A stretch of DNA of 60,676 nucleotides, taken from Deltaproteobacteria bacterium (lineage in GTDB: Bacteria > Desulfobacterota > GWC2-55-46). The notes under the pieces were generated by a model. It made no database searches. It had not been told where the DNA came from and saw nothing but the letters and a program-made list of their open reading frames with translations. Location of the stretch: contig JACPGB010000003.1 of assembly GCA_016182655.1 (NCBI GenBank), forward strand, positions 1 to 60,676, in the 5' to 3' direction. Made by a program: the position numbers and the translations under genes. This document shows positions 1 through 60,676 of the stretch, one piece after another (the first letter of the stretch is position 1; each line of letters opens with the position of its first letter).

Positions 1-332
1 AGGGTTATCCCCGAGCTCTGCGACCCTTTCGCCGTGAACCCGGATATGACGACGCCTTCGGTGCCGGAGGCGAGTATCACCGGCTCTTCCTTTACGGCGG
101 GCCTTACGACGGTAAACTCGGGCCCCTTGACGGACTTGAGCCTCAGGGGTTTATGAATGACGAGGTTCTCGGTGTAGACGCCTTCGTTCACGAGGACGGT
201 GTCTCCGGGCGCCGCGGCCTCTATCGCCCCCTGAATGGTCTTGTAGGACTCAGGCACGAGGAGGTCGGCCGCAATGGCTTCGCCGGCAAGCAAGGTTGCA
301 AGGAGGATCAAAAGGGAAAGGACCTTGGACAT
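1..332 (-). CDS. Exported parallel beta-helix (NosD/DUF1565-like) protein, partial
   Basis: Reading the minus strand from the ATG at 332 gives an open frame that runs off the left edge, so only the first 110 residues are seen. Residues 1-22 form a signal peptide (MSKVLSLLILLATLLAG then an AIA-A cleavage site). The mature start (DLLVPESYKTIQGAIEAA, then GDTVLVNEGVYTENL) is the typical opening of right-handed beta-helix proteins of the NosD / pectin-lyase-fold group, in which imperfect repeats stack into a helix. These proteins are periplasmic or surface-bound and often bind carbohydrate or metal; the substrate cannot be told here. A TATAAT-like hexamer on the minus strand (436-441) lies about 100 bp upstream with no good -35 box. 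Export and fold class are fairly sure; function is unknown. Confidence 0.72.
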   Translation of the reverse strand, partial: MSKVLSLLILLATLLAGEAIAADLLVPESYKTIQGAIEAAAPGDTVLVNEGVYTENLVIHKPLRLKSVKGPEFTVVRPAVKEEPVILASGTEGVVISGFTAKGSQSSGIT

Positions 333-527
333 AATTCTCTTGGAACGACTCCCTGGGAAAGATGTATTTTGCAAGACCCGCCCAAAAAGGACGCCGCCTT
401 TGACGGCCTGACGGGGGGCTCTTCAGGTTACAATTATTATAGTATTTGAAGATTCTATCAAAAAGGTAGCGCGTTGTCCAAAAATTTTTAAAGAGGGGCG
501 AGGGGAGATCACAGCGGGGTTCGGGAG

Positions 528-905
528 TAGATCTCCTCTCCTTTACAAGGGGAGGCCTGGTGGGGTGATTTCAAGACGACCTCCCGTAAGCCCCTCCTTG
601 GTAAGGAGGGGAAGTTTAAACTCCTCCCCTTAACAAAGAGACCTTTGCGTAACCTGTATGTCTGTACTACATCATATTTTTAGAACTGGTTTCCCGATCA
701 AGACCTCGGGAATGACAAACAATCCATACTGTCATCCTCGCGAAAGCGGGGATCCAGTGTCTTGTGAAAAGGTCTTTTAGAAAAGGGGGAGGTAAACCCC
801 TCCCGGCCTCCCCTTGTAAAAAGGGGAGGAGATCAACGGCTCCCCTCCTTAACAAGGAGGGGCAAGGGGAGGTCGTATCTTTTTTCACGCTACGAGGGTA
901 AGTCT
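528..905. repeat. Cluster of short C-rich hairpin repeats (family R2)
   Basis: The 333-951 gap contains no convincing gene. It holds several copies of a short imperfect palindrome of the form CTCCCCTTnACAAGGGGAG plus satellites such as GGTGGGGTGATTT, at about 535-565, 590-625, 785-832 and 842-872. The same family recurs near 13090, 34500 and 44690. It is a dispersed intergenic repeat of unknown role. Short open frames across it are repeat artefacts. Confidence 0.6.
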
Positions 906-951
906 TCACCCTCACGTCAGTCCCCATTGAGGGAGGGGAAGTAAATAATTT

Positions 952-986
952 AAAAAAAAGGGGTTTGGCGGAATCCGCCAAACCCC
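952..986 (-). terminator. Rho-independent terminator, ancestral tRNA-Ala end
   Basis: On the minus strand a perfect 12-bp stem (960-971 with 975-986, 3-nt loop) is followed by eight U residues. It sits 7 nt beyond the left copy of the tRNA-Ala 3' end, so it was probably the terminator of the intact tRNA gene before the island separated them. Confidence 0.85.
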
Positions 987-992
987 TTGTCT

Positions 993-1041
993 TTACTGGT
1001 GGAGCAGAGGGGGATCGAACCCCTGACCTCAAGACTGCCAG
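993..1041 (-). repeat. Left attachment site (tRNA-Ala 3' fragment)
   Basis: Exact copy of 10422-10470, which covers the anticodon loop, T arm, acceptor 3' strand and CCA of tRNA-Ala. It lacks the 5' half of a tRNA and cannot fold as one, so it is a duplicated integration site rather than a gene. Confidence 0.9.
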
Positions 1042-1395
1042 TAAGAAACGGCAACAAACCATAACCCCTTGATTTCGGTCTGACTTTCCGGTTTTGACTT
1101 GAAAATCAAGGGGTTAATCGTTGTCCCTTGATTCCCGCTGTTTCCCTTAAATCCCTCTATTCCCTCCCAGTCTACAACAATTTTACAACAGTTGAGTCTT
1201 AAGGCTTTCTATAATATTACTGTTTAAAAAGAAGTCTGCACCCCTGATCTCAATAAAACAGCCGCCGATTCTATTACAAAATTAATACAATTTGCTGATG
1301 TACGACAAAGAACATAGACGGTTTACGATGAAAGCCGAGCCGGACTATGGTAGTCTTTAAAAAGACGAATATGACGTGAGCGAGAGAGTGATAGG
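1042..1395. other. Island left-end non-coding region
   Basis: No gene is seen in these 354 bases. There is an inverted repeat (arms AACCCCTTGATTTC at about 1063 and GAAAATCAAGGGGTT at about 1101). A motif of two ACAACA blocks separated by TTTT (about 1173-1191) is shared with the repeats at 10249-10272 and 10359-10382 at the other end. Such paired blocks near both ends may be integrase arm-binding sites; that is inference. Confidence 0.4.
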
Positions 1396-1521
1396 ATGAA
1401 TAAAAAAGAGCTTCATCCCGTTGTTCAAAATATTATTAAGTTGCTAGCCCAACAAGCAGTTGATGATCTGCTATCTGAGGACGAGAAGAAAACCGAAAAG
1501 GACGGCAAAGATTTTTTCTAG
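1396..1521 (+). CDS. Small charged hypothetical protein (41 aa)
   Basis: An ATG at 1396 opens a 41-residue frame ending in TAG. The protein starts MNKKELHPVVQNIIKLLAQQ, followed by an acidic-basic tail (DLLSEDEKKTEKDGKDFF). The first 27 residues would make an amphipathic helix. No strong ribosome binding site is present (GAGAGAGTGATAGG). It lies inside the island, opposite in direction to the AbiE genes. No family is recognised; it could be a minor regulator or a chance frame. Confidence 0.35.
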   Translation: MNKKELHPVVQNIIKLLAQQAVDDLLSEDEKKTEKDGKDFF

Positions 1522-1564
1522 GGCTTTGGGAAAGGGATTCTACAGTTATTTTGAGCCATGAGCT

Positions 1565-2496
1565 TTAGCTTGACCAAGGGCCTGGTGCTCTCCAGATTCT
1601 TTTGAAAGCATGACCTGCGGCTAACCTTACGGCAATAGGTCCAAGGAAGGTAGCGAGATCCTTAATTATTTTCCCGAAATCCTCCGGGACATCAGTTAAT
1701 CTGTTTTTGCGGATAAAACCTTGCCATTGTTTAACTTTTGTGGCATCGGAAGCAAAGGTGTCTGTCAACGGAGACGGCTCTGACGGGATTCCCGTGCCAC
1801 GCGCAGAGAAGGTCATCGTGATTGCCTTTGCTAACGTTTCTCCATCAAAATCATACTGTCTTGATAGTAACCAAATATCGAAGAAATCTTTCATGCGGCT
1901 GTTCAAAATATCCAGCTTTATCATCGCTTCAAATTTTTCTGCCATAGTGCTTTCCTTGGTGTAACCACGAAGGTGTGGTGCTGGGAATTCGAGTATCGTA
2001 GGATAATCTAGATAAAGAGGCGAAGGGATTATTATATCGCCAAAACCTACATCGAATTGAATGGCAAAAAGCGCAGTACCTAATTTTCCCCGAAATCTAA
2101 TGCGCACACCTTCGTAGTTGGCATCCTCAGTGATACGCTCTCCCTGAACGCTGTTTGCATCAAAGATAAGGCCGTCAGCATTGACGTCTTGACCACAGAT
2201 ATCTTTTACTATTTTAATAATTGAATCGACGCTATTATCCGTCTGACCGAGGACGTCGATGTCCATGGTGGGTCTTGAAAGAGGTGCTCTCCATACGGTA
2301 AGCATCAAGGCACCTTTAAGGACGAATTTTTCAACATGAGGAGATTTGGATAAGGAGATTTGGATAACCGGTAGAGAAAGCGTTCCATGGCAAAATACTG
2401 CAGTAGTTCGGTAAAAGGGCGCCCTGTCTCCCGCGCCTTGTTGAGCAAACGTTGATGCACAGAGGCTGCTATGTTTTGAGGTTTTCGATTTGTCAT
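1565..2496 (-). pseudogene. abiEii: AbiEii-type nucleotidyltransferase toxin, frameshifted by a 14-bp tandem duplication
   Basis: AbiEii (DUF1814 / AbiEii-AbiGii family) is the nucleotidyltransferase-fold toxin of a toxin-antitoxin abortive-infection pair. The frame starts at the ATG at 2496, reads MTNRKPQNIAASVHQRLLNK to LSKSP, then goes out of frame and stops at 2305. The rest (MLTVWRAPLSRPTMDIDVLG onward, with the DxD metal-binding motif TMDID) continues from 2308 to 1565 in another frame. Removing one copy of the 14-bp direct repeat at 2340-2367 restores a continuous 305-residue protein through SPHVEKFVLKGALMLTVW, exactly the family pattern including the KGA-L-L motif. Its ATG overlaps the antitoxin stop (ATGA), so the two are co-translated. 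As it stands the toxin is probably inactive. Confidence 0.88.
2340..2367 (-). repeat. 14-bp tandem duplication inside abiEii
   Basis: Two exact head-to-tail copies of GGAGATTTGGATAA (2340-2353 and 2354-2367, plus strand). The extra 14 bp shifts the toxin reading frame. Adjacent identical units can be gained or lost by replication slippage. Confidence 0.92.
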
Positions 2497-3116
2497 AGCA
2501 GTGCCTCCAGGTAAGGTCGCATTACCTTTTCAACACGGCAAATTCGTGCGTACCTCATCACTTCGTTTACTTTGACGCGCTTTCGTTCTCGATAGAGTTT
2601 AAGTGCCTCTACGGCGATATCGAGGCCAATTTTATTCCGATACTTAAAGCAATCAGCCAACGTTTTTTCGGGGTTGTAGATACGAATTTGGATGCCATCT
2701 ACTTTGGGTGTTTCAATCCCCTCTGTGAAAGCCTCGCCTGTAAATCGAAAAACGCGCACCGGTGGATGTTTTAGACGAGGTGACTCGGTGCCTCGTCTCA
2801 GCGCAATGTATACCTCATGTGGGATTTGGGTCGTAATTTCGTGAAAGGAAAGAGCTGAGATCAGACAAATTACGCCTGTTGGCACTTTCATGGCTACCGA
2901 CACCAGGTCGGGGTTGCCGAGAGGCGGTAGGTCCGCAAGTCGATACAGGCCCCGGTCAAGTTTTTCTATTATTCCGGCATCGCGCATAGCATAAAGCATT
3001 TTGCGGTGGATTCCGGCCTGAACGGCCTCGCTCATCTTAAGAATCCCTCCGTGTTGACGAAAAATGTTCTTCGCTTTTTCAAATCTATCTCGTTCGAGAT
3101 TTCGCATAGGAAACAA
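2493..3116 (-). CDS. abiEi: AbiEi-family antitoxin / autorepressor
   Basis: Known AbiEi proteins are the DNA-binding antitoxins of type IV AbiE systems; they repress their own operon and counter AbiEii without a stable complex. The 207-residue protein has an N-terminal winged helix-turn-helix (about 10-60, ILKMSEAVQAGIHRKMLYAM then LDRGLYRLAD), then the AbiEi C-terminal domain with the conserved NPEKTLADCFKYRNKIGLDIA segment around residues 150-170. Its stop overlaps the toxin ATG. Upstream sits a consensus promoter with a perfect 8-bp inverted repeat, a likely operator. The start at 3116 is chosen because it is the first ATG after that promoter; MRNLERDRF four codons on is also possible. The antitoxin frame is intact although the toxin is broken. 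Confidence 0.88.
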   Translation of the reverse strand: MFPMRNLERDRFEKAKNIFRQHGGILKMSEAVQAGIHRKMLYAMRDAGIIEKLDRGLYRLADLPPLGNPDLVSVAMKVPTGVICLISALSFHEITTQIPHEVYIALRRGTESPRLKHPPVRVFRFTGEAFTEGIETPKVDGIQIRIYNPEKTLADCFKYRNKIGLDIAVEALKLYRERKRVKVNEVMRYARICRVEKVMRPYLEALL

Positions 3117-3118
3117 AT

Positions 3119-3174
3119 TACCTACATTATTTTATATTTGTAGGTATTATGTCTCCCGATTTGGATTTTGTCAA
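3119..3174 (-). promoter_or_regulatory. abiE promoter with inverted-repeat operator
   Basis: On the minus strand TTGACA (3169-3174), a 17-bp spacer and CATAAT (3146-3151) form a near-consensus sigma-70 promoter. Directly downstream a perfect inverted repeat TACCTACA (3119-3126) / TGTAGGTA (3139-3146) covers the start site, the right place for autorepression by AbiEi. Confidence 0.78.
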
Positions 3175-3439
3175 TAAATTAAATAGCTATAGAGCATTTC
3201 TCGCTTGTCCTATATGCATAAATTTGTTAATTATTTATGTATATAATTTTACAGAAAATTAATTGGTGAGATGAGGAAAAGCAGAAATTGAGCCTTATTG
3301 GTATAAGCGTCTGGATTAATCCTCAAAGGAGAAAATTCTGCCCAGCGTGAAATCCTGCATGGGCTCCAATAGAAGCAGATGAGGATATTATAGTTTACAG
3401 GAATAGAACACCTGCGGGCCTCAACCTGGGAAGATAGCG

Positions 3440-4885
3440 ATGAACTTGGATTATGCTACTCTCGATTCAATGCGTATTAATCATCCGGCATGGCGGCTTT
3501 TGCGCTCGGATCATGCGCCGCTGATTGCGAGTTTTTTGCACCGGGTGTTCATTATTCCCAATGTGAGGATGATTGCTCAAGCTAATCTGAGTGAAGCTCT
3601 TGAGGATGAGCTGTTTATTTTACATGAGCAACACGGGCCGGAGGTCTTTACAAAATCGGCAATAGAATATCTTAATGACTGGGCTGCAAATGAGAAGGGA
3701 TGGTTGCGTAAATTTTATCCCAATAAGTCCGATGAACCGCATTTCGATCTGACTCCGGCAACCGAGAAGGTTCTTTTTTGGCTGGCCAGCCTTACAGAAC
3801 GGACATTTGTAGGTACGGAATCGAGGCTACTCACTCTTTTTGACCTGCTGAAGCAGATGAGCGAGGGCAGCGAAGTTGACCCGCAGGCGCGTATCACTGA
3901 ACTTCACAGGCGACGCGATGAAATCGATGCTGACATCTCAAGCATTTTGGCCGGGAACGTGCCTTTGCTTGATGAAACCGCGCTGAAGGACCGTTTCCAA
4001 CAATTTGTCCAAATGGCGCGCGAACTGCTTGCTGATTTTCGCGAGGTGGAGTACAACTTTCGGTCCCTGGACAGGCGAGTACGCGAGCGAATCGCTCTCT
4101 GGGATGGCTCTAAAGGCGCGCTGCTCGAAGAAATCATGGGTGAGCGGGACGCGATTGCAGATTCGGATCAGGGGAAAAGCTTTCGCGCATTCTGGGATTT
4201 TCTGATGTCGCAGTCGCGACAGGAAGAGTTGACCAGGCTTCTGCAGCAAATTTTGAATCTTCCCTCTGTTGCGGAGCTTAAGCCGGATGTCCGCCTGAGG
4301 CGAGTGCATTATGACTGGCTTGAAGCAGGCGAGCACACCCAGCGTACTGTGGCGCGGCTTTCGGAACAGCTCAGGCGCTTTCTTGACGACCAGGCCTGGC
4401 TTGAGAACCGCCGCATAATGGATATATTGCGCAGTATCGAGTCAAGGGCTCTGGCCATCCGTGATTGTCCGCCGACCAGCAATTTAATGACGATAGCTGA
4501 CACGGCGGCTACTATCGAACTGCCGATGGAAAGGCCGCTTTACACCCCGCCTATGAAACCGATAATCGCGAACGTCGAGCTTGAGGAAATCTCTACTGAA
4601 GTGGATGCGTCGGCGCTCTACTCGCAGGTAGTGATCGATAAGGCGGAATTGTCCGGTCATATCCGCCAGGCATTGCAAACGCGTTCGCAAATCAGCTTGT
4701 GCGAGCTGGTGAAAGCTTACCCCCTGAGGCACGGTTTGGCGGAACTGGTGACCTATCTCCATTTGGCAAGCGATTTGCCCCATACGGCGGTGGACGAAAA
4801 TACCATTGACACAGTCGAGTGGCAAACTCCAGAGGGAGCGGCCCGGCGTGCACGGTTACCTATAATCATATTTGTGAGGAGCTGA
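3440..4885 (+). CDS. jetA: Wadjet JetA (DUF3375)
   Basis: JetA is the kleisin-like subunit of the Wadjet SMC complex, which recognises and cuts small circular plasmids. The 481-residue protein opens with the family pattern (LDYATLDSMRINHPAWRLLR, then APLIASFLHRVF), is largely helical and charged, and has the usual JetA length. It is the first gene of an intact jetABCD operon: jetB begins 1 nt after its stop. A TATAAT hexamer at 3242-3247 in the AT-rich 3175-3439 gap may belong to its promoter, but no matching -35 box is seen. Only a weak ribosome site (GGGAAGATAGCG) precedes the ATG. GC content and codon use are lower than in the core genes, in line with transfer. Confidence 0.9.
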   Translation: MNLDYATLDSMRINHPAWRLLRSDHAPLIASFLHRVFIIPNVRMIAQANLSEALEDELFILHEQHGPEVFTKSAIEYLNDWAANEKGWLRKFYPNKSDEPHFDLTPATEKVLFWLASLTERTFVGTESRLLTLFDLLKQMSEGSEVDPQARITELHRRRDEIDADISSILAGNVPLLDETALKDRFQQFVQMARELLADFREVEYNFRSLDRRVRERIALWDGSKGALLEEIMGERDAIADSDQGKSFRAFWDFLMSQSRQEELTRLLQQILNLPSVAELKPDVRLRRVHYDWLEAGEHTQRTVARLSEQLRRFLDDQAWLENRRIMDILRSIESRALAIRDCPPTSNLMTIADTAATIELPMERPLYTPPMKPIIANVELEEISTEVDASALYSQVVIDKAELSGHIRQALQTRSQISLCELVKAYPLRHGLAELVTYLHLASDLPHTAVDENTIDTVEWQTPEGAARRARLPIIIFVRS

Positions 4886-4886
4886 A

Positions 4887-5528
4887 TTGGACGAACAAGA
4901 TTTTCAGCCTGCGGTTAATCGTGAAACTCAGCCAGAGCTTTCAACTGTCGTGGTGCAGCTTCTGAAGGGGGTTCTCTATTCGGAGGAGAGTCCAGTCCTT
5001 TGGAATGCGCTCCTTACCCTGCAAGCAAGGGTAAGGGATTATGTGATCGTGCTCGGCCTGGAATTGGTGCTGGACGAGGCCGAGGGCTATGCCTTTCTAC
5101 GTTCCAGAGCAGAGGCGGAGGCAGATAGTTCAACCGGGCTGCGATTGGTAACGCGACGGCAGTTGTCCTTTCCGGTCAGCCTATTGCTGGCCTTATTGCG
5201 CAAGAAACTGGCGGAGTTCGATGCCGGTGGAGGCGAAACACGGCTTATCCTATCGCGCGATGATGTGGTGGAGATGATCCGCGTTTTTTTGCCTGAAGGG
5301 AGCAATGAGACAAAGCTAATCGATCAGGTGGATACGCATTTGAACAAAATCGCCGACTTGGGATTTGTGCGCCGCTTACGGGGACAGGAGCATACGATTG
5401 AGGTGCGGCGTATACTCAAAGCCTTTGTCGACGCACAGTGGTTGGCGGAGTTCGAACAACGGCTGGCGGCTTATCAATCTTACGCCGGATCCAGATTTGG
5501 AGATGCAACAGATGAGAGAGTCCCTTGA
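4887..5528 (+). CDS. jetB: Wadjet JetB (DUF4194)
   Basis: JetB is the KITE (tandem winged-helix) subunit that binds JetA in the Wadjet complex. The 213-residue DUF4194-type protein contains the family signatures VVQLLKGVLYSEESPVLWNA near residue 25 and a LLLALLRKKLAEFDAGGGET stretch near 98 that precedes the second winged helix. The start is a TTG at 4887, chosen because GAGGAG lies 6 nt upstream and the jetA stop is adjacent. The 3' end overlaps the start of jetC, so translation is coupled. Confidence 0.88.
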   Translation: MDEQDFQPAVNRETQPELSTVVVQLLKGVLYSEESPVLWNALLTLQARVRDYVIVLGLELVLDEAEGYAFLRSRAEAEADSSTGLRLVTRRQLSFPVSLLLALLRKKLAEFDAGGGETRLILSRDDVVEMIRVFLPEGSNETKLIDQVDTHLNKIADLGFVRRLRGQEHTIEVRRILKAFVDAQWLAEFEQRLAAYQSYAGSRFGDATDERVP

Positions 5529-8500
5529 CCTCGAATTCTCTTCTGATGACCGTCTGACGGGCTATCGTTTGCATCGTCTGGAGGTGCTCAACTGGGGTAC
5601 TTTCAATGGCAAATGTACGTTCAGACTCGACGGTAAGAACGCTTTGCTCACCGGTGATATCGGTTCAGGCAAATCCACGCTGGTGGACGCCGTCACGACT
5701 TTGCTGGTGCCTGCCCACCGTATCTCCTATAACAAGGCGGCCGGCGCGGATACCAGAGAACGCACTTTGCGCTCCTACGTTTTGGGCCATTACAAATCTG
5801 AACGAAACGACTTGAGCGGCAGTGCCAAACCAGTGGCGTTGCGTGACAATAACAACTATTCGGTTATTTTGGGAGTGTTTCACAATGCCGGTTACGGCAA
5901 GACTGTAACTCTGGCACAGGTCTTCTGGATAAAAGAGGCGCAGGGTCAACCTGCCCGTTTTTTTGTGGCTTGCGAGCGTGACCTATCCATCCATGCTGAC
6001 TTTGCTCAGTTCGGCACCGAAATAGGAGGGCTCCGCAAGAAGCTGCGAGGGGCTGGTGTTGAACTGTTTGATAGTTTTCCGCCTTATGGTGCCTGGTTTC
6101 GGCGGCATTTCGGTATTGAAAACGAGCAGGCGCTGGAACTCTTTCATCAGACCGTATCGATGAAGACGGTTGGCAATCTCACTGACTTTGTTCGCACACA
6201 CATGCTGGAGCCCTTCGATGTTGCTCCAAGGATTGCAGCCCTGATAAGTCATTTCGACGATCTGAATCGTGCGCATGAAGCCGTACTCAAGGCCAAGCAA
6301 CAAGTTGAAATGCTCACTCCGCTGGTGGCCGACTGTGATCGGCATACGGAGCTGGTGGCCGCTACCGAACAACTTCGCGCTTGTCGCGAGGCACTGAGAT
6401 TCTATTTCGCAGCGCTCAAGCTGGAACTGCTGGATAAACGTGTAGATTCATTAAAAAATGATCTCTCAAAGCATTCTTCCCGGATTGAAAGCCTGGAGGA
6501 TGAACGGCGCTCGATGCAGAATCAGGAACTGGAACTCAGGCTCAGTATCTCCGAAAACGGCGGCGACCGAATCGATCGTATCGGTGATGAAATTGGTCAA
6601 AAAGAAGAGGAACAACGGCGCCGGATGAAAAAGGCTGATCGTTACGGCGAGCTGGTATGTGCATTGGGGATACGTCCGGCCGAAGAGGCAGAATCGTTTT
6701 TTGTCCAACATAAGACTTTTGTGGCCGAACAGGCTGCATTAGCAGCACGTGAGGTAGTGATTCAGAATGAATTGACTGAAATGAGCGTGCTGTTCACTCA
6801 AAAGCGGCAGGAGCACGAAACCTTTGCGGCAGAAATCAAGAGCTTGAAAGCCAGGAGGAGCAATATTGACTCCAGGCAAATCGCGCTACGCAGCACCCTT
6901 TGTGATGCATTGGGCCTGCCTGAAGGGGAAGTCCCCTTTGCAGGGGAGTTGATCCAGGTCCACGAAAATGAACGCGATTGGGAAGGCGCCATCGAGCGCC
7001 TGCTGCGTAAGTTCGGCCTTTCTCTACTGGTGCCGGATCGGCATTACACCAGGGTAGCCGAGTTTGTCGATAACAACAATTTAAAGGGACTCCTTGTCTA
7101 TTTCCGCGTACGTGAGGTCGGTCGGCTTGATCGGCTACCATTGCATCCCAATACTTTGGTTCGCAAGATCTCAATCAAGCCGGATTCATCATTCTACGGC
7201 TGGCTGGAGCGCGAGGTCGCCAATCGTTTTGATTATGCATGCTGTGATTCTCAAGAGAAGTTCCGGCGTGAAATTAAGGCCATTACCCGTGCCGGACAGA
7301 TCAAGGCTCCGGGTGACCGACACGAAAAGGACGACCGCTATCGCATCGAAGACCGCAGCCGTTACGTGCTGGGCTGGAGCAATACCGCCAAAATCGCCGC
7401 TCTGGAAGAGAAGCGCAGCGCGCTTGAGGCGCATCTGAGTGAGACCGGCAGCCGTATTGCTGAGTTCCAAAAAGAGCAGAGGTCTATCAAGGAACGCCTT
7501 GATACGCTTTCCAAAGTCGGCGAATACCGCGATTTTACGGAACTCAATTGGCGGCCATTGGCCCTTGAGGTTTCCAGGCTGGTTGATGAGAAACAGCGGC
7601 TGGAAGCCTCTTCAGACCTCCTTAAGACATTATCCGAACGCTTAAAAACTGTGGTTGCCGATCTGAAAAGAACCGAAGACCGTCTTAAAATTGAAAATGA
7701 CAAGTGGTCCAAAACTGAACAAAAGATTAACGATTCCGAGATATTGAGACAACAGACCAGGGCTTTACTGGATACTGCTCAGCCGGGCAATGCGGAGTAT
7801 TTCGAAACGCTCACGGCAATTCGGCTTGAGGCGCTTGGGGAACACCAACTTACTATCGAGACCTGCGATCCCCGTGAACAGGATGTACGAGCGTGGATGC
7901 AGAGCAGAATTGATGCAGAGGACTCAAAGATCAGACGTCTCGGTGAGAAGATTATCCACGCGATGACCAAATATAAGGAGAAATGGGATCTGGATACCCG
8001 GGATGTGGATGCCAGCATAGAGGCGGGCTTTGAGTATCGCAATATGCTCAATAAGCTCAAGGCCGACGACCTCCCGAGGTTTGAGTCGCGCTTCAAGGAA
8101 TTGCTCAACGAGAATACAATCCGCGAGGTTGCCAATTTCCAGTCGCAGCTTGCGCGTGAGCGGGAGACCATTAAGGAACGGATTGCTCGTATAAACGAAT
8201 CACTCACTCAAATTGATTATAACCTTGGGCGTTACATTGTTCTGGAGGCCCAAACGGCCACGGACGCCGAAATCCGTGATTTTCAGACCGAACTGCGCAC
8301 CTGCACGGAAGGCGTGCTTACCGGCTCCGATGACGTTCAGTACTCGGAAGCAAAATTTTTGCAGGTCAGACAGATTATTGAGCGTTTCCGGAGTCGCGAA
8401 GGGCAATCCGAGCAGGACCGCCGTTGGGCGGCAAAGGTCACCGATGTGCGTAACTGGTTTGTGTTCGCAGCAAGCGAGCGCTGGCGCGAGGACAAAAGAG

Positions 8501-8874
8501 AATATGACCACTACTCCGACTCCGGCGGCAAGTCGGGAGGACAGAAGGAGAAACTTGCCTATACCGTTCTGGCCGCCAGTCTGGCCTATCAGTTTGGCCT
8601 AGAATGGGGGGCGGTACGTTCACGCTCTTTTCGCTTCGTGGTGATCGATGAGGCGTTTGGCCGCGGCTCCGACGAATCGGCGCAGTACGGACTCAGGCTT
8701 TTCGATAAAATGAACCTTCAACTCCTTATCGTTACCCCATTACAGAAGATTCATATCATAGAACCGTTTGTCGCTTCTGTCGGCTTCGTGCATAACCAGG
8801 ACGGGCGTGCCTCCCATCTGCGCAATCTCACGATCGAGGAGTACCGTGCGGAAAAACAGAGGCTGGCGACATGA
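5512..8874 (+). CDS. jetC: Wadjet JetC, SMC/MukB-like ATPase
   Basis: JetC is the ATP-driven SMC motor that extrudes DNA loops. From the ATG at 5512 the protein has 1120 residues; an in-frame ATG at 5503 is an alternative, but GGAG at 5499-5502 is better spaced for 5512. The Walker A motif GDIGSGKST is at about 48-56, long coiled-coil arms lie at about 330-480 and 640-970, a hinge-like globular region sits between them, the ABC signature SGGKSGGQKEK begins near 1004 and the Walker B motif FVVIDEAF is at about 1043-1050. All ATPase motifs are intact. The stop overlaps the jetD ATG (ATGA). Frames reading upstream of 5503 only overlap jetB. Confidence 0.93.
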   Translation: MRESLDLEFSSDDRLTGYRLHRLEVLNWGTFNGKCTFRLDGKNALLTGDIGSGKSTLVDAVTTLLVPAHRISYNKAAGADTRERTLRSYVLGHYKSERNDLSGSAKPVALRDNNNYSVILGVFHNAGYGKTVTLAQVFWIKEAQGQPARFFVACERDLSIHADFAQFGTEIGGLRKKLRGAGVELFDSFPPYGAWFRRHFGIENEQALELFHQTVSMKTVGNLTDFVRTHMLEPFDVAPRIAALISHFDDLNRAHEAVLKAKQQVEMLTPLVADCDRHTELVAATEQLRACREALRFYFAALKLELLDKRVDSLKNDLSKHSSRIESLEDERRSMQNQELELRLSISENGGDRIDRIGDEIGQKEEEQRRRMKKADRYGELVCALGIRPAEEAESFFVQHKTFVAEQAALAAREVVIQNELTEMSVLFTQKRQEHETFAAEIKSLKARRSNIDSRQIALRSTLCDALGLPEGEVPFAGELIQVHENERDWEGAIERLLRKFGLSLLVPDRHYTRVAEFVDNNNLKGLLVYFRVREVGRLDRLPLHPNTLVRKISIKPDSSFYGWLEREVANRFDYACCDSQEKFRREIKAITRAGQIKAPGDRHEKDDRYRIEDRSRYVLGWSNTAKIAALEEKRSALEAHLSETGSRIAEFQKEQRSIKERLDTLSKVGEYRDFTELNWRPLALEVSRLVDEKQRLEASSDLLKTLSERLKTVVADLKRTEDRLKIENDKWSKTEQKINDSEILRQQTRALLDTAQPGNAEYFETLTAIRLEALGEHQLTIETCDPREQDVRAWMQSRIDAEDSKIRRLGEKIIHAMTKYKEKWDLDTRDVDASIEAGFEYRNMLNKLKADDLPRFESRFKELLNENTIREVANFQSQLARERETIKERIARINESLTQIDYNLGRYIVLEAQTATDAEIRDFQTELRTCTEGVLTGSDDVQYSEAKFLQVRQIIERFRSREGQSEQDRRWAAKVTDVRNWFVFAASERWREDKREYDHYSDSGGKSGGQKEKLAYTVLAASLAYQFGLEWGAVRSRSFRFVVIDEAFGRGSDESAQYGLRLFDKMNLQLLIVTPLQKIHIIEPFVASVGFVHNQDGRASHLRNLTIEEYRAEKQRLAT

Positions 8875-10046
8875 ACTGGACAACGCCAGCAGACCTCCGC
8901 GCTCAGGTCCTTAAACTGTGGAACAGAGGTATATTGCTGGCCAGCATGGTAAGCGGTACCCCTATATTCCCTCGGCGACTCATAGTTAAAGGACCGACTT
9001 CGGTGGAACTGGCGCAGCGCTTCGATGAAGTCCGTGGTTGGATTGCCGGGCTCAAAGGCCAGGCGAAGCCCTGTCGAGTGGTGTGGCGGGATATTAATCA
9101 TCGTGTTTTGGGTTCGAATTCGGTGCCGGATGAGGTTTGGATTGACACGCTGGAAGATGCTCTTGGGTTGATAGGCAAAAATCAGGACGCCGAGCGTTTT
9201 GCTGCAATGGTGGCGATCACAGGAGAGCGCCATCCGGAACTCCTCTCATGGTTGGGGAAACGCCCGCTTCGTGCATTGGAACTTGCCAATGAATGGCCTA
9301 AGTTGTTGGACATCGTTGCCTGGAGGCGCCAGCACCCCAAACCGGATATTTATCTACGACAGGTAGATATCTCAGGTGTGCACAGCAAGTTTATCGAAGA
9401 CCACCGTGCGGTGCTTTCGGAATTGCTTGATTTAGTGCTGTTACAGAACGAAATCGATGATTCTGCACGGGGAGTGAGCGGTTTCTGCCGGCGCTACGGG
9501 TTTCGGGATAAGCCTACGCGTATACGGTTCCGCATACTTGATTCTGATATCGCCTTTGTGCCTTCTGGAACAGATCAGGATATCATGGTCACTAATGACA
9601 CCTTCGCCCAGCTTGATTTACCGGTAGAAAAGGTTTTTATCACTGAGAACGAGATCAATTTTCTTGCCTTTCCGTCAGTTCCGAGTAGCATGGCCATCTT
9701 CGGCGCTGGGTATGGTTTCGAGATGCTGGCTGACGCGCTTTGGCTTCAGAGCCGGTGCATTTATTATTGGGGGGACATCGACACTCATGGGTTTGCCATC
9801 CTAGATCAAATTCGCGCCCTGTTCCCAAATATCAAATCTTTTCTGATGGATCATGATACCTTGCTGGCCCATCAGCCACAGTGGGGGAAGGAGCCGCAAC
9901 CTGAAAGGCGTGATTTACCCAGATTGAACAGCACGGAGGTTGCATTGTATAACGACCTGCGTCAGAATAGATTGGGTATTCAATTGCGACTTGAGCAGGA
10001 GAGAATCGGGTTTGCGTGGGTTGAAGCTGCCCTGAAGAAATTATAA
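8871..10046 (+). CDS. jetD: Wadjet JetD, Toprim-type nuclease (DUF3322-DUF2220)
   Basis: JetD is the nuclease that cuts the DNA held by the JetABC motor; its fold is like the topoisomerase VI / Spo11 Toprim domain. The 391-residue protein has an N-terminal DUF3322 region (about 1-190) and a C-terminal DUF2220 Toprim domain. The Toprim glutamate is visible in ITENEINF (E259) and the metal-binding acidic pair in WGDIDTHG (D302, D304), so the catalytic core looks intact. It is the last gene of the operon, overlapping jetC by 4 nt. With jetA, B and C all intact, the system should be functional if expressed. Confidence 0.92.
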   Translation: MNWTTPADLRAQVLKLWNRGILLASMVSGTPIFPRRLIVKGPTSVELAQRFDEVRGWIAGLKGQAKPCRVVWRDINHRVLGSNSVPDEVWIDTLEDALGLIGKNQDAERFAAMVAITGERHPELLSWLGKRPLRALELANEWPKLLDIVAWRRQHPKPDIYLRQVDISGVHSKFIEDHRAVLSELLDLVLLQNEIDDSARGVSGFCRRYGFRDKPTRIRFRILDSDIAFVPSGTDQDIMVTNDTFAQLDLPVEKVFITENEINFLAFPSVPSSMAIFGAGYGFEMLADALWLQSRCIYYWGDIDTHGFAILDQIRALFPNIKSFLMDHDTLLAHQPQWGKEPQPERRDLPRLNSTEVALYNDLRQNRLGIQLRLEQERIGFAWVEAALKKL

Positions 10047-10074
10047 GCAACTGTTCATGGTCGACTTCACTGGA

Positions 10075-10226
10075 TCATTTCTTCTTTCTCGCATCCTTAA
10101 TTGCTTTATCTATGGCCTACAGGGTTTACTCCCTTTAAGCTTTTTACCGACCCTATCCCAGAGATTATCGATATAGGAACTGATATCGTGCTCCTTTATA
10201 TAGTCCTCAATTAGTTCTCTTACCAT
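10075..10226 (-). pseudogene. Remnant of a small island gene
   Basis: On the minus strand an ATG at 10226 starts MVRELIEDYIKEHDISSYID and continues to a TAG at 10110. In a second frame the sequence then reads DKAIKDARKKK to a stop at 10075. The two pieces together look like one small charged protein broken by a frameshift. The start lies directly beside a decayed attachment-site copy. Family not recognised; the lysine-rich tail resembles ends of small antitoxins, which is only a guess. Confidence 0.35.
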
Positions 10227-10470
10227 AAACCCCTGACCTCAAGACTGCAATACAACAGTTTTACAACAATCCAACGAAAAAGGGGTTATGCTTAACGCAT
10301 AACTTCTTGATTTTATTGTGTAGCGGAGAGAAATCGGCCCCCCTGACCTCAAGACTGCAATGCAACAGTTTTGCAACAGTCCAAAGAAAAAGGGGCCACG
10401 CTTTCGCGTGACCCCTTGTCATTACTGGTGGAGCAGAGGGGGATCGAACCCCTGACCTCAAGACTGCCAG
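10227..10470. repeat. Tandem attachment-site units (about 110 bp period)
   Basis: The motif CTGACCTCAAGACTGC recurs at 10233, 10343 and 10452, spaced 110 and 109 bp. Each of the two left units continues with AATrCAACAGTTTTrCAACA and then a G/C-rich hairpin preceded by five A residues. Only the rightmost copy belongs to the intact tRNA-Ala; the others are degraded tRNA 3' ends. This pattern suggests repeated integrations at one tRNA, leaving nested attachment scars. Confidence 0.7.
10385..10415 (-). terminator. tRNA-Ala terminator supplied by the island
   Basis: On the minus strand a 10-bp stem with one mismatch (10392-10401 with 10406-10415) is followed by UUUUUCUUU, 11 nt downstream of the tRNA CCA end. 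A related hairpin preceded by AAAAA lies at 10276-10306 in the neighbouring repeat unit. Confidence 0.8.
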
Positions 10471-10501
10471 CCTTGCGCTCTCCCAACTGAGCTACTGCCC
10501 C
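10426..10501 (-). tRNA. tRNA-Ala (GGC)
   Basis: The reverse complement folds into a standard 76-nt cloverleaf: acceptor GGGGCAG / CTGCTCC with one G-T pair, D arm GCTC / GAGC, anticodon stem CAAGG / TCTTG with loop CTGGCAG (anticodon GGC, alanine), T arm AGGGG-TTCGATC-CCCCT, and an encoded CCA. The 3' half is the integration target of the island. The gene remains intact because the incoming element restores the 3' end. Confidence 0.95.
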
Positions 10502-10556
10502 AAAATCTGAATTGTCAAAGCCCCTTCTTGAGAAGCCGCCGGGGGCGTAATAGCTA

Positions 10557-10585
10557 TTATTAACATTCGAGGGGCGGCGTGTCAA
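10557..10585 (-). promoter_or_regulatory. tRNA-Ala promoter
   Basis: On the minus strand TTGACA (10580-10585), a 17-bp spacer and TAATAA (10557-10562) lie about 55 bp upstream of the tRNA 5' end. Confidence 0.75.
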
Positions 10586-10721
10586 TGAAAAATAAAATGT
10601 ACGCGCCGATTTTTTTTAGGAGGGCGGACGACGCGTATCAAAGCGCAAGAGCGCGCACTCCAAGCGCAATGAGCGCGGGGTTTTGCGTCCCGAGGCGGAA
10701 AAATTTTTTTCTACTTTTGTC

Positions 10722-10750
10722 TTGCAAATGGCAAAAAAAAATTGTATGAA
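10722..10750 (+). promoter_or_regulatory. Candidate HU promoter
   Basis: TTGCAA (10722-10727), a 17-bp A-rich spacer and TATGAA (10745-10750). The leader to the HU start would be about 220 nt and includes a GC-rich hairpin (GCGGCCCGAGCGGCCGC, near 10795). The rest of the 10502-10974 gap shows no gene. Confidence 0.5.
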
Positions 10751-10974
10751 TAAGTAACTCTAAATTACAGAGACCGCATAAACAGAGGGGCGGCGCGGCC
10801 CGAGCGGCCGCGGATCTGAAGGAACGGCGCATTTAAAAAGAGAAACGGCGTTTGAGAATAGGGCACAAGAGGCCGGGGCGCATGCTGAACGCCCGAGGCG
10901 TTAACGGGTGCGGGCCGCAAAAGCAGGCGCGGCGGATTTCAAAAATCTCTTAATTAAAAAAACAGGAGGTTCAG

Positions 10975-11262
10975 ATGGGAAAGGCACTAACGAAGTCGCA
11001 GATCGCGGATCAGTTGGCAAAGAAGGTGGGCGTTACCAAGAAGATCGCCGGCGAGATGATCAATCAGCTTGCCCAGCTCTCCTACAAGGAAGCTAAGAAC
11101 TCGTTCACGATACCCGGCGTAGGCAAGCTCGTGCTCGTGAAGAGGAAGGCCCGCATGGGCAGGAACCCCCAGACCGGCGCCGCGATAAAGATACCCGCGA
11201 AGAAGGTGGTGAAGTTCAGGGTCGCCAAGGCCTGCAAGGACGCGGTGCTCGGCGAGAAGTAA
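10975..11262 (+). CDS. hup: HU-family DNA-binding protein
   Basis: HU dimers bend and compact DNA without strong sequence preference. The 95-residue protein has the usual length and order: N-terminal helices (GKALTKSQIADQLAKKVG), the conserved FTIPGVGKL turn near 44-52, and the beta-arm with GRNPQTG near residue 60, whose proline intercalates DNA. A strong AGGAGGT lies 6 nt before the ATG. It is a single-gene unit between a candidate promoter and a strong terminator. Confidence 0.95.
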   Translation: MGKALTKSQIADQLAKKVGVTKKIAGEMINQLAQLSYKEAKNSFTIPGVGKLVLVKRKARMGRNPQTGAAIKIPAKKVVKFRVAKACKDAVLGEK

Positions 11263-11307
11263 TCCCTTTCAGCGCGCGAACTCATCTAACCATCGTACAT
11301 AGACAAA

Positions 11308-11336
11308 GGGCCCCCGGAAGGGGGCCCTTTTTTTTT
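11308..11336 (+). terminator. Terminator after HU gene
   Basis: Stem GGGCCCCC / GGGGGCCC with a GGAA loop followed by nine T residues. Confidence 0.93.
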
Positions 11337-11499
11337 AGGGTCAAATATAGAGCGGCTTGCCGCGTTTATAGGCCCATCTCCCTTGCGGGAGAGGGCGGAG
11401 GGCGAGGGGGGGATATCACTTCACCTGCATCCCCTCCAGACTATCGGCGTTCGGGATCTGGAAAGCTTGGGGGACGGCCACCAAACCCCCTCAAACCTC

Positions 11500-11528
11500 T
11501 TGTCTTTTCCGCCTTTCTTTTGTATATT
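11500..11528 (+). promoter_or_regulatory. nrdR promoter (possibly leaderless)
   Basis: TTGTCT (11500-11505), 17-bp spacer, TATATT (11523-11528). Transcription would begin near 11535, only about 2 nt before the nrdR ATG, and no ribosome binding site is seen. Confidence 0.6.
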
Positions 11529-11536
11529 GCCCCATT

Positions 11537-12004
11537 ATGAAGTGTCCCTTCTGTAGCTTTCTCGAAGACAAGGTCATAGACTCAAGGCTCTCCCAGGACG
11601 GCTCCACTACCCGGAGGCGCCGGGAATGCCTCGGGTGCGCCAAGCGCTTCACCACATACGAGCGCGTGGAAGAAACCCTTCCTCTCGTCGTTAAAAAGGA
11701 CGGGACGAGGGAGTCCTTTGACAGGGGGAAGATCCTCGGCGGCATCGTAAAGGCCTGCGAGAAACGGCCCGTATCGATGGAAGAGATGGAAAAGGCCGCC
11801 GACAGGCTCGAGATGAGGTTCCTGGATTCCGGCGAAAGGGAGATACCGTCGTCTTCCATCGGCGAGGCGGTGATGGAGGAGCTTAAGAATCTCGATGAGG
11901 TCGCGTACGTCAGGTTCGCCTCGGTCTACAGGGAGTTCCGCGACATCAACGAGTTCATGAAGGAATTGAAGGACCTCCTCGATATAAAGAAGAGAGCGAA
12001 GTGA
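11537..12004 (+). CDS. nrdR: Transcriptional repressor NrdR
   Basis: NrdR represses ribonucleotide reductase genes when ATP/dATP fills its ATP-cone. The 155-residue protein has the N-terminal zinc ribbon (MKCPFC, then [13 protein letters not shown], residues 1-45) and an ATP-cone domain (about 49-139, [20 protein letters not shown] onward). Its length matches the family. It heads the riboflavin run: the TGA stop overlaps the GTG start of ribD, a layout also common in other bacteria. No Shine-Dalgarno is present before the ATG and a promoter ends about 8 nt upstream. Confidence 0.96.
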
Positions 12005-13089
12005 AGCCCGGCGACGAACGTTTCATGCGCCGCGCCCTCCGGCTTGCGAGGAAGGGCATCGGCAAGACATCTCCCAACCCCGCCGTGGGCGCGGTCATAG
12101 TAAAAAACGGAAAGGTCATGGCAAGCGGCTGGCACAGGAAGGCCGGACTGCCGCACGCGGAAATTGAAGCGTTAAGGTCCGCGAAAGGCGATGTCAGGGG
12201 AGGTACCCTCTTCGTGACATTGGAGCCGTGCGTACACTTCGGAAAGACCCCGCCCTGCGTTGACGCCGTAATAAAGGCCGGAATAAAGCGCGTCGTCATA
12301 GGCGCTAAAGACCCGAACCCGCTTGTGGCAGGCAAGGGCGTAAGGAAACTCAAGCGCGCTGGCATGGAGGTCGATAGCGGCGTCCTTGCAGATGATTGCC
12401 GCGCGATCAACAGGCCCTTCGAGAAGTTCATCGCCACGAAGACCCCGTATGTCACTTTAAAACTCGCCTCCACCCTCGACGGAAGGATAGCGATTGCAAC
12501 CGGCGAATCGAGGTGGATAACCTCCGAGGAGTCGCGGAAGGCGGTACACAGATTACGCTCTGAAACCGACGCCGTCATGGTCGGGGTGAATACGCTTCTG
12601 CGCGACGACCCGGAGCTTACGGTCCGGCTTGTCAGGGGCAAAGACCCCTTGAAAATAGTCCTCGACAGCTCCTTCAAGACCCCGTTAGCCGCTAAGGCCT
12701 TTAAAGACCCCGGCAGGCTCGTGATATTCACCGGCCGAGGCGCGAGCGCGGCAAAGATCAAAAAGGCCCGCGCACTCGGGGCGAGGGTGGTCGTCGTGCC
12801 CGCAAAAAATAACGGTCTCGATATTAGGCGCGTTCTGAAAGAGCTCGGGAAGCTTGAGGTCTCAAGCCTCCTCGTCGAGGGCGGCGGGACGCTCTCTGCC
12901 TCCCTTGTAAAGGCGGGCCTCGTCGACAGGTTCGTCTTTTTCATCTCTCCCAAGCTCATCGGGGCGGACGGCAGGCCGTCGATCGGAAGCCTGGGGCTCA
13001 AAAAGCTTTCAGCCGCGCCGGTATTGAAGGATGTCGTTGTAAAAAGGTCCGGTTGCGATATAGTGGTAGAGGGGATGCCGGTCCATTAA
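12001..13089 (+). CDS. ribD: Riboflavin biosynthesis deaminase/reductase RibD
   Basis: RibD is bifunctional: it deaminates the pyrimidine product of GTP cyclohydrolase II, then reduces its ribose side chain with NADPH. Residues 1-145 form the deaminase with zinc ligands HAE near 50 and [11 protein letters not shown] near 75; residues 150-362 form the dihydrofolate-reductase-like domain ([27 protein letters not shown]). The start is GTG at 12001, overlapping the nrdR stop. Full length; cytoplasmic. Confidence 0.95.
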
Positions 13090-13165
13090 TCTCCTCCCCT
13101 TTACAATGGGAGGCCGGGTGGGGTGGTTTTGTACAAATGAGGGCTTCTTAGCAGGGGTTTTCGCC

Positions 13166-13816
13166 ATGTTCACAGGCATAATCGAAGACGTCGGAAGAGT
13201 AAAAAACATTGAAAAAAAGGGCGCGTTTGGTAAAATAACCATAGAGACCGCCCTTTCTCTCGATGAAGTCGGCTTAGGCGACAGCGTCGCAATAAACGGG
13301 GCATGTCTCACGGTAGTCGGCAAGGCACACGGGGCGTTTACGGCGGATCTAAGCGAAGAGACGCTCCTTGTAACGACGCTCGGCGAGTTGAAGGCCGGAA
13401 GCCCGGTAAACCTCGAGCGCGCGCTTACCTTATCGAAACCCCTCGGCGGCCACATGGTCTCGGGCCACGTCGACGGCATCGGAAGGATACTCAAAAAAAC
13501 GCCCAAAGGCGGCGCGATAGACCTTGAGGTCGAGATCCCGTCCGTTCTCATGGGGCAGGTCGTAAAGAAGGGCTCTATAGCAATCGACGGGATAAGCCTC
13601 ACAATCGCGGAGATAACCCGTGAGGGCGTAAGGGCCGCGATAATCCCCCACACATTCAAGAAGACCACCCTCCCGGACAAGCCCGAAGGCGCGAAGGTGA
13701 ATGTCGAGACCGATGTCATCGGGAAGTATGTCGAGAGGTATTTTTCAGCCGGGAAGAAGGGTGTCACCGAAGACTTTCTCGCCGAGCACGGTTTTTTAAG
13801 GAAGCAGGAGTTTTAA
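13166..13816 (+). CDS. ribE: Riboflavin synthase alpha chain
   Basis: This enzyme dismutates two 6,7-dimethyl-8-ribityllumazine molecules into riboflavin. From the ATG at 13166 (MFTGIIEDVG, the invariant N-terminus) it has 216 residues with two lumazine-binding barrels (about 1-97 and 98-200; repeats at GDSVAINGACLTV and GSIAIDGISLTI). Longer in-frame readings begin inside an R2 repeat and are rejected. The 76-bp gap after ribD contains that repeat. ribBA follows 3 nt after the stop. Confidence 0.95.
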   Translation: MFTGIIEDVGRVKNIEKKGAFGKITIETALSLDEVGLGDSVAINGACLTVVGKAHGAFTADLSEETLLVTTLGELKAGSPVNLERALTLSKPLGGHMVSGHVDGIGRILKKTPKGGAIDLEVEIPSVLMGQVVKKGSIAIDGISLTIAEITREGVRAAIIPHTFKKTTLPDKPEGAKVNVETDVIGKYVERYFSAGKKGVTEDFLAEHGFLRKQEF

Positions 13817-13819
13817 AGT

Positions 13820-15061
13820 ATGTCGATCAAGAGAATAGAAGAGGCCTTAAGGCAGATAAGGGAAGGCAGGATCGTCATCCTCGTCGACGACGAGGACCGG
13901 GAGAACGAGGGCGATCTATGCATGGCCGCCGAACTCGCCACCCCTGAGGCGATAAACTTCATGGCCAAGTACGGGCGCGGCCTCATCTGCCTCACACTCA
14001 CTGAAGACAAGGCCGACGAGCTCGACCTGAAACCCATGGTCGAGGACAATACATCCCTTTTCAGGACCGCGTTCACGGTCTCCATCGACGCGAAGAAGGA
14101 CGTGACCACAGGCATCTCCGCTTCCGACAGGGCCGTCACCATCCTTACCGCCATACAGGACCATGCGAAGCCCGAGGAACTGGCCCGTCCGGGCCATGTA
14201 TTTCCGCTACGCGCGCGGAAGGGCGGCGTGCTGGTCCGCACGGGCCAGACCGAGGGTTCGATAGACTTGTCCCGCCTTGCGGGTCTTCGTCCGGCGGGGA
14301 TCATCTGCGAGATAATGAACGAGGACGGCACCATGGCCCGCATGCCGGATCTCGAAATTTTCGCCAAAGAGCACGGGCTCATGATAGTGACCATAGCCGA
14401 CATAATCGAGTACAGGCTTAAGAAAGACCTCCTCGTACACAGGGCCGCCGAGGCTACCATTCCGTCGAGGCACGGCGGGGAGTTCAGGGCCGTGGCGTAC
14501 ACCAACGACATAGACTTTCACGAGCACCTCGCGCTCGTTAAGGGGGAAATAAACCCGGAAGAGCCGGTGCTCGTCCGCGTGCATTCCGAGTGCCTTACCG
14601 GCGACGTCTTCGGTAGCGAGAGGTGCGACTGCGGCGAGCAGTTGAAGGGCGCGATGAAGATGATAGAGAAGGCGGGCAAGGGCATCCTCCTCTATATGCA
14701 CCAGGAGGGCAGGGGCATAGGGCTTGTGAACAAACTCAAGGCGTACACGCTTCAGGACGCGGGGCTTGATACCGTTGAGGCCAACGAGAGGCTCGGCTTC
14801 AAGGCTGATCTCCGCGACTACGGCATAGGCGCGCAGATACTCCTCGACCTCGGCGTGCGGAAGATGCGCATCATCACGAACAACCCGAAGAAGATAGTCG
14901 GCCTCGAAGGCTACGGGCTGGAGGTCGTCGAAAGGGTCTCCATAGAGTCGACCCCGCACGCGAAGAACGTCAATTACCTCCGCGTAAAGAAAGAGAAGAT
15001 GGGGCATCTAATCACGAACCTCGACTCGTTCGAAGCGGTCCCGGGAAAGACGACCAAGTAG
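13820..15061 (+). CDS. ribBA: Bifunctional RibBA: DHBP synthase / GTP cyclohydrolase II
   Basis: RibBA makes both precursors of riboflavin. Residues 1-200 are 3,4-dihydroxy-2-butanone-4-phosphate synthase with the acidic active-site loop DDEDRENEGDL and GHVFPLRAR. Residues about 205-400 are GTP cyclohydrolase II with zinc cysteines in CLTGDVFGSERCDCG and the catalytic HQEGRGIGL. Both halves carry their key residues, so both activities should be present. Full length at 413 aa. A terminator follows. Confidence 0.96.
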   Translation: MSIKRIEEALRQIREGRIVILVDDEDRENEGDLCMAAELATPEAINFMAKYGRGLICLTLTEDKADELDLKPMVEDNTSLFRTAFTVSIDAKKDVTTGISASDRAVTILTAIQDHAKPEELARPGHVFPLRARKGGVLVRTGQTEGSIDLSRLAGLRPAGIICEIMNEDGTMARMPDLEIFAKEHGLMIVTIADIIEYRLKKDLLVHRAAEATIPSRHGGEFRAVAYTNDIDFHEHLALVKGEINPEEPVLVRVHSECLTGDVFGSERCDCGEQLKGAMKMIEKAGKGILLYMHQEGRGIGLVNKLKAYTLQDAGLDTVEANERLGFKADLRDYGIGAQILLDLGVRKMRIITNNPKKIVGLEGYGLEVVERVSIESTPHAKNVNYLRVKKEKMGHLITNLDSFEAVPGKTTK

Positions 15062-15138
15062 AAGCGCGGCGCGGGGGGATAGAGGGCGGTTTTTTCATCG
15101 GCCCGCAGGCTTTTGGAATTTCAAGATCGTGACCAGGA

Positions 15139-15175
15139 GACCCGCCCGTTTAACGGAGGCGGGTCCGGTTTTGTT
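15139..15175 (+). terminator. Terminator after ribBA
   Basis: Stem GACCCGCC (15139-15146) / GGCGGGTC (15158-15165), then CGGTTTTGTTATT. The rest of the 15062-15277 gap has a second imperfect hairpin near 15200-15230 (CCCCTGCTTCATCGGGG) of a repeat type also seen near 18430. Confidence 0.7.
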
Positions 15176-15277
15176 ATTCTTTCTTAGAGTTAATACTCCG
15201 CGGCTTGAAGATACCCCTGCTTCATCGGGGTAGTTCATTTTCTGGATTTGAAAAATCCCCTTAGGAGGAGGGCGTAA

Positions 15278-15751
15278 ATGCCGAGGACGATCGAAGGCAA
15301 CCTTACAGCAAAGGGTCTCAAGTTCGCGTTAGTGGTCGGCAGGTTCAACGACTTCATAAGCGGAAGGCTCCTCGAGGGCGCGCTTGACACCATCTTGAGG
15401 AGCGGCGGCTCCGACGACGATATCGACGTCGTCAAGGTCCCCGGCTCATACGAGATGCCGGTAGTGGCCAAGGCTCTCGCGGCGTCGAACAAATACGACG
15501 CCATAGTCTGCCTCGGTTGCGTCATCAGGGGCGGCACCCCCCACTTCGACTATGTCGCCGGAGAGGCCGCCAAAGGCATAGCGAGGGTGTCGCTCGACTC
15601 CGGCACCCCCGTCTCATTCGGGGTGATCACAGCCGACAACCTCGAACAGGCGATAGAGCGGGCCGGGACCAAGTCAGGCAACAAGGGCAGGGACGCGGCG
15701 TTGACCGCAATGGAGATGGCCAACCTCCTCAAGACTTTAAAGAAGAAATAA
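15278..15751 (+). CDS. ribH: 6,7-dimethyl-8-ribityllumazine synthase
   Basis: RibH condenses the RibA/RibD and RibB products into lumazine and forms icosahedral or pentameric shells. The 157-residue protein has the family marks: [20 protein letters not shown] near residue 14, VPGSYEMP near 55, [16 protein letters not shown] near 80 with the catalytic histidine, and [15 protein letters not shown] near 112. An AGGAGG precedes the ATG. nusB follows 25 nt on, a widespread pairing. Confidence 0.96.
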
Positions 15752-15776
15752 ACGAAGGGGCTTTCCGGAAAAAAGA

Positions 15777-16205
15777 ATGAATGTAAGAAGAAAGGCGAGG
15801 GAGACGGCCCTCCAGGTCCTGTACAGGATGGACATGGCCGCGGACGCGTCGTCCGAGGACTACGGCGGAGAGATGGAAGGGCTCGCCGAGGGGACCGAGG
15901 CGCGTCTGTATTGCGAAAGGCTCATAAAGGGCATTGTAGAGAACAGGGCCGAAATAGATTCTACCATAGAGGCGCACTCCGACAACTGGACCATCGAGCG
16001 CATGGCGGTCGTGGACAGGAACATCCTCCGTGTGGCCGTATACGAGCTTAAATATTCCGACGCCCCTTATAAAGCGGTGATCGATGAGGCCGTGGAGCTC
16101 GCGAAAAAATTCGGGTCAGCGGAGTCCGGGGCCTTCATCAACGGCATAGTGGACAACGCCCGGAAGGCCCTTGAAAAAGAAGGCCAGGAGTCGAAGCGGG
16201 TCTGA
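15777..16205 (+). CDS. nusB: Transcription antitermination factor NusB
   Basis: NusB with NusE binds boxA RNA and supports antitermination on rRNA operons. The 142-residue all-helical protein begins RRKARETALQVLYRMDMA and contains ILRVAVYELKY and VIDEAVELAKKFG, which are the conserved segments. Length is normal. It lies between ribH and an aminotransferase gene, all in one direction with short gaps. Confidence 0.95.
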   Translation: MNVRRKARETALQVLYRMDMAADASSEDYGGEMEGLAEGTEARLYCERLIKGIVENRAEIDSTIEAHSDNWTIERMAVVDRNILRVAVYELKYSDAPYKAVIDEAVELAKKFGSAESGAFINGIVDNARKALEKEGQESKRV

Positions 16206-16231
16206 AAATACAATCTACAGGAGACAGGGTT

Positions 16232-17353
16232 TTGAAAGTACAACTGCTCAATCTCGCCGCGCAGTACAATAAGATCAAAAGTGAAGTGCTGAAGGAAATA
16301 AAGACCGTCTGCGATTCCCAGCATTATGTGCTCGGAAAGAACGTCGCCGCTCTGGAAGCCGAGATAGCCTCGTACTGCGGCTCCAGGCACGCGATAGGCG
16401 TGGCTTCAGGGACCGACGCGATACTCCTCGCGCTCATGGCCGCGGGCGTGAAGCAGGGGGACAAGGTGGCTACGACCCCGTTCACATTTTTCGCCACAGC
16501 CGGGTCGATCGCCCGCCTCGGCGCAGTCCCTGTGTTCGTCGACATAGACCCCCGCACCTGCAACATCGACCCAAACGCGCTTGCGTCCGCGATAAAAAAG
16601 ACCAAAGGCATAAAGGCCGTCATCCCGGTCCATCTGTACGGCCAGTGCGCCGAGATGGCGCCGATAAACTCGGTCTGCAAAAAGAACAGGATAGCGGTCA
16701 TCGAGGACGCGGCCCAGTCGATCGGCGCGGAGTATAAAGGTAAAAAGGCCGGGGCCATAGGCGATATCGGCTGTTTCTCGTTTTATCCGACAAAGAACCT
16801 CGGTTGCTTCGGCGACGGCGGCATGGTGACGACCGATAACGACAGGCTTGCGGAGAGATTAAGGATGCTCCGCGTCCACGGCTCAAAAGTCCGCTACTAC
16901 CATGACGAGGTAGGCGCGAACAGCAGGCTTGATGAAGTCCAGGCCGCGATCTTGCGCGTGAAGCTCAAATACCTCGAGAAGTGGACAGAGGCGCGAATCA
17001 AGAACGCGGAGCGGTACACGAGGCTCTTTAAAAAGGCTGGACTCGAAGGCGCGATCACGCTCCCGCATGTCGAGGAGTGGAACCGCTCGGTCTACAATCA
17101 GTACGTGATAAGGGTAAAGAAGAGGGACGATCTCCGGGCGTGGCTCTCCGGCGAGGGCGTGGGCTCCGAGGTCTACTATCCCTTATGCCTCCACATGCAG
17201 AAGTGCTTCAAGTACCTCGGCTACAAGAAGGGCTCTTTCCCGGCCTCTGAAGCCGCCGCCAAAGAGGTCCTCGCGCTTCCCATATACGCGGAGTTGAAGC
17301 CGGTCGAGCAGGAGTATGTCGTTGCGAAGATAGCGGAATTCCACAACAGGTAA
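16232..17353 (+). CDS. DegT/DnrJ/EryC1/StrS family sugar aminotransferase
   Basis: Members use PLP and usually transfer an amino group to a keto-sugar nucleotide for surface polysaccharides. The 373-residue protein has the family fold: [15 protein letters not shown] (cofactor phosphate region, near 53), [19 protein letters not shown] near 157, and the PLP lysine in [16 protein letters not shown] near 187. The start is TTG at 16232 behind CAGGAGACAGG. It is followed 15 nt later by a UDP-glucuronate decarboxylase-like gene, so the two probably act on nucleotide sugars in cell-surface glycan synthesis. The exact substrate is not readable. Confidence 0.9.
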
Positions 17354-17367
17354 GAAGGAGGCTCTTT

Positions 17368-18321
17368 TTGAAAAGGATACTTGTTACAGGCGGGGCCGGG
17401 TTCATAGGCTCCCACCTCTGCGAAAAGCTCCTTAACGAAGGCAACGAGGTCATCTGCCTCGACAACTTCTTCACGGGCAGGAAAGAGAACATCGCGCACC
17501 TCATGGACAACCCGGTCTTCGAGGTCGTAAGGCACGACGTCATAGAGCCGATACTCATCGAGGTCGACCAGATATACAACCTCGCCTGCCCGGCCTCCCC
17601 GGTCCACTACCAGTACAACCCGGTAAAGACCATAAAGACCAACATCATGGGCGCGCTCAACATGCTCGGGCTCGCCAAGAGGGTGAGGGCGCGGATCCTC
17701 CAGGCGTCGACCTCTGAAGTATACGGCGACCCGAAGGTCCACCCGCAGACCGAGGACTACTGGGGGAACACCAACCCCATTGGCCCGAGGGCCTGTTACG
17801 ACGAGGGCAAGAGGTGCGCGGAGACGCTCATGTTCGCGTATAATAAGCAGAACGGGGTCGACATAAAGGTCATACGGATATTCAACACCTATGGGCCCCG
17901 GATGCTTGAGAACGACGGCAGGGTGGTATCGAACTTCATAGTGCAGGCGCTCCGGGGGCAGGACATTACCATTTACGGCGACGGGAGTCAAACGCGCTCG
18001 TTCTGCTATGTTGACGACCTCGTGGACGGCATCGTGAAGATGATGGATAACAATGACATCACCGGCCCCGTGAACCTCGGGAACCCCGGGGAGTTCACGG
18101 TTTTAGAGCTCGCCAACATCATAAGGAGGCTCACGGGGTCTTCCTCAAAGGTCATCAAGATGCCTCTGCCTCCCGACGACCCGGTACAGAGGCGGCCGGA
18201 TATAACGATAGCCAGGAAGACCCTCGACTGGGACCCGACGATAAAGCTTGAAGACGGCCTTAAAAAGACGATAGCCTACTTCAGCGAGCGGATAAACGGG
18301 ACCGGGACATTCACGGTCTAA
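17368..18321 (+). CDS. UDP-glucuronate decarboxylase-like SDR epimerase
   Basis: This extended short-chain dehydrogenase resembles UDP-xylose synthase (UXS), which oxidises and decarboxylates UDP-glucuronate. The 317-residue protein has the NAD motif TGGAGFIG near residue 7, [12 protein letters not shown] near 30, the family mark [13 protein letters not shown] near 70, the catalytic Y-x3-K in [10 protein letters not shown] near 147, and [13 protein letters not shown] start at 17368 with AAGGAGG upstream. It ends the ribH-nusB-aminotransferase run and is followed by a strong terminator. Confidence 0.92.
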
Positions 18322-18348
18322 AGGAGCAATCCATATTTTGTCTTTCAA

Positions 18349-18381
18349 GAGGCGCGGCTTTCAAGCCGCGCCTCTTTTTTT
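18349..18381 (+). terminator. Terminator after the UXS-like gene
   Basis: Stem GAGGCGCGGCTT / AAGCCGCGCCTC then seven T residues. Confidence 0.93.
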
Positions 18382-18502
18382 ATGCATTCAGTCAACTCGA
18401 CACTTGTGGGATAGCGCGGCTTTCACCCTTCCCCCGCAGCTTGCTGGTGTAGTTAATCTTTGAGCCTCTGTACCACCCGAAGAACTCATAACCATATATC
18501 GA

Positions 18503-18528
18503 TAGGCGCGGTTTTCCAACCGCGCCTA
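18503..18528. repeat. Hairpin repeat related to the 18349 terminator
   Basis: Stem TAGGCGCGGTT / AACCGCGCCTA with a TTCC loop. It is nearly the same stem as the terminator 150 bp upstream, with paired changes, but lacks a T-tract on either strand. Confidence 0.55.
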
Positions 18529-18618
18529 AAAAATTCCATGTAGCATAAATAGGAGCACATGATAAACCCTCCCCCTTAACGGTAGAGGGGAAGGGTCGGG
18601 GTGAAAAGCCCTTATTGT

Positions 18619-18786
18619 CATTGCGAGGAGCGGTCCTCGCCGGACGGGCAAATCCGTATCAAGCGGCTGTTTCCAGGAAAGTCTATATGCACCCGATTCG
18701 GCTTTGGCCACGCGCCGAGCGTTTCCGACGAAGCAATCTCAAGGGGTCGCGATAAAAGATGAGATTGCTTCGCCGCGCTCGCAATG
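18619..18786. repeat. Mosaic dispersed repeat with inverted ends
   Basis: The 18382-18923 gap has no gene. This part has inverted ends CATTGCGAG (18619) / CTCGCAATG (18778) and an inner pair GAAGCAATCTC (18730) / GAGATTGCTTC (18761). Between them lies a module (from about 18632, GCCGGACGGGCAAATCCGTA) that is also found at 56846 and 57379 and inverted near 26785. One repeat appears to sit inside another. Confidence 0.65.
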
Positions 18787-18923
18787 CCCCCCACGGGTTT
18801 TTGGCGGTTTTTTTACTATAATCTGCCCCTTATGCCCTTATTTGCAGGGTACTCTTCCCTCGCCTTGACACCGGGGATTTCGGTGCTAAGCTCTTCCTTA
18901 ACCAAAGTACCCGGGAGGTGCTT

Positions 18924-19388
18924 ATGATAAGGACAAAGAGGCAATACCTGGACTACGGCTCGATGAGGAGGCAGTCGCCTGACTGGGCCGCAGGCAGGAC
19001 CAACATGGCCTTCGGCTCGGCCTATCTCCTCCTTACAATGGCGCTCGGACTCTATATGAACTCGAACGCGGCGCTCGCGCATGACTTCATGCTTTCGCAG
19101 TTCCAGAGGTCCGTGCTCGGCAACGCCCTTTTCAACTCCAACATAGACGCCGCCCTGAACATCGCAGTAGGCTATATGCTCACGAGGCTCCCGTTCGTCG
19201 GCTGGCTCTCCAGGACGGTATCGGCGCTCATGATAGCCGGGGCAATCCTCCATTCCGGCGCGCTTTACGCCGCGTCCTTCGGCCTCCTGTCTTTCGGCGC
19301 GTCTGTCGCGCCGCTTGGGGTCTTCATTATAGCCTCAGTGCTCGCAATCGTCAGCTTCGGGACCGTGGTGCAGAGGATGGCAAAATGA
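18924..19388 (+). CDS. Four-helix integral membrane protein of unknown function
   Basis: No family is recognised. The 154-residue protein begins MIRTKRQYLDYGSMRR, has a charged cytoplasmic-type N-terminus and about four hydrophobic segments (roughly 28-46, 70-88, 98-117 and 124-148), with no cysteines. The ATG at 18924 is chosen because GGGAGGTG lies 4 nt upstream. Its stop overlaps the ATG of the cytochrome b561-like gene by 4 nt, so the two are translationally coupled and may form one membrane complex. A TATAAT-like hexamer (about 18813) lies in the leader. Confidence 0.75.
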   Translation: MIRTKRQYLDYGSMRRQSPDWAAGRTNMAFGSAYLLLTMALGLYMNSNAALAHDFMLSQFQRSVLGNALFNSNIDAALNIAVGYMLTRLPFVGWLSRTVSALMIAGAILHSGALYAASFGLLSFGASVAPLGVFIIASVLAIVSFGTVVQRMAK

Positions 19389-20077
19389 GCGGAGCCTTCC
19401 GCCCGCTCCGGGTCTGGTCGAGGAATCAGAGGATAATACACTGGGTAGTCGCCATATCGGTCATCCTCCTGATACCGCTCGGCGCGTTGATAATATCGGC
19501 TGATTTTTTGGGGCTTCCAGAGGCGGGTGAGGACGCGGTCGTCGGCCTCCACGCTTCCATTGGGTTCGTATTCGCCATCGGCGCCGCCGCCCGCCTCATA
19601 TATCTCTTCACAGGCCCGAGGGAGTCCGGCTGGAGGGACGTCATCCCTCATACAAGGGCGCAATGGGCACTCGGCGCGGCGACCGTTCGATACTACATCT
19701 CCGGCTTCAAAGGCAAGGCCCCGCTCTACTTCAGCCACAACCCGCTCGCAGGCATCTACGACACCGTCCTCTTCCTCGCCATGACTACCCAGGCAATAAG
19801 CGGCATAGCGATGTTCATCCTCCACGGCGAGGGCGAGGAGGCCGCAACCGCCGCAAACGCGGTAGCCCACGCGCACGCCGAGGCGCACCCCGAGTGGCTC
19901 CTCGTCGTCCATGTCATCGGCGCAGTCGTCATAATAGGGTTCGTCATCTCGCATTTCGCCGCCCTCGCCATCCACGACATATTCGAAAAACGGGGGCTCG
20001 TTTCCAGCATGATAAGCGGGAACAAGTTCTTCGACGAGGAGGAGATAAAAGAGCTCGACCGCACCCACATGCCCTGA
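19385..20077 (+). CDS. Cytochrome b561-like (hydrogenase-type cytochrome b) membrane protein
   Basis: The 230-residue protein has four hydrophobic helices and the histidines expected for two b haems: RIIHWVVA near 19, GLHASIGF near 55, and late VVHVIGA / FVISHFAAL near 185-200. This is the layout of the cytochrome b subunit that passes electrons between quinone and periplasmic partners. A histidine-rich loop (EAATAANAVAHAHAEAHPEW) lies before the last helices. It overlaps the upstream four-helix gene. No partner dehydrogenase or cytochrome c is adjacent, so its electron donor is unknown. Confidence 0.85.
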   Translation: MSGAFRPLRVWSRNQRIIHWVVAISVILLIPLGALIISADFLGLPEAGEDAVVGLHASIGFVFAIGAAARLIYLFTGPRESGWRDVIPHTRAQWALGAATVRYYISGFKGKAPLYFSHNPLAGIYDTVLFLAMTTQAISGIAMFILHGEGEEAATAANAVAHAHAEAHPEWLLVVHVIGAVVIIGFVISHFAALAIHDIFEKRGLVSSMISGNKFFDEEEIKELDRTHMP

Positions 20078-20110
20078 AGTACAGCTCCCCCCCCTCCAAA
20101 CCCCCGCGAT

Positions 20111-20139
20111 TTGACTTTTCTCCTCTTCTCGTGTAATCA
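20111..20139 (+). promoter_or_regulatory. Promoter for the hemerythrin-DsrE pair
   Basis: TTGACT (20111-20116), 17-bp spacer, TAATCA (20134-20139), about 50 bp upstream of the hemerythrin gene. Confidence 0.55.
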
Positions 20140-20190
20140 TTAAATATGAAGTCCGAAAAACACATCTTTGCATAAAAGGAGGATTCATTC

Positions 20191-20685
20191 ATGTCTTCGA
20201 AGATGGACCCCATAGCCGAGTTCAGGGAAGACCACAGGAAAGTCCGCGACGGCATACTCTCGATAACCGATGCCCTCCGGGCCAAGGATGTCAAGAAGGC
20301 GAGAGAGATACTCGGAGAGCTGAACGTCATGGTCGGCCCGCACTTCAGGTACGAGGAAGAGGTCTTATATCCCGCGCTCAAGAAGTTCCTGGGCGAGTAT
20401 GTGGAGCAGCTGCTGAAAGAGCACGACAATGTCGTAAACACAGCCAAGGTCTGCGCGGGATTGCTCGCCAAGGACTCGTTGAACGACAAGGAGTCGGAGG
20501 ACGCCTCGCAGGCCGCGATGCAGCTCCTCATACATGTCAGCAACTGCGACGGGCTCGCGATATTGTCCGAGCGCTTCAACCAGAAGGAGATGGACAACCT
20601 CGCGGACAAGTTCGCGGACGCGAGAAAGGCAGGGGTATCGCTCCTCGATTGGGCGGACACCATAAGGAAGACCTATGTCAGGTAA
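20191..20685 (+). CDS. Hemerythrin HHE-domain protein
   Basis: HHE proteins are four-helix bundles that bind a non-haem di-iron centre and sense or handle oxygen, NO or iron. The 164-residue protein shows EFREDHRKVRDG near residue 10, HFRYEEEVLYPAL near 50, LLKEHDNVV near 74 and IHVSNCDG near 113, giving most of the expected His/Glu ligands. An AGGAGG lies upstream. Its 3' end overlaps the DsrE-like gene by 11 nt. The pair may link oxygen/NO sensing to sulfur-relay chemistry (inference). Confidence 0.85.
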   Translation: MSSKMDPIAEFREDHRKVRDGILSITDALRAKDVKKAREILGELNVMVGPHFRYEEEVLYPALKKFLGEYVEQLLKEHDNVVNTAKVCAGLLAKDSLNDKESEDASQAAMQLLIHVSNCDGLAILSERFNQKEMDNLADKFADARKAGVSLLDWADTIRKTYVR

Positions 20686-21097
20686 GGAGAAGAGGTACTG
20701 CATATTCCTCCACTCCGGCTCGTATGACAGGGTATACCAGTCGATGTCGATAACGAACGTCGCCCTTGCCACGGGCTACGAAGTCCACATATTCTTCAGC
20801 TACGGGGCCTTGAAAAGGCTCGTCAAGGGGAACACGGATAAGGTCGTGATAGAGGGGGAGCCGGTATTTTTCAAGGAGGATATAGAGAGGAACCTTAAGC
20901 GCGGGACCCTTGACTCCATAAGCGAGATGATAGAGACGGCCAAGCGGTTCGGAAGGCTCAAGATCTACGCCTGCACCGGCTCGATGGCCGTCCTCAACAT
21001 CGCGCGCGACGAGCTCATAGAGCATGTCGACATGTCGATGGGGCTCGTCTATTTCCTGAACCTCGTAAAAGACGCTGAACAGGTCTTATACATCTAA
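20675..21097 (+). CDS. DsrE-family protein
   Basis: DsrE-fold proteins are small cytoplasmic proteins that often carry sulfane sulfur on a cysteine. The 140-residue protein begins MSGKEKRYCIFLHSGSYDRV, then ALATGYEVHIFFSYGALKRL, and ends with LKIYACTGSMAVLNIARDEL. The cysteine in YACTGSM near residue 108 sits where related proteins carry the persulfide cysteine. It overlaps the hemerythrin gene and precedes a DUF488 gene. Confidence 0.85.
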   Translation: MSGKEKRYCIFLHSGSYDRVYQSMSITNVALATGYEVHIFFSYGALKRLVKGNTDKVVIEGEPVFFKEDIERNLKRGTLDSISEMIETAKRFGRLKIYACTGSMAVLNIARDELIEHVDMSMGLVYFLNLVKDAEQVLYI

Positions 21098-21108
21098 TCA
21101 GGTCCGCA

Positions 21109-21140
21109 CGCGGCCCCCTCCCGGGGGCCGCGCCATTTTA
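21109..21140 (+). terminator. Probable terminator after the DsrE-like gene
   Basis: Strong 10-bp stem CGCGGCCCCC / GGGGGCCGCG with TCCC loop, but only a weak CCATTTTA tail. Confidence 0.5.
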
Positions 21141-21151
21141 CGGAGGCGGTC

Positions 21152-21502
21152 ATGGTCAAGACAAAGTCCGTCTACAGCGAGCCGGATGAAAAGGACGGCG
21201 TGCGGGTGCTCGTGACGAGGTATTGGCCGAGGGGCGTCAGGAAAGAGGCGCAGGACCTGTGGATAAGAGACCTCGGGCCGGAGGCCGCGCTCATCAAGAA
21301 GTGGAAGGCCGGAGAGATAGAGTGGGCGGAGTTCACGCGAGCCTACAAGGAAGAGTTCAAGAGAGACGCCCGCAAGAGGGAGCTCCTCTCCGAGCTCAAA
21401 TCGATAGTCAAGACTGCGAGAAAGGATGTCACCCTCCTTTGCACCTGCAAGGAGGAAGAGCCCTGCCACAGAAAGCTCCTTAAGGAGATGCTCGGGAGAT
21501 AG
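21152..21502 (+). CDS. DUF488-family protein
   Basis: The 116-residue protein has the DUF488 signatures VLVTRYWPRGVRKEA near residue 19, W-x-RDLGP near 37 and the C-terminal TLLCTCKEEEPCHRKLL near 95. The family function is unsettled; the conserved C-x-C and CH residues suggest metal or redox chemistry. An ACGGAGGCGGTC ribosome site precedes the ATG. It sits downstream of the DsrE-like gene but may be separated by a hairpin. Confidence 0.88.
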   Translation: MVKTKSVYSEPDEKDGVRVLVTRYWPRGVRKEAQDLWIRDLGPEAALIKKWKAGEIEWAEFTRAYKEEFKRDARKRELLSELKSIVKTARKDVTLLCTCKEEEPCHRKLLKEMLGR

Positions 21503-21528
21503 CCATCCTCAGTAATTCCCATCAGTGG

Positions 21529-21723
21529 TGTCCATAAATTTTACACCTCGATAAAATCGCATCATACTGAAAAATAACGTTTTTTTGAGATGGCCCCGGT
21601 TTCAGGCTGTGTCGCATGTCCATTATTTTTACAGTTTACAGTGTAGCCTGGTTATGTAAATACCAAAAAGCCTGCAATATTGATAGGTTATCTTTTGCGA
21701 GGGGCGCTGGTATTGTTTTTGCA
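21529..21723 (+). promoter_or_regulatory. Sigma-54 promoter with two upstream activator sites (PEP-CTERM operon)
   Basis: TGGTATTGTTTTTGCA at 21708-21723 keeps the sigma-54 GG and GC positions with correct spacing. Upstream are two 17-bp sites, TGTCCATAAATTTTACA (21529-21545) and TGTCCATTATTTTTACA (21617-21633), 88 bp apart, the second 91 bp before the promoter. They form an imperfect dyad TGTnnA / TnnACA. The same set occurs before the PEP-CTERM gene at 42772, so they are probably binding sites for a PrsR-like sigma-54 activator. Confidence 0.75.
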
Positions 21724-21770
21724 CATCTTTGTAACAAAGGATTGTCTACTAGAAACAGGAGGCTGTTGAG

Positions 21771-22397
21771 ATGGCGAAGAAGATGCTCTCAGGACTGGGT
21801 GCCGCGGCGATATTTGTATTTGGTTTTTCCGGAGCGGCCTCAGCCACCACGCTCGATTTTGAATTAGGGTTGATCGGGGGCACATACACGAGCCTTAATC
21901 AGCTTGACGCCTCTTACGGCGGTTTTACCTGGGACTCGAATTACTATGTAACCACCCAGGACTTATACAATGTCAATTACGGGAATTCATCGACCTTTGT
22001 GTCAGGCAACGAGGCCGCCTTCAACGGCTATGGAGTATTGACGGTCACCGCTACCGGCTCGCCTGTCGATCTCACAGGCGCATGGTTTCAGGGGTGGGGC
22101 GCCGGGGACATCGCCGTTTGGGATACCGCTACATCCGTGACCGTGGAAGGGTTCCTCGGCGCGACCTCGGTCGGTACGGCGTCCATGTCACTCAGCCCGT
22201 CGAGCTTTTCTTACCTGAGCTTTAACTTCGGCTCCCCGGTGGATTCGTTCACGGTCACATCGAGCGGCGAAGGACACTGGTGGCTCATGGACGACCTCTC
22301 TTACAACGCCGCCTCTGTCCCCGAGCCGTCGACGCTCATCCTCCTCGGCTCCGGCATGGCAGGGCTCGGGCTTATGAGGCTCAGAAGACGTAAGTAA
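21771..22397 (+). CDS. PEP-CTERM surface protein, copy 1
   Basis: The 208-residue exported protein has a signal peptide (residues 1-26, ending SGAASA), a mature domain with repeated beta-type segments (TLDFELGLIGG, GGFTWDSNYYV, FVSGNEAAFNG), and a C-terminal PEP-CTERM sorting signal VPEPSTLILLGSGMAGLGLM followed by RLRRRK. Exosortase is known to cut at this signal and anchor or secrete such proteins with exopolysaccharide. An AGGAGG precedes the ATG. A paralogue of equal length follows directly. No exosortase gene is in the window. Confidence 0.93.
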   Translation: MAKKMLSGLGAAAIFVFGFSGAASATTLDFELGLIGGTYTSLNQLDASYGGFTWDSNYYVTTQDLYNVNYGNSSTFVSGNEAAFNGYGVLTVTATGSPVDLTGAWFQGWGAGDIAVWDTATSVTVEGFLGATSVGTASMSLSPSSFSYLSFNFGSPVDSFTVTSSGEGHWWLMDDLSYNAASVPEPSTLILLGSGMAGLGLMRLRRRK

Positions 22398-22453
22398 TAA
22401 AATAAAAGGTGCGTCTCGGTCTATCTACTATTTTGAACAGGAGGGCTGTTGAA

Positions 22454-23080
22454 GTGGCTAAGAAGAAGCTCTCAGGACTGGGGGTTGCGGCAATGTTCGT
22501 ATTCGGTATTTCAGGAACGGCCTCAGCCGCCACACTCGATTTTGAATTAGGTTTGACCGGGAGCACATTCGGAGACCTGAACGCGCTCGACGCCTCCTAC
22601 GGCGGTTTTACCTGGGATTCGAATTATTATATCGTCACCCAGGATTATTACAATACTATCTACGGTAATTTATCGACCTTTGTCTCGGGCAACGAGGCCG
22701 CCTTCAACGGCGACGGCGTATTGACAGTCACGACTACCGGCGCGCCTGTCGACCTCACAGGCGCGTGGTTTCAGGGCTGGGGCGTCTATAACGGCTTCTA
22801 TTCCTATACCGCAACGTCAGTTACCGTGGAAGGGTTCCTCGGCGCTACATCGGTCGGTACAGCGAGCATGTCACTCAGCCCGTCGAGCTTTTCTTACCTG
22901 AGCTTCAACTTCGGCTCTCCGGTGGATTCGTTCACGGTCACTTCGAGCGGCTCCGGCACTTGGTGGCTCATGGACGACCTCTCTTACAACGCCGCCTCTG
23001 TCCCCGAGCCGTCGACCTTGCTACTCCTCGGCTCCGGCATGGCAGGGCTTGGGCTTATGAGGCTCAGAAAGCGTAAATAA
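22454..23080 (+). CDS. PEP-CTERM surface protein, copy 2 (tandem paralogue)
   Basis: This 208-residue paralogue of the preceding gene shares most of its sequence: the same signal peptide type, identical runs such as SMSLSPSSFSYLSFNFGSPV and the same VPEPSTLLLLGSGMAGLGLM tail with RLRKRK. It starts at GTG 22454 behind GGAGGG; the start lines up with copy 1. Differences cluster around residues 43-65 and 100-118. It is 56 bp after copy 1 and shares its promoter, ending in a terminator. This is a recent tandem duplication. Confidence 0.93.
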   Translation: MAKKKLSGLGVAAMFVFGISGTASAATLDFELGLTGSTFGDLNALDASYGGFTWDSNYYIVTQDYYNTIYGNLSTFVSGNEAAFNGDGVLTVTTTGAPVDLTGAWFQGWGVYNGFYSYTATSVTVEGFLGATSVGTASMSLSPSSFSYLSFNFGSPVDSFTVTSSGSGTWWLMDDLSYNAASVPEPSTLLLLGSGMAGLGLMRLRKRK

Positions 23081-23101
23081 GCTTATTTCCCCTAAGAACG
23101 T

Positions 23102-23131
23102 AAAAGCCCGCCGTTATCTGGCGGGCTTTTT
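23102..23131. terminator. Bidirectional terminator after PEP-CTERM pair
   Basis: Perfect stem AAAAGCCCGCC / GGCGGGCTTTT with a 7-nt loop; A- and T-runs serve both strands. Confidence 0.9.
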
Positions 23132-23228
23132 CATGTTCATAAAACGGAAAGGCCCGGTAAGGTCTACGCCTTGCCGGGTCTCATTAGAGGTTTTGAGATG
23201 AGGTGGCCTTTCGGTCCTGCTATTCGGG

Positions 23229-23711
23229 TCAGGCGGCCTTCTTTGTCTCAGCCTCGATCTCGATATTCACCTTCTTCGGAAGCGCCTCTGCCTTTGCGGG
23301 CATGCTGAGCTCAAGGACGCCGTTCCTGTAGGTAGCTTTCACCTTGGAGACGTCAACGCCCTCCGGAATCGTAAGCACCCGCTCGAATGTCCCGAAAGAA
23401 GTCTCGTGGAAGAGATACCCCTCTTTCTTCTCCTCGACCTCGGACTTCCTCTCGCCGCGGATGGTCAGCACGTTACCGGTAAGCGAGATGTCTACGTCCT
23501 TGGGGTTTACGCCCGGCAGGTCCGCGTGCACTATGAACTGATTATTCTTCATGTAGCAGTCGATCGCCGGATACCACTCTCCCCTGAATGCCTCTCTCCT
23601 CAAAAGACTCGTCGGTGCCAAGCCTCCGAATACCCTTCTGAAGAGGTCATCCATGTCTCTCTGGATGCCTGAAAGCTCTTTTATAGGGTCCCATTTTTTC
23701 AGCTCGAACAT
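23229..23711 (-). CDS. Small heat shock protein Hsp20
   Basis: Hsp20 proteins are ATP-independent holdases that bind unfolding proteins in large oligomers. The 160-residue protein has an N-terminal arm (MFELKKWDPIKELSGIQRDM, DDLFRRVFGG), an alpha-crystallin domain (about 45-145; ADLPGVNPKDVDISLTGNVL, RGERK, FERVLTIPEGVD, KATYRNGVLELSMP) and a short tail. The start at 23711 is preferred because GGAGGTGAT is spaced 6-8 nt upstream; a GTG three codons earlier lies inside that ribosome site. A perfect sigma-70 promoter lies upstream; no CIRCE or other heat-shock operator was seen. Confidence 0.95.
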   Translation of the reverse strand: MFELKKWDPIKELSGIQRDMDDLFRRVFGGLAPTSLLRREAFRGEWYPAIDCYMKNNQFIVHADLPGVNPKDVDISLTGNVLTIRGERKSEVEEKKEGYLFHETSFGTFERVLTIPEGVDVSKVKATYRNGVLELSMPAKAEALPKKVNIEIEAETKKAA

Positions 23712-23774
23712 ATATATCACCTCCGTTCGATTAAAAACCCCACCTTCATCTCATCCATTCCTGACCCTAACGTT

Positions 23775-23803
23775 ATTATAGCCCTCCGGTTTTGCAGTGT
23801 CAA
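23775..23803 (-). promoter_or_regulatory. Consensus sigma-70 promoter of hsp20
   Basis: Minus strand TTGACA (23798-23803), exactly 17 bp, TATAAT (23775-23780); both hexamers are perfect. Confidence 0.9.
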
Positions 23804-23895
23804 GACGGGGTGTGCTCGGGAGATGGGCCGAAAAGTCAATGAAATCAATGAGATATTGGCGTGATTGACCGGGAAGGCTGGGAAAGCGGACTTTA

Positions 23896-24993
23896 TCAGT
23901 CTGAGATGGTGACTCTGTTCTTGCCTGACTCTTTCGAGCGGTACATGGCTGAATCGGCCTTTTTTATGAGGGACTCGCGGAGGTCTCTCATCTGGCCCGT
24001 GGGGCAGGACTTCAAAGTGGATATCCCTATGGAGCACGTTATGTGCCCCTTGAGTTTTATGGCCCTGCCGCCGTGGAACCTGGTCTTCAGGAAAGTGAAT
24101 TTTTCAATCGTTTCCCGGAGCCTCTCGGCCACCCCTCTGGCGGCCTCGGCGTCGAGCCCTGGGAGCATCGCCACGAACTCGTCACCGCCGTACCTCGCGG
24201 CAGTCGCGGTCTTGATCCTTGCGATGGATTCGAATAAAAGGGAGCCCACTTCGACGAGCACGCGGCTCCCGGCCAGGTGGCCGTGGGAGTCGTTCACCTC
24301 CTTGAACCTGTCGAGGTCGAGGAAGAGGAGGCTTAGATCAGACTTCTTTTTAAGGGCCTTTGTGATGTCCTTCGTGAGCCTGTCGTAGAAGTACCTGTCG
24401 TTGTACAGGCCCGTAAGGTTGTCCCTTATGGAGAGCTCGCCGAAGCGCCTCGCGTCGAGAAGGTTCTGTATGAGGGTGGAGGTGTACTCGGCGAAGATCT
24501 TCAAGAGGTTAAGGTCGGTCTGGTCGTAGTCTATGCGGTCGATCCTGTTGATGAGCTCTATTACGCCGATGGTCGCCCCTTTTATCCTTATGGGGGCGCA
24601 GATGATGGATTTCGTCACGAACTTCGTCTTCTGGTCCATCGCCGGGAAGAAGTTTTTGTCCTCCCGGGCCCTTTTGCTTATGTAGACCCTTCCCGAGGAA
24701 TAGGTCCTACCGGCTATGCCTATCCTTACCGGGAGTATCGTCTCCATGAGAGCGGCCGAGCCCTTGCCGAAGCAGGCGACAAAATGGAGGACCCCGGCCT
24801 TTTGCCTGTTCTGGTTGAGGATCGGGTCGTCGAGGAGTATCGAGCCGGATTCGGACGGCACGAACCTGTTGGCAAGCGTGAGTATCTCCTTCAGCATCGC
24901 CTTCAAGTCGATGTACTCGGGCCTGTAGGCGTCCTTCTTTTTTCGCTCGAGGGTCTTATCGAGTATGTATTTCGGGGCTATGTTAATCTGCAT
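23896..24993 (-). CDS. GAF-GGDEF diguanylate cyclase
   Basis: GGDEF enzymes make the second messenger c-di-GMP. The 365-residue soluble protein has a GAF sensor domain at about 28-185 (SESGSILLDD, GIAGRTYSSGRVYI, ICAPIRIKGATIGVIELINR) and a GGDEF domain at about 195-365 with the active-site motif RYGGDEFVAM near 281. The metal and guanine residues are present (LFLDLDRFKEVNDSHGH). No RxxD inhibitory site lies five residues upstream of GGDEF, so product feedback is probably absent. It is a single gene. c-di-GMP could bear on the exopolysaccharide/PEP-CTERM genes nearby, which is inference. Confidence 0.93.
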   Translation of the reverse strand: MQINIAPKYILDKTLERKKKDAYRPEYIDLKAMLKEILTLANRFVPSESGSILLDDPILNQNRQKAGVLHFVACFGKGSAALMETILPVRIGIAGRTYSSGRVYISKRAREDKNFFPAMDQKTKFVTKSIICAPIRIKGATIGVIELINRIDRIDYDQTDLNLLKIFAEYTSTLIQNLLDARRFGELSIRDNLTGLYNDRYFYDRLTKDITKALKKKSDLSLLFLDLDRFKEVNDSHGHLAGSRVLVEVGSLLFESIARIKTATAARYGGDEFVAMLPGLDAEAARGVAERLRETIEKFTFLKTRFHGGRAIKLKGHITCSIGISTLKSCPTGQMRDLRESLIKKADSAMYRSKESGKNRVTISD

Positions 24994-25128
24994 GGGGTTG
25001 AACGGGAGCCTGAAACCGGTTTTTGAGAGGCGGAAGGCTTAATGCCGTCCGCAAGGGCTTGAACCAGAAATATACAACAGAAAGGGGTTTTTTACAAGGC
25101 TTTTGGCAGGCTTCAAATTTCAAGCCTG

Positions 25129-26415
25129 TTAAGCGAACTCCACATCCATGATGTGCGTGGAGCACGATATGCACGGGTCGTAAGCGCGGACAAGCGTTTC
25201 GACGGTCCGTGCTATCTCGGCCTTGGGTCTCCCGAGGAGCTCAGGCACGAGCGCGCGGAGGTCGTCTTCAATGGAGCGGAGGTTCTGCGCCGTCGGTATG
25301 ATGCAGACCGCCTTTTCGATGAGCCCGTCCTTGTTTATCTTGTACTCGTGGTAGAGAGTCCCCCTCGGGGCCTCGACGACGCCAAAGCCGCGCCCCCAGG
25401 CCTTCGGCTTTTTCACGGGCTCGGGTTTGGGGCCCATGAGGATGAGCTTCTCAATGAGGGAAATGGATTCTTCCGTCGAGTGATAGCACTCTATGAGCTG
25501 GGCCATGTTGTTGAGGAACGGGTTGTAGGACGGGACCGTGAACTGAGCCTTCTTTGCCGCGGCCTTTGCTATCGGGCTCAACTGCCTGTAACTGTTGTTG
25601 ACGCGGGCGAGCGCTCCGACCATGAACGTCCCTTTTGTCTTGGCGTGCTTTGCCGCCGAGTGGGCTACGACATACTCCTTTATCTTCCTTGTGTAGCTCT
25701 CGGGCTTGAAGGCGTAGCTTTCGGAGGATACCGGGTTCCCGTTATATAGGCCGTACTCGCCCCGGTCCTTCAAAGAAATATATTCGCGCTTGAGATTAAA
25801 GTCCGGGAGAGGGTGGTCGTTAAGGAATGTAAGCATCCTGTCCAACCCCTCGAAAGACCCTTCAAGCGCCTCCCGGAGCCTCTTTAATTCCTGCGGCTTA
25901 GGCGTGTGCACGACACCGCCGGGAAAGAGCGAAATGGGGTGTATGTGCCTGCCGCCGACCGTCGCGCAGATGTCGTTAGCAAGCCTCTTGAGTTCCAACC
26001 CGGCCCTCGCCATATCAGGGTGCGAGGTGAGGAGCGGGACTATGGAGCCGACGCCTGCGAGGTCGGGGAGCACCAGGAAGAAGAGGTGTAGTATGTGGCT
26101 CTGGAGCGTCTCCCCGTAAAACGCGAGTTTCCGGAGCATCTCGGCCTGCTTCGAGATCTTTATATCCATTGCGGACTCGATGGCCTTGAGTGACGCGGAC
26201 GTGTGGCTGACCGCGCAGATGCCGCAGATGCGGGACATTATGTGCTGGGCCTCGTCGTATCTCCTTCCGCGAAGCATCGCCTCGAAGAAGCGGGGGGACT
26301 CGATGATCTCGAGTTTCAACTCCTTTATCTTCCCCTTTTTCACATCGATGACGATGTTGCCGTGGCCTTCGACCCTGGTTATCTCATGTATCTTGATATT
26401 GAGGTCTTTTTTCAT
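25129..26415 (-). CDS. NiFe hydrogenase large subunit (group 3-like)
   Basis: The large subunit holds the NiFe(CN)2CO centre. The 428-residue protein has the L1 motif RICGIC (C64, C67) and the L2 motif DPCISC (C415, C418) followed by STH and a seven-residue tail IMDVEFA that a maturation endopeptidase would remove after H421. All four nickel ligands are cysteine, not selenocysteine. The sequence is like the cytoplasmic group 3 enzymes (methyl-viologen-reducing or sulfhydrogenase alpha). It lies downstream of its small subunit on the same strand but is separated from it by 557 bp of dispersed repeat. No diaphorase (beta, gamma) genes or maturation genes are in the window. Confidence 0.92.
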   Translation of the reverse strand: MKKDLNIKIHEITRVEGHGNIVIDVKKGKIKELKLEIIESPRFFEAMLRGRRYDEAQHIMSRICGICAVSHTSASLKAIESAMDIKISKQAEMLRKLAFYGETLQSHILHLFFLVLPDLAGVGSIVPLLTSHPDMARAGLELKRLANDICATVGGRHIHPISLFPGGVVHTPKPQELKRLREALEGSFEGLDRMLTFLNDHPLPDFNLKREYISLKDRGEYGLYNGNPVSSESYAFKPESYTRKIKEYVVAHSAAKHAKTKGTFMVGALARVNNSYRQLSPIAKAAAKKAQFTVPSYNPFLNNMAQLIECYHSTEESISLIEKLILMGPKPEPVKKPKAWGRGFGVVEAPRGTLYHEYKINKDGLIEKAVCIIPTAQNLRSIEDDLRALVPELLGRPKAEIARTVETLVRAYDPCISCSTHIMDVEFA

Positions 26416-26514
26416 CCTTTAATCCTTGTTCCTATTTTTTACCGGTAAAACGCGCTTGCCGCGTTTTTTCCCTCTCCCCTTGATGGGAGAGGGTGCTTGT
26501 GAATTTTTTAAAGG

Positions 26515-26920
26515 CGTTCTCTAAGCGGGTTCAGTTTTGTAAACTGAACCCATTTAATTCGTGACTCGATATACGCCCGCCCGGCTTTATTCGAACCCTC
26601 TGCCAAAAGCCTTTTGCGTTCAGCGTACGCATGCGCCTTTTTTGGGTGTATTGTACTGTTTTCATTTTCGCCATGCCGGGCTTTTTTTCGGCATGGGGCT
26701 TCGCTCCCTGCTCCTCCCCTTCCTACCGCTCGGCGCGGGGCCAATTTCAAATCGGGTCGCTTAAATCAACCTGATGCACTGCCGTCCGATACGGATTTGC
26801 CCGTCCGGCCAGGACCGCTTGCCTCCCCTGAGCGCCGCGCGTCTATCCTCCCTCCGGCTCGCGCGTCACTGCCTCCCTTAAGGTCGCTCACCCCATGCCT
26901 GGGGGTTTTTTAAACAAAAA
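26515..26920. repeat. Dispersed repeat R1, copy 1 (between hydrogenase subunits)
   Basis: The 26416-26972 gap holds no gene. It starts with a hairpin (stem GGGTTCAGTTT / AAACTGAACCC, 26527-26551), continues with conserved blocks ending near CCGGGCTTTTTTTCGGCATG, then an inverted module shared with 18632 and 56846, and ends with ATGCCTGGGGGTTTTTT. Copies 2 and 3 are at 32312 and 56899. Frames such as one starting at 26750 on the minus strand are artefacts of this repeat. Confidence 0.8.
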
Positions 26921-26972
26921 AGAATTTGGACGCATACGGGCATATTAACAACCTCGTTTTCAGGGTCCGTCT

Positions 26973-27731
26973 TCAGCACTTGTGCGTTTTGCAGGCACCG
27001 TAGAGGCTGAACTTCCTCATGACCGACTCTATGGTAAGCCCGTGCCTCTTCAATGTCTCGGCGTGGGCGTCGGTGTTGGGATTGTCGACGAGTCCCCTGC
27101 ACCCCCAGCATATCGCTCCGTAGGTGACGCATATCGCGTCGCACCCGGCGCGCGTTATCGGCCCGACGCAGGTCATCCCCTTCTCGAATACGCAGGTGTT
27201 CCCCGCCATCTTGCAATCCACGCAGACAGGGTGGTTCGGTATCTCGGGTCTTTTCCCGAGGAGGAGCGAAGTGGCGAGATGGAGGAATTCCTTTTTCGAG
27301 ATCGGACAGCCGTGGAGGTAGTAGTCTACCGGTATTATCTCGTCTATGGCGCGGGTGGGGAGGGTGTCGAACCGCTCTGATTTATTGGCGTCCTTGCCGT
27401 AGACCTCTTTCTTGACCTCGTCCATCGGGAAGCGGTTCTTAAGACAGTTAAGGCCCCCTGTGGAAGAGCACGCGCCTAATGCCACGACGATCTTCGCGTG
27501 CTTTCGTATCTTCCTTAGCTTCCTTACTTCTTCCTTCCTTGTAATAGACCCTTCGACAAAGGCGATGTCGTAGTCGTCGGACTTCTGGTCTATCGCCTCC
27601 CTGAAGTTGACTATCTTCACAAGGCTTAATATGTCCGGGAGCTCGTCTTCGCAACTCAAGACCGCGAGCTGACAACCTTCACAGCAGGTGAAGGAGAAGA
27701 ATGCGAGCCTTGGGAGTTCCTTCTCTTCCAT
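26973..27731 (-). CDS. NiFe hydrogenase small subunit (delta-type)
   Basis: This 252-residue iron-sulfur protein passes electrons to and from the NiFe centre. It has the proximal cluster motif C17-x2-C20 (FTCCEGCQ), GACSS near 95, HGCPI near 149, and a cysteine-rich C-terminus (VCVDCKMAGNTC, MTCVGPITRAGCDAICVTYG, CWGCRG) binding further clusters. No signal peptide, so the enzyme is cytoplasmic. Start ATG 27731. It belongs with the large subunit downstream; normally the two genes are nearly adjacent. selB is divergent upstream. Confidence 0.9.
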   Translation of the reverse strand: MEEKELPRLAFFSFTCCEGCQLAVLSCEDELPDILSLVKIVNFREAIDQKSDDYDIAFVEGSITRKEEVRKLRKIRKHAKIVVALGACSSTGGLNCLKNRFPMDEVKKEVYGKDANKSERFDTLPTRAIDEIIPVDYYLHGCPISKKEFLHLATSLLLGKRPEIPNHPVCVDCKMAGNTCVFEKGMTCVGPITRAGCDAICVTYGAICWGCRGLVDNPNTDAHAETLKRHGLTIESVMRKFSLYGACKTHKC

Positions 27732-27764
27732 AACGGGCCAAACCTCTCTTGAAATTGCTAAGTG

Positions 27765-27787
27765 CTTAAGTTTACTTAAGAATTATA
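27765..27787 (-). promoter_or_regulatory. Hydrogenase promoter -10 box and palindrome
   Basis: Between the divergent hydrogenase and selB genes a perfect palindrome CTTAAG-TTTA-CTTAAG (27765-27780; the arm is itself self-complementary) lies just downstream of a minus-strand TATAAT (27782-27787). The -35 region (TTTTCA) is weak, which fits an activator- or repressor-controlled promoter. Confidence 0.45.
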
Positions 27788-27900
27788 TCATAGGGGCCGG
27801 CCTATGAAAACAAAAAATGCCGCTGGACAAAGCCCTCTATAAGGGATATTTTATCTTGTATTTCGGAAAATTGCTTCAATCGTTCTTTAAAGGGGCGCAT

Positions 27901-29799
27901 TTGCCGAAACGGACCGCGATAATCGGCACAGCCGGCCACATCGACCACGGCAAGACCTCTCTGGTGAAGGCCTTGACCGGCATGGACACCGACAGGCTTG
28001 CGGAAGAGAAGAGGCGGGGGCTCACCATAGACCTGGGCTTCGCTCATATGGAGCTTGAAGGAGGACGCAGGGCCGCCATAGTCGATGTCCCTGGCCACGA
28101 GCGCTTCATAAGGAACATGCTCGCGGGAGTAACGGGCATAGACTTTGTCCTGTTCGTCGTCGCCTCCGACGACGGCGTCATGCCTCAGACGAGGGAGCAC
28201 CTCGACATCGTCCGTCTACTCGGGGTGCGGGACGGCATAATAGTTATAACGAAATGCGACCTCGCAACCGTTGAGAGGGTGGAGGAGGTAAGAAAGGATA
28301 TATCCGCGCTCGTAAAGTCCACGGCGCTCGAAGCCGCGCCGTTTGCCGCTGTTTCGACTGTAACAGGCGAGGGGATGGAGTCGCTTAAGTCGCTTATATG
28401 CGCAAGGGTCGTCGAGACCGAAGAGAGGGCGAGAGGCCCGTTCTTCAGGCTCCCCATAGACAGGTCCTTTGCCATAAAGGGATTCGGCACGGTCGTCACC
28501 GGGACCGTCGCCTCCGGCTGTGTCAAAAAGGGGGATGAGGTCATCTCTTTTCCATCCGGCGTGACCGTAAAGGTGCGCGGGATTCAATCGATGCACGAGG
28601 AGGCGGACTCCGTAGCAACAGGCGAGAGGGCGGCTCTCAACATAACGGGAGTGAACCACAAGGAGATAGGCAGGGGCGCGCTCCTCTGCTCGGAGGGGCT
28701 AAAGCCCTTTATCGACAGGGCCAGGGAGGGCCTTGCCGTAGACTGCTCGTTCGAGTTCCTTATGGACGCAAAGTCCAGAGCGCCTTTGAAAGACCGCTCC
28801 ATCGTAAAGATACACCATCTGACGGACGAGACACTCGCGGTCATCCGTCTTGCGACAATAAGAGACGGAAAGGCATTCGGCAGGCTCGTTCTTAAAAAGC
28901 CGCTCCTCATGCTCCGGGGCGACAGGTTCATAATAAGGGACCCTTCGAGGAACTCGACCGTCGGGGGAGGGGCCGTCGTATTCCCGTATCTCTATGCCTC
29001 GCTCGTTCCGAAAATTAAAAAGCTCGCTCCGCCGTCCGGTCCGTCGAATAACGACGCCCTCCGCTCGCTCATGGGGGAAAGGGCGGCGACAGATGCCGGG
29101 CAGGCACGCCTCATGCTGAACCTATCTCAAGATGGGTTCAGCAAGGCCTTGGGAAGCGGCTTTGAAGAAATTGGAAGTTTTGTGGTCGACAGGGAGCGGG
29201 CAGGGGCCTTGAGAAAAAGGATTGTGGAAGCGGTCTCTGCCCATCACGCCGCGCACCCGATGGAGGAGGGCCTGTCCGAGGACGCGCTCTTTTCATCGTT
29301 CAAAAAAGAGACCGGACTTGCGGCGGACGCGGCGCGGCGCTTCCTGCGGGAGCTCTTTGAAGGGCTCGTCTCTTCGAAAATATTAAAGAGGGTAGCCGCA
29401 ACTCTCGCATTGCCCGGACACGCCCCCGGCGCATCCGGCAGGGACGCGGAGGTCGAAAGGGCGATACTCGCCCGTTTCCACGAGCCGTTCTCGCCGTTGC
29501 ACAAGGAGGACTTCGACAGACTCGAATCGGGTAAAAACGATATCGCCCGCGTTCTGAGCTTTCTCGTGAAGAACGGCTCCATCGTCAGGCTCAAGGAAGG
29601 GAGCTTCCTCTCGGGCGCGGACTTGCAAACCGCGCGCGAAAGGCTCGAAGGCTTTATCGCCTCGAACGGCCCGATAAAGGCCGCCGAGTTCAGGGACCTT
29701 CTCGGGTGCGGCAGAAAACTCGCGATAGAGATACTCGAATACTTTGACAGGGAGCGGGTGACACTTCGCCAGGGGGATTTGAGGGTGCTTCGCAAATAA
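27901..29799 (+). CDS. selB: Selenocysteine-specific elongation factor SelB
   Basis: SelB delivers selenocysteyl-tRNA to UGA codons that have a downstream SECIS hairpin. From the TTG at 27901 the protein has 632 residues. The GTPase domain has [17 protein letters not shown] near residue 8, [12 protein letters not shown] near 60 and TKCD near 114. Two EF-Tu-like beta-barrels follow, then C-terminal winged helices (about 380-632) that bind SECIS RNA. The TTG is chosen because AAAGGGG lies just upstream and the family starts right before this segment; an ATG at 27817 would add 28 unlikely residues. selD lies 879 bp downstream on the same strand. Confidence 0.95.
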
Positions 29800-29910
29800 T
29801 CAAAGCCTCCCATTCCTCGACGGGAGAGTGTGAGTATTTAATTTTTCATCCCTTTCTCCGTCAGGGGGAGGGGGTTAATACGCTAAAAAAATAAGACAGG
29901 GGTTAGAACA

Positions 29911-30600
29911 TTGCCTTACAGGTTCAAATGGCTCGGCAGGGCCCTCCGCTGGTTTTCAATCGCGTTCACGGCCTGCTTCCTCATCATCATGTACACGCCT
30001 GCGGCGAATTACGCGGCAAAAACGCTTATCAATCGCCACCCGGAGCCGGGCACTGCCGACATAATCGCGGTCCTCGGGGGAGGCGCGTATAAAAACGGCG
30101 TGCTCGGCGCGGCGTCGAGCGAGAGGCTCATCAAAGGGCTTATACTCTTCAAGTCCGGAAACGCGCCGAGGATAATATTCTCGGGCGGGACCATCGTGGA
30201 GCCCTCCAAAAAATTCATCCATACGGTATTCAAGCGTGACCGTGCGGGCGCGATAGGCATACAGGAATCCGAGATAATGAGGGACACTGCCATCATATTC
30301 GGCGTGCCCGACGAGAAGGCGGAAGCGGACCCGGCCTCGACGAATACCTACGAAAATCTGAAAAATATAAAATCGTACATGGACGCGCGGGGGCTTAAAA
30401 AGTGCATCCTCGTCACGTCGCCTACGCACATGTTGAGGGCGTTGCTCGTTTCCGAGGCGCTTCAAATGGACTGCGACGCCGCGCCCGTCGACGACTACAC
30501 CGCCTTGAGGCAAGGCTCCCTCGACCGGCTCGCTCTCCTTCGAGAGGTCGCATGGGAGTACGCGGCGCTTGTGTTGTACAGGGTTTACGGATATATATAA
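29911..30600 (+). CDS. DUF218 (YdcF/SanA-like) membrane-anchored protein
   Basis: DUF218 proteins have a Rossmann-like fold; SanA and ElyC relatives affect envelope integrity. The 229-residue protein has one N-terminal transmembrane helix (about 14-34), then DIIAVLGGGAYKNG near 50, PRIIFSGGTIV near 86, a STNTYENLKNIKSY stretch near 143 and CILVTSPTHMLRAL near 164. TTG start at 29911 preceded by AGGGG. It lies between selB and selD but has no obvious link to selenium. Confidence 0.85.
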   Translation: MPYRFKWLGRALRWFSIAFTACFLIIMYTPAANYAAKTLINRHPEPGTADIIAVLGGGAYKNGVLGAASSERLIKGLILFKSGNAPRIIFSGGTIVEPSKKFIHTVFKRDRAGAIGIQESEIMRDTAIIFGVPDEKAEADPASTNTYENLKNIKSYMDARGLKKCILVTSPTHMLRALLVSEALQMDCDAAPVDDYTALRQGSLDRLALLREVAWEYAALVLYRVYGYI

Positions 30601-30677
30601 TGGTACCGCTGTCATTCCCGCAACATTTAAGCGGGAATCCAGTCTGTTTAACGCGACATTCTTATCAAGGAGCCCTT

Positions 30678-31721
30678 TTGAACCACGGCAAAAAGATAAA
30701 ACTCACGAGCTGGGCGAGCTGTGCGGGTTGAGCGGCCAAAATAGGCCAGAGCGCCCTGATGCAGGTCCTGCATCAGCTACCGGTCACTAAAGACAAAGAC
30801 CTCCTCGTAGGCATAGAGACCGCCGACGACGCTGGGGTCTATCGTATCTCCGACGATACGGCGGTGATCTCGACCGTCGACTTCTTCCCGCCGATCGTGG
30901 ACGACCCGTTCACCTTCGGCGAGATAGCCGCGGCTAACGCCTTAAGCGACGTCTACGCCATGGGCGGCGTGCCGAGGCTCGCGATGAACCTCGTCTGCTT
31001 TCCGAAGGAGCTCCCGCACGAGGTATTGAACGAGATACTTAAAGGGAGCCTCGCGAAACTCAACGAGGCCGGGGCGCTCCTTGTGGGCGGTCATTCGATT
31101 GAGGACAGCGAAATCAAGTACGGCCTCTCTGTCACTGGTTTTGCGCATCCGGACAAGATAGTCACCAACTCCGGCGCGCGGCCCGGAGATGCGCTTATAC
31201 TTACGAAGCCCATCGGCACGGGTGTTGTCACGAGCGCTGTCAAGGCCGGTAAGATGCGCAAAGAAGAGGCTCAAGTCGTATTCGATTCCATGAGGACTCT
31301 CAACCGGTACGCGTCTGTTTGCATGGTCGAGTTCGGCGCGAGCGCATGCACCGACATAACCGGTTACGGCCTCATCGGACACGCGATGGAGATGGCGAAA
31401 GGGTCGGGTGTGTCTATAATAATCGACTCCCCGTCGGTCAGGGTCTTTCCAGGCGCATTGAGGTTCGTTACAAAAAAATCGTGCAGGCCGAGGACTCTCC
31501 TTACGAACAGGGAGTTCTTGAAGCCCGATATCGAGGTAGGCGCGTCCGTGCCTGAGGAGCTCGAACTGGTCTTTTTCGACCCGCAGACCTCTGGCGGGCT
31601 TCTTATTGCGATACGCGAGGAGGAGGCGACGGCGCTAATAGAGAGGCTTCGCGAAAAGATCGACGCGTTCAGGGTAGGGAGGGTCGTCGAAAAAAGACTC
31701 TCGCGCATAATCATAGAATAA
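30678..31721 (+). CDS. selD: Selenide, water dikinase SelD, itself a selenoprotein (in-frame UGA)
   Basis: SelD makes selenophosphate from selenide and ATP. The true gene starts at the TTG at 30678 (AAGGAG 5 nt upstream) and reads KLTSWASCAG, then TGA at 30729-30731, then AAKIGQSALMQVL. The TGA falls exactly on the catalytic Cys/Sec position of the family, making Sec18, with the conserved lysine three residues on. Without recoding the protein would wrongly start at 30759 and lack its catalytic N-terminus. Later motifs are intact: VGIETADDAGVY, STVDFFPPIVDDP, NALSDVYAMGG, DITGYGLIGHAMEMA and DPQTSGGLL. Full length 347 residues. OsmC-like gene follows 15 nt on. Confidence 0.95.
30729..30776 (+). 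promoter_or_regulatory. selD UGA codon and bacterial SECIS hairpin
   Basis: The recoded TGA is at 30729-30731. A perfect 9-bp stem CTGATGCAG (30756-30764) / CTGCATCAG (30768-30776) with a GTC loop begins 24 nt after it. The GCAGGUC apex matches the bulge-loop G-U of known bacterial SECIS elements such as fdhF. Confidence 0.85.
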
Positions 31722-31736
31722 TCAGAGGAGGCCGCA

Positions 31737-32258
31737 ATGGGGACTAACAATGTCAATGTGGAGAAGATAAAGGCGACTGTAGCGGATGTAAGCAAGGACC
31801 TGTCCAAGGCGAAGAAGGTCAACAAGATTGAAGGCGACTGGAACCTCGGCGCGGGTAGCCAGTTCAGGGCGACTGTCCAGTTCGAGGGCGGAAAGATGAC
31901 CCTTGAGGCCGACCAGCCGTCGTTTCTGGGAGGCGGCGGGACACAGCCTGGGCCGATGATATACTGTCTCTACGGCTCCGCGTCCTGCTACGCCGCGACA
32001 TTCGCGACAATGGCCGCGATGGAAGGGATAAACCTTAAGAAGCTCAAGATTGTCGCCGAGAGCTCGATAGACTTTTCGCGCGTATTCGGCCTTACTGAGA
32101 ACCCGATAGCCGAGAAGGTCAAGTTCACGCTCTTTGTGGAGTCCGACGCGCCTATTGAAAAGATACGCGCGATAGAGGAGCTATCGAAGGAGAGGTGCCC
32201 GGCGGTCTACTGCCTCACGAATCCGATACCGCTTGAGACGGAGCTGAAGATAGGGTGA
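31737..32258 (+). CDS. OsmC-like protein
   Basis: OsmC/Ohr-fold proteins are usually thiol peroxidases acting on organic hydroperoxides. The 173-residue protein has a charged N-terminal helix, the core beta-sheet (GAGSQFRATVQFEGGKMTLE), and the cysteine helix CLYGSASCYAATFATMAA near 78-95. A second conserved cysteine (RCPAVYCL) lies near 155. GAGGAGG precedes the ATG. It is 15 nt after selD and so probably co-transcribed; OsmC-like proteins are selenoproteins in some bacteria, but here the active site is cysteine. Confidence 0.88.
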   Translation: MGTNNVNVEKIKATVADVSKDLSKAKKVNKIEGDWNLGAGSQFRATVQFEGGKMTLEADQPSFLGGGGTQPGPMIYCLYGSASCYAATFATMAAMEGINLKKLKIVAESSIDFSRVFGLTENPIAEKVKFTLFVESDAPIEKIRAIEELSKERCPAVYCLTNPIPLETELKIG

Positions 32259-32311
32259 ATACTGTGCAGGGCTTTTAAGCCCTCTTTTATAAAGAGGGGT
32301 TGGGGGGAGAT

Positions 32312-32545
32312 GCGGGTTCAGTTTTGTAAACTGAACCCATTAATTCGTAACTCGATATGCGCCCGGCAGGCTTATTTCGAACCCTCTGCCAAAAGTCTTT
32401 TTGCGCTCCGCGTACATATGTACATTTTTTGGGTGTATAGTACGGTTTTCATTTTCGCCCTGCCGGGCTTTTTTTCGGCATGGGGGTTCTCGCTACGCCC
32501 TCCCCCGCCCACCGCTCGACGCGGGGCCAACTTCAAATCGGGTCG
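32312..32545. repeat. Dispersed repeat R1, copy 2
   Basis: The 32259-32601 gap has no gene. It starts with an R2-type hairpin (CCCTCTTTTATAAAGAGGGG, 32280), then R1 from its GGGTTCAGTTT / AAACTGAACCC hairpin (32314-32338) through CCGGGCTTTTTTTCGGCATG and GGGGCCAACTTCAAATCGGG. It lacks the 3' module of copies 1 and 3. Confidence 0.78.
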
Positions 32546-32601
32546 CTTCACTTTGTTCAGCCCAACTTATAATACTAAAGGCGTTGTTTCCCAACCCCGT
32601 C

Positions 32602-33534
32602 TTATTTATGCCCGAACGCCTCCTTCAATGGTAGAAGCTTTAACTCTTTGTTCTCCCCGTAGAACCCAAGCAACCTCTCAATCCCGTCCTCCTCGTTGCC
32701 GTTGCCGTGGACGAGGATGAACGCGCCGTTATGCGGCGTCTCTCCCTTTGCGAGCCATGCGTCGGCGCCTATGGGGATGAGCGAAAGCTTCCTCAATTTC
32801 TCAAGCAGGGCGGCATCCGATATGAGCCCCGGAAAACGGAAGAAGACCGACGGCGTTATGCCGTTCTCAAGGAGGAGTTTCTCGTTCCTCAATACCTCAT
32901 CCTCAAACCCCACGCCCGGCGTAAGGAGAAAGTTCTCCTTCAACTCTTTTAGCTTGTCATACGGGTGGGAGTACGAGTGGTTCATCCATGTGACTTTGAT
33001 CCTGCCTTCGGCCTCCTCTTTCCTTATCCAGTCGAACTCGTCCCTGTGGCGCTCTATCCAGAGCCCGCTTACGGCTATTGCTATGGGCGCGGGTGTCGCG
33101 AGCGATTCGGTAGCCTCGAAGGCCGGCCTATCAAACCCCTTTGTCGAAGGGCAGAGGTCGATCGTCAAAAAAAGCCCGCCGGTATTCTCCTCAGCCGACC
33201 TCATCCCCTGGTTCTCTATGCCCTTGGCCGGGGCCGTGTATCTGTAAAGCGCTTCTACAAACCTCGTCCCTTTCCAGTCCTTTATCTTTACATCGGTCGA
33301 TATTATCGCGCCCTCGTCGACAATCTCCGTAGTGAAGATTTCGGGGTCGATGGAGATAAGGCGCGCCCTGCCGTCCTCCTTGAAGCTCCTTATCGCAATC
33401 TTGAGCTTTTTGTTCGAGTCCCTGTAGGGCTTGAATACGGGTCTTAAGTCTGAGATGGTCGCGGCAAGGGATGCTTCGGCAAAAGCGAGTGCGAGGAAAA
33501 GTGAGATTACGGCAGAGAGGATTTTTTTCGGCAT
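32602..33534 (-). CDS. Exported polysaccharide deacetylase-like protein
   Basis: The fold is that of carbohydrate esterase family 4 enzymes, which remove N- or O-acetyl groups from glycans. The 310-residue protein has a signal peptide (1-24, ALAFAEASLA), an N-terminal strand-rich region (25-110) and a deacetylase-like region with LTIDLCPSTKGFD near 126, NHSYSHPYD near 186 (the metal-binding H-x3-H) and FFRFPG near 229. The first motif has one D and lacks the usual DD pair, so activity is uncertain. It probably acts on periplasmic or surface glycan. Confidence 0.8.
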   Translation of the reverse strand: MPKKILSAVISLFLALAFAEASLAATISDLRPVFKPYRDSNKKLKIAIRSFKEDGRARLISIDPEIFTTEIVDEGAIISTDVKIKDWKGTRFVEALYRYTAPAKGIENQGMRSAEENTGGLFLTIDLCPSTKGFDRPAFEATESLATPAPIAIAVSGLWIERHRDEFDWIRKEEAEGRIKVTWMNHSYSHPYDKLKELKENFLLTPGVGFEDEVLRNEKLLLENGITPSVFFRFPGLISDAALLEKLRKLSLIPIGADAWLAKGETPHNGAFILVHGNGNEEDGIERLLGFYGENKELKLLPLKEAFGHK

Positions 33535-33571
33535 ACCGCTACCTTTGCAGGCCAGTATACCAGAAAGCCGC

Positions 33572-34450
33572 TTACATTATCCACATGAGAAGGAGCGGGG
33601 TGGTGAATATGCTTATGATGGTCGACATGGCCACGGTCGAGGCCACAAGGTCGCTGTGGACGTTGTAACGGTGGCTAACGACGAAGTTTATGACGGCCGA
33701 CGGCATCCCGGAGGACAGGAGTATTATCTTGCCGTTCAACCCCGCTATCCCGAGCGCGGTCACGACGAGCCAGCCTATAGCAACCCCGCCGCCTATCCTG
33801 ATGATAGAGCCGGCGACGGACATCCACGGGTACTGGAGCTTCGCGGAATGGAGCCTGTAGCCGAGGCTCACCTGCATGATGGGGATGGTCGCGGCCCCGA
33901 GCATGTCGAAGGTCGTAAGGAGCGGCGAGGGTATCTCGATGTTCCCGAAGTTGAGGGCGAGCCCGATAATGGACGCGTATATGAGCGGGAGCTTGAACAT
34001 CTCGGAAAACCCACCCCTGCCCTTGGCGATGTATATGCCGAGCGAGTAGACGAGGAGGCTTATCGCTATGTAATAGAGGATGGCGACGGTCAAGCCCTCC
34101 TGCCCGAAGGCGAGGAGCGCGAGCGGGAACGACATGTTCCCGGAGTTCATGAACATCGTAGGCAGGTAAAAGCCCCTTAAGTCCCGCCTCTTGATGACAG
34201 TGAGATAGATGAACGCCATCGCCCCGGTGCCGAGGACGACTATGAGCGCGGCGAAGGAGACCGTCGCGAGGTCGTCGAAGATGAGCTTCTTGCGGGACAG
34301 CGATGAAATTACGAGCGCGGGGATGGTGAGGTAAAGGAGTATCTCGATAATAGGCTCAAGGGATATCTTCTTGAATCTCGCGAAGAGGTAGCCGAGCCCT
34401 ATTATGCAGAAGACCGGGAAGACGACTGAGAGGACTTTTAGAAGGGCCAT
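33572..34450 (-). CDS. AEC-family auxin efflux carrier-like permease
   Basis: AEC permeases export organic acids such as malate or malonate. The 292-residue protein has about ten hydrophobic helices in two five-helix halves (first VLSVVFPVFCIIGLGYLFA, FMNSGNMSFPLALLAFG in the middle, SSGMPSAVINFVV late). The ATG at 34450 is chosen because longer readings start inside a dispersed repeat. The neighbouring pyruvate carboxylase makes oxaloacetate, so a C4-dicarboxylate substrate is possible but unproven. Confidence 0.88.
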   Translation of the reverse strand: MALLKVLSVVFPVFCIIGLGYLFARFKKISLEPIIEILLYLTIPALVISSLSRKKLIFDDLATVSFAALIVVLGTGAMAFIYLTVIKRRDLRGFYLPTMFMNSGNMSFPLALLAFGQEGLTVAILYYIAISLLVYSLGIYIAKGRGGFSEMFKLPLIYASIIGLALNFGNIEIPSPLLTTFDMLGAATIPIMQVSLGYRLHSAKLQYPWMSVAGSIIRIGGGVAIGWLVVTALGIAGLNGKIILLSSGMPSAVINFVVSHRYNVHSDLVASTVAMSTIISIFTTPLLLMWIM

Positions 34451-34470
34451 TGCGTTACCAATTCCAGTAA

Positions 34471-34582
34471 CCCTTTTTAAAGAGGGGTGTAGGTTTTGAT
34501 CCCCCTCCTTACCAAGGAGGGGCAAGGGGAGGTCGTCTTTATTTTCAAACCACCCCTCCCAACCTCCCCTTGTTAAGGGGAG
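34471..34582. repeat. R2 hairpin repeats upstream of the AEC gene
   Basis: Two palindromic copies, CCCCTCCTTACCAAGGAGGGG (34502) style and CCTCCCCTTGTTAAGGGGAGG style (34563), with GGCAAGGGGAGGTCGT and CAAACCACCCC satellites as at 840-880. Confidence 0.65.
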
Positions 34583-34596
34583 GAGTTATAAGTTTT

Positions 34597-34625
34597 AAAA
34601 AAAAGGGGGCGGAAGGTTCCGCCCC
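34597..34625 (-). terminator. Terminator after pycB
   Basis: Minus-strand stem GGGGCGGAA / TTCCGCCCC followed by a C and eight T residues. Confidence 0.9.
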
Positions 34626-34652
34626 TTTTAGTATATCTCTATTTAAGCCTTC

Positions 34653-36548
34653 TTACTCCTTCTCTACCTCGATGAGCGTCTCGTCCGGGTTGACGGAGTC
34701 GCCTATCTTTACGAGGATCCTCTTCACGGTCCCGCTTATCGGCGTGTGGACCTCGTTTTCCATCTTCATGGCTTCGACGGTCAAGACCGTGTCGCCTTCG
34801 GCTACCTTTGCGCCGACTGCGACCTTAAGGGAAGTCACCTTGCCTGGGATGGGGGTAGTCACATCGCCCTCTTTCCGTGCCTTGGGCCTTACCGACTGCG
34901 TAATGGACGGCCTCTCTATCTCCCCGGCGGTCGTGGGGATGACCTCGGTAAGGGACTCTATCATCACTTCTTCGAGGCGGTTATCGACTGAAATAAAGAA
35001 CGGCCTCTTTCCCTCGACCCTGTGGCCTGCCCCTGCGACCTTTATCCTGTAGGACTCGCCGTGGACGGTTACTATGAACTCGCTCGGCGCGAGGTGCGGC
35101 ACCACATGGTCTGGCTTGACCTCGGGCTCTTCGTGCAAAGGCTCGGGCGCGAGCTTTCCGGCCTCTCTCTGCTCGAAGAACTCAAGCGCCACAATCGGGA
35201 AGAGCGCGTAGGAGAGGATGTCCTCGACCGACTTCGCCTTGCCGTCTATCTCCCTCATTAATTTATCGAGCTCGGGTTCGAGCAGGTCCGCGGGCCTGCA
35301 GGTGATAGGCTTTTCATCCCCGATAGCCTTCTTCCTCGCGTCCTCGTCGATCGGCCCCGGGGGCCTTCCGTAGAGCCCCTTGAAGTAGTTCCGGGTCTCG
35401 CTCGTAATTACCTTATACCGCTCGCCCATGAGGACGTTGAGTGTGGCCTGCGTGCCGACGACCTGGCTCGTTGGGGTCACAAGCGGCGGATACCCCATGT
35501 CCTTTCTCACCTTCGGTATTTCGGCGTAGACGTCGTTCATCTTGTCGAGCGCGTTCTGCTCCCGGAGCTGGTTCGCGAGGTTCGAGATCATGCCGCCGGG
35601 TATCTGGACGACGAGGGTCTTTGTGTTTATTGCGGTAAATTCGCTCTCGAACTTCTTGTACTTCTTCCTTACGTCCCTAAAGTGGTCCGCTATGTCGGAG
35701 AGTAACGAGAGGTCGAGCCCGGTGTCGTAGGGCGTGTCCTTAAGCGCCGCGACGATGGACTCCGTCGGCGGCTGGGAGGTCCCCGAGGCGAGGCTCGATA
35801 ACGCCGTGTCGATTATCTCGGCTCCGGCCTCGATGGCCTTCAGATAACTCATCGCCGCAAGCCCCGAGGAGTCGTGCGAATGTATGTGTATTGGGACCGA
35901 GATCTTCTCTTTGAGTTTCGTCACGAGGTCGAAGGCCGCGCCCGGCGTAAGCAACCCCGCCATGTCCTTTATGCATATCGTGTCCGCGCCCATGCCTTCG
36001 AGCTTCAACGCCATCTCGACGAACCCCTCGTGCGTGTGGACCGGGCTCGTCGTGTAGCAGATCGTCGCCTCTACGTCGGCCTTCGCGTCCTTGGCGGCCT
36101 TTACCGCGACATCGATGTTCCTTATGTCGTTAAGCGCGTCGAATATCCGGAATATGTCGATGCCGTTCTTTGCCGCGCGCTCGACGAATTTTCTCACCAC
36201 ATCGTCGGGGTAGTGCCTGTAGCCGACGAGGTTCTGTCCGCGAAGCAACATCTGGAGCCTGGTGTTGGGGATGGCCTTTCTTAAGAGCTTGAGCCGCTCC
36301 CAGGGGTCTTCCTTAAGGAACCGGAGGCACGCGTCGAATGTCGCGCCGCCCCAGACCTCCAGAGACCAGTACCCGACCTTGTCGAGCAACGGGGCCATCT
36401 CCAGCATGTCCTCGGTCCTCATGCGAGTGGCAAGGAGAGACTGGTGCGAGTCCCGGAGTATCGTGTCGGTTACCCGGGTGCGGGTATCTTTTTTCTTCTC
36501 AGCTACCCGGGCCTTGTTGTTCGCCGGGGTCTTGGCTCTGTTGGGCAT
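34653..36548 (-). CDS. pycB: Pyruvate carboxylase subunit B (carboxyltransferase + biotin carrier)
   Basis: With PycA this makes oxaloacetate from pyruvate and bicarbonate; alone such proteins resemble the oxaloacetate decarboxylase alpha subunit. Residues about 22-300 form the carboxyltransferase barrel (DTILRDSHQSLLATRM, WGGATFDACLRFL, CIKDMAGLLTP, HIHSHDSSGLA), 300-480 the conserved carboxylase domain, and 560-631 the biotinyl domain with EAMKMENE, the lysine being biotinylated. A basic 18-residue N-terminal extension is unusual. pycA lies 33 nt upstream in the same direction, and no membrane beta/gamma decarboxylase subunits are present, which favours the carboxylase role. Confidence 0.92.
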   Translation of the reverse strand: MPNRAKTPANNKARVAEKKKDTRTRVTDTILRDSHQSLLATRMRTEDMLEMAPLLDKVGYWSLEVWGGATFDACLRFLKEDPWERLKLLRKAIPNTRLQMLLRGQNLVGYRHYPDDVVRKFVERAAKNGIDIFRIFDALNDIRNIDVAVKAAKDAKADVEATICYTTSPVHTHEGFVEMALKLEGMGADTICIKDMAGLLTPGAAFDLVTKLKEKISVPIHIHSHDSSGLAAMSYLKAIEAGAEIIDTALSSLASGTSQPPTESIVAALKDTPYDTGLDLSLLSDIADHFRDVRKKYKKFESEFTAINTKTLVVQIPGGMISNLANQLREQNALDKMNDVYAEIPKVRKDMGYPPLVTPTSQVVGTQATLNVLMGERYKVITSETRNYFKGLYGRPPGPIDEDARKKAIGDEKPITCRPADLLEPELDKLMREIDGKAKSVEDILSYALFPIVALEFFEQREAGKLAPEPLHEEPEVKPDHVVPHLAPSEFIVTVHGESYRIKVAGAGHRVEGKRPFFISVDNRLEEVMIESLTEVIPTTAGEIERPSITQSVRPKARKEGDVTTPIPGKVTSLKVAVGAKVAEGDTVLTVEAMKMENEVHTPISGTVKRILVKIGDSVNPDETLIEVEKE

Positions 36549-36581
36549 CTACTTAAGCCTCCGTCCTTCCTTAAATGCTTT

Positions 36582-38006
36582 TTACAGCCCGTGGTGCGCG
36601 GCTATGGCCGCGGCTATCGCCGCGACGAGGTCCGTCGGCTCCCCGTACTCGTCGTACGCCATGAGCTCGGGTTTCCTGTCTATGTATCCGGTGTCGAAGT
36701 TGCCGGCCTTGAAGTCCTCGTCCCTCATTATGTTCTTGAGGAAGAGTATCGTCGTCTTTACGCCCCTTATGACGAACTCGTCGAGACACCTGTGCATGCG
36801 GCTTACCGTCTCGTCCCAGGTCGAGCCCTTTACGACGAGCTTTACTACAAGCGAATCGTAGTAGCTGGGTATGATGAAGTCCTTGTATATGGCTCCGTCT
36901 ATGCGCACACCTATGCCGCCGGGGGAGTAGTAGGCCGTTACGCGCCCGAAGGACGGGAAGAAGTTGTTCTTCGGGTCCTCGGCGCATATCCTGCACTCCA
37001 TGGCAAAGCCGTTGACGCGCACGTCCTCCTGCTTGAAGCCGAGCGGCTTTCCCGCCGCGATCTCTATCTGCTTTTTCACGAGGTCGATGCCCGTGACCTC
37101 CTCGGTTATCGGGTGCTCGACCTGGATCCTCGTGTTCATCTCGAGGAAGTAGAAATTCCTTTGGCTGTCGACGAGGAACTCGACCGTCCCGGCGTTGGTG
37201 TAGTCGGCGGCCCTCGCGGCCTTAACGGCCGCCTCGCCCATGCGTTTCCTCAAGCCTTCGTCAAGGATGAGCGAGGGCGTTATTTCTATGAGCTTCTGGT
37301 GACGCCTCTGTATCGAGCAGTCCCTCTCTCCGAGATGGACTACATTGCCGTGCTTGTCTGCCAGTATCTGGAACTCTATGTGGTGCGGCTTCTCCAGATA
37401 CTTTTCGAGGAAGACCTCGGACACCCCGAAGGCCGCGGCGGATTCCTTCTTCGCGGTCGATATCTGGTTTATGAGCTCTTCCTTGTTGCGCGCGACCCGG
37501 AGTCCCCTGCCGCCGCCGCCGCCCGAGGCCTTTATCATGACGGGGTAGCCTATCTCATCCGCGAACGCTACCGCCTCGTCAATATCCTTTATCGAGTTCT
37601 CGGTCCCCGGCAGTATCGGCACCTCGGCCTTTTTCATCATCTTCCTGGCCATGACCTTGTCGCCCATCTCGGCGATGGTCTTGGAGGTCGGGCCGATGAA
37701 GGTTATGCCTTTCTTCTCGCAGAGCTGGGGGAAGCGCGGGTTCTCGGATAAAAAGCCGTAGCCCGGGTGTATGGCGTCTACGCCGACCTTTGTGGCCAGA
37801 TCCACGAGCCTGTGGATGTTCAGATACCCCTGTATGGGGCCGGGGCCGACCATGTAGGACTCGTCCGCCTTTTTCACATAGAGGGAGGTCGCGTCCTCCT
37901 CCGAGTAGATGGCGACGGTCGGGATGTCGAGCTCCTTGCAGGCCCTGATGACGCGGGTAGCAATTTCGCCCCTGTTGGCTACTAAGACCTTTTTAAATAA
38001 ACCCAT
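36582..38006 (-). CDS. pycA: Pyruvate carboxylase subunit A / biotin carboxylase
   Basis: This ATP-grasp enzyme carboxylates the biotin of PycB. The 474-residue protein begins KKVLVANRGEIATRVIRACKELDI, carries the glycine-rich ATP loop KASGGGGGRGLR near 160, the EKYLEKPHHIEFQILAD segment near 200, EMNTRIQVEHPITEEVTGIDLV near 290, and a biotin carboxylase C-terminal domain. It could also serve acetyl-CoA carboxylase as AccC, but adjacency to pycB makes pyruvate carboxylase most likely. Full length. Confidence 0.92.
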   Translation of the reverse strand: MGLFKKVLVANRGEIATRVIRACKELDIPTVAIYSEEDATSLYVKKADESYMVGPGPIQGYLNIHRLVDLATKVGVDAIHPGYGFLSENPRFPQLCEKKGITFIGPTSKTIAEMGDKVMARKMMKKAEVPILPGTENSIKDIDEAVAFADEIGYPVMIKASGGGGGRGLRVARNKEELINQISTAKKESAAAFGVSEVFLEKYLEKPHHIEFQILADKHGNVVHLGERDCSIQRRHQKLIEITPSLILDEGLRKRMGEAAVKAARAADYTNAGTVEFLVDSQRNFYFLEMNTRIQVEHPITEEVTGIDLVKKQIEIAAGKPLGFKQEDVRVNGFAMECRICAEDPKNNFFPSFGRVTAYYSPGGIGVRIDGAIYKDFIIPSYYDSLVVKLVVKGSTWDETVSRMHRCLDEFVIRGVKTTILFLKNIMRDEDFKAGNFDTGYIDRKPELMAYDEYGEPTDLVAAIAAAIAAHHGL

Positions 38007-38128
38007 CTCGAAAAAACCTCATTATGCGGAGCGTCGGAGGACTTTGACGCCGTCCGGCGCTGGGTGCGAGCAAACAACTATTTAGCCAGTTTTGCCCATA
38101 TAAGTCAAGAAAATTACAGGTTCCGGGC

Positions 38129-39532
38129 CTACTTCACGGCAGTTGATCTCATGTGCGCGAGCGCGTCTTTAAGACGCGCTATTACCATCCCTTTGCCAAA
38201 AGCTTCCATCATCTCGAATATGCCGGGGCTTACGGTCCCGCCGGTCAGCGCCACCCTTACGGGTTGGGCAATTTTGCCGAGCTTCAGGTCCTTTTCGGCG
38301 AGTATCGCGTTGAAGGCCTCTTCAAGCGTCTTATGGGTGAATTCGGCAAGGGGTTCGAGCCGTGCGATTACAAGCGCAAAGAGCTCCGCGTTGTCGGGGG
38401 TCAGGAACTTCTCCGTTGCCTTGGGGTCGTATTCGACCTTATCCTTAAAGTAGAACGCGCCGGACTCTGCCATGTCCTTCAAGGTCTTTGAGCGCTCCTT
38501 GAGTGTTGCGGCTATCTTCGGAAGCCTCTCGTCCCCGGCGACTTTAAGGCCGAGGGATTCGAAGAACGGCGCGACGAGCCCTGCGAGCTCGTCGTCCGGA
38601 GTAGCCTTTATGTAGTGCTGGTTCAGCCAGAGGAGCTTTTCCGGGTTGAATACGCCGGAGGACGAACCCACGGACTCGAGCGTGAACTTCTCGATAAGGC
38701 CGTCAAAAGAGAATATCTCCTCGTCCCCGTGCGACCAGCCGAGCCTGGCAAGGTAATTGACGAGCGCGTGAGGCAGAAACCCCATCTCCTTGTACGCCAT
38801 GACGGAAGTCGCACCGTGGCGCTTGCTCAAGCGGGTCTTGTCCGACCCGAGTATCATCGGCAGGTGCGCGAATACCGGGAGCTCGTGGCCGAGCGCCCTG
38901 TAAAGGAGTATCTGCTTGGGCGTGTTGTTTATGTGGTCGTCGCCGCGTATTACATGCGTTATGTCCATCGTCGCGTCGTCGACGACGACGCAGAAGTTGT
39001 AAGTCGGCGTCGTGTCGCTCCGTAATATCACGAGGTCCTCTATCGTCGAATTGTCGAAGGAGATAGCCCCCTTGATAATGTCCCTTACGACCGTCGTCCC
39101 CGGAGGCACCTTGAAGCGCAGCGCAAAGGGCTTGTCGAGCTTTTCGTGGATGTTCCTGCACCTGCCGTCGTACTTGGGCGGCCGGCCTTCCTTCATGGCC
39201 GCCTCCCTCCTCGCCTCCAGTTCCTCCGGAGTGCAGTAACAACGGTAGGCCTCGCCCTTCTCAAGGAGCTTGTACGCGTGCTCCCTGTATAGGTCGAACC
39301 GCTTGGATTGAAAGAACGGGCCCTCGTCCCAATGGAGCCCGAGCCACTCCATGCCGTCGAGGATGGCCTTGATCGACTCCTCAGTCGAGCGGGCGACGTC
39401 GGTGTCCTCGATCCTTAAAATAAACTTCCCCTGGTTGTGCCGGGCGAAGAGGAGGTTAAAGAGCGCGGTCCTTGCGCCCCCTATGTGAAGGTAGCCTGTA
39501 GGGCTCGGCGCGAAACGAGTGCGGAAATTCAA
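38129..39532 (-). CDS. gltX: Glutamyl-tRNA synthetase
   Basis: Charges tRNA-Glu (and in many bacteria tRNA-Gln for later amidation). The 467-residue class I synthetase has the HIGH-type motif [10 protein letters not shown] near residue 17, the KMSKS-type motif [13 protein letters not shown] near 233, and a C-terminal anticodon-binding helical domain. The start is TTG at 39532 with AGGAGG 8 nt upstream; the sequence begins [19 protein letters not shown] as usual. A short hairpin (CAGGCTGT / ACAGCCTG, 39578-39598) lies in the leader. Confidence 0.96.
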
Positions 39533-39758
39533 TTCAGAGACCTCCTGGATAAATTCTTATTTAAGGGGCGCGAAGCCCAGGCTGTCCTGAACAGCCTGAA
39601 TGCTTTGATTTAAAAGGGATTCTTCATGAAAAACGGCAGGGTAAATATTAACAGAAGCTTTTGGGAATGTAAAGGAATTGGAAGCCGGGACGGGCCGACT
39701 TGACAGTGACCGGGACGGGTATAGCCTTGGATGTAAAAATCCGTTCAGAGAGGTCCTT

Positions 39759-40151
39759 ATGAGAAAGCGTTTGTCACTGCTCCTTGCCGTGGCCTTTATT
39801 TCCCTGTGCCTTCCGGGAGCAGGGGAGGCGTGCGATACCCAATGCCCGCTGAGTCACGAACGGACTTGGGACAGGCTCGTCGAGAAGAGCTTCGCCCTGC
39901 CGAACGGGCTTGGGTCCAGGCTCATGACCGAGGAGGAATGGGAGGAGCGGAAAAAAATGATGGTCCGGATGCATCCGCTGGAGAGGCAGGCGTACAAAGA
40001 GACTGTGCGCCGGGAGCTTCTTAAGAAGGCAATTGAAAATGGGATCACTATCAGTCAGGGAAAGACGATAAATACGAAGAAGTCGAGGGAGCGGAAGGTC
40101 CCGTTCGCGTACGCGGCAACCGAGGCGAGTGCCGCGCCTCTTACTGAATAA
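39759..40151 (+). CDS. Small exported protein of unknown function
   Basis: The 130-residue protein has a clear signal peptide (MRKRLSLLLAVAFISLCLPG, cleavage near AGEA) followed by CDTQCPLSHERTWDRL and a basic helical region (EEEWEERKKMMVRMHPLERQ, KETVRRELLKKAIENG). The two cysteines right after the signal peptide could form a disulfide. The ATG at 39759 is chosen because the signal peptide begins there. No family recognised. Its 3' end overlaps the MEMO1 gene on the other strand by 11 nt. Confidence 0.7.
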   Translation: MRKRLSLLLAVAFISLCLPGAGEACDTQCPLSHERTWDRLVEKSFALPNGLGSRLMTEEEWEERKKMMVRMHPLERQAYKETVRRELLKKAIENGITISQGKTINTKKSRERKVPFAYAATEASAAPLTE

Positions 40152-40944
40152 CGACCCCGGCGTAGCCGACGACCTGATGGAAGTCGCCGCTCGTCTCGCC
40201 CGAGGTTGAGTATTTGACGAGCGTCGCCTCTTTCGCTCCCAGTAGCCGGGAGGCGTTTATGGCGATCGAGGCCGGGATAACCCCGCACATGGTGATGTCC
40301 TTGTTTCTCGTCACGCGTAGCAACCCGTCGGCGTCGAGTTTCAGCACGCGCTCGAGCGCAAGCTTGTCCTTTGCGCGCGTCCGGGCCTCTGTCTCGTAGT
40401 GGTTCATGTCCGAGCTTACGATTATGAGGACGGGCTTTTCGTATTTTTTGATTGCGTCGGCGAGCGCCTCTCCGAGCGCGGCGCAAAGGGATGAGTCCGC
40501 GTGCATGACCGTGATGGGGACTATAGTCGTCTTTGCGTTACGCGCCTTTATGAACGGGAGCTGTACTTCGAGAGAGTGCTCCATCATGTGCGCGGCCTTG
40601 TCAGCCGTGAATAGGTCGCTCTCCAGAATGAGGTCGGAGATCTCTGCGTTTACTTCCACCGTACCGGTCGGTATCTCCCAGACGCCGCTGTCCATGACCG
40701 ATACCTGCTCTCCGAGCCCGGTGTGGTTCGGGCCTATGAGCACGACGGTATCGGGTATCTTCACAGCCGAATATACCGCGCCGGCGACGGCCCCGGAATA
40801 GATGTAGCCCGCGTGCGGGGCGATTATCGAGACCGCCGGTCCGGCTATCATGCCTGGAACGAGGAAAGAGTCGATGGTTTTTTTGAGGGAAGCGGCATCG
40901 CCGGGGTAGAACCTCCCGGCCACGCAGGGCGGCCTTTTTGCCAT
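40141..40944 (-). CDS. MEMO1-family protein (AmmeMemoRadiSam system protein B)
   Basis: MEMO-fold proteins resemble class III extradiol dioxygenases and in prokaryotes accompany an AMMECR1 protein and a radical SAM protein in an uncharacterised system. The 267-residue protein shows PPCVAGRFYPGDA at the start, IIAPHAGYIYSGAVAGAVYS near 40, GPNHTGLG near 73, EHSLEVQLPFIKA near 120 and SSDMNHY near 180, giving the usual His ligands. The two partner genes are not in this window. Confidence 0.93.
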   Translation of the reverse strand: MAKRPPCVAGRFYPGDAASLKKTIDSFLVPGMIAGPAVSIIAPHAGYIYSGAVAGAVYSAVKIPDTVVLIGPNHTGLGEQVSVMDSGVWEIPTGTVEVNAEISDLILESDLFTADKAAHMMEHSLEVQLPFIKARNAKTTIVPITVMHADSSLCAALGEALADAIKKYEKPVLIIVSSDMNHYETEARTRAKDKLALERVLKLDADGLLRVTRNKDITMCGVIPASIAINASRLLGAKEATLVKYSTSGETSGDFHQVVGYAGVVIQ

Positions 40945-41119
40945 CTTTCGCCTGAGCTTACCTGATAAGGGGTTCGGGACAGGGCTTGTCTTGCATAGAA
41001 GCCCCTCCCCTGGATTCCGGATTGAAATAGCTTATCAAAAGAGGGGCAGGATGTAAAGACGCGGGGCTTTGGATAAAAAAACCCCCTAACGAGACCTCGA
41101 ACACCGGCTTTCGTTCGGA

Positions 41120-41683
41120 TCAGGACCAGGCCGACGCCTTTTTTGTCCAGTAATTGCCCGGATATCTCCTGTTCATCGCCTCCCATGTGCGCGATAGATG
41201 GGAAGCATCTCCCGTTTCCTTGTAAAAAGACACCCCCATGTAATAACGCGCCTCCGGGGCGACCTCCGAGTCCGGCTGGTTGTCTATTATCCACTCGAAC
41301 GCGCTCTCGGCATCCCTGAAGTGGTTCCTGTGAAATTCGGAAAGCCCCCTGGATAAGTGAATCTGCGCGATGAACTCGTCCGGCGGCAGATACCCTACCC
41401 ACCGTTCGAACTCGACTCCGTACTCGTCAGCGAGTATAAACGTAGGCGTCCATTCTATCTTGTACCTCGCGGTCATCTCCTGGTCCCTCGTGACGAGGTA
41501 TTCAACGGGCGCAAACCCGTGGTTCAACTCCTCCTGGACCCTCTGGTCATTAAAGGTTATCGCCCTCGTCTTCATGCACCCGCCGCAATCCTGGTGGTGG
41601 AAGAACATGAGAATAAACCTGCCCGTACCCTGGACTTCCCGTCCGGCGGCCCTTATGTCCTCTTTCCAGTTTATGCCTGTCAT
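41120..41683 (-). CDS. Thioredoxin-like protein with TPR-type C-terminus
   Basis: The 187-residue protein has no signal peptide. Residues about 1-105 form a thioredoxin-like domain with a CGGC motif (HHQDCGGCMKTRA near 33) and the cis-proline segment WTPTFILADEYG near 77. Residues 110-187 form helices of tetratricopeptide type (RGLSEFHRNHFRDAESAFEW, PEARYYMGVSFYKETGD). It may reduce or sense a cytoplasmic partner; substrate unknown. Confidence 0.82.
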   Translation of the reverse strand: MTGINWKEDIRAAGREVQGTGRFILMFFHHQDCGGCMKTRAITFNDQRVQEELNHGFAPVEYLVTRDQEMTARYKIEWTPTFILADEYGVEFERWVGYLPPDEFIAQIHLSRGLSEFHRNHFRDAESAFEWIIDNQPDSEVAPEARYYMGVSFYKETGDASHLSRTWEAMNRRYPGNYWTKKASAWS

Positions 41684-41781
41684 CCGGCATACCCCCTTTC
41701 AAAAGCCCCTGTACCCTATTTTAATTATGGCACCCTTGAAGGGCGGGGTCAAACCCGGGTCTGTATGGGGACGATCGAATA

Positions 41782-41790
41782 TGCTATACT
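41782..41790 (+). promoter_or_regulatory. Extended -10 promoter of the HAD gene
   Basis: TGCTATACT (TG-n-TATACT), about 32 bp upstream of the ATG; no clear -35 box. The same nonamer precedes the DUF362 gene. Confidence 0.45.
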
Positions 41791-41821
41791 TTCCGGCCTC
41801 AAGAATAAAAGGGGGATTCGG

Positions 41822-42493
41822 ATGATCTCAGGTAAAAGGGATAAGCTCAGGGGCGACCTCGTAATATTCGACCTCGACGGCACGCTCATAGATTCGAGCA
41901 GGGACATCGCGTGGTCCGCGAACATGGTCCTCTATTCGATGGGCTATGACAGGCTCGACATGGAGGTGATAAAGGAGTCGATAGGCTGGGGCGTAAAGAA
42001 CCTCCTTGAGAAGCTCATGCCGGAAGAGACGCCGGAGTCTATCGATGCCGCTCGTTTGAAGTTCCTCGCATTCTACGGCGGACACCTCGTCGTGGAGACG
42101 ACCATCTACCCTGGCGTCGTCGAGATAATGGAGTATCTAAAGGCCGGCGGCAGAAAGATGGCAATCGTGACGAACAAGCCGCACGCATTGTCGGTTGCGA
42201 TACTCGATGAATTGCGGTTAAGCCGTTACTTCAGCGCCGTGCTCGGAGGAGACTCTCTCCCGAACAGGAAGCCGCACCCGGAGCCTGTTATGAAGGTATT
42301 ATCCTTGCTCGGCGTCGCGCCTTCGGCTTCGGTCATAGTAGGAGACAGCCCCGTAGACTGCGAGGCGGGCAGGAGCGCGCGCGTCGGGACCGTCGGCGTA
42401 ACCTACGGCTTCAGGGGGAGAGAGGAGCTTGAAGGTGCTGGGTGCGACTTTATAATCGATTCGATTTTGGAGCTCAAGGGGTGCGTGGACTGA
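41822..42493 (+). CDS. HAD-family phosphatase, phosphoglycolate phosphatase-like
   Basis: The 223-residue protein has HAD motif I FDLDGTLIDS near residue 17, a helical cap, motif II VTNKPHALS near 117, motif III lysine in PNRKPHPEPV near 150 and motif IV VGDSPVDCEAGRSA near 172. This matches Gph, which removes phosphate from 2-phosphoglycolate, but related sugar phosphatases look alike. Start ATG 41822 behind AAGGGGGAT; longer frames run across the promoter and are rejected. Confidence 0.9.
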   Translation: MISGKRDKLRGDLVIFDLDGTLIDSSRDIAWSANMVLYSMGYDRLDMEVIKESIGWGVKNLLEKLMPEETPESIDAARLKFLAFYGGHLVVETTIYPGVVEIMEYLKAGGRKMAIVTNKPHALSVAILDELRLSRYFSAVLGGDSLPNRKPHPEPVMKVLSLLGVAPSASVIVGDSPVDCEAGRSARVGTVGVTYGFRGREELEGAGCDFIIDSILELKGCVD

Positions 42494-42523
42494 CCCGTAT
42501 TTCCTGAAAAAACAGATCAATCA

Positions 42524-42727
42524 TGTCCACTTTTTTTACAATAACGCGGATTTTTTGTAACTCATTGAAATTTCAAGTCTTATTTAAGGTTATTGTTATC
42601 AAATGAATGATACTCCCTGTCCATTTTTTTTACAATCCATAGTTTTTTAAGAAGATATTATATTTGAAAAAAACTTTATAAATCAAGCGATTATCATTTT
42701 GCCGTGTTGCTTGGCATGTATATTGCT
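42524..42727 (+). promoter_or_regulatory. Sigma-54 promoter with two upstream activator sites (PEP-CTERM 3)
   Basis: TGGCATGTATATTGCT at 42712-42727 is a near-perfect sigma-54 promoter 44 bp before the ATG. Two 17-bp sites, TGTCCACTTTTTTTACA (42524-42540) and TGTCCATTTTTTTTACA (42618-42634), lie 94 bp apart, the second 94 bp before the promoter. The design matches 21529-21723. Confidence 0.85.
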
Positions 42728-42771
42728 TTAAAATCACGCATAAAACAATTCCCGTTGGAAAGGATAGACGT

Positions 42772-43458
42772 ATGAAAAGACTCTTTGCAGGGTTTTTTGT
42801 CGCCATCTTGCTTGCGGCCTCGGCTTCGGTTGCAGGCGCCACCACCATCGATACGAGCTCGTCGCCGGTAATCAACGCCTATAGTTTCGGCGAATATTAC
42901 GGGTGGTCAACAATCGGGCAGACCTTCAACCTCAACCCCGGGGACGACACGACCCTCGACTCGGTCACCTTCTATGTCAATGATTACAGCGATCCCAATA
43001 CCGGATGGAGTGGATTTGACAACATCGATTTCGCATTTCATCTTTATGCGTGGGATGGCGGCAGTATTACCGGGGCTTCTCTCTTTACAAGCGGCCAGTT
43101 ATCTACCGCTGTCGCGGATGTCTCAGGCTATGAGACCTTCACGGTCAATACCGGCGGGGTGAGCCTCTCTACCGGCACGGATTATGTCTTTTTCGTCTCG
43201 ACACTGAACTATTACGACGGTTGGTGGTCATTTGGAAAAATAGGGCTGATCAGTGACAGCTCTTATGCCGGCGGCACCCTGGTCATCACCGACTCCACAA
43301 ACCTCGTCGGCACATGGCCAGTGCCCAACAGCTACGACATGCCGTTCGTAATGCAACTTTCGCCATCCCCATCCCAGGTCCCTGAGCCTTCGACACTCCT
43401 CCTCCTCGGCGGCGGACTCGCCGGGCTTGGAATTGTGAGGAGGTTTCGGAAGGGGTAG
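42772..43458 (+). CDS. PEP-CTERM surface protein, copy 3
   Basis: The 228-residue exported protein has a signal peptide (MKRLFAGFFVAILLAASASV, cleavage near AGA), a strand-rich mature domain with a choice-of-anchor-like layout (WSTIGQTFNLNPGDDTTLDS, FHLYAWDGGSI, TGTDYVFFVST) and the sorting tail VPEPSTLLLLGGGLAGLGIV followed by RRFRKG. The mature domain differs from the pair at 21771. It is monocistronic, with its own sigma-54 promoter and a strong terminator. Confidence 0.92.
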   Translation: MKRLFAGFFVAILLAASASVAGATTIDTSSSPVINAYSFGEYYGWSTIGQTFNLNPGDDTTLDSVTFYVNDYSDPNTGWSGFDNIDFAFHLYAWDGGSITGASLFTSGQLSTAVADVSGYETFTVNTGGVSLSTGTDYVFFVSTLNYYDGWWSFGKIGLISDSSYAGGTLVITDSTNLVGTWPVPNSYDMPFVMQLSPSPSQVPEPSTLLLLGGGLAGLGIVRRFRKG

Positions 43459-43497
43459 GGACAGGGAAGGCAACCCAGGGTTTTTGCGTCATTAATC

Positions 43498-43531
43498 AAC
43501 GCCCGTTCGGAGACGAACGGGCGTTTTTTTT
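43498..43531 (+). terminator. Terminator after PEP-CTERM gene 3
   Basis: Stem AACGCCCGTTCG / CGAACGGGCGTT with GAGA loop and T-run. Confidence 0.93.
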
Positions 43532-43568
43532 GCGCCTCCAGAGGCGTCAGATAACTATCCCCAATCCC

Positions 43569-43577
43569 TGCTATACT
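43569..43577 (+). promoter_or_regulatory. Extended -10 promoter of DUF362 gene (leaderless)
   Basis: TGCTATACT ends 6 nt before the ATG at 43584, so transcription would begin at or next to the start codon; no ribosome site is present. Confidence 0.45.
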
Positions 43578-43583
43578 ATCCCC

Positions 43584-44624
43584 ATGATAACAAGACGCGG
43601 ACTACTCGCAACCGGCGGGCTCTTGAGCTATCTCTTCCTCGCCGGGAGGTCAACGGCTATGGCCGGGCTATTCTTCAGGCCAAAAAGAAAGGGAGAGCCG
43701 AGGAAGCGCCCTAACCTGTTTGTATCTCCGGAGGACAAGGCCCTTGTCGGGGTCTCGGGCAAGGGAAGCGTAAAGAAGAAGATAAGGGAGGCCGTCTCCC
43801 TCATAGGCGGTTTCGAGAGGCTAAAGCTCACCGGCAAGCGCGTCCTCGTAAAACCGAATTGCGTCTCGGGGGAAAAGAACCCGGCTACCACAAATCCGGA
43901 GGTAGTAAAGGCCGTTGTCGAGATACTTTATGAGGAGGGCGCGAAGAAGGTCTTTGTCGGTGACATGTCGGCCCTCCGGACCATATCGACCCTTCGGAAC
44001 ATGGCCAAAAACGGGATAGAGAAGGCGGCGAAGGACGCCGGCGCCGAGGTCGTCATATTCGAGGACTTTGGGTGGGTAGAGGTGGATCTGCCGGATAACC
44101 TCTATGTGAAAAAGGCCTACGTGACGGAGCGGATCTTCGACGTCGACGCCGTAATAAACCTGCCGGTCATAAAGACGCACAGGTCGGCGAGCTATTCGAT
44201 TACGCTTAAGAACTTCATCGGGTGCACCCATTTGAGCCAGCGGCCGTATCTCATCGACACCGCCCACTGGGAGGAGATAGTCGCCGAGTTCAACGCGGCG
44301 TACTCGCCCGACCTGAACATCGTAGACGGGACGGTTGCGATGATAGAGGGCGGGCCGTGGTCAGGCACGCCTGCCGAGACAAACCTCATCATCGCGAGCG
44401 GCGACAGGGTCGCATCCGACGCCGTGGGGCTCGGGGTGATAAAATCCTTCGGCAAATGGGAGATGGTCGCGTCAAAGGACGTCTGGGAACAGAAGCAGGT
44501 AGCGACGGCGATCGCGCGGGGGATAGGCAAAGGCAAGGAGGAAATAATACTGAAGACCGGGGAGGGTGACGAGAGGTTTGAGTCCCTCATGAGCTCGGTC
44601 CGAGAGTCGACCGGGCTCTTTTGA
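43584..44624 (+). CDS. DUF362 protein with Tat-like signal
   Basis: DUF362 proteins are often linked to iron-sulfur chemistry, but their activity is not settled. From ATG 43584 the protein has 346 residues. It starts MITRRGLLATGGLLSYLFLA, a twin-arginine type signal, suggesting export in folded form. The DUF362 core has VLVKPNCVSGEKNPATTNPE near 92, VINLPVIKTH near 190, SITLKNFIGC near 207 and LNIVDGTVAMIEGGPWSGTP near 250. The ferredoxin domain of longer relatives is absent. Single gene. Confidence 0.85.
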   Translation: MITRRGLLATGGLLSYLFLAGRSTAMAGLFFRPKRKGEPRKRPNLFVSPEDKALVGVSGKGSVKKKIREAVSLIGGFERLKLTGKRVLVKPNCVSGEKNPATTNPEVVKAVVEILYEEGAKKVFVGDMSALRTISTLRNMAKNGIEKAAKDAGAEVVIFEDFGWVEVDLPDNLYVKKAYVTERIFDVDAVINLPVIKTHRSASYSITLKNFIGCTHLSQRPYLIDTAHWEEIVAEFNAAYSPDLNIVDGTVAMIEGGPWSGTPAETNLIIASGDRVASDAVGLGVIKSFGKWEMVASKDVWEQKQVATAIARGIGKGKEEIILKTGEGDERFESLMSSVRESTGLF

Positions 44625-44679
44625 CAATCTCCCTCATTCCGATATATTAATTCTGGAATCCCCAGGGCAAGCTCTGGGC

Positions 44680-44776
44680 TGTTTGGGTAACCCCTCTTTT
44701 CTAAAGAGGGGTGGGGGGAGATTATCTTTACATACTCTAATCCCCCTCGGTCCCCCTTTAGAAAAGGGGGAGAATA
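44680..44776. repeat. R2 hairpin repeats before the cytochrome c peroxidase gene
   Basis: CCCCTCTTTTCTAAAGAGGGG-type and CCCCCTTTAGAAAAGGGGG-type palindromes, with GTGGGGGGAGATT between them, similar to those at 32280 and 535. Confidence 0.6.
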
Positions 44777-44816
44777 CCTTTTTATTAATAGCGCAGTATC
44801 CACAAGGAGGAGCCCT

Positions 44817-45767
44817 ATGCCTTTTGTATTGTCGTTCGTCTTCTACATCTTTGCTACCGTCTCCCTGACCGCTACGGCCCTGGCCGCCGAGCCTCTCCCG
44901 TATCTTCCGCCCATACCGGCGGACAACACTATGAGCGCTTCAAAGATCGAGCTCGGGAAGATGCTCTTTTTCGACCCGAGGTTGTCTTCAAGCGAGGCGG
45001 TCAGCTGCGCCTCCTGCCATAACCCTTCTTTCGCCTTTACCGATAGGATTCCCAGGGCGCTCGGGCACAAGCATCAGGTGGGGCCGAGGAATACGCCGAC
45101 GGTACTGAATTCCGCGTTCCTCAAGAACCAGTTCTGGGACGGCAGGGCCGCGACATTGGAAGAACAGGCGCTCGGCCCGATACAGGCGCCCGGCGAGATG
45201 AGCGAGAAGCTTGAGAATGTCGTCAAGAAGCTCAAGGACATCCCGGTCTACGCGGATCTCTTCAAGGAGTCTTTCGGCGGGACAGACCCGGTGACCCCGG
45301 CGAACATCGGCAAGGCCCTTGCCGCGTTCGAACGGACGCTCAACACCCCCAACGCCCCGTTTGACAGGTATCTTATGGGGGACGAGGAGGCAATAAGTAC
45401 GGAAGCAAAGCGCGGCTGGGAGCTTTTCCAGAACAAGGGGTGTATCGGTTGCCACTCGGGAGCGAATTTCTCGAACAGCGGGTTCTTTCGCATACAGGTG
45501 CCGGGCTCCACGGACCTCGGGAGATTTGAGGTCACGAAAAAGGAAGAGGACAAGTACAAGTTCAGGGTCCAGTCCCTCCGTAACATCGCCCTGACATACC
45601 CGTACTTCAACAACGGCTCTGTCCGCGAGCTCCCCCAGGCGGTGAAAATAATGGCCCGCGAGATGCTCAAGATCGAGCCCAAGGACGACGAGGTGATGGA
45701 CATAGTCGCGTTCCTGGGGACACTCACCGGCGAGATGCCGAAGTTCACCTACCCGGTACTGCCTTAA
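44817..45767 (+). CDS. Periplasmic di-haem cytochrome c peroxidase (CcpA/MauG family)
   Basis: Reduces hydrogen peroxide to water with electrons from the respiratory chain. The 316-residue protein has a signal peptide (1-23), a first haem motif CASCH near 62 with LFFDPRLSSSEAVS before it, the long linker QFWDGRAATLEEQALGP, and a second haem motif CIGCH near 211. Both CxxCH sites are intact. AAGGAGG precedes the ATG. Single gene ending in a bidirectional terminator; together with rubrerythrins it points to oxidative defence. Confidence 0.94.
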   Translation: MPFVLSFVFYIFATVSLTATALAAEPLPYLPPIPADNTMSASKIELGKMLFFDPRLSSSEAVSCASCHNPSFAFTDRIPRALGHKHQVGPRNTPTVLNSAFLKNQFWDGRAATLEEQALGPIQAPGEMSEKLENVVKKLKDIPVYADLFKESFGGTDPVTPANIGKALAAFERTLNTPNAPFDRYLMGDEEAISTEAKRGWELFQNKGCIGCHSGANFSNSGFFRIQVPGSTDLGRFEVTKKEEDKYKFRVQSLRNIALTYPYFNNGSVRELPQAVKIMAREMLKIEPKDDEVMDIVAFLGTLTGEMPKFTYPVLP

Positions 45768-45784
45768 GGCGTGTCTTGAAAATC

Positions 45785-45818
45785 AAAAAGGCGGCTCCGA
45801 AGGGGGCCGCCTTTTTTT
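45785..45818. terminator. Bidirectional terminator between ccp and aconitase
   Basis: Stem AAGGCGGC / GCCGCCTT with A- and T-runs on both sides. Confidence 0.9.
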
Positions 45819-45842
45819 ATGGTCTCGTGCCTCGGTTTTGCG

Positions 45843-47783
45843 CTACACGTGAGCGGCCTTCCTCTTCCTGACATGGTTGAGTAACCCGCCTTCGATTATG
45901 TAAGACCTTTCTCTCGGCGTGAGGTTTATGTTGAAGACGAGCCTCTTTCCGTTGGCCTCTCCATGCGCATCGGTCGAGCCGTCCTCTATCGCTCGCCGGA
46001 GCCCCTCGAATGATATGCGCTCGCCCTGGGAAAGCTCCCCGTAGTCGGACGGGTACTTGAAGGTCAAGGGGACGATGCCGTAATTTATCAGGTTAGTAAG
46101 GTGTATGCGGGCGAAGGACTTTGCTATCTTGACCCGTATCCCTAAAAACCTCGGGGCTATGGCCGCGTGCTCTCTTGAGGACCCCTGTCCGTAGTTCTCC
46201 CCTCCGACGATCACGCCGCCTTTGGCCGCCACACACCTCTTGTAGAAGGTCTTGTCGATCCTCTCAAATAAGTGCTCGCTAATAAGCGGGATGTTCGAGC
46301 GTAGCGGCAGGACTTCGTTCCCGGCGGGCATTATGGAGTCTGTCGAGATGTTGTCCTCGACCTTAAGGAGTATCTCGCCCTCGAACGACTCGGGGAGCGC
46401 GTCAAAGGAAGGGAATGGCGCTATGTTCGGGCCGCGTATCACCTCGATCTTCTTCCTCTCGTCAGGGGACAGCGGTTTTATTATTACGGACTCGCTCCGG
46501 ATGTAGAGCTTGGGTTCCGCGATCTCCGGGTAAGGCCCGAGTTTCCTCGGGTCCGTAATATGTCCGAATATCGCGGCGGCTACAGCCGTCTCCGGGGAGC
46601 TCAAATAGACGCGGTCTTCCTCGGTCCCGGACCTTCCGGGGAAGTTCCTCGGGAAGGTCCGTACCGAGTTCGTCCCCGCGGACGGGGCCTGCCCCATTCC
46701 TATGCAACCGAGACAGCCCGACTGGTGTATGCGGGCCCCTGCCTGGTTCAGGAGGAGGGTCGCCCCGGCCTTATCGAGGTTCAGGAGGACTTCCCTGCTT
46801 CCGGGGTTTATCTCGAAGGAGACGCCCTCTTTCGCGGCCCTGCCCTTTACGGCCCTTGCGACTATCATGAAGTCCTTGTATGAGAAGTTGACCGACGAGC
46901 CTATTATGACCTGCGCGACCGGCAAACCTTCGACCTCGGAGACCTTCTTCACATTGTCCGGCGACGACGGGCAGGCTATGAGGGGTTCGAGTTTTGAGAG
47001 GTCGATCTCGTCGGTCTCGTCGTACTCGGCGTCAGGCTCCGCCTCTAACGGCGACCACTCATTGACTCTTCCGTGCCTCTCCAAAAAGTCCCTCGTCTGC
47101 TCGTCGGACGGGAATATAGAGGTAGTCGCTCCGAGCTCCGCCCCCATGTTGGCGATGGTCGCCCGGTCGGTCGCGGTAAGGTTTTTGAGCCCCGGCCCCC
47201 AGTACTCGACGATCCTGCCGAGCCCGCCCTTTACGGTGTGCCTCCGGAGCATCTCCAGTATCACGTCCTTTGCCGAGACCCATTTGCCGAGCCTGCCGGT
47301 GAGTTTCACGCCGAGCACCTTCGGGACCTTCAAATAGAACGGCTCCCCTGCCATGGCGAGCGCGACGTCGAGCCCGCCGACGCCTATCGCCGCCATCCCG
47401 AGCGCGCCTGCGGTGCAGGTGTGGCTGTCCGAGCCGAGTAGGGTCTTGCCCGGACGCCCGAACCTCTCCATGTGGACCGGGTGCGATACGCCGTTTCCCG
47501 GAGGCGAAAACCAGACCCCGTATTTTTGCGCCGAGGTCATGAGAAACCTGTGGTCGTCGGCGTTCTTGAAGTCCGTTTGCAGAAGGTTGTGGTCGACGTA
47601 GCTCGCGGATAGCTCTGTTTTCACACCATCCATCCCGAGGTTTTCGAACTCGAGGTAGGCGAGCGTCCCGGTCGCGTCCTGGGTGAGCGTCTGGTCGATC
47701 CTTATGCCTATCTCGGCGCCCGGCTCCCATTGCCCAGAGACGATATGGTCTTCGATTATTATTCGCGCAAGCGGTCTTCCCAT
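45843..47783 (-). CDS. Aconitate hydratase
   Basis: Interconverts citrate and isocitrate in the citric acid cycle using a [4Fe-4S] cluster. The 646-residue protein is of the shorter, roughly 640-aa bacterial type. It shows LGSDSHTCTAGALGMAAIGVG near 115, cluster cysteines in LIACPSSPDNV near 269 and GCLGCIGMG near 353, and a C-terminal swivel domain with GGENYGQGSSREHAA near 527. With pyruvate carboxylase it indicates an operating oxidative or partial citric acid cycle. It lies 90 bp downstream of the GH15 gene on the same strand. Confidence 0.94.
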   Translation of the reverse strand: MGRPLARIIIEDHIVSGQWEPGAEIGIRIDQTLTQDATGTLAYLEFENLGMDGVKTELSASYVDHNLLQTDFKNADDHRFLMTSAQKYGVWFSPPGNGVSHPVHMERFGRPGKTLLGSDSHTCTAGALGMAAIGVGGLDVALAMAGEPFYLKVPKVLGVKLTGRLGKWVSAKDVILEMLRRHTVKGGLGRIVEYWGPGLKNLTATDRATIANMGAELGATTSIFPSDEQTRDFLERHGRVNEWSPLEAEPDAEYDETDEIDLSKLEPLIACPSSPDNVKKVSEVEGLPVAQVIIGSSVNFSYKDFMIVARAVKGRAAKEGVSFEINPGSREVLLNLDKAGATLLLNQAGARIHQSGCLGCIGMGQAPSAGTNSVRTFPRNFPGRSGTEEDRVYLSSPETAVAAAIFGHITDPRKLGPYPEIAEPKLYIRSESVIIKPLSPDERKKIEVIRGPNIAPFPSFDALPESFEGEILLKVEDNISTDSIMPAGNEVLPLRSNIPLISEHLFERIDKTFYKRCVAAKGGVIVGGENYGQGSSREHAAIAPRFLGIRVKIAKSFARIHLTNLINYGIVPLTFKYPSDYGELSQGERISFEGLRRAIEDGSTDAHGEANGKRLVFNINLTPRERSYIIEGGLLNHVRKRKAAHV

Positions 47784-47873
47784 CCGTCCCTCCGTGCATT
47801 TTATATAAGCGGACTAAAGTATATCGTGTTTCGAGAGACCCCGCACCCGGCCGGCAGGTTTTTTTAAGCTACC

Positions 47874-50282
47874 TTATTCTATCCTGATGTCGTAGTTCCT
47901 TCCCTCCCACTCTTCCGGCTCTGTGTAGTGGAAGGTGAATGTCAGCGTGGACCCCGGCAGGAAGGTATCGGGCTTGAAGTCGATATAGAAGATGCCGAAA
48001 CCGCTGTCATGCAGAGGGACCTCTGACTTCGTCTGCCAGTCGTCGTCCGTCCAGAGCAGATCGGCGTTTTTGTGAGACGATATGCGGATAGCGTCGGCCG
48101 ACCGCGCGGCCGTTGCCTCATCCGTCTTCTTCCAGGACGTGACCCTTTGCCGGGTACGCCCCTTCGCATACCTGTTTTTGACCTCGTCTATGACATCGGG
48201 GGAGCGTTTTTCTTTTTTGGCGCGCAGCAGCTTTATGTATTCGGCGTGCGCCGGAACGAACGGGGCCGCTGAACCGGTGGGCCGGCCTGTGAAGAGAGAG
48301 CGCTCGGGTATGTCGGATGAGTCCCAGACCTGCTCCGGGTACATGAGCGCAGGTCCCGCGAACCCTTCGAGCGATTCGAGATACGCCGCCGCGTCGCCGC
48401 CCGAGACGGCCTCGTATCCCCCTCTTTCTCCGGTCAGAAGCGGCCAGGGCCGCCCGACGCCGGAGCCGTCGAACGGAGAGCCGTCATCCTGTTCACCGTA
48501 GCCGTCGCTCCCGAACCTGTAGAAGGCGACGCCGCCGGGATACTCGAACCTCAAGTGAGCGTCCACGGCCTCAATGGACGACAATACCTTCGGGTCTCTC
48601 GCGTCTCTCACTCCGTATCTTACGAGGTCGAGAAAACCGGCGTTCAATAGCTCGCCCCTCTGGTGCGGCAGACCGGCGAACCGGCGCATGGTAGAGTAGA
48701 CGAGCGCGTGGGGGAGCGCTTCGGCAAGGGAGATGCACTCGGGCGCGGACTTTACCCGTGTGACGTAGTGCCCCCTGGACGCTTCATCCGCGCACTTGCA
48801 TTCGATGAACGTCCTCTGCTCGATGCTGTCCGCCCATGAGTCGGCGGTGGAGAAGAGGTACTCGGAGTCGGCGATATCGACCTCCGCGGCCCACTCTGCC
48901 GCGCAGACGAGCGCGGAGACTTCGGAGGCGAGGAGCGAAGGCGAGATGCCGGTGATCTCATCCTGTTCCGAGACCGGCCCGTGCCTCAGGATGTACGAGA
49001 CCGCCTTCTTTACCATCGGGTAATACTCATCCCCTATCTCTTCGGCTTTTTTGAGCCTCCAGGCGAGTACGATGGGCAGCGATATATGATCGAGCGAGCG
49101 CGTGCGGAGTGACGGCGTCGGGTAAACGGACCCGTCCACCCCCATGTATTCCGGCCAGGAGCCGTCCTCGTTCTGGGCGTTACGGAGGAAGTTGAGCGAG
49201 GCTATCGCGGTCGTCAAGTCGCCCATGGCCATGAACGCGAAGGCCGTTTTCGCGAGGTCCCCGGGTTGGACGAGGCGGTACCCCGCCGGCTCGCCGTCGC
49301 CCCGCGCCTCGCCCCACGGAGCGGCGAGCGATGTGATGACGCCGCCCTTGTAGGTCTTGTCCTCGTGCGTCTTAAGTACTATCGCGCTCGCGTGGTATCG
49401 TCTGCCGTTGTCGAGCGAGGCCCTTGAGAGGCTCTCAAGGTTGCTCATGTAGCGGTGCCACTCCCTTATGTACTCCCTCTCTATCGTGCGGATCGACCTC
49501 GACAGGGTCTTGGCTGATTCCAGCACGGCCTCCACCTCATCCCTGCCGAAGCTCAAGACGAGCGTAAAGTCGGTGAAGGAAGGGACCTCGGCCGTGAGAG
49601 CGATGTTGCCGTCAGAGGCGTAGTCGAACTCCCAGTCCATGATGTAGTTGTCTCGGAGATCATGCCATCCGTCCGTAACGCCCGAGAACCCGGCCGACAT
49701 CTTCAGGAACGGGATGTCTGAAGTAAGCGCCGCCGAGACGTCGTCGCGCCATGCCATAAGGTAGGTCTGGCCGTTGTAGTCCGCGCACCTGCCGAAGTTT
49801 CCAGAACCGCGGTTCTTGATGTGCGGCGCGAACTGGAAATACAGCCGGTAGTCCTTTGCCGCGCCCTTAAGCGGCCTGAACGACGTATGCATGACGAGGG
49901 AATTCGCCTCGGGGTCGGTGAAGACCCTTTTGACTATCCTGTACGCCCCCGACTTCGCCGTATTGGTTATCTGAAAGGCCGGGGCCTTGCTGTCTATGTA
50001 CTCTATGGACGCGTCGGTGTCGGTCCCTTCCTCGTCGAAGAACGTCTTCGAATCCGAGACGTAGAACCGCAGGTCCCTGGAGTTCGCCGTGTCCACCGTG
50101 GGATAGCAGACCTCAGTTAGGATCCCGCCCGCCATGGTGAACCAGACCTTTGACGATTCATTGAGCGCGGTGCCCACGCAGTCCTTAGCGCCGCTCGCCC
50201 AGCGAGGGGTTGCTCCTGGTCTGCCGAAGGCCGCGTTTACCGGGTGAGGGACATAGGTCCTGAACGCTACACTCATACGCAC
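47874..50282 (-). CDS. GH15 glucoamylase-like protein
   Basis: Family GH15 enzymes release glucose from alpha-glucans or trehalose. The 802-residue protein has an N-terminal beta-sandwich (about 5-290, CVGTALNESSKVWFTMAGGILTEV), then an (alpha/alpha)6 barrel (about 300-680; PWGEARGDGEPAGYRLVQPGDLAKTAFAFMA, GSWPEYMGVDGSVYPTPS), and a C-terminal strand region. No signal peptide, so it probably acts on internal storage glucan. Start ATG 50282; ATG 50276 (MSVAFRTY) is possible. Promoter at 50413-50441. Confidence 0.9.
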   Translation of the reverse strand: MRMSVAFRTYVPHPVNAAFGRPGATPRWASGAKDCVGTALNESSKVWFTMAGGILTEVCYPTVDTANSRDLRFYVSDSKTFFDEEGTDTDASIEYIDSKAPAFQITNTAKSGAYRIVKRVFTDPEANSLVMHTSFRPLKGAAKDYRLYFQFAPHIKNRGSGNFGRCADYNGQTYLMAWRDDVSAALTSDIPFLKMSAGFSGVTDGWHDLRDNYIMDWEFDYASDGNIALTAEVPSFTDFTLVLSFGRDEVEAVLESAKTLSRSIRTIEREYIREWHRYMSNLESLSRASLDNGRRYHASAIVLKTHEDKTYKGGVITSLAAPWGEARGDGEPAGYRLVQPGDLAKTAFAFMAMGDLTTAIASLNFLRNAQNEDGSWPEYMGVDGSVYPTPSLRTRSLDHISLPIVLAWRLKKAEEIGDEYYPMVKKAVSYILRHGPVSEQDEITGISPSLLASEVSALVCAAEWAAEVDIADSEYLFSTADSWADSIEQRTFIECKCADEASRGHYVTRVKSAPECISLAEALPHALVYSTMRRFAGLPHQRGELLNAGFLDLVRYGVRDARDPKVLSSIEAVDAHLRFEYPGGVAFYRFGSDGYGEQDDGSPFDGSGVGRPWPLLTGERGGYEAVSGGDAAAYLESLEGFAGPALMYPEQVWDSSDIPERSLFTGRPTGSAAPFVPAHAEYIKLLRAKKEKRSPDVIDEVKNRYAKGRTRQRVTSWKKTDEATAARSADAIRISSHKNADLLWTDDDWQTKSEVPLHDSGFGIFYIDFKPDTFLPGSTLTFTFHYTEPEEWEGRNYDIRIE

Positions 50283-50412
50283 CCCCTTTTTTTTGTATTT
50301 GGTCCGGGGTCATGCCGGGTGAAGGGATCGGGATGAGAAGCGCGGGAGTTTCAGGACGATGCCGGTATGGCCGGATGTAAGATTTTGATAATTATGGGAA
50401 AACCGATAAATA

Positions 50413-50441
50413 TAGTTAAGCACCTTTTCATGGAATGTCAA
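50413..50441 (-). promoter_or_regulatory. Promoter of the GH15 gene
   Basis: Minus strand TTGACA (50436-50441), 17 bp, TAACTA (50413-50418); leader about 125 nt. Confidence 0.6.
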
Positions 50442-50488
50442 GACGGCTCCCGCGCAGGCGGGCTCTGTGGCCCCTTGCAGGCCATCGA

Positions 50489-50517
50489 CTGACAAGCTTC
50501 TGTTTTTAGGATATAAT
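50489..50517 (+). promoter_or_regulatory. Promoter of the ferritin-like gene
   Basis: CTGACA (50489-50494), 17 bp, TATAAT (50512-50517); divergent from the GH15 promoter. The leader of about 145 nt contains the hairpin at 50617-50651. Confidence 0.65.
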
Positions 50518-50616
50518 TACTTGTCCCGGGGTGGATTTATATTGAATGCAAGGGTTGAAGCGGTTAGAATACCCGGGATTTTTCCGGCGCCGAGAGCGCG
50601 TAATTATCGAATTCAG

Positions 50617-50651
50617 GCTACATCTAAAAATAACATTTTTTAGAGATAGTC
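50617..50651. repeat. Hairpin repeat upstream of ferritin-like gene
   Basis: Inverted arms CTACATCTAAAAA / TTTTTTAGAGATAG with loop TAACA. The same end sequence forms the arms of the element at 51131-51276. Confidence 0.6.
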
Positions 50652-50669
50652 AAAAACCGGAGGTGGATG

Positions 50670-51107
50670 ATGCCGCTAAGCCAGGACGCAAAGAAGAAGA
50701 TAGTAGACGCGCTGAACACGGACAGGTCTTTCGAGCTTGCCGCGATACTCCAGTACATGGGCCACCACTACGAGGCCGAGGGGATAGAGTCCCCGGCGGT
50801 CATCGACATCTTCAAAAAGACGGCGATGGACGAGATGAAGCACGCCGAGCTCCTGGCCGAGAGGATAGTATATCTCGGCGGCACGCCGGTGCAGAAGCCC
50901 GCCAACATCAAGAGGGGTGGCGAGCTCCGCGCCATGATAGGAGACGACCTCGAGGCTGAAAACGAGGCGATCGAGCGCTACAGGGGACACATTAAGCTTT
51001 GCGCCGACTTGGGCGACTCGACGACGCGCCTTATGCTCGAGGGCATACTCCAGCAGGAAGAGGGGCATGCGGACGTTTGGGAGACGACCCTGGGAATAAG
51101 AAAATAG
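50670..51107 (+). CDS. Ferritin-like / bacterioferritin-family protein
   Basis: Four-helix di-iron protein for iron storage or peroxide removal. The 145-residue protein carries the ligands in FELAAILQYMGHHYEAEG near 20, DEMKHAELLAER near 53, ENEAIERYRGHIKL near 94 and LQQEEGHADVWE near 128, the E-x2-H spacing of the family. The second of two adjacent ATG codons (50670) is 6 nt after GGAGG and is preferred. It is flanked on both sides by related inverted-repeat DNA. A stand-alone rubredoxin gene follows 195 bp on. Confidence 0.9.
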   Translation: MPLSQDAKKKIVDALNTDRSFELAAILQYMGHHYEAEGIESPAVIDIFKKTAMDEMKHAELLAERIVYLGGTPVQKPANIKRGGELRAMIGDDLEAENEAIERYRGHIKLCADLGDSTTRLMLEGILQQEEGHADVWETTLGIRK

Positions 51108-51130
51108 TCTTATGATTTCGTTTCAAAAAT

Positions 51131-51276
51131 TGGGCTATCTCTCAAAATTAGGAATTTTTTCTGAGGTCAAGGAAGGGCGGAAATAAAAAGCGGAGCATAT
51201 ATGTTAATATGTGAGCACTTCTATTTCCGTCCTGACGCAGAGATTAGGAAAAATAACAATTTTTAGAGGTAGCCAT
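51131..51276. mobile_element. MITE-like element with about 50-bp terminal inverted repeats
   Basis: The left end (GGCTATCTCTCAAAATTAGG to GGGCGGAAATA, 51133-51185) is the imperfect inverse of the right end (TATTTCCGTCC to AATTTTTAGAGGTAGCC, 51222-51274). The centre (CATATATGTTAATATGTG) is also nearly self-complementary. No coding capacity. It looks like a non-autonomous transposable element or REP-type unit. Confidence 0.65.
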
Positions 51277-51302
51277 AAGTCGAAAGGCGTTAAAATAGCG
51301 AT

Positions 51303-51422
51303 ATGAAGAAAAAATGGCGCTGTATAGAATGCGGCTACATACACGAGGGCGAGCGTCCGCCGGATGTCTGCCCGTTGTGTCTTGCGCCGAGCGAGGCGTT
51401 CGTAGAGGTCGTGAATGCTTGA
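51303..51422 (+). CDS. Stand-alone rubredoxin-type iron protein (39 aa)
   Basis: The ATG at 51303 gives MKKKWRCIECGYIHEGERPP then DVCPLCLAPSEAFVEV. Cysteines C7, C10, C23 and C26 form the iron site of the short rubredoxin domain normally fused to the end of rubrerythrin. Here it is a separate gene, following a ferritin-like gene that lacks this domain, and it probably passes electrons to one of the ferritin-like proteins in the region. Its stop overlaps the start of the methyltransferase gene (ATGCTTGA). Confidence 0.82.
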   Translation: MKKKWRCIECGYIHEGERPPDVCPLCLAPSEAFVEVVNA

Positions 51423-52590
51423 TGGAAGCCCGCTCCCGGAGGGCGATCGGCCCTCCGGGAGGGCTTCTTCCACCGGTCCCTTGAAAGAGATATTAAAGAG
51501 GGTCCGCTCCAGGGGCGCCATCACCTTCGCCGAGTTCATGGGGCTCGCCCTCTACATGGACGGCGAGGGGTATTACACCGGCAAGCGCGAGAGGTGGGGG
51601 GAGGCCGGGGACTATGTCACCAACCTCGACATAAGTCCGGTATTCTCGAAACTCGTCGCCAAAGAGATCAATGAGATGTGGGCCTCACTCGGCTCTCCCG
51701 GCCGTTTTACGCTTGTAGAGGCCGGGGCAGGGAGGGGGCTTCTCTCGATAGGCATAAGGAAGACCGTCGACGAGCTCTATCCGGGGCTCGGACGCGCGCT
51801 TGATATAAAGCTTATAGAGCTTAACCCCGACGATTCCGCGCTTCTTCCGCCGTCCGTCTCCTGGCACCGCTCCCTTGACGAGATCGCTTCCCCTGTCTCA
51901 GGCTGTATCCTGACAAACGAGCTCATAGACGCATTCCCCGTGCACAGGGTCATAGGGACAGGGGACGGAGGCTTTGCCGAGCTCTACGTCGCGCTCGTTG
52001 ACGACAGGTTCGTCGAGGTCCCGGGCGAGCCTTCGACGGAAAGGCTCGCAAAGTACATGGAGAGGTTCGGCATCCGGCTCGACGAGGGGCAGAAGGCTGA
52101 AGTAAACCTCGCGGCAGTCGACTGGATAAGGAAGGCGGCGCGCCTGCTGGACAAGGGATTCGTCTTTACCATCGACTACGGGCTTCCGGGTAGAGAGCTG
52201 TATTCGCAAGGCAGGAGCGGGTCGCTCATCTGCCACTACAGGCACACTGTGAACGACAACCCGTTCGTGAACATCGGAAGCCAGGACATCACAACGCACG
52301 CGGACTTTACGGCGCTTAAGGCCGTAGGCGAGGAAGAGGGGCTCAAGCTCACCGGCTTTACGACCCAGAAGAACTTCCTCCTCGGGCTCGGTATCGCGGA
52401 GGAGCTGAAGGAGACCTCGGGCGAAGGGCCCGAGGGTATTGAAGCCGTCACCCGGAACAGGTCGATAGGCCTTCTCATCAACCCGGGAGGGGCAGGGGAG
52501 ACTTTCAAGGTACTCATTCAGCACAAGGGGATAGACAGGCCCGCTTTGAGCGGGTTTTCGTTCAGGGACCTGGGGAGATACCTTTCGTAA
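51415..52590 (+). CDS. MidA/NDUFAF7-family SAM-dependent methyltransferase
   Basis: The eukaryotic homologue methylates an arginine of respiratory complex I; bacterial targets are uncertain. The 391-residue protein has ITFAEFMGLALYMDGEGYY near 36, DYVTNLDISPVFSKLVAKE near 65, the SAM loop LVEAGAGRGLLSIGI near 97 and FTIDYGLPGRELY near 251. ATG 51415 overlaps the rubredoxin stop; a TTG at 51481 (LKEILKRVRSRG) may be the real start since the first 22 residues are not family-like. Confidence 0.9.
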   Translation: MLDGSPLPEGDRPSGRASSTGPLKEILKRVRSRGAITFAEFMGLALYMDGEGYYTGKRERWGEAGDYVTNLDISPVFSKLVAKEINEMWASLGSPGRFTLVEAGAGRGLLSIGIRKTVDELYPGLGRALDIKLIELNPDDSALLPPSVSWHRSLDEIASPVSGCILTNELIDAFPVHRVIGTGDGGFAELYVALVDDRFVEVPGEPSTERLAKYMERFGIRLDEGQKAEVNLAAVDWIRKAARLLDKGFVFTIDYGLPGRELYSQGRSGSLICHYRHTVNDNPFVNIGSQDITTHADFTALKAVGEEEGLKLTGFTTQKNFLLGLGIAEELKETSGEGPEGIEAVTRNRSIGLLINPGGAGETFKVLIQHKGIDRPALSGFSFRDLGRYLS

Positions 52591-52609
52591 CGAAGCCGCG
52601 TTTTTGGGA

Positions 52610-52638
52610 TTGAGAAAAATACGTTTTTGTCCTATATT
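52610..52638 (+). promoter_or_regulatory. Promoter of the zinc-ribbon / rubrerythrin / reductase operon
   Basis: TTGAGA (52610-52615), 17 bp, TATATT (52633-52638), about 90 bp before the first ATG. Confidence 0.6.
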
Positions 52639-52727
52639 ATCTCAAACTGATCATTGTAAAATAGGCGCGTCTGTGATATTTTTCACGGCGCTCGCGGCTC
52701 AAATAAAAGTTCCAAGGGGGTACATCC

Positions 52728-52895
52728 ATGGAAGAGAAAGAAAAAAAGGAAGAGAAGAAGCACGTTTGCTCGATATGCGGGAAGCCTTCCGAGCTTACCA
52801 TATGCCACGCCTGCGAGGACAAGATAAGGGGAGAAGCGGTCGAGAAGAAGCACGACATCGACAAGGCCGGCAGGACCGACTCAGGCAGGAGATAG
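52728..52895 (+). CDS. Small zinc-ribbon protein (55 aa)
   Basis: The ATG at 52728 gives a highly charged N-terminus (MEEKEKKEEKKH), then two CxxC knuckles (C14-x2-C17, C26-x2-C29) and a basic-acidic tail ending TDSGRR. It should bind one zinc or iron. It opens an operon: the rubrerythrin-like gene begins 25 nt after its stop. CCAAGGGGG lies upstream. Function unknown; it might be a small redox or RNA-binding partner. Confidence 0.78.
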   Translation: MEEKEKKEEKKHVCSICGKPSELTICHACEDKIRGEAVEKKHDIDKAGRTDSGRR

Positions 52896-52923
52896 CGCAA
52901 AAACAATCCCTTCGGAGGATATG

Positions 52924-53457
52924 ATGCCGGACCATAATATCATCGACCAGCTTGCGACCGCGTACAAGACCGAGATATCCGGGTACTTCTTCTACAACGC
53001 CGCGGCCATAATGGTCGGCGACGACAAGGGCAAGAACATCTTCAACCACCTCGCCAAGGAGGAGCTCGACCACATAAGGGTCCTCTCGAGGATCGCCGAC
53101 TCCGTAAAGAACGGCATGGGCTGGATAGGCTACGAAGAGGCGTTGAAGGAAGGGGTCGCTACACAAAAGGGCCTGCCGATATTCCATGGCGAGAACGAGC
53201 TCATAAAGAGGCTCGAGAAGGACCAGACCGATTTTAACGCCGTAAAGATAGCTATAGAGAACGAGGAGAGTGCCGTAGACTTCTACTCGAAGCTCCTGAA
53301 AGAGGCGAAGACGCCTGTCGAGAAGGTTGTGCTCACGAACATCCTCGAGATGGAAAAGGGTCACTTGAAGGTGCTCCGCTGGGAGGCCGAGTCGCTCGGA
53401 AAGACCGGCTTCTGGTGCGGCGACATGGAATACAGCGTCGAGAAGGAGAGGGACTGA
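52924..53457 (+). CDS. Rubrerythrin-like ferritin-family protein
   Basis: The 177-residue protein is a di-iron four-helix bundle: ATAYKTEISGYFFYNAAAIM near 12, LAKEELDHIRVL near 40, AIENEESAVDFYSKLL near 102 and NILEMEKGHLKVLRWE near 129 give the E / E-x2-H ligands. No rubredoxin domain follows, unlike classic rubrerythrin, so its electrons probably come from a separate protein such as the rubredoxin at 51303. GGAGGAT is better spaced for ATG 52924 than for 52921. The reductase gene starts 7 nt after its stop. Confidence 0.9.
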   Translation: MPDHNIIDQLATAYKTEISGYFFYNAAAIMVGDDKGKNIFNHLAKEELDHIRVLSRIADSVKNGMGWIGYEEALKEGVATQKGLPIFHGENELIKRLEKDQTDFNAVKIAIENEESAVDFYSKLLKEAKTPVEKVVLTNILEMEKGHLKVLRWEAESLGKTGFWCGDMEYSVEKERD

Positions 53458-53464
53458 AACGCGC

Positions 53465-54640
53465 ATGTATGACGCGATTGTAGCCGGGCTCGGCCCCGCG
53501 GGCTCTACCGCCGCATATTCGCTCGCTCAAAAGGGCTGGAAGGTACTCGGCATAGACAAGGCAAGGTTCCCGAGGTACAAGTCCTGCGGCGGCTGTATCT
53601 CGACGAAGATCGAGCGCATACTCGATTTCGACATCAAAGAGACCGTTGAGGAGACAGCCTTCGGCGCGACCTTTACCTACAAGGCGGGCCGGACGATGGA
53701 CATCCTATCCGACCGCCCGGTCGGGTATAACGTCATGCGGGACGTCTTCGACGACCACCTCCTTAAAAAGGCCAGGGAAGCCGGGGTAGAGGTAATCGAA
53801 GGCCTCCGCGTAAAAGGCGTGGCCGACTCCGGCGGCTTCGTAACGGTCTTCTGCGAAGGGGGCCAGGAGTTCAAGGCGAAGTTCCTTATAGGCTCGGACG
53901 GCTCCTCGGGTGTCGTCGGCAGGGAATACTTCGGGCTTGACCCGAAGGAAGCGGCCATATCGATAACAGCCGAGGTCCCCTACGGCCCGGCGGGCAAAAC
54001 AGTCCACAACAAGCTCTTCATAGACTTCGGCTCCATCCCCTTCGGCTACGGCTGGATATTCCCCAAAAAAGACTTCCTCTCCGTCGGCATAGCGGGAGAC
54101 GCCGCAAAGGTAGGAGGAAAGGTCAAGGACTACTTCAACGAGTTCGTCTCGACCCATGAGGCGCTCAAGGGCCTTAAGATCGACCACAGGGACGGCTGGA
54201 CCGTCCCCATCTTCTACACGGGCGCGGCGACCCCTGTAAGGGGCAGGGTCGTGCTCGCCGGAGACACCGGCCACCTCGTCGACCCGTTCCTCGGGGAAGG
54301 CATATACTACGCCATAAGGACCGCGAAGGCCGCGGCAGTCGCGGTCGATACGGCCCTTAAGACCGGGGACGCCGACCTATCCTCCTATAAGGACTGGCTC
54401 GAAAAAGAGGTCTACCCCGAGTTCCGCTCCGCCGAGAGGCTCTCGGACCTTGTCTACGACCATCCCAGGCTCTGGTACAGCATAATCGAGAAGGACCACG
54501 ATATAATGCGCCGTTACTATAATGTGATAAGGGGCGAGGAGACTGCCGACTCCTTTTACTCCTGGGTCTACAACAAGGTAAAGTCCAAGCCCTGGAAGGT
54601 CTTGAGGAGGTGGATAGAGTCGAGGTTCATGCCCGCCTGA
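53465..54640 (+). CDS. FAD-dependent geranylgeranyl reductase-family oxidoreductase
   Basis: These flavoproteins reduce isoprenoid double bonds in membrane lipids, quinones or chlorophyll side chains; the target here is unknown. The 391-residue protein has the FAD motif DAIVAGLGPAGSTAAYSLA at the start, the family mark RYKSCGGCIS near 38, LIGSDGSSGVVG near 139 and RVVLAGDTGHLVDPFLGEGI near 260. It is the third gene of the operon starting at 52728. The rubrerythrin next to it suggests redox coupling, which is inference. Confidence 0.9.
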   Translation: MYDAIVAGLGPAGSTAAYSLAQKGWKVLGIDKARFPRYKSCGGCISTKIERILDFDIKETVEETAFGATFTYKAGRTMDILSDRPVGYNVMRDVFDDHLLKKAREAGVEVIEGLRVKGVADSGGFVTVFCEGGQEFKAKFLIGSDGSSGVVGREYFGLDPKEAAISITAEVPYGPAGKTVHNKLFIDFGSIPFGYGWIFPKKDFLSVGIAGDAAKVGGKVKDYFNEFVSTHEALKGLKIDHRDGWTVPIFYTGAATPVRGRVVLAGDTGHLVDPFLGEGIYYAIRTAKAAAVAVDTALKTGDADLSSYKDWLEKEVYPEFRSAERLSDLVYDHPRLWYSIIEKDHDIMRRYYNVIRGEETADSFYSWVYNKVKSKPWKVLRRWIESRFMPA

Positions 54641-54769
54641 GGGGCTTGAATGACGCCTTTACCGGTCTGGAAAGTCGACGACCGGCGTTCTTCCCGGCCG
54701 GAAACTTGTCAGCCTTATTGCTTGAAGCGGTATTGATTCCCTTTTCCCCAAAACACGCAGGAGGCAGGG

Positions 54770-55639
54770 ATGAGACAGATGAGAGCAGTTGCTTTAAGCG
54801 CCTTTCTTACGATCCTTTCCATAACAGGCATTGCATTCGCTGAAAACGCCGGGAGGCCGTGGCTCGGGGTCGTCATAGAAGACCCGGTGCGCCCCGGGGC
54901 CGTGCTCGTCTCCGAGGTAGTCCCAGGAGGCCCGGCTGACCTCGCGGGCTTAAGCCCGGACGACCTCATCATAGGGCTGAACGGAGAGCCCATCTCGGGG
55001 TCCGACGACCTCGTCAAAGGGATCATGGGGTTTAAGGCCGGCGACAAGGTCGCGCTCGAGGTCGAGTCCGGCGGGAACGTCGAGGAGATAGACGTCACCC
55101 TCGAACCGATGCCGGTTGCCTTGACGGAACACAGGCACGGCAATGACAACGAGGATAAGGACCGCGAGGGGCAAGAGGGTTCCTCCTGGTCCACGAAAGA
55201 CCACGGTGACTGCAAAGGCAAGCACGGCCAGGGCGACGGGGTCCATTCCCGCGAAAAACGCATGCACGGAACGAGGATGAAGGATGGTTCGAAATATGGT
55301 AAGATATATAATAAGCTGAAGTTCTTGCAGCTTGACGCCGTACAGACGACAAAGGCAAGGGCAATAGACGCCGATTTCAGGAAAAAAGCGGTAAGGGCGG
55401 GGGCCGAGATCGAAGTCGCCCAGATAGAGCTCGGGGAGCTGACGGAAGCAAACCCTGTAAACCTTGACAAGGTCAAGGCTAAACTCGTTGAAATCTCATC
55501 GAAACAGGCCGATCTCACGTTCCTTGCCATAAAGGCAATTGAGGATGTGAAAAAGATACTTACGCCCGAACAGCTTTCCGAGCTTGACGGAGGCGAAAGC
55601 TGTCCCTTAGGAGACGCCAGGCACGGTTCGGGCGATTAG
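54770..55639 (+). CDS. Periplasmic PDZ-domain protein with Spy/CpxP-like tail
   Basis: The 289-residue protein starts with a signal peptide (RAVALSAFLTILSITGIAFA), followed by a PDZ domain (about 24-115; RPWLGVVIEDPVRPGAVLVS, GLSPDDLIIGLNGEPISGSD). A His/Asp/Lys-rich linker (about 120-180) may bind metal. The last part (185-280) is a helical hairpin with an LT-x2-Q motif (KILTPEQLSEL), as in Spy/CpxP metal-stress chaperones. The order PDZ then Spy-like is unusual. No protease domain is present. The function is probably envelope stress or metal binding. Confidence 0.8.
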   Translation: MRQMRAVALSAFLTILSITGIAFAENAGRPWLGVVIEDPVRPGAVLVSEVVPGGPADLAGLSPDDLIIGLNGEPISGSDDLVKGIMGFKAGDKVALEVESGGNVEEIDVTLEPMPVALTEHRHGNDNEDKDREGQEGSSWSTKDHGDCKGKHGQGDGVHSREKRMHGTRMKDGSKYGKIYNKLKFLQLDAVQTTKARAIDADFRKKAVRAGAEIEVAQIELGELTEANPVNLDKVKAKLVEISSKQADLTFLAIKAIEDVKKILTPEQLSELDGGESCPLGDARHGSGD

Positions 55640-55855
55640 CCAGTCGTAAGAAAGGAGGGGAGATTATGACAAGGTTCATGGTCCCGAGGATTGCGCATTG
55701 CAGTGATGGATGTCAAAGACGGTCCCGGGCATGACCTTAAACTGCCCTTAACCGCCCTTTCAGTTTCTTATTTTCATTTCTTTCCTTCTTCAAATGGTTT
55801 ATAATAAATCCGTTCTTCAATTCCCCACCCGTCCCCCAAAAAAGCGTGAGGTTTC

Positions 55856-56323
55856 ATGTCTATCGAATGGTCCAGAAGCCTTGCCACCGGGCTCGAGTGG
55901 CAGGACAACCAGCATAAGGAGCTCTTCAAGAGGATAAGCTCGCTTATCGACGCCATGAACGTCGGGCTCGGCAGGGAAGAGGTCGGACGCCTCTTCAAGT
56001 TCCTTGACGAGTACTTCGTCGTCCACTTCAACGCCGAGGACGAGGCGATGATGAAGTACAATTTTCCGGGCGGCCCCTTTCACATGGCGGAGCACCGGAG
56101 GTTCCAGCAGGACGTCGAGCTCATAAGGGAAGAATGCAATGGCAACATCACGACCGGCACGGTGATCAAGGTCCAGAGGCTCGTCGTGGACTGGCTTATA
56201 AACCACATCGGCGGGATAGATAAGGCCCTCGGCGAATACATCCTCCGGATCGAGAAAAAGGCCGCCTTTGACGCGGCGCACCAGGACCAGAGCAACGCGA
56301 CCTCGCCGAAAAACCTGTCCTGA
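55856..56323 (+). CDS. Bacteriohemerythrin, copy 1
   Basis: Binds oxygen at a non-haem di-iron site. The 155-residue protein has the full ligand set: QHKELF (H20), VHFNAEDE (H57, E61), HMAEHRRF (H76, H80) and WLINHIGGIDK (H117, D122). It closely resembles copy 2, which starts about 570 bp later, including the shared SLIDAMNVGLGREEV-type segment. A TATAAT (55800-55805) lies upstream with a weak -35. It may store oxygen, deliver it to respiration or remove it for oxygen-labile enzymes such as the hydrogenase. Confidence 0.94.
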   Translation: MSIEWSRSLATGLEWQDNQHKELFKRISSLIDAMNVGLGREEVGRLFKFLDEYFVVHFNAEDEAMMKYNFPGGPFHMAEHRRFQQDVELIREECNGNITTGTVIKVQRLVVDWLINHIGGIDKALGEYILRIEKKAAFDAAHQDQSNATSPKNLS

Positions 56324-56421
56324 TCCCCTCAAATATCTTATAATCGAACATGGGGCGCGCGAGAAATTCCCCGACGCGCTTCCCGGCACCCAAAATTATT
56401 ATTTCGGAGGCATTCGCCCGC

Positions 56422-56844
56422 ATGGCAATAGAATGGTCCAACAGCCTTTCAACAGGGCTCCTCTGGCAGGACACCCAGCATAAGGAGCTCTTCAGGCGCA
56501 TAAACAACCTCCTTGAGGCGATGAACGTCGGACTCGGCAAGGAGGAAGTGGTAAAGCTCTTCAAGTTCCTCGACGACTACTTCGTCGTACACTTCGAGGC
56601 AGAGGAAAAGGCCATGGGCAAGTTCAACTATCCCCACATGGTCTCGCATCTCGCCGAGCACACCCGTTTCATCGAGGACATCTCTGCCTTGAGCGCCGAA
56701 TGCAGGGATAATATAAGCACAGGCCTCGTCATAAAGGTCCAGAGACAGGTAGTCGACTGGCTCATTAACCACATCGGCGGCATCGACAAAGACCTCGGTA
56801 AATTCCTCGCAGTCGCTGAAAGCGAACGCAAAGGGAAGAGCTGA
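56422..56844 (+). CDS. Bacteriohemerythrin, copy 2
   Basis: The 140-residue paralogue keeps all di-iron ligands: H20, H57, E61, H76, H80, H117 and D122. ATG 56422 is chosen because it aligns with copy 1 (MAIEWSNSLSTGLLWQDTQH); the in-frame ATG at 56350 lies close to the -10 box TATAAT (56339-56344). TCGGAGG lies 12 nt upstream. It ends in a basic tail (SERKGKS) and is shorter than copy 1. A long repeat block follows. Confidence 0.93.
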   Translation: MAIEWSNSLSTGLLWQDTQHKELFRRINNLLEAMNVGLGKEEVVKLFKFLDDYFVVHFEAEEKAMGKFNYPHMVSHLAEHTRFIEDISALSAECRDNISTGLVIKVQRQVVDWLINHIGGIDKDLGKFLAVAESERKGKS

Positions 56845-56845
56845 G

Positions 56846-57500
56846 GTCCTCGCCGGACGGGCAAATCCGTATCGGACGGCTTGCTTCATGTAGACTCTTG
56901 CGGGTTCAGATTTGTAATCTGAACCCATTAATTCGTAATCCGAATAGCGCTTGTATGACTATCCTTGCCTAAAGCCTTTTTTCGCGCTCCGCGCGCTCAC
57001 TCTAATGCTCCGGCACTTTCACTAAATTCGGACCACGATGCTTTTTGTTTTTTCGCCCTGCCGGGCTTTTTTTTCGGCATGGGGCTTCGCTCCCTTCGCC
57101 CTCCCCAGCCCACGCGCTCGCCTCCCCCGAGCGCGCTTCGCGCGTCAATCCTCCCTCCGGCTCGCGCGTAACTTCCCCCCTTAAGGTCGCTCATCCCATG
57201 CCTGGGGGGTTTTGAAAAACAAAAAAAGAATTTTGTTTTTGTCCTGTCTTTACCAGCACACGGGCGCATGGCGGAGAGCGCATTAGGGAGGCCGAGGTGA
57301 GCGAGCCGGGGGAGGATAGACGCTTGCGCTCGGCGCGCAAACAACTATGAAATGAGCGCGCAAGGGCGAGCGAACGGTCCTGGCCGGACGGGCAAAGTTC
57401 GTATCAGGCGGCTGTGTTTCAGGCAGACTAAAGTGACTCGATTTGAAATTGGCCCCGCGCCGAGCGGGGGGAGGAAGAAAGCGCTTGGAGCCATCGCCAA
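56846..57500. repeat. Dispersed repeat R1, copy 3, with shared modules on both sides
   Basis: The 56845-57577 gap has no gene. A module (GCCGGACGGGCAAATCCGTA) begins at about 56852. The R1 hairpin GGGTTCAGATT / AATCTGAACCC is at 56902-56926, then the CCGGGCTTTTTTTTCGGCAT block and the ATGCCTGGGGGGTTTT end near 57215. A second module copy (from about 57384) and an inverted piece of R1 (GATTTGAAATTGGCCCCGCG, 57441) follow. Overlapping short frames here are artefacts. Confidence 0.78.
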
Positions 57501-57577
57501 GAGCGCGCGGAGCGCGCAAAGGGGCTTTGGGCAAAAAGATTCCTTAAAAAAGCACCTCAATATAGTTTCTCACCCCT

Positions 57578-58483
57578 TCAACCCCTCGTCTGCGTCTCTA
57601 TCTTCATGTGCCTGGGGGCCTTCTCGAGCGAGATAAAGAGTACCCCTGCGAATATGAGCAGCATGCCTATGATCTGCACGGGGTCCATCGTCTCTCCGAG
57701 TATCAGGTAAGCGAGTATCGCGGTCGATACCGGCCCCAGGAAGCTGACTATCGCGCTCCTTGTGGCGCCGATCCTTTTAATGCCGAGCGCGAGCGTCAGG
57801 ACCGGGACGAAGGTCGAGACCGTCGCAATGAGTATGAGGAGCGACCACGCCTCGATCCCCTCGGGCACGGCTCTTCCCCGCCATGTCGCGATGAATGCGG
57901 ACCCCGCCGCAGTCGTCGTGTACGCCGCTATCTTTACGCCCGATATCCTCCGGCTCAAGACCTCAGTCAGGATATAGCTAAGCGAATATATCACGGCGGA
58001 AAAAAACACGAGTCCGCCTCCAATAAGCCACGCCGACTCCGGCATCCCGCCGTAGAGCTTCATCACCAGCACGAGCCCCGCGTATGTAAGGGCCATCGAG
58101 GCGAGCTTTATCCTGCCGAGCCGCTCTTTAAGGAATATCCTTGCCCAGACCACGACAATCGCCGGGTAGGTGTAGAGGATGACCCTCTCAAGGGATGCGT
58201 CTATGTAGACGAGGCCGTAGAAGTCCGCGAGCGCCGCGGCGTAAAGGCCCAAAAGTCCGCTCAAGACGAGTATGAGTATGTCCTTCGCGCTTACCTTGCC
58301 TGACGGGAAGAAGAATACCGCAAGCCAGAAGAGCGGGATGGCTATGGCGAACCGGAAGGCGAGGAGCGTGACCGGGTCGACCCCCAGTCCATAGAGGAGC
58401 TTTGCGAAGATCCCCTTTATCGAGAATGTAAAGGCCGAGGCGGCCGAAAGAAGGTAGCCGGTTATAAGTTGTCTTCGTTCCAT
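57578..58483 (-). CDS. EamA/DMT-family transporter
   Basis: The 301-residue protein has ten predicted membrane helices in two EamA repeats (first half LLSAASAFTFSIKGIFAKLL to ALTYAGLVLVMKL; second half GGGLVFFSAVIYSLSYILTE to IGMLLIFAGVLFIS). Conserved motifs include LERVILYTYPAIVVVWARIF and SAIVSFLGPVSTAILAYLILGE. Members export or take up small metabolites; substrate not readable. Single gene. Confidence 0.92.
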   Translation of the reverse strand: MERRQLITGYLLSAASAFTFSIKGIFAKLLYGLGVDPVTLLAFRFAIAIPLFWLAVFFFPSGKVSAKDILILVLSGLLGLYAAALADFYGLVYIDASLERVILYTYPAIVVVWARIFLKERLGRIKLASMALTYAGLVLVMKLYGGMPESAWLIGGGLVFFSAVIYSLSYILTEVLSRRISGVKIAAYTTTAAGSAFIATWRGRAVPEGIEAWSLLILIATVSTFVPVLTLALGIKRIGATRSAIVSFLGPVSTAILAYLILGETMDPVQIIGMLLIFAGVLFISLEKAPRHMKIETQTRG

Positions 58484-58777
58484 CGCGCAAATACGCCTTT
58501 TTGTTGAATGAATTGCCTGCGGAAGGCCGCGGTATTTCTCTCTAAACTTCCCCTCCCTTGATGGGAGGGGAGGGTGAAATCTTCTTCAACCCGCCAAAAC
58601 CGGCACCCAAGAGTGGTTTCAGAAATAAAAAAGGCCGGGACTTAAGTCACAGCCTTTTTTATATGCCGGTATTATATTAAGGCAGGCGCGGCCTCGCCGA
58701 TAATGTATTGGCCGGGGAATAAATATACCCGAAAGGGGCCGTCCAAGTCAAAAGGATAGTGTCAGCTTCCTGGCTCC
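58484..58777. other. Intergenic region with a short R2 repeat
   Basis: Contains an R2-type palindrome (CTCCCTTGATGGGAGGGGAG style, about 58552-58572) and a terminator hairpin (58627-58660). No gene and no recognisable riboswitch. Confidence 0.5.
58627..58660. terminator. Bidirectional terminator-like hairpin
   Basis: Outer stem AAAAAAGGC / GCCTTTTTT with an inner GACTT / AAGTC stem. Confidence 0.65.
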
Positions 58778-58806
58778 TTGTCTATCGCAGGCGTAAGTAG
58801 TACAAT
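58778..58806 (+). promoter_or_regulatory. Promoter of the NlpC/P60 gene
   Basis: TTGTCT (58778-58783), 17 bp, TACAAT (58801-58806); start site about 30 nt before the ATG. Confidence 0.6.
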
Positions 58807-58841
58807 GCTTCGCAAATGTCCCATAACAGTAACAGTGCCGG

Positions 58842-60194
58842 ATGAGCCGCATGAAGACAAGAAGCCTTGCTACCTCGTTGTTTTTTCTGATTTTTTTCCT
58901 CCTGCCGTCCCTGGCTGTCGCGGCCCGCACAGGCGTGACCACCCCCGACTACTGGATACGCAAGCTAAAGACCCCTGAGAAGGCCGTGCTCACGGATGGG
59001 GAGATAGAGGCATTGAACCGCTCCATCCTCGAAGGAGACGACCAGATGGCCGAAGTCTCGGCCATGCCTGACCTCGTATCGGGCTCCACCCTCTGGGGAT
59101 GGCTGAACGAGGACCTCTTCCCCACGGTCCAGAGGTATGACGTTGACGGGATACCGCTTGACGACGGCTTTTTCGCCGACCTTGCCTACAACATGAACCT
59201 CCCGGGTGTTACGGATGAAAACCCCGTGAGGTTCGGATTTCTGATAGAGAGGGCGGATATAAGGGCGTTTCCGGAGGGCAGGCCCGTGTTGAAGGCGCCG
59301 GAAAAGGCCGCCTTCGATACATTCCAGTATTCGTCCATAGCACCGGGCGAGCCGGTCGCCCTTTTGCACACGAGCATGGACGGGCTATGGGGTTTCTTCC
59401 AGACGAGGATAGTGAGGGGCTGGCTCCCGCTTGAAAAGGTCGCGCTCGGGGAGAGGGAGGAGCTCGATAGAACAGGGGATTTCGTTGTAGTCACGGGCTC
59501 TTCGGCCGATGTCTTCTCTGACCTTAAGCTCAAAAAAAACATTGCGAGCGTCCCCATGGGCTCTGTCTTTTATCTTGTTAAAAAACGCCTCAAGAACGCA
59601 TGGGCCGTAAGATATCCGGCACGCGGGCCCGACGGGCTCGTCTGGATAGACGCCTACATAAAAAAGGGCGCTGATGTCTCAAAGGGGTTCCTCCCGTACA
59701 CGAAGAAGAATGTCATCAGGCAGGCCTTCAAGATGCTCGGCGAGGAATACGGCTGGGGAGGCAGGGACGGGAAGAGGGACTGCTCCGAGTTCATAAGGTC
59801 GATATTCGCCACAATGGGAGTGAGGCTCCCGAGGAATTCGTCCAGGCAGGCGGTTGCAGGGGACGTCAGGGCCCACGAGGACTACGACATCACGAGAGAG
59901 GACATGGCGCTCGCGCTTGACGAGGCCGAGCCGGGCATAACTCTCCTCGGGACCCCGGGACATATAATGCTCTATCTTGGAGAGAGGAAGGGCGTCCCTT
60001 ATGTCATTCACCAGATATTCGGGTACATGGACAACTCGCGCCTGAAAATAATAAACAAGGTCGCGGTAACGGACCTTAATATCGGCTCTCGCTCAAAGTC
60101 CGGCCCGTTCAGGGACAGGCTGAAATCGGTCAATTACATCAAGAGGCCTTCGGAGGCAGATAGCGCCGCGTTAATAGGCCCGCAAAGGTTCTGA
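58842..60194 (+). CDS. Exported SH3-NlpC/P60 cell-wall hydrolase
   Basis: NlpC/P60 enzymes are cysteine peptidases that cut peptidoglycan stem peptides. The 450-residue protein has a signal peptide (1-28, FLIFFLLPSLAVAA), an N-terminal helical stabilising domain (about 50-130), two SH3-like stretches (about 145-205 and 210-280; WGFFQTRIVRGWLPLEKV, VWIDAYI) and the catalytic domain (about 290-400) with GKRDCSEFIRS (nucleophile cysteine), GTPGHIMLYLG and VIHQIFG histidines. All three catalytic residues are visible. ATG 58842 or 58851 could be the start. The 24-residue tail after the domain is basic. Confidence 0.9.
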   Translation: MSRMKTRSLATSLFFLIFFLLPSLAVAARTGVTTPDYWIRKLKTPEKAVLTDGEIEALNRSILEGDDQMAEVSAMPDLVSGSTLWGWLNEDLFPTVQRYDVDGIPLDDGFFADLAYNMNLPGVTDENPVRFGFLIERADIRAFPEGRPVLKAPEKAAFDTFQYSSIAPGEPVALLHTSMDGLWGFFQTRIVRGWLPLEKVALGEREELDRTGDFVVVTGSSADVFSDLKLKKNIASVPMGSVFYLVKKRLKNAWAVRYPARGPDGLVWIDAYIKKGADVSKGFLPYTKKNVIRQAFKMLGEEYGWGGRDGKRDCSEFIRSIFATMGVRLPRNSSRQAVAGDVRAHEDYDITREDMALALDEAEPGITLLGTPGHIMLYLGERKGVPYVIHQIFGYMDNSRLKIINKVAVTDLNIGSRSKSGPFRDRLKSVNYIKRPSEADSAALIGPQRF

Positions 60195-60317
60195 GATGAT
60201 TTCAGGTTTATCGTTTAACCATTTGATTTTACTGGCATTGTCATTTAATCGGCCTTTAATGGTCTTGCGGTTAATATGTAGCCGGTTCTGAAAATCCATT
60301 TTGAAGGGAGGCGACGG

Positions 60318-60404
60318 ATGAGCAAAAGGGTATCGATCGAGTTCCTGGCTGGTATAGGCCATATTTTAGTCATGGCGCTCGCCTATTTAATAGTCGCGCC
60401 CTGA
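60318..60404 (+). CDS. Very small membrane protein (28 aa)
   Basis: A frame starting ATG 60318 behind GGGAGGCGACGG reads MSKRVSIEFLAGIGHILVMA then LAYLIVAP. It has a basic N-terminus and one hydrophobic helix of about 20 residues. Good ribosome site and a membrane-type sequence argue for a real small protein. Unknown function; a second such gene lies 140 bp on. Confidence 0.45.
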   Translation: MSKRVSIEFLAGIGHILVMALAYLIVAP

Positions 60405-60543
60405 TAGGAAAGATTTTCATGGGCCTTTTCAGGAAGAGCCGGGCCCTCTAATCGTTCTTTAATCTACAGAGCGTATAATGCTGGGTATCACAAGGTGGTC
60501 ACCAGCGGCTTAGGCGCTCCAGCAACGAGGAGGTGACTTAAAA

Positions 60544-60657
60544 ATGGTTAAAAAACAAGATATCATCGACAGATTGATATGCAATCTCGATGAGTTAGTC
60601 GTTCCTGCCGTACTTGTGATCATCACCATTTCAATGCTCCGCCTCTACGCTTTTTGA
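60544..60657 (+). CDS. Very small membrane protein (37 aa)
   Basis: ATG 60544 behind GAGGAGGTGACTTAAAA reads MVKKQDIIDRLICNLDELVV then PAVLVIITISMLRLYAF. It has a charged amphipathic N-terminal half and one transmembrane helix. The strong Shine-Dalgarno supports translation. Similar in design to the 28-aa frame upstream, but not in sequence. A TATAAT-like box (60473-60478) lies in the leader, which also has an imperfect GGTGGTCACC palindrome. Confidence 0.5.
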   Translation: MVKKQDIIDRLICNLDELVVPAVLVIITISMLRLYAF

Positions 60658-60676
60658 CACCCCCTTTTATCCCCCC

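What the first reader, a model, noticed from the sequence alone, without database searches (positions are those of the whole stretch)
42524..42727. Same site-site-promoter spacing recurs 21 kb away before an unrelated PEP-CTERM gene
Here the two 17-bp sites and the sigma-54 promoter are 94 and 94 bp apart, against 88 and 91 bp at the first locus. Four sites in two loci define a consensus and a regulon for exosortase substrates.
Basis: seen in the sequence. Interest (0 to 1): 0.68.

Follow-up and report, generated by a model that had tools for sequence, protein, structure and literature searches.

The report
PEP-CTERM gene promoter with paired enhancers
The two matching DNA boxes and the sigma-54 promoter are real and belong to a known switch for genes whose products are sorted to the cell surface; comparing many relatives shows that the boxes keep to the same side of the DNA helix and often include a DNA-bending site.

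Summary
In the 2.9-Mb genome, all eight exact boxes lie upstream of PEP-CTERM genes; the reversed control has none. The genome holds PrsR, PrsK, PrsT, RpoN and exosortase. This is the known PEP-CTERM promoter of Haft et al. 2006 (17-nt motif 1 ending TTTACA, 'sometimes repeated', then sigma-54 motif 2; proposed activator PrsR). So the regulon reading is supported but not new.

What I add: (1) in the window's class, 79 of 87 PEP-CTERM sigma-54 promoters have at least one box (shuffled 2.5) and 33 have two (shuffled 0.02). (2) Box-to-promoter distances fall on discrete steps (~60, 70, 80, 91, 102, 113 bp) in two distant clades, so 91 and 94 bp represent one helical phase, not a fixed length. (3) An IHF-like site sits between box and promoter in about half of cases, itself phased; the finding's locus has an exact one at 42681-42693. 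Neither feature is in Haft 2006. No binding or expression was tested.

The parts
42524..42540 (+). distal activator box (Haft motif 1), TGTCCACTTTTTTTACA
   Evidence: exact consensus; 188 bp upstream of the -24 element
42618..42634 (+). proximal activator box, TGTCCATTTTTTTTACA
   Evidence: 94 bp after the distal box and 94 bp before the -24 element
42681..42693 (+). IHF-like site AATCAAGCGATTA (exact WATCAANNNNTTR), centre 25 bp upstream of the -24 element
   Evidence: enriched and phased across relatives; binding not tested
42712..42726 (+). sigma-54 -24/-12 element TGGCATGTATATTGC (Haft motif 2)
   Evidence: one mismatch to TGGCACNNNNNTTGC; position relative to boxes
42772..43458 (+). PEP-CTERM protein gene, 228 aa
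   Evidence: PF07589 E=2.3e-8 in the genome search; TIGR02595 27 bits, cut-off 16
43498..43525 (+). terminator-like hairpin (12 pairs) followed by a T run: single-gene transcription unit
21529..21545 (+). distal box of the first locus, TGTCCATAAATTTTACA
21617..21633 (+). proximal box of the first locus, TGTCCATTATTTTTACA
21708..21722 (+). sigma-54 element of the first locus, TGGTATTGTTTTTGC (GG and GC intact, two mismatches elsewhere)
21771..22397 (+). PEP-CTERM protein gene, 208 aa, first of a tandem pair
22409..23080 (+). second PEP-CTERM gene of the tandem pair (223 aa from the listed GTG), probably in the same operon

Best explanation
The stretch 42524-42727 is an enhancer plus sigma-54 promoter of the known PEP-CTERM regulon. 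PrsK phosphorylates PrsR; PrsR binds the two 17-bp boxes as dimers and assembles; the DNA between box and promoter loops, often helped by IHF, and PrsR uses ATP to open the RNA polymerase-sigma54 complex at 42712. The product is an exosortase substrate made together with the other PEP-CTERM proteins. Shown here: the boxes, the promoter element, the association with PEP-CTERM genes, the presence of PrsR/PrsK/PrsT/RpoN/exosortase, doubling of the boxes, helical phasing, and IHF-like sites. Inferred: which protein binds, phosphorylation, looping, IHF use, and co-regulation.
For: Exact boxes only upstream of PEP-CTERM genes in this genome. PrsR over the curated cut-off (580 bits vs 502.6), PrsK (414.5 vs 300) and PrsT (403.5 vs 312.2) encoded together with two box-bearing PEP-CTERM genes; one RpoN; two exosortases. 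Same promoter type in Haft 2006. In D. vulgaris the PrsR homologue DVUA0057 enriched its five predicted PEP-CTERM targets in vitro (PMC3333781). pepA of Aquincola depends on RpoN1 and has a mapped start downstream of a -24/-12 element (PMC9850573). Class-wide: 79/87 promoters with at least one box vs 2.5 in shuffles; 33 with two vs 0.02. Box + promoter composites: 47 in 63 genomes of the class and 83 in 210 genomes of another order, 0 reversed controls in either. Helical periodicity R=0.64 and 0.79, no jittered null of 5000 as high. IHF-like sites in 34/64 class spacers vs 4.9 expected on the forward strand.
Against: No binding, start-site or expression data for this organism. The genome has about 20 NtrC-type activators and two PrsR paralogues, so the binder is assigned by association. 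The first locus has a weak sigma-54 element and no IHF-like match. One PEP-CTERM gene (C21) has a perfect sigma-54 element but no TGTCCA box.
Confidence: 0.9

Rival explanations
1. The boxes are bound by another NtrC-type activator, or by the second PrsR paralogue encoded on contig C21, rather than by the C37 PrsR.
For: About 20 NtrC-type proteins score along most of the PrsR model, two over its cut-off. The paralogues are 59% identical with different recognition helices. A congener (G004) that uses the same boxes shows only a C21-type PrsR over the cut-off, though that genome is in about 280 contigs.
Against: The C37 PrsR gene lies within 6 kb of two box-bearing PEP-CTERM genes, while the C21 PEP-CTERM gene next to the second prsR lacks the box.
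Confidence: 0.25
2. The matching spacing of the two window loci is chance or loose: only the boxes and the promoter matter and distances drift freely.
For: The four distances in the window differ (88, 91, 94, 94), and distances in this genome run from 88 to 113.
Against: Box-to-promoter distances cluster one helical turn apart in two independent sets. Box-to-box distances are less regular (R=0.51, p=0.004), so this rival stays partly alive for the second box.
Confidence: 0.08
3. The recurrence reflects a recently duplicated or mobile promoter segment rather than selection on a regulatory layout.
For: Within the genus some promoters are clearly orthologous or copied (similar spacers).
Against: The two window intergenic regions show no overall similarity beyond shuffled level, and the downstream proteins share only the tail.
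Confidence: 0.03

Closest known systems
PEP-CTERM cis-regulatory region with motif 1 / motif 2 (Haft et al. 2006, PMC1569441), proposed target of PrsR
   Same: 17-nt motif ending TTTACA, sometimes repeated; then a sigma-54 motif; intergenic regions over 200 nt; upstream of PEP-CTERM genes; [quoted passage not shown]
   Different: Here two boxes are common, and helical phasing and an IHF-like site are shown; the longest spacings (box start to -24 of 113-114 bp) slightly exceed the reported spacer range; the 5' half of the box varies by lineage (TGTCCA, TGTCAG, TGTCGG, TGTAAA)
D. vulgaris DVUA0057 regulon (PMC3333781)
   Same: PrsR homologue (about 46% identical to the C37 PrsR) with PEP-CTERM targets found by DAP-chip
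   Different: Plasmid-borne; no binding motif validated in that study
IHF-assisted, sigma-54-dependent NtrC-family promoters (NifA, CbrB) and Vibrio qrr enhancers
   Same: Upstream palindromic boxes and an IHF-like site between box and promoter (CbrB and NifA: PMC6296734); tolerance of 10-11-bp steps as reported for qrr enhancers (PMC4740811)
   Different: Different activator family and regulon; IHF use is predicted here, not tested

Membership tests
PrsR-type PEP-CTERM promoter (Haft 2006) | 17-nt motif 1 with 3' end TTTACA | tested here: met
   Four of four boxes
PrsR-type PEP-CTERM promoter (Haft 2006) | sigma-54 -24(GG)/-12(GC) motif after the 3'-most motif 1, spacer 32-92 nt | tested here: met
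   74 and 77 nt between box end and TGGC at the two window loci
PrsR-type PEP-CTERM promoter (Haft 2006) | Located upstream of a PEP-CTERM gene | tested here: met
   PF07589 and TIGR02595 matches at both loci
PrsR-type PEP-CTERM promoter (Haft 2006) | Genome encodes PrsR, PrsK and PrsT | tested here: met
   All three over curated cut-offs on contig C37
PrsR-type PEP-CTERM promoter (Haft 2006) | PrsR binds motif 1 and activates transcription through sigma-54 | not testable with these tools
   Needs footprinting and mutants
IHF-assisted sigma-54 promoter | IHF consensus between activator site and promoter | tested here: met
   Exact match at 42681-42693 for the finding's locus; none at the 21.5-kb locus
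IHF-assisted sigma-54 promoter | IHF binds and is needed for activation | not testable with these tools
   No experimental data; presence of ihfA/ihfB in this genome was not searched

The most novel reading that the evidence does not exclude
PEP-CTERM promoters share a conserved three-part geometry (PrsR box, often doubled; IHF bend; sigma-54 promoter) in which the parts are locked to one helical phase across distant bacterial clades, and lineages change the 5' half of the box together with their PrsR. The geometry would predict members of exosortase-substrate regulons from DNA alone.
Probability: 0.5. Interest if true: 0.45.

Novelty: new member of a known kind. Interest (0 to 1): 0.36.

Why it matters
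The finding itself extends a known regulon to an uncultured lineage related to MAGs labelled Deltaproteobacteria. The comparison adds a quantitative rule (helical steps, frequent doubling, phased IHF-like site) that was not in the original description and makes the looping mechanism of the PrsR regulon directly testable with short insertions. It also gives a specific pattern, with no hits in reversed controls, for finding exosortase substrates, including ones with diverged sorting tails.

Tried and rejected
Recent duplication of one promoter: rejected. RNA element in the leader: no Rfam match. Treating sigma-54 matches alone as evidence: rejected, they occur at chance level. A strict composite search with gap 55-85 found only the two window loci, because other promoters of the genome have longer gaps; the wider search fixed this. 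Linking box variants to PrsR recognition helices was inconclusive: paralogues and incomplete genomes prevent a clean pairing, and several sequences were not recovered by the script. In named beta-proteobacterial genomes the strict composite gave no hit, so the exact pattern is not universal. The D. vulgaris plasmid stretch read here held no composite by a simple scan. In the masked alignment the masked letters matched each other, so only the unmasked score was used.

Full report
Observation. The sequence at 42524-42727 is as described. Two boxes, TGTCCACTTTTTTTACA (42524) and TGTCCATTTTTTTTACA (42618), and the sigma-54-type element TGGCATGTATATTGC (42712) are 94 and 94 bp apart. The first locus has boxes at 21529 and 21617 and the element TGGTATTGTTTTTGC at 21708, giving 88 and 91 bp. 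Up to three mismatches, these are the only four boxes in the window; 0.34 are expected. Each pair is followed by a gene for a protein with a PEP-CTERM tail. The two proteins share only that tail. The 42772 gene is followed by a strong terminator-like hairpin, so it is probably a single-gene unit; at the first locus two similar PEP-CTERM genes follow each other.

Genome context. The genome (2.91 Mb, 60 contigs, 97.6% complete) holds eight exact boxes and none for the reversed pattern. All eight lie ahead of PEP-CTERM genes: two genes on C37, the two window loci, and an operon on C54. A ninth box with one change, TGTTCA, is the proximal box of one C37 gene. The thirteen remaining one-mismatch matches were not examined. 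The box-to-box and box-to-promoter distances are 88/91, 94/94, 108/113 and 99/113; C54 has one clear box at 177 and, by eye, a degenerate one between. C37 encodes PrsR, PrsK and PrsT, all over curated cut-offs, with sugar-nucleotide genes. There are two exosortases and one RpoN. The seventh PEP-CTERM gene, on C21 beside a second prsR and an exosortase, has a perfect sigma-54 element but no TGTCCA box; its only candidate is GGTAAATAAGTTTTACA at 193 bp. A congeneric genome matches a public MAG labelled Deltaproteobacteria (G004 and G099, locus L103).

What is known. Haft et al. 2006 (PMC1569441) reported a 17-nt motif ending TTTACA, sometimes repeated, followed after 62.8 +/- 10.6 nt (32-92) by a 17-nt sigma-54 motif, upstream of 99 of 167 proteobacterial PEP-CTERM genes, and matched it by phylogenetic profile to PrsR, PrsK and PrsT. 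RpoN dependence of a PEP-CTERM gene was later shown in Aquincola (PMC9850573), and a PrsR homologue enriched PEP-CTERM targets in D. vulgaris (PMC3333781). The finding is therefore a new case of a described promoter type.

What the comparison adds. I read upstream regions of 120 PEP-CTERM genes from relatives, 100 of them in the window's class. Among 87 promoters of the class with a sigma-54 element (this genome's six included), 79 have at least one box (one mismatch allowed; shuffled mean 2.5, maximum 10) and 33 have two (shuffled 0.02). The box is TGT-NNR-N5-TTTACA with lineage variants. A composite pattern (box, gap, sigma-54 element) matched 47 places in 63 genomes of the class and 83 places in 210 genomes of the order of Sedimenticola, with no match of the reversed control. 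By my reading, about 28 of 40 sampled downstream ORFs in the second set carry a PEP-CTERM-like tail (17 by the script's strict rule).

Helical phase. Box-to-promoter distances in the two sets peak at about 60, 70, 80, 91, 102 and 113 bp, with few values between. Rayleigh R is 0.64 (class, best period 11.05 bp) and 0.79 (second set, 10.65 bp), and 0.59 and 0.75 after collapsing near-identical promoters by genus or by eye; none of 5000 jittered nulls was as high. The collapse is rough, not tree-based. Box-to-box distances are less regular (R=0.51, p=0.004). Helical phasing is the signature expected of looping between enhancer and promoter, and tolerance of 10-11-bp steps has been reported for sigma-54 qrr enhancers (PMC4740811).

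IHF-like site. While reading spacers I saw the IHF consensus WATCAANNNNTTR (from general knowledge). Counted afterwards, it occurs with at most one mismatch on the forward strand in 34 of 64 class spacers (4.9 expected; exact 15 against 0.3), centred about 13, 24 or 34 bp upstream of the -24 element. In the second set it is mostly on the other strand (19 of 40 on either strand, 5.3 expected). Its distance to the promoter is itself phased (R=0.76 in both). The finding's locus has an exact match at 42681-42693; the 21.5-kb locus has none. The site was noticed before it was counted, so the class-set enrichment is not a blind test; the second set is only a partial replication, since I had also seen its sequences. 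Haft 2006 mentions neither IHF nor phasing in its main text, and searches of the open library found no paper that plainly links PEP-CTERM promoters to IHF or helical phase (the three papers holding both 'PEP-CTERM' and 'integration host factor' were not opened for this point).

Mechanism. The best reading is PrsK-PrsR control: PrsR dimers on two boxes, DNA looping in one helical phase, often with an IHF bend, and ATP-driven opening of RNAP-sigma54. Which of the two PrsR paralogues (59% identical) acts here is open.

Verdict. Observation confirmed; regulon interpretation supported but already described; the added geometry is a refinement worth testing.

Noticed in passing
window 21771-23080: Two adjacent, similar PEP-CTERM genes behind one enhancer-promoter, apparently a tandem duplication.
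   Followed up: partly
L039 (G000:C21:8000-27900): Second exosortase cluster with its own prsR-like gene, a PrsK-like kinase (254.7 bits, below the cut-off of 300), a third NtrC-type regulator below the PrsR cut-off and a very small PEP-CTERM protein whose promoter lacks the TGTCCA box.
   Followed up: partly
L038:3482-5305 and L039:15744-17549: The prsR clusters on C37 and C21 each carry a ~600-aa protein with a CFI-box-CTERM domain (102.7 bits each), a possible second kind of sorting-tail protein.
   Followed up: no
L040 (G000:C54) around 61453-64354: Box and sigma-54 element precede a 136-aa lipoprotein-like ORF followed by a 741-aa PEP-CTERM protein; the same layout occurs in congeners L184 and L192.
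   Followed up: partly
L331 (D. vulgaris plasmid pDEVAL01): Annotated exosortase/PrsK/PrsR cluster; a simple scan found no box plus sigma-54 composite in the 41 kb read.
   Followed up: partly
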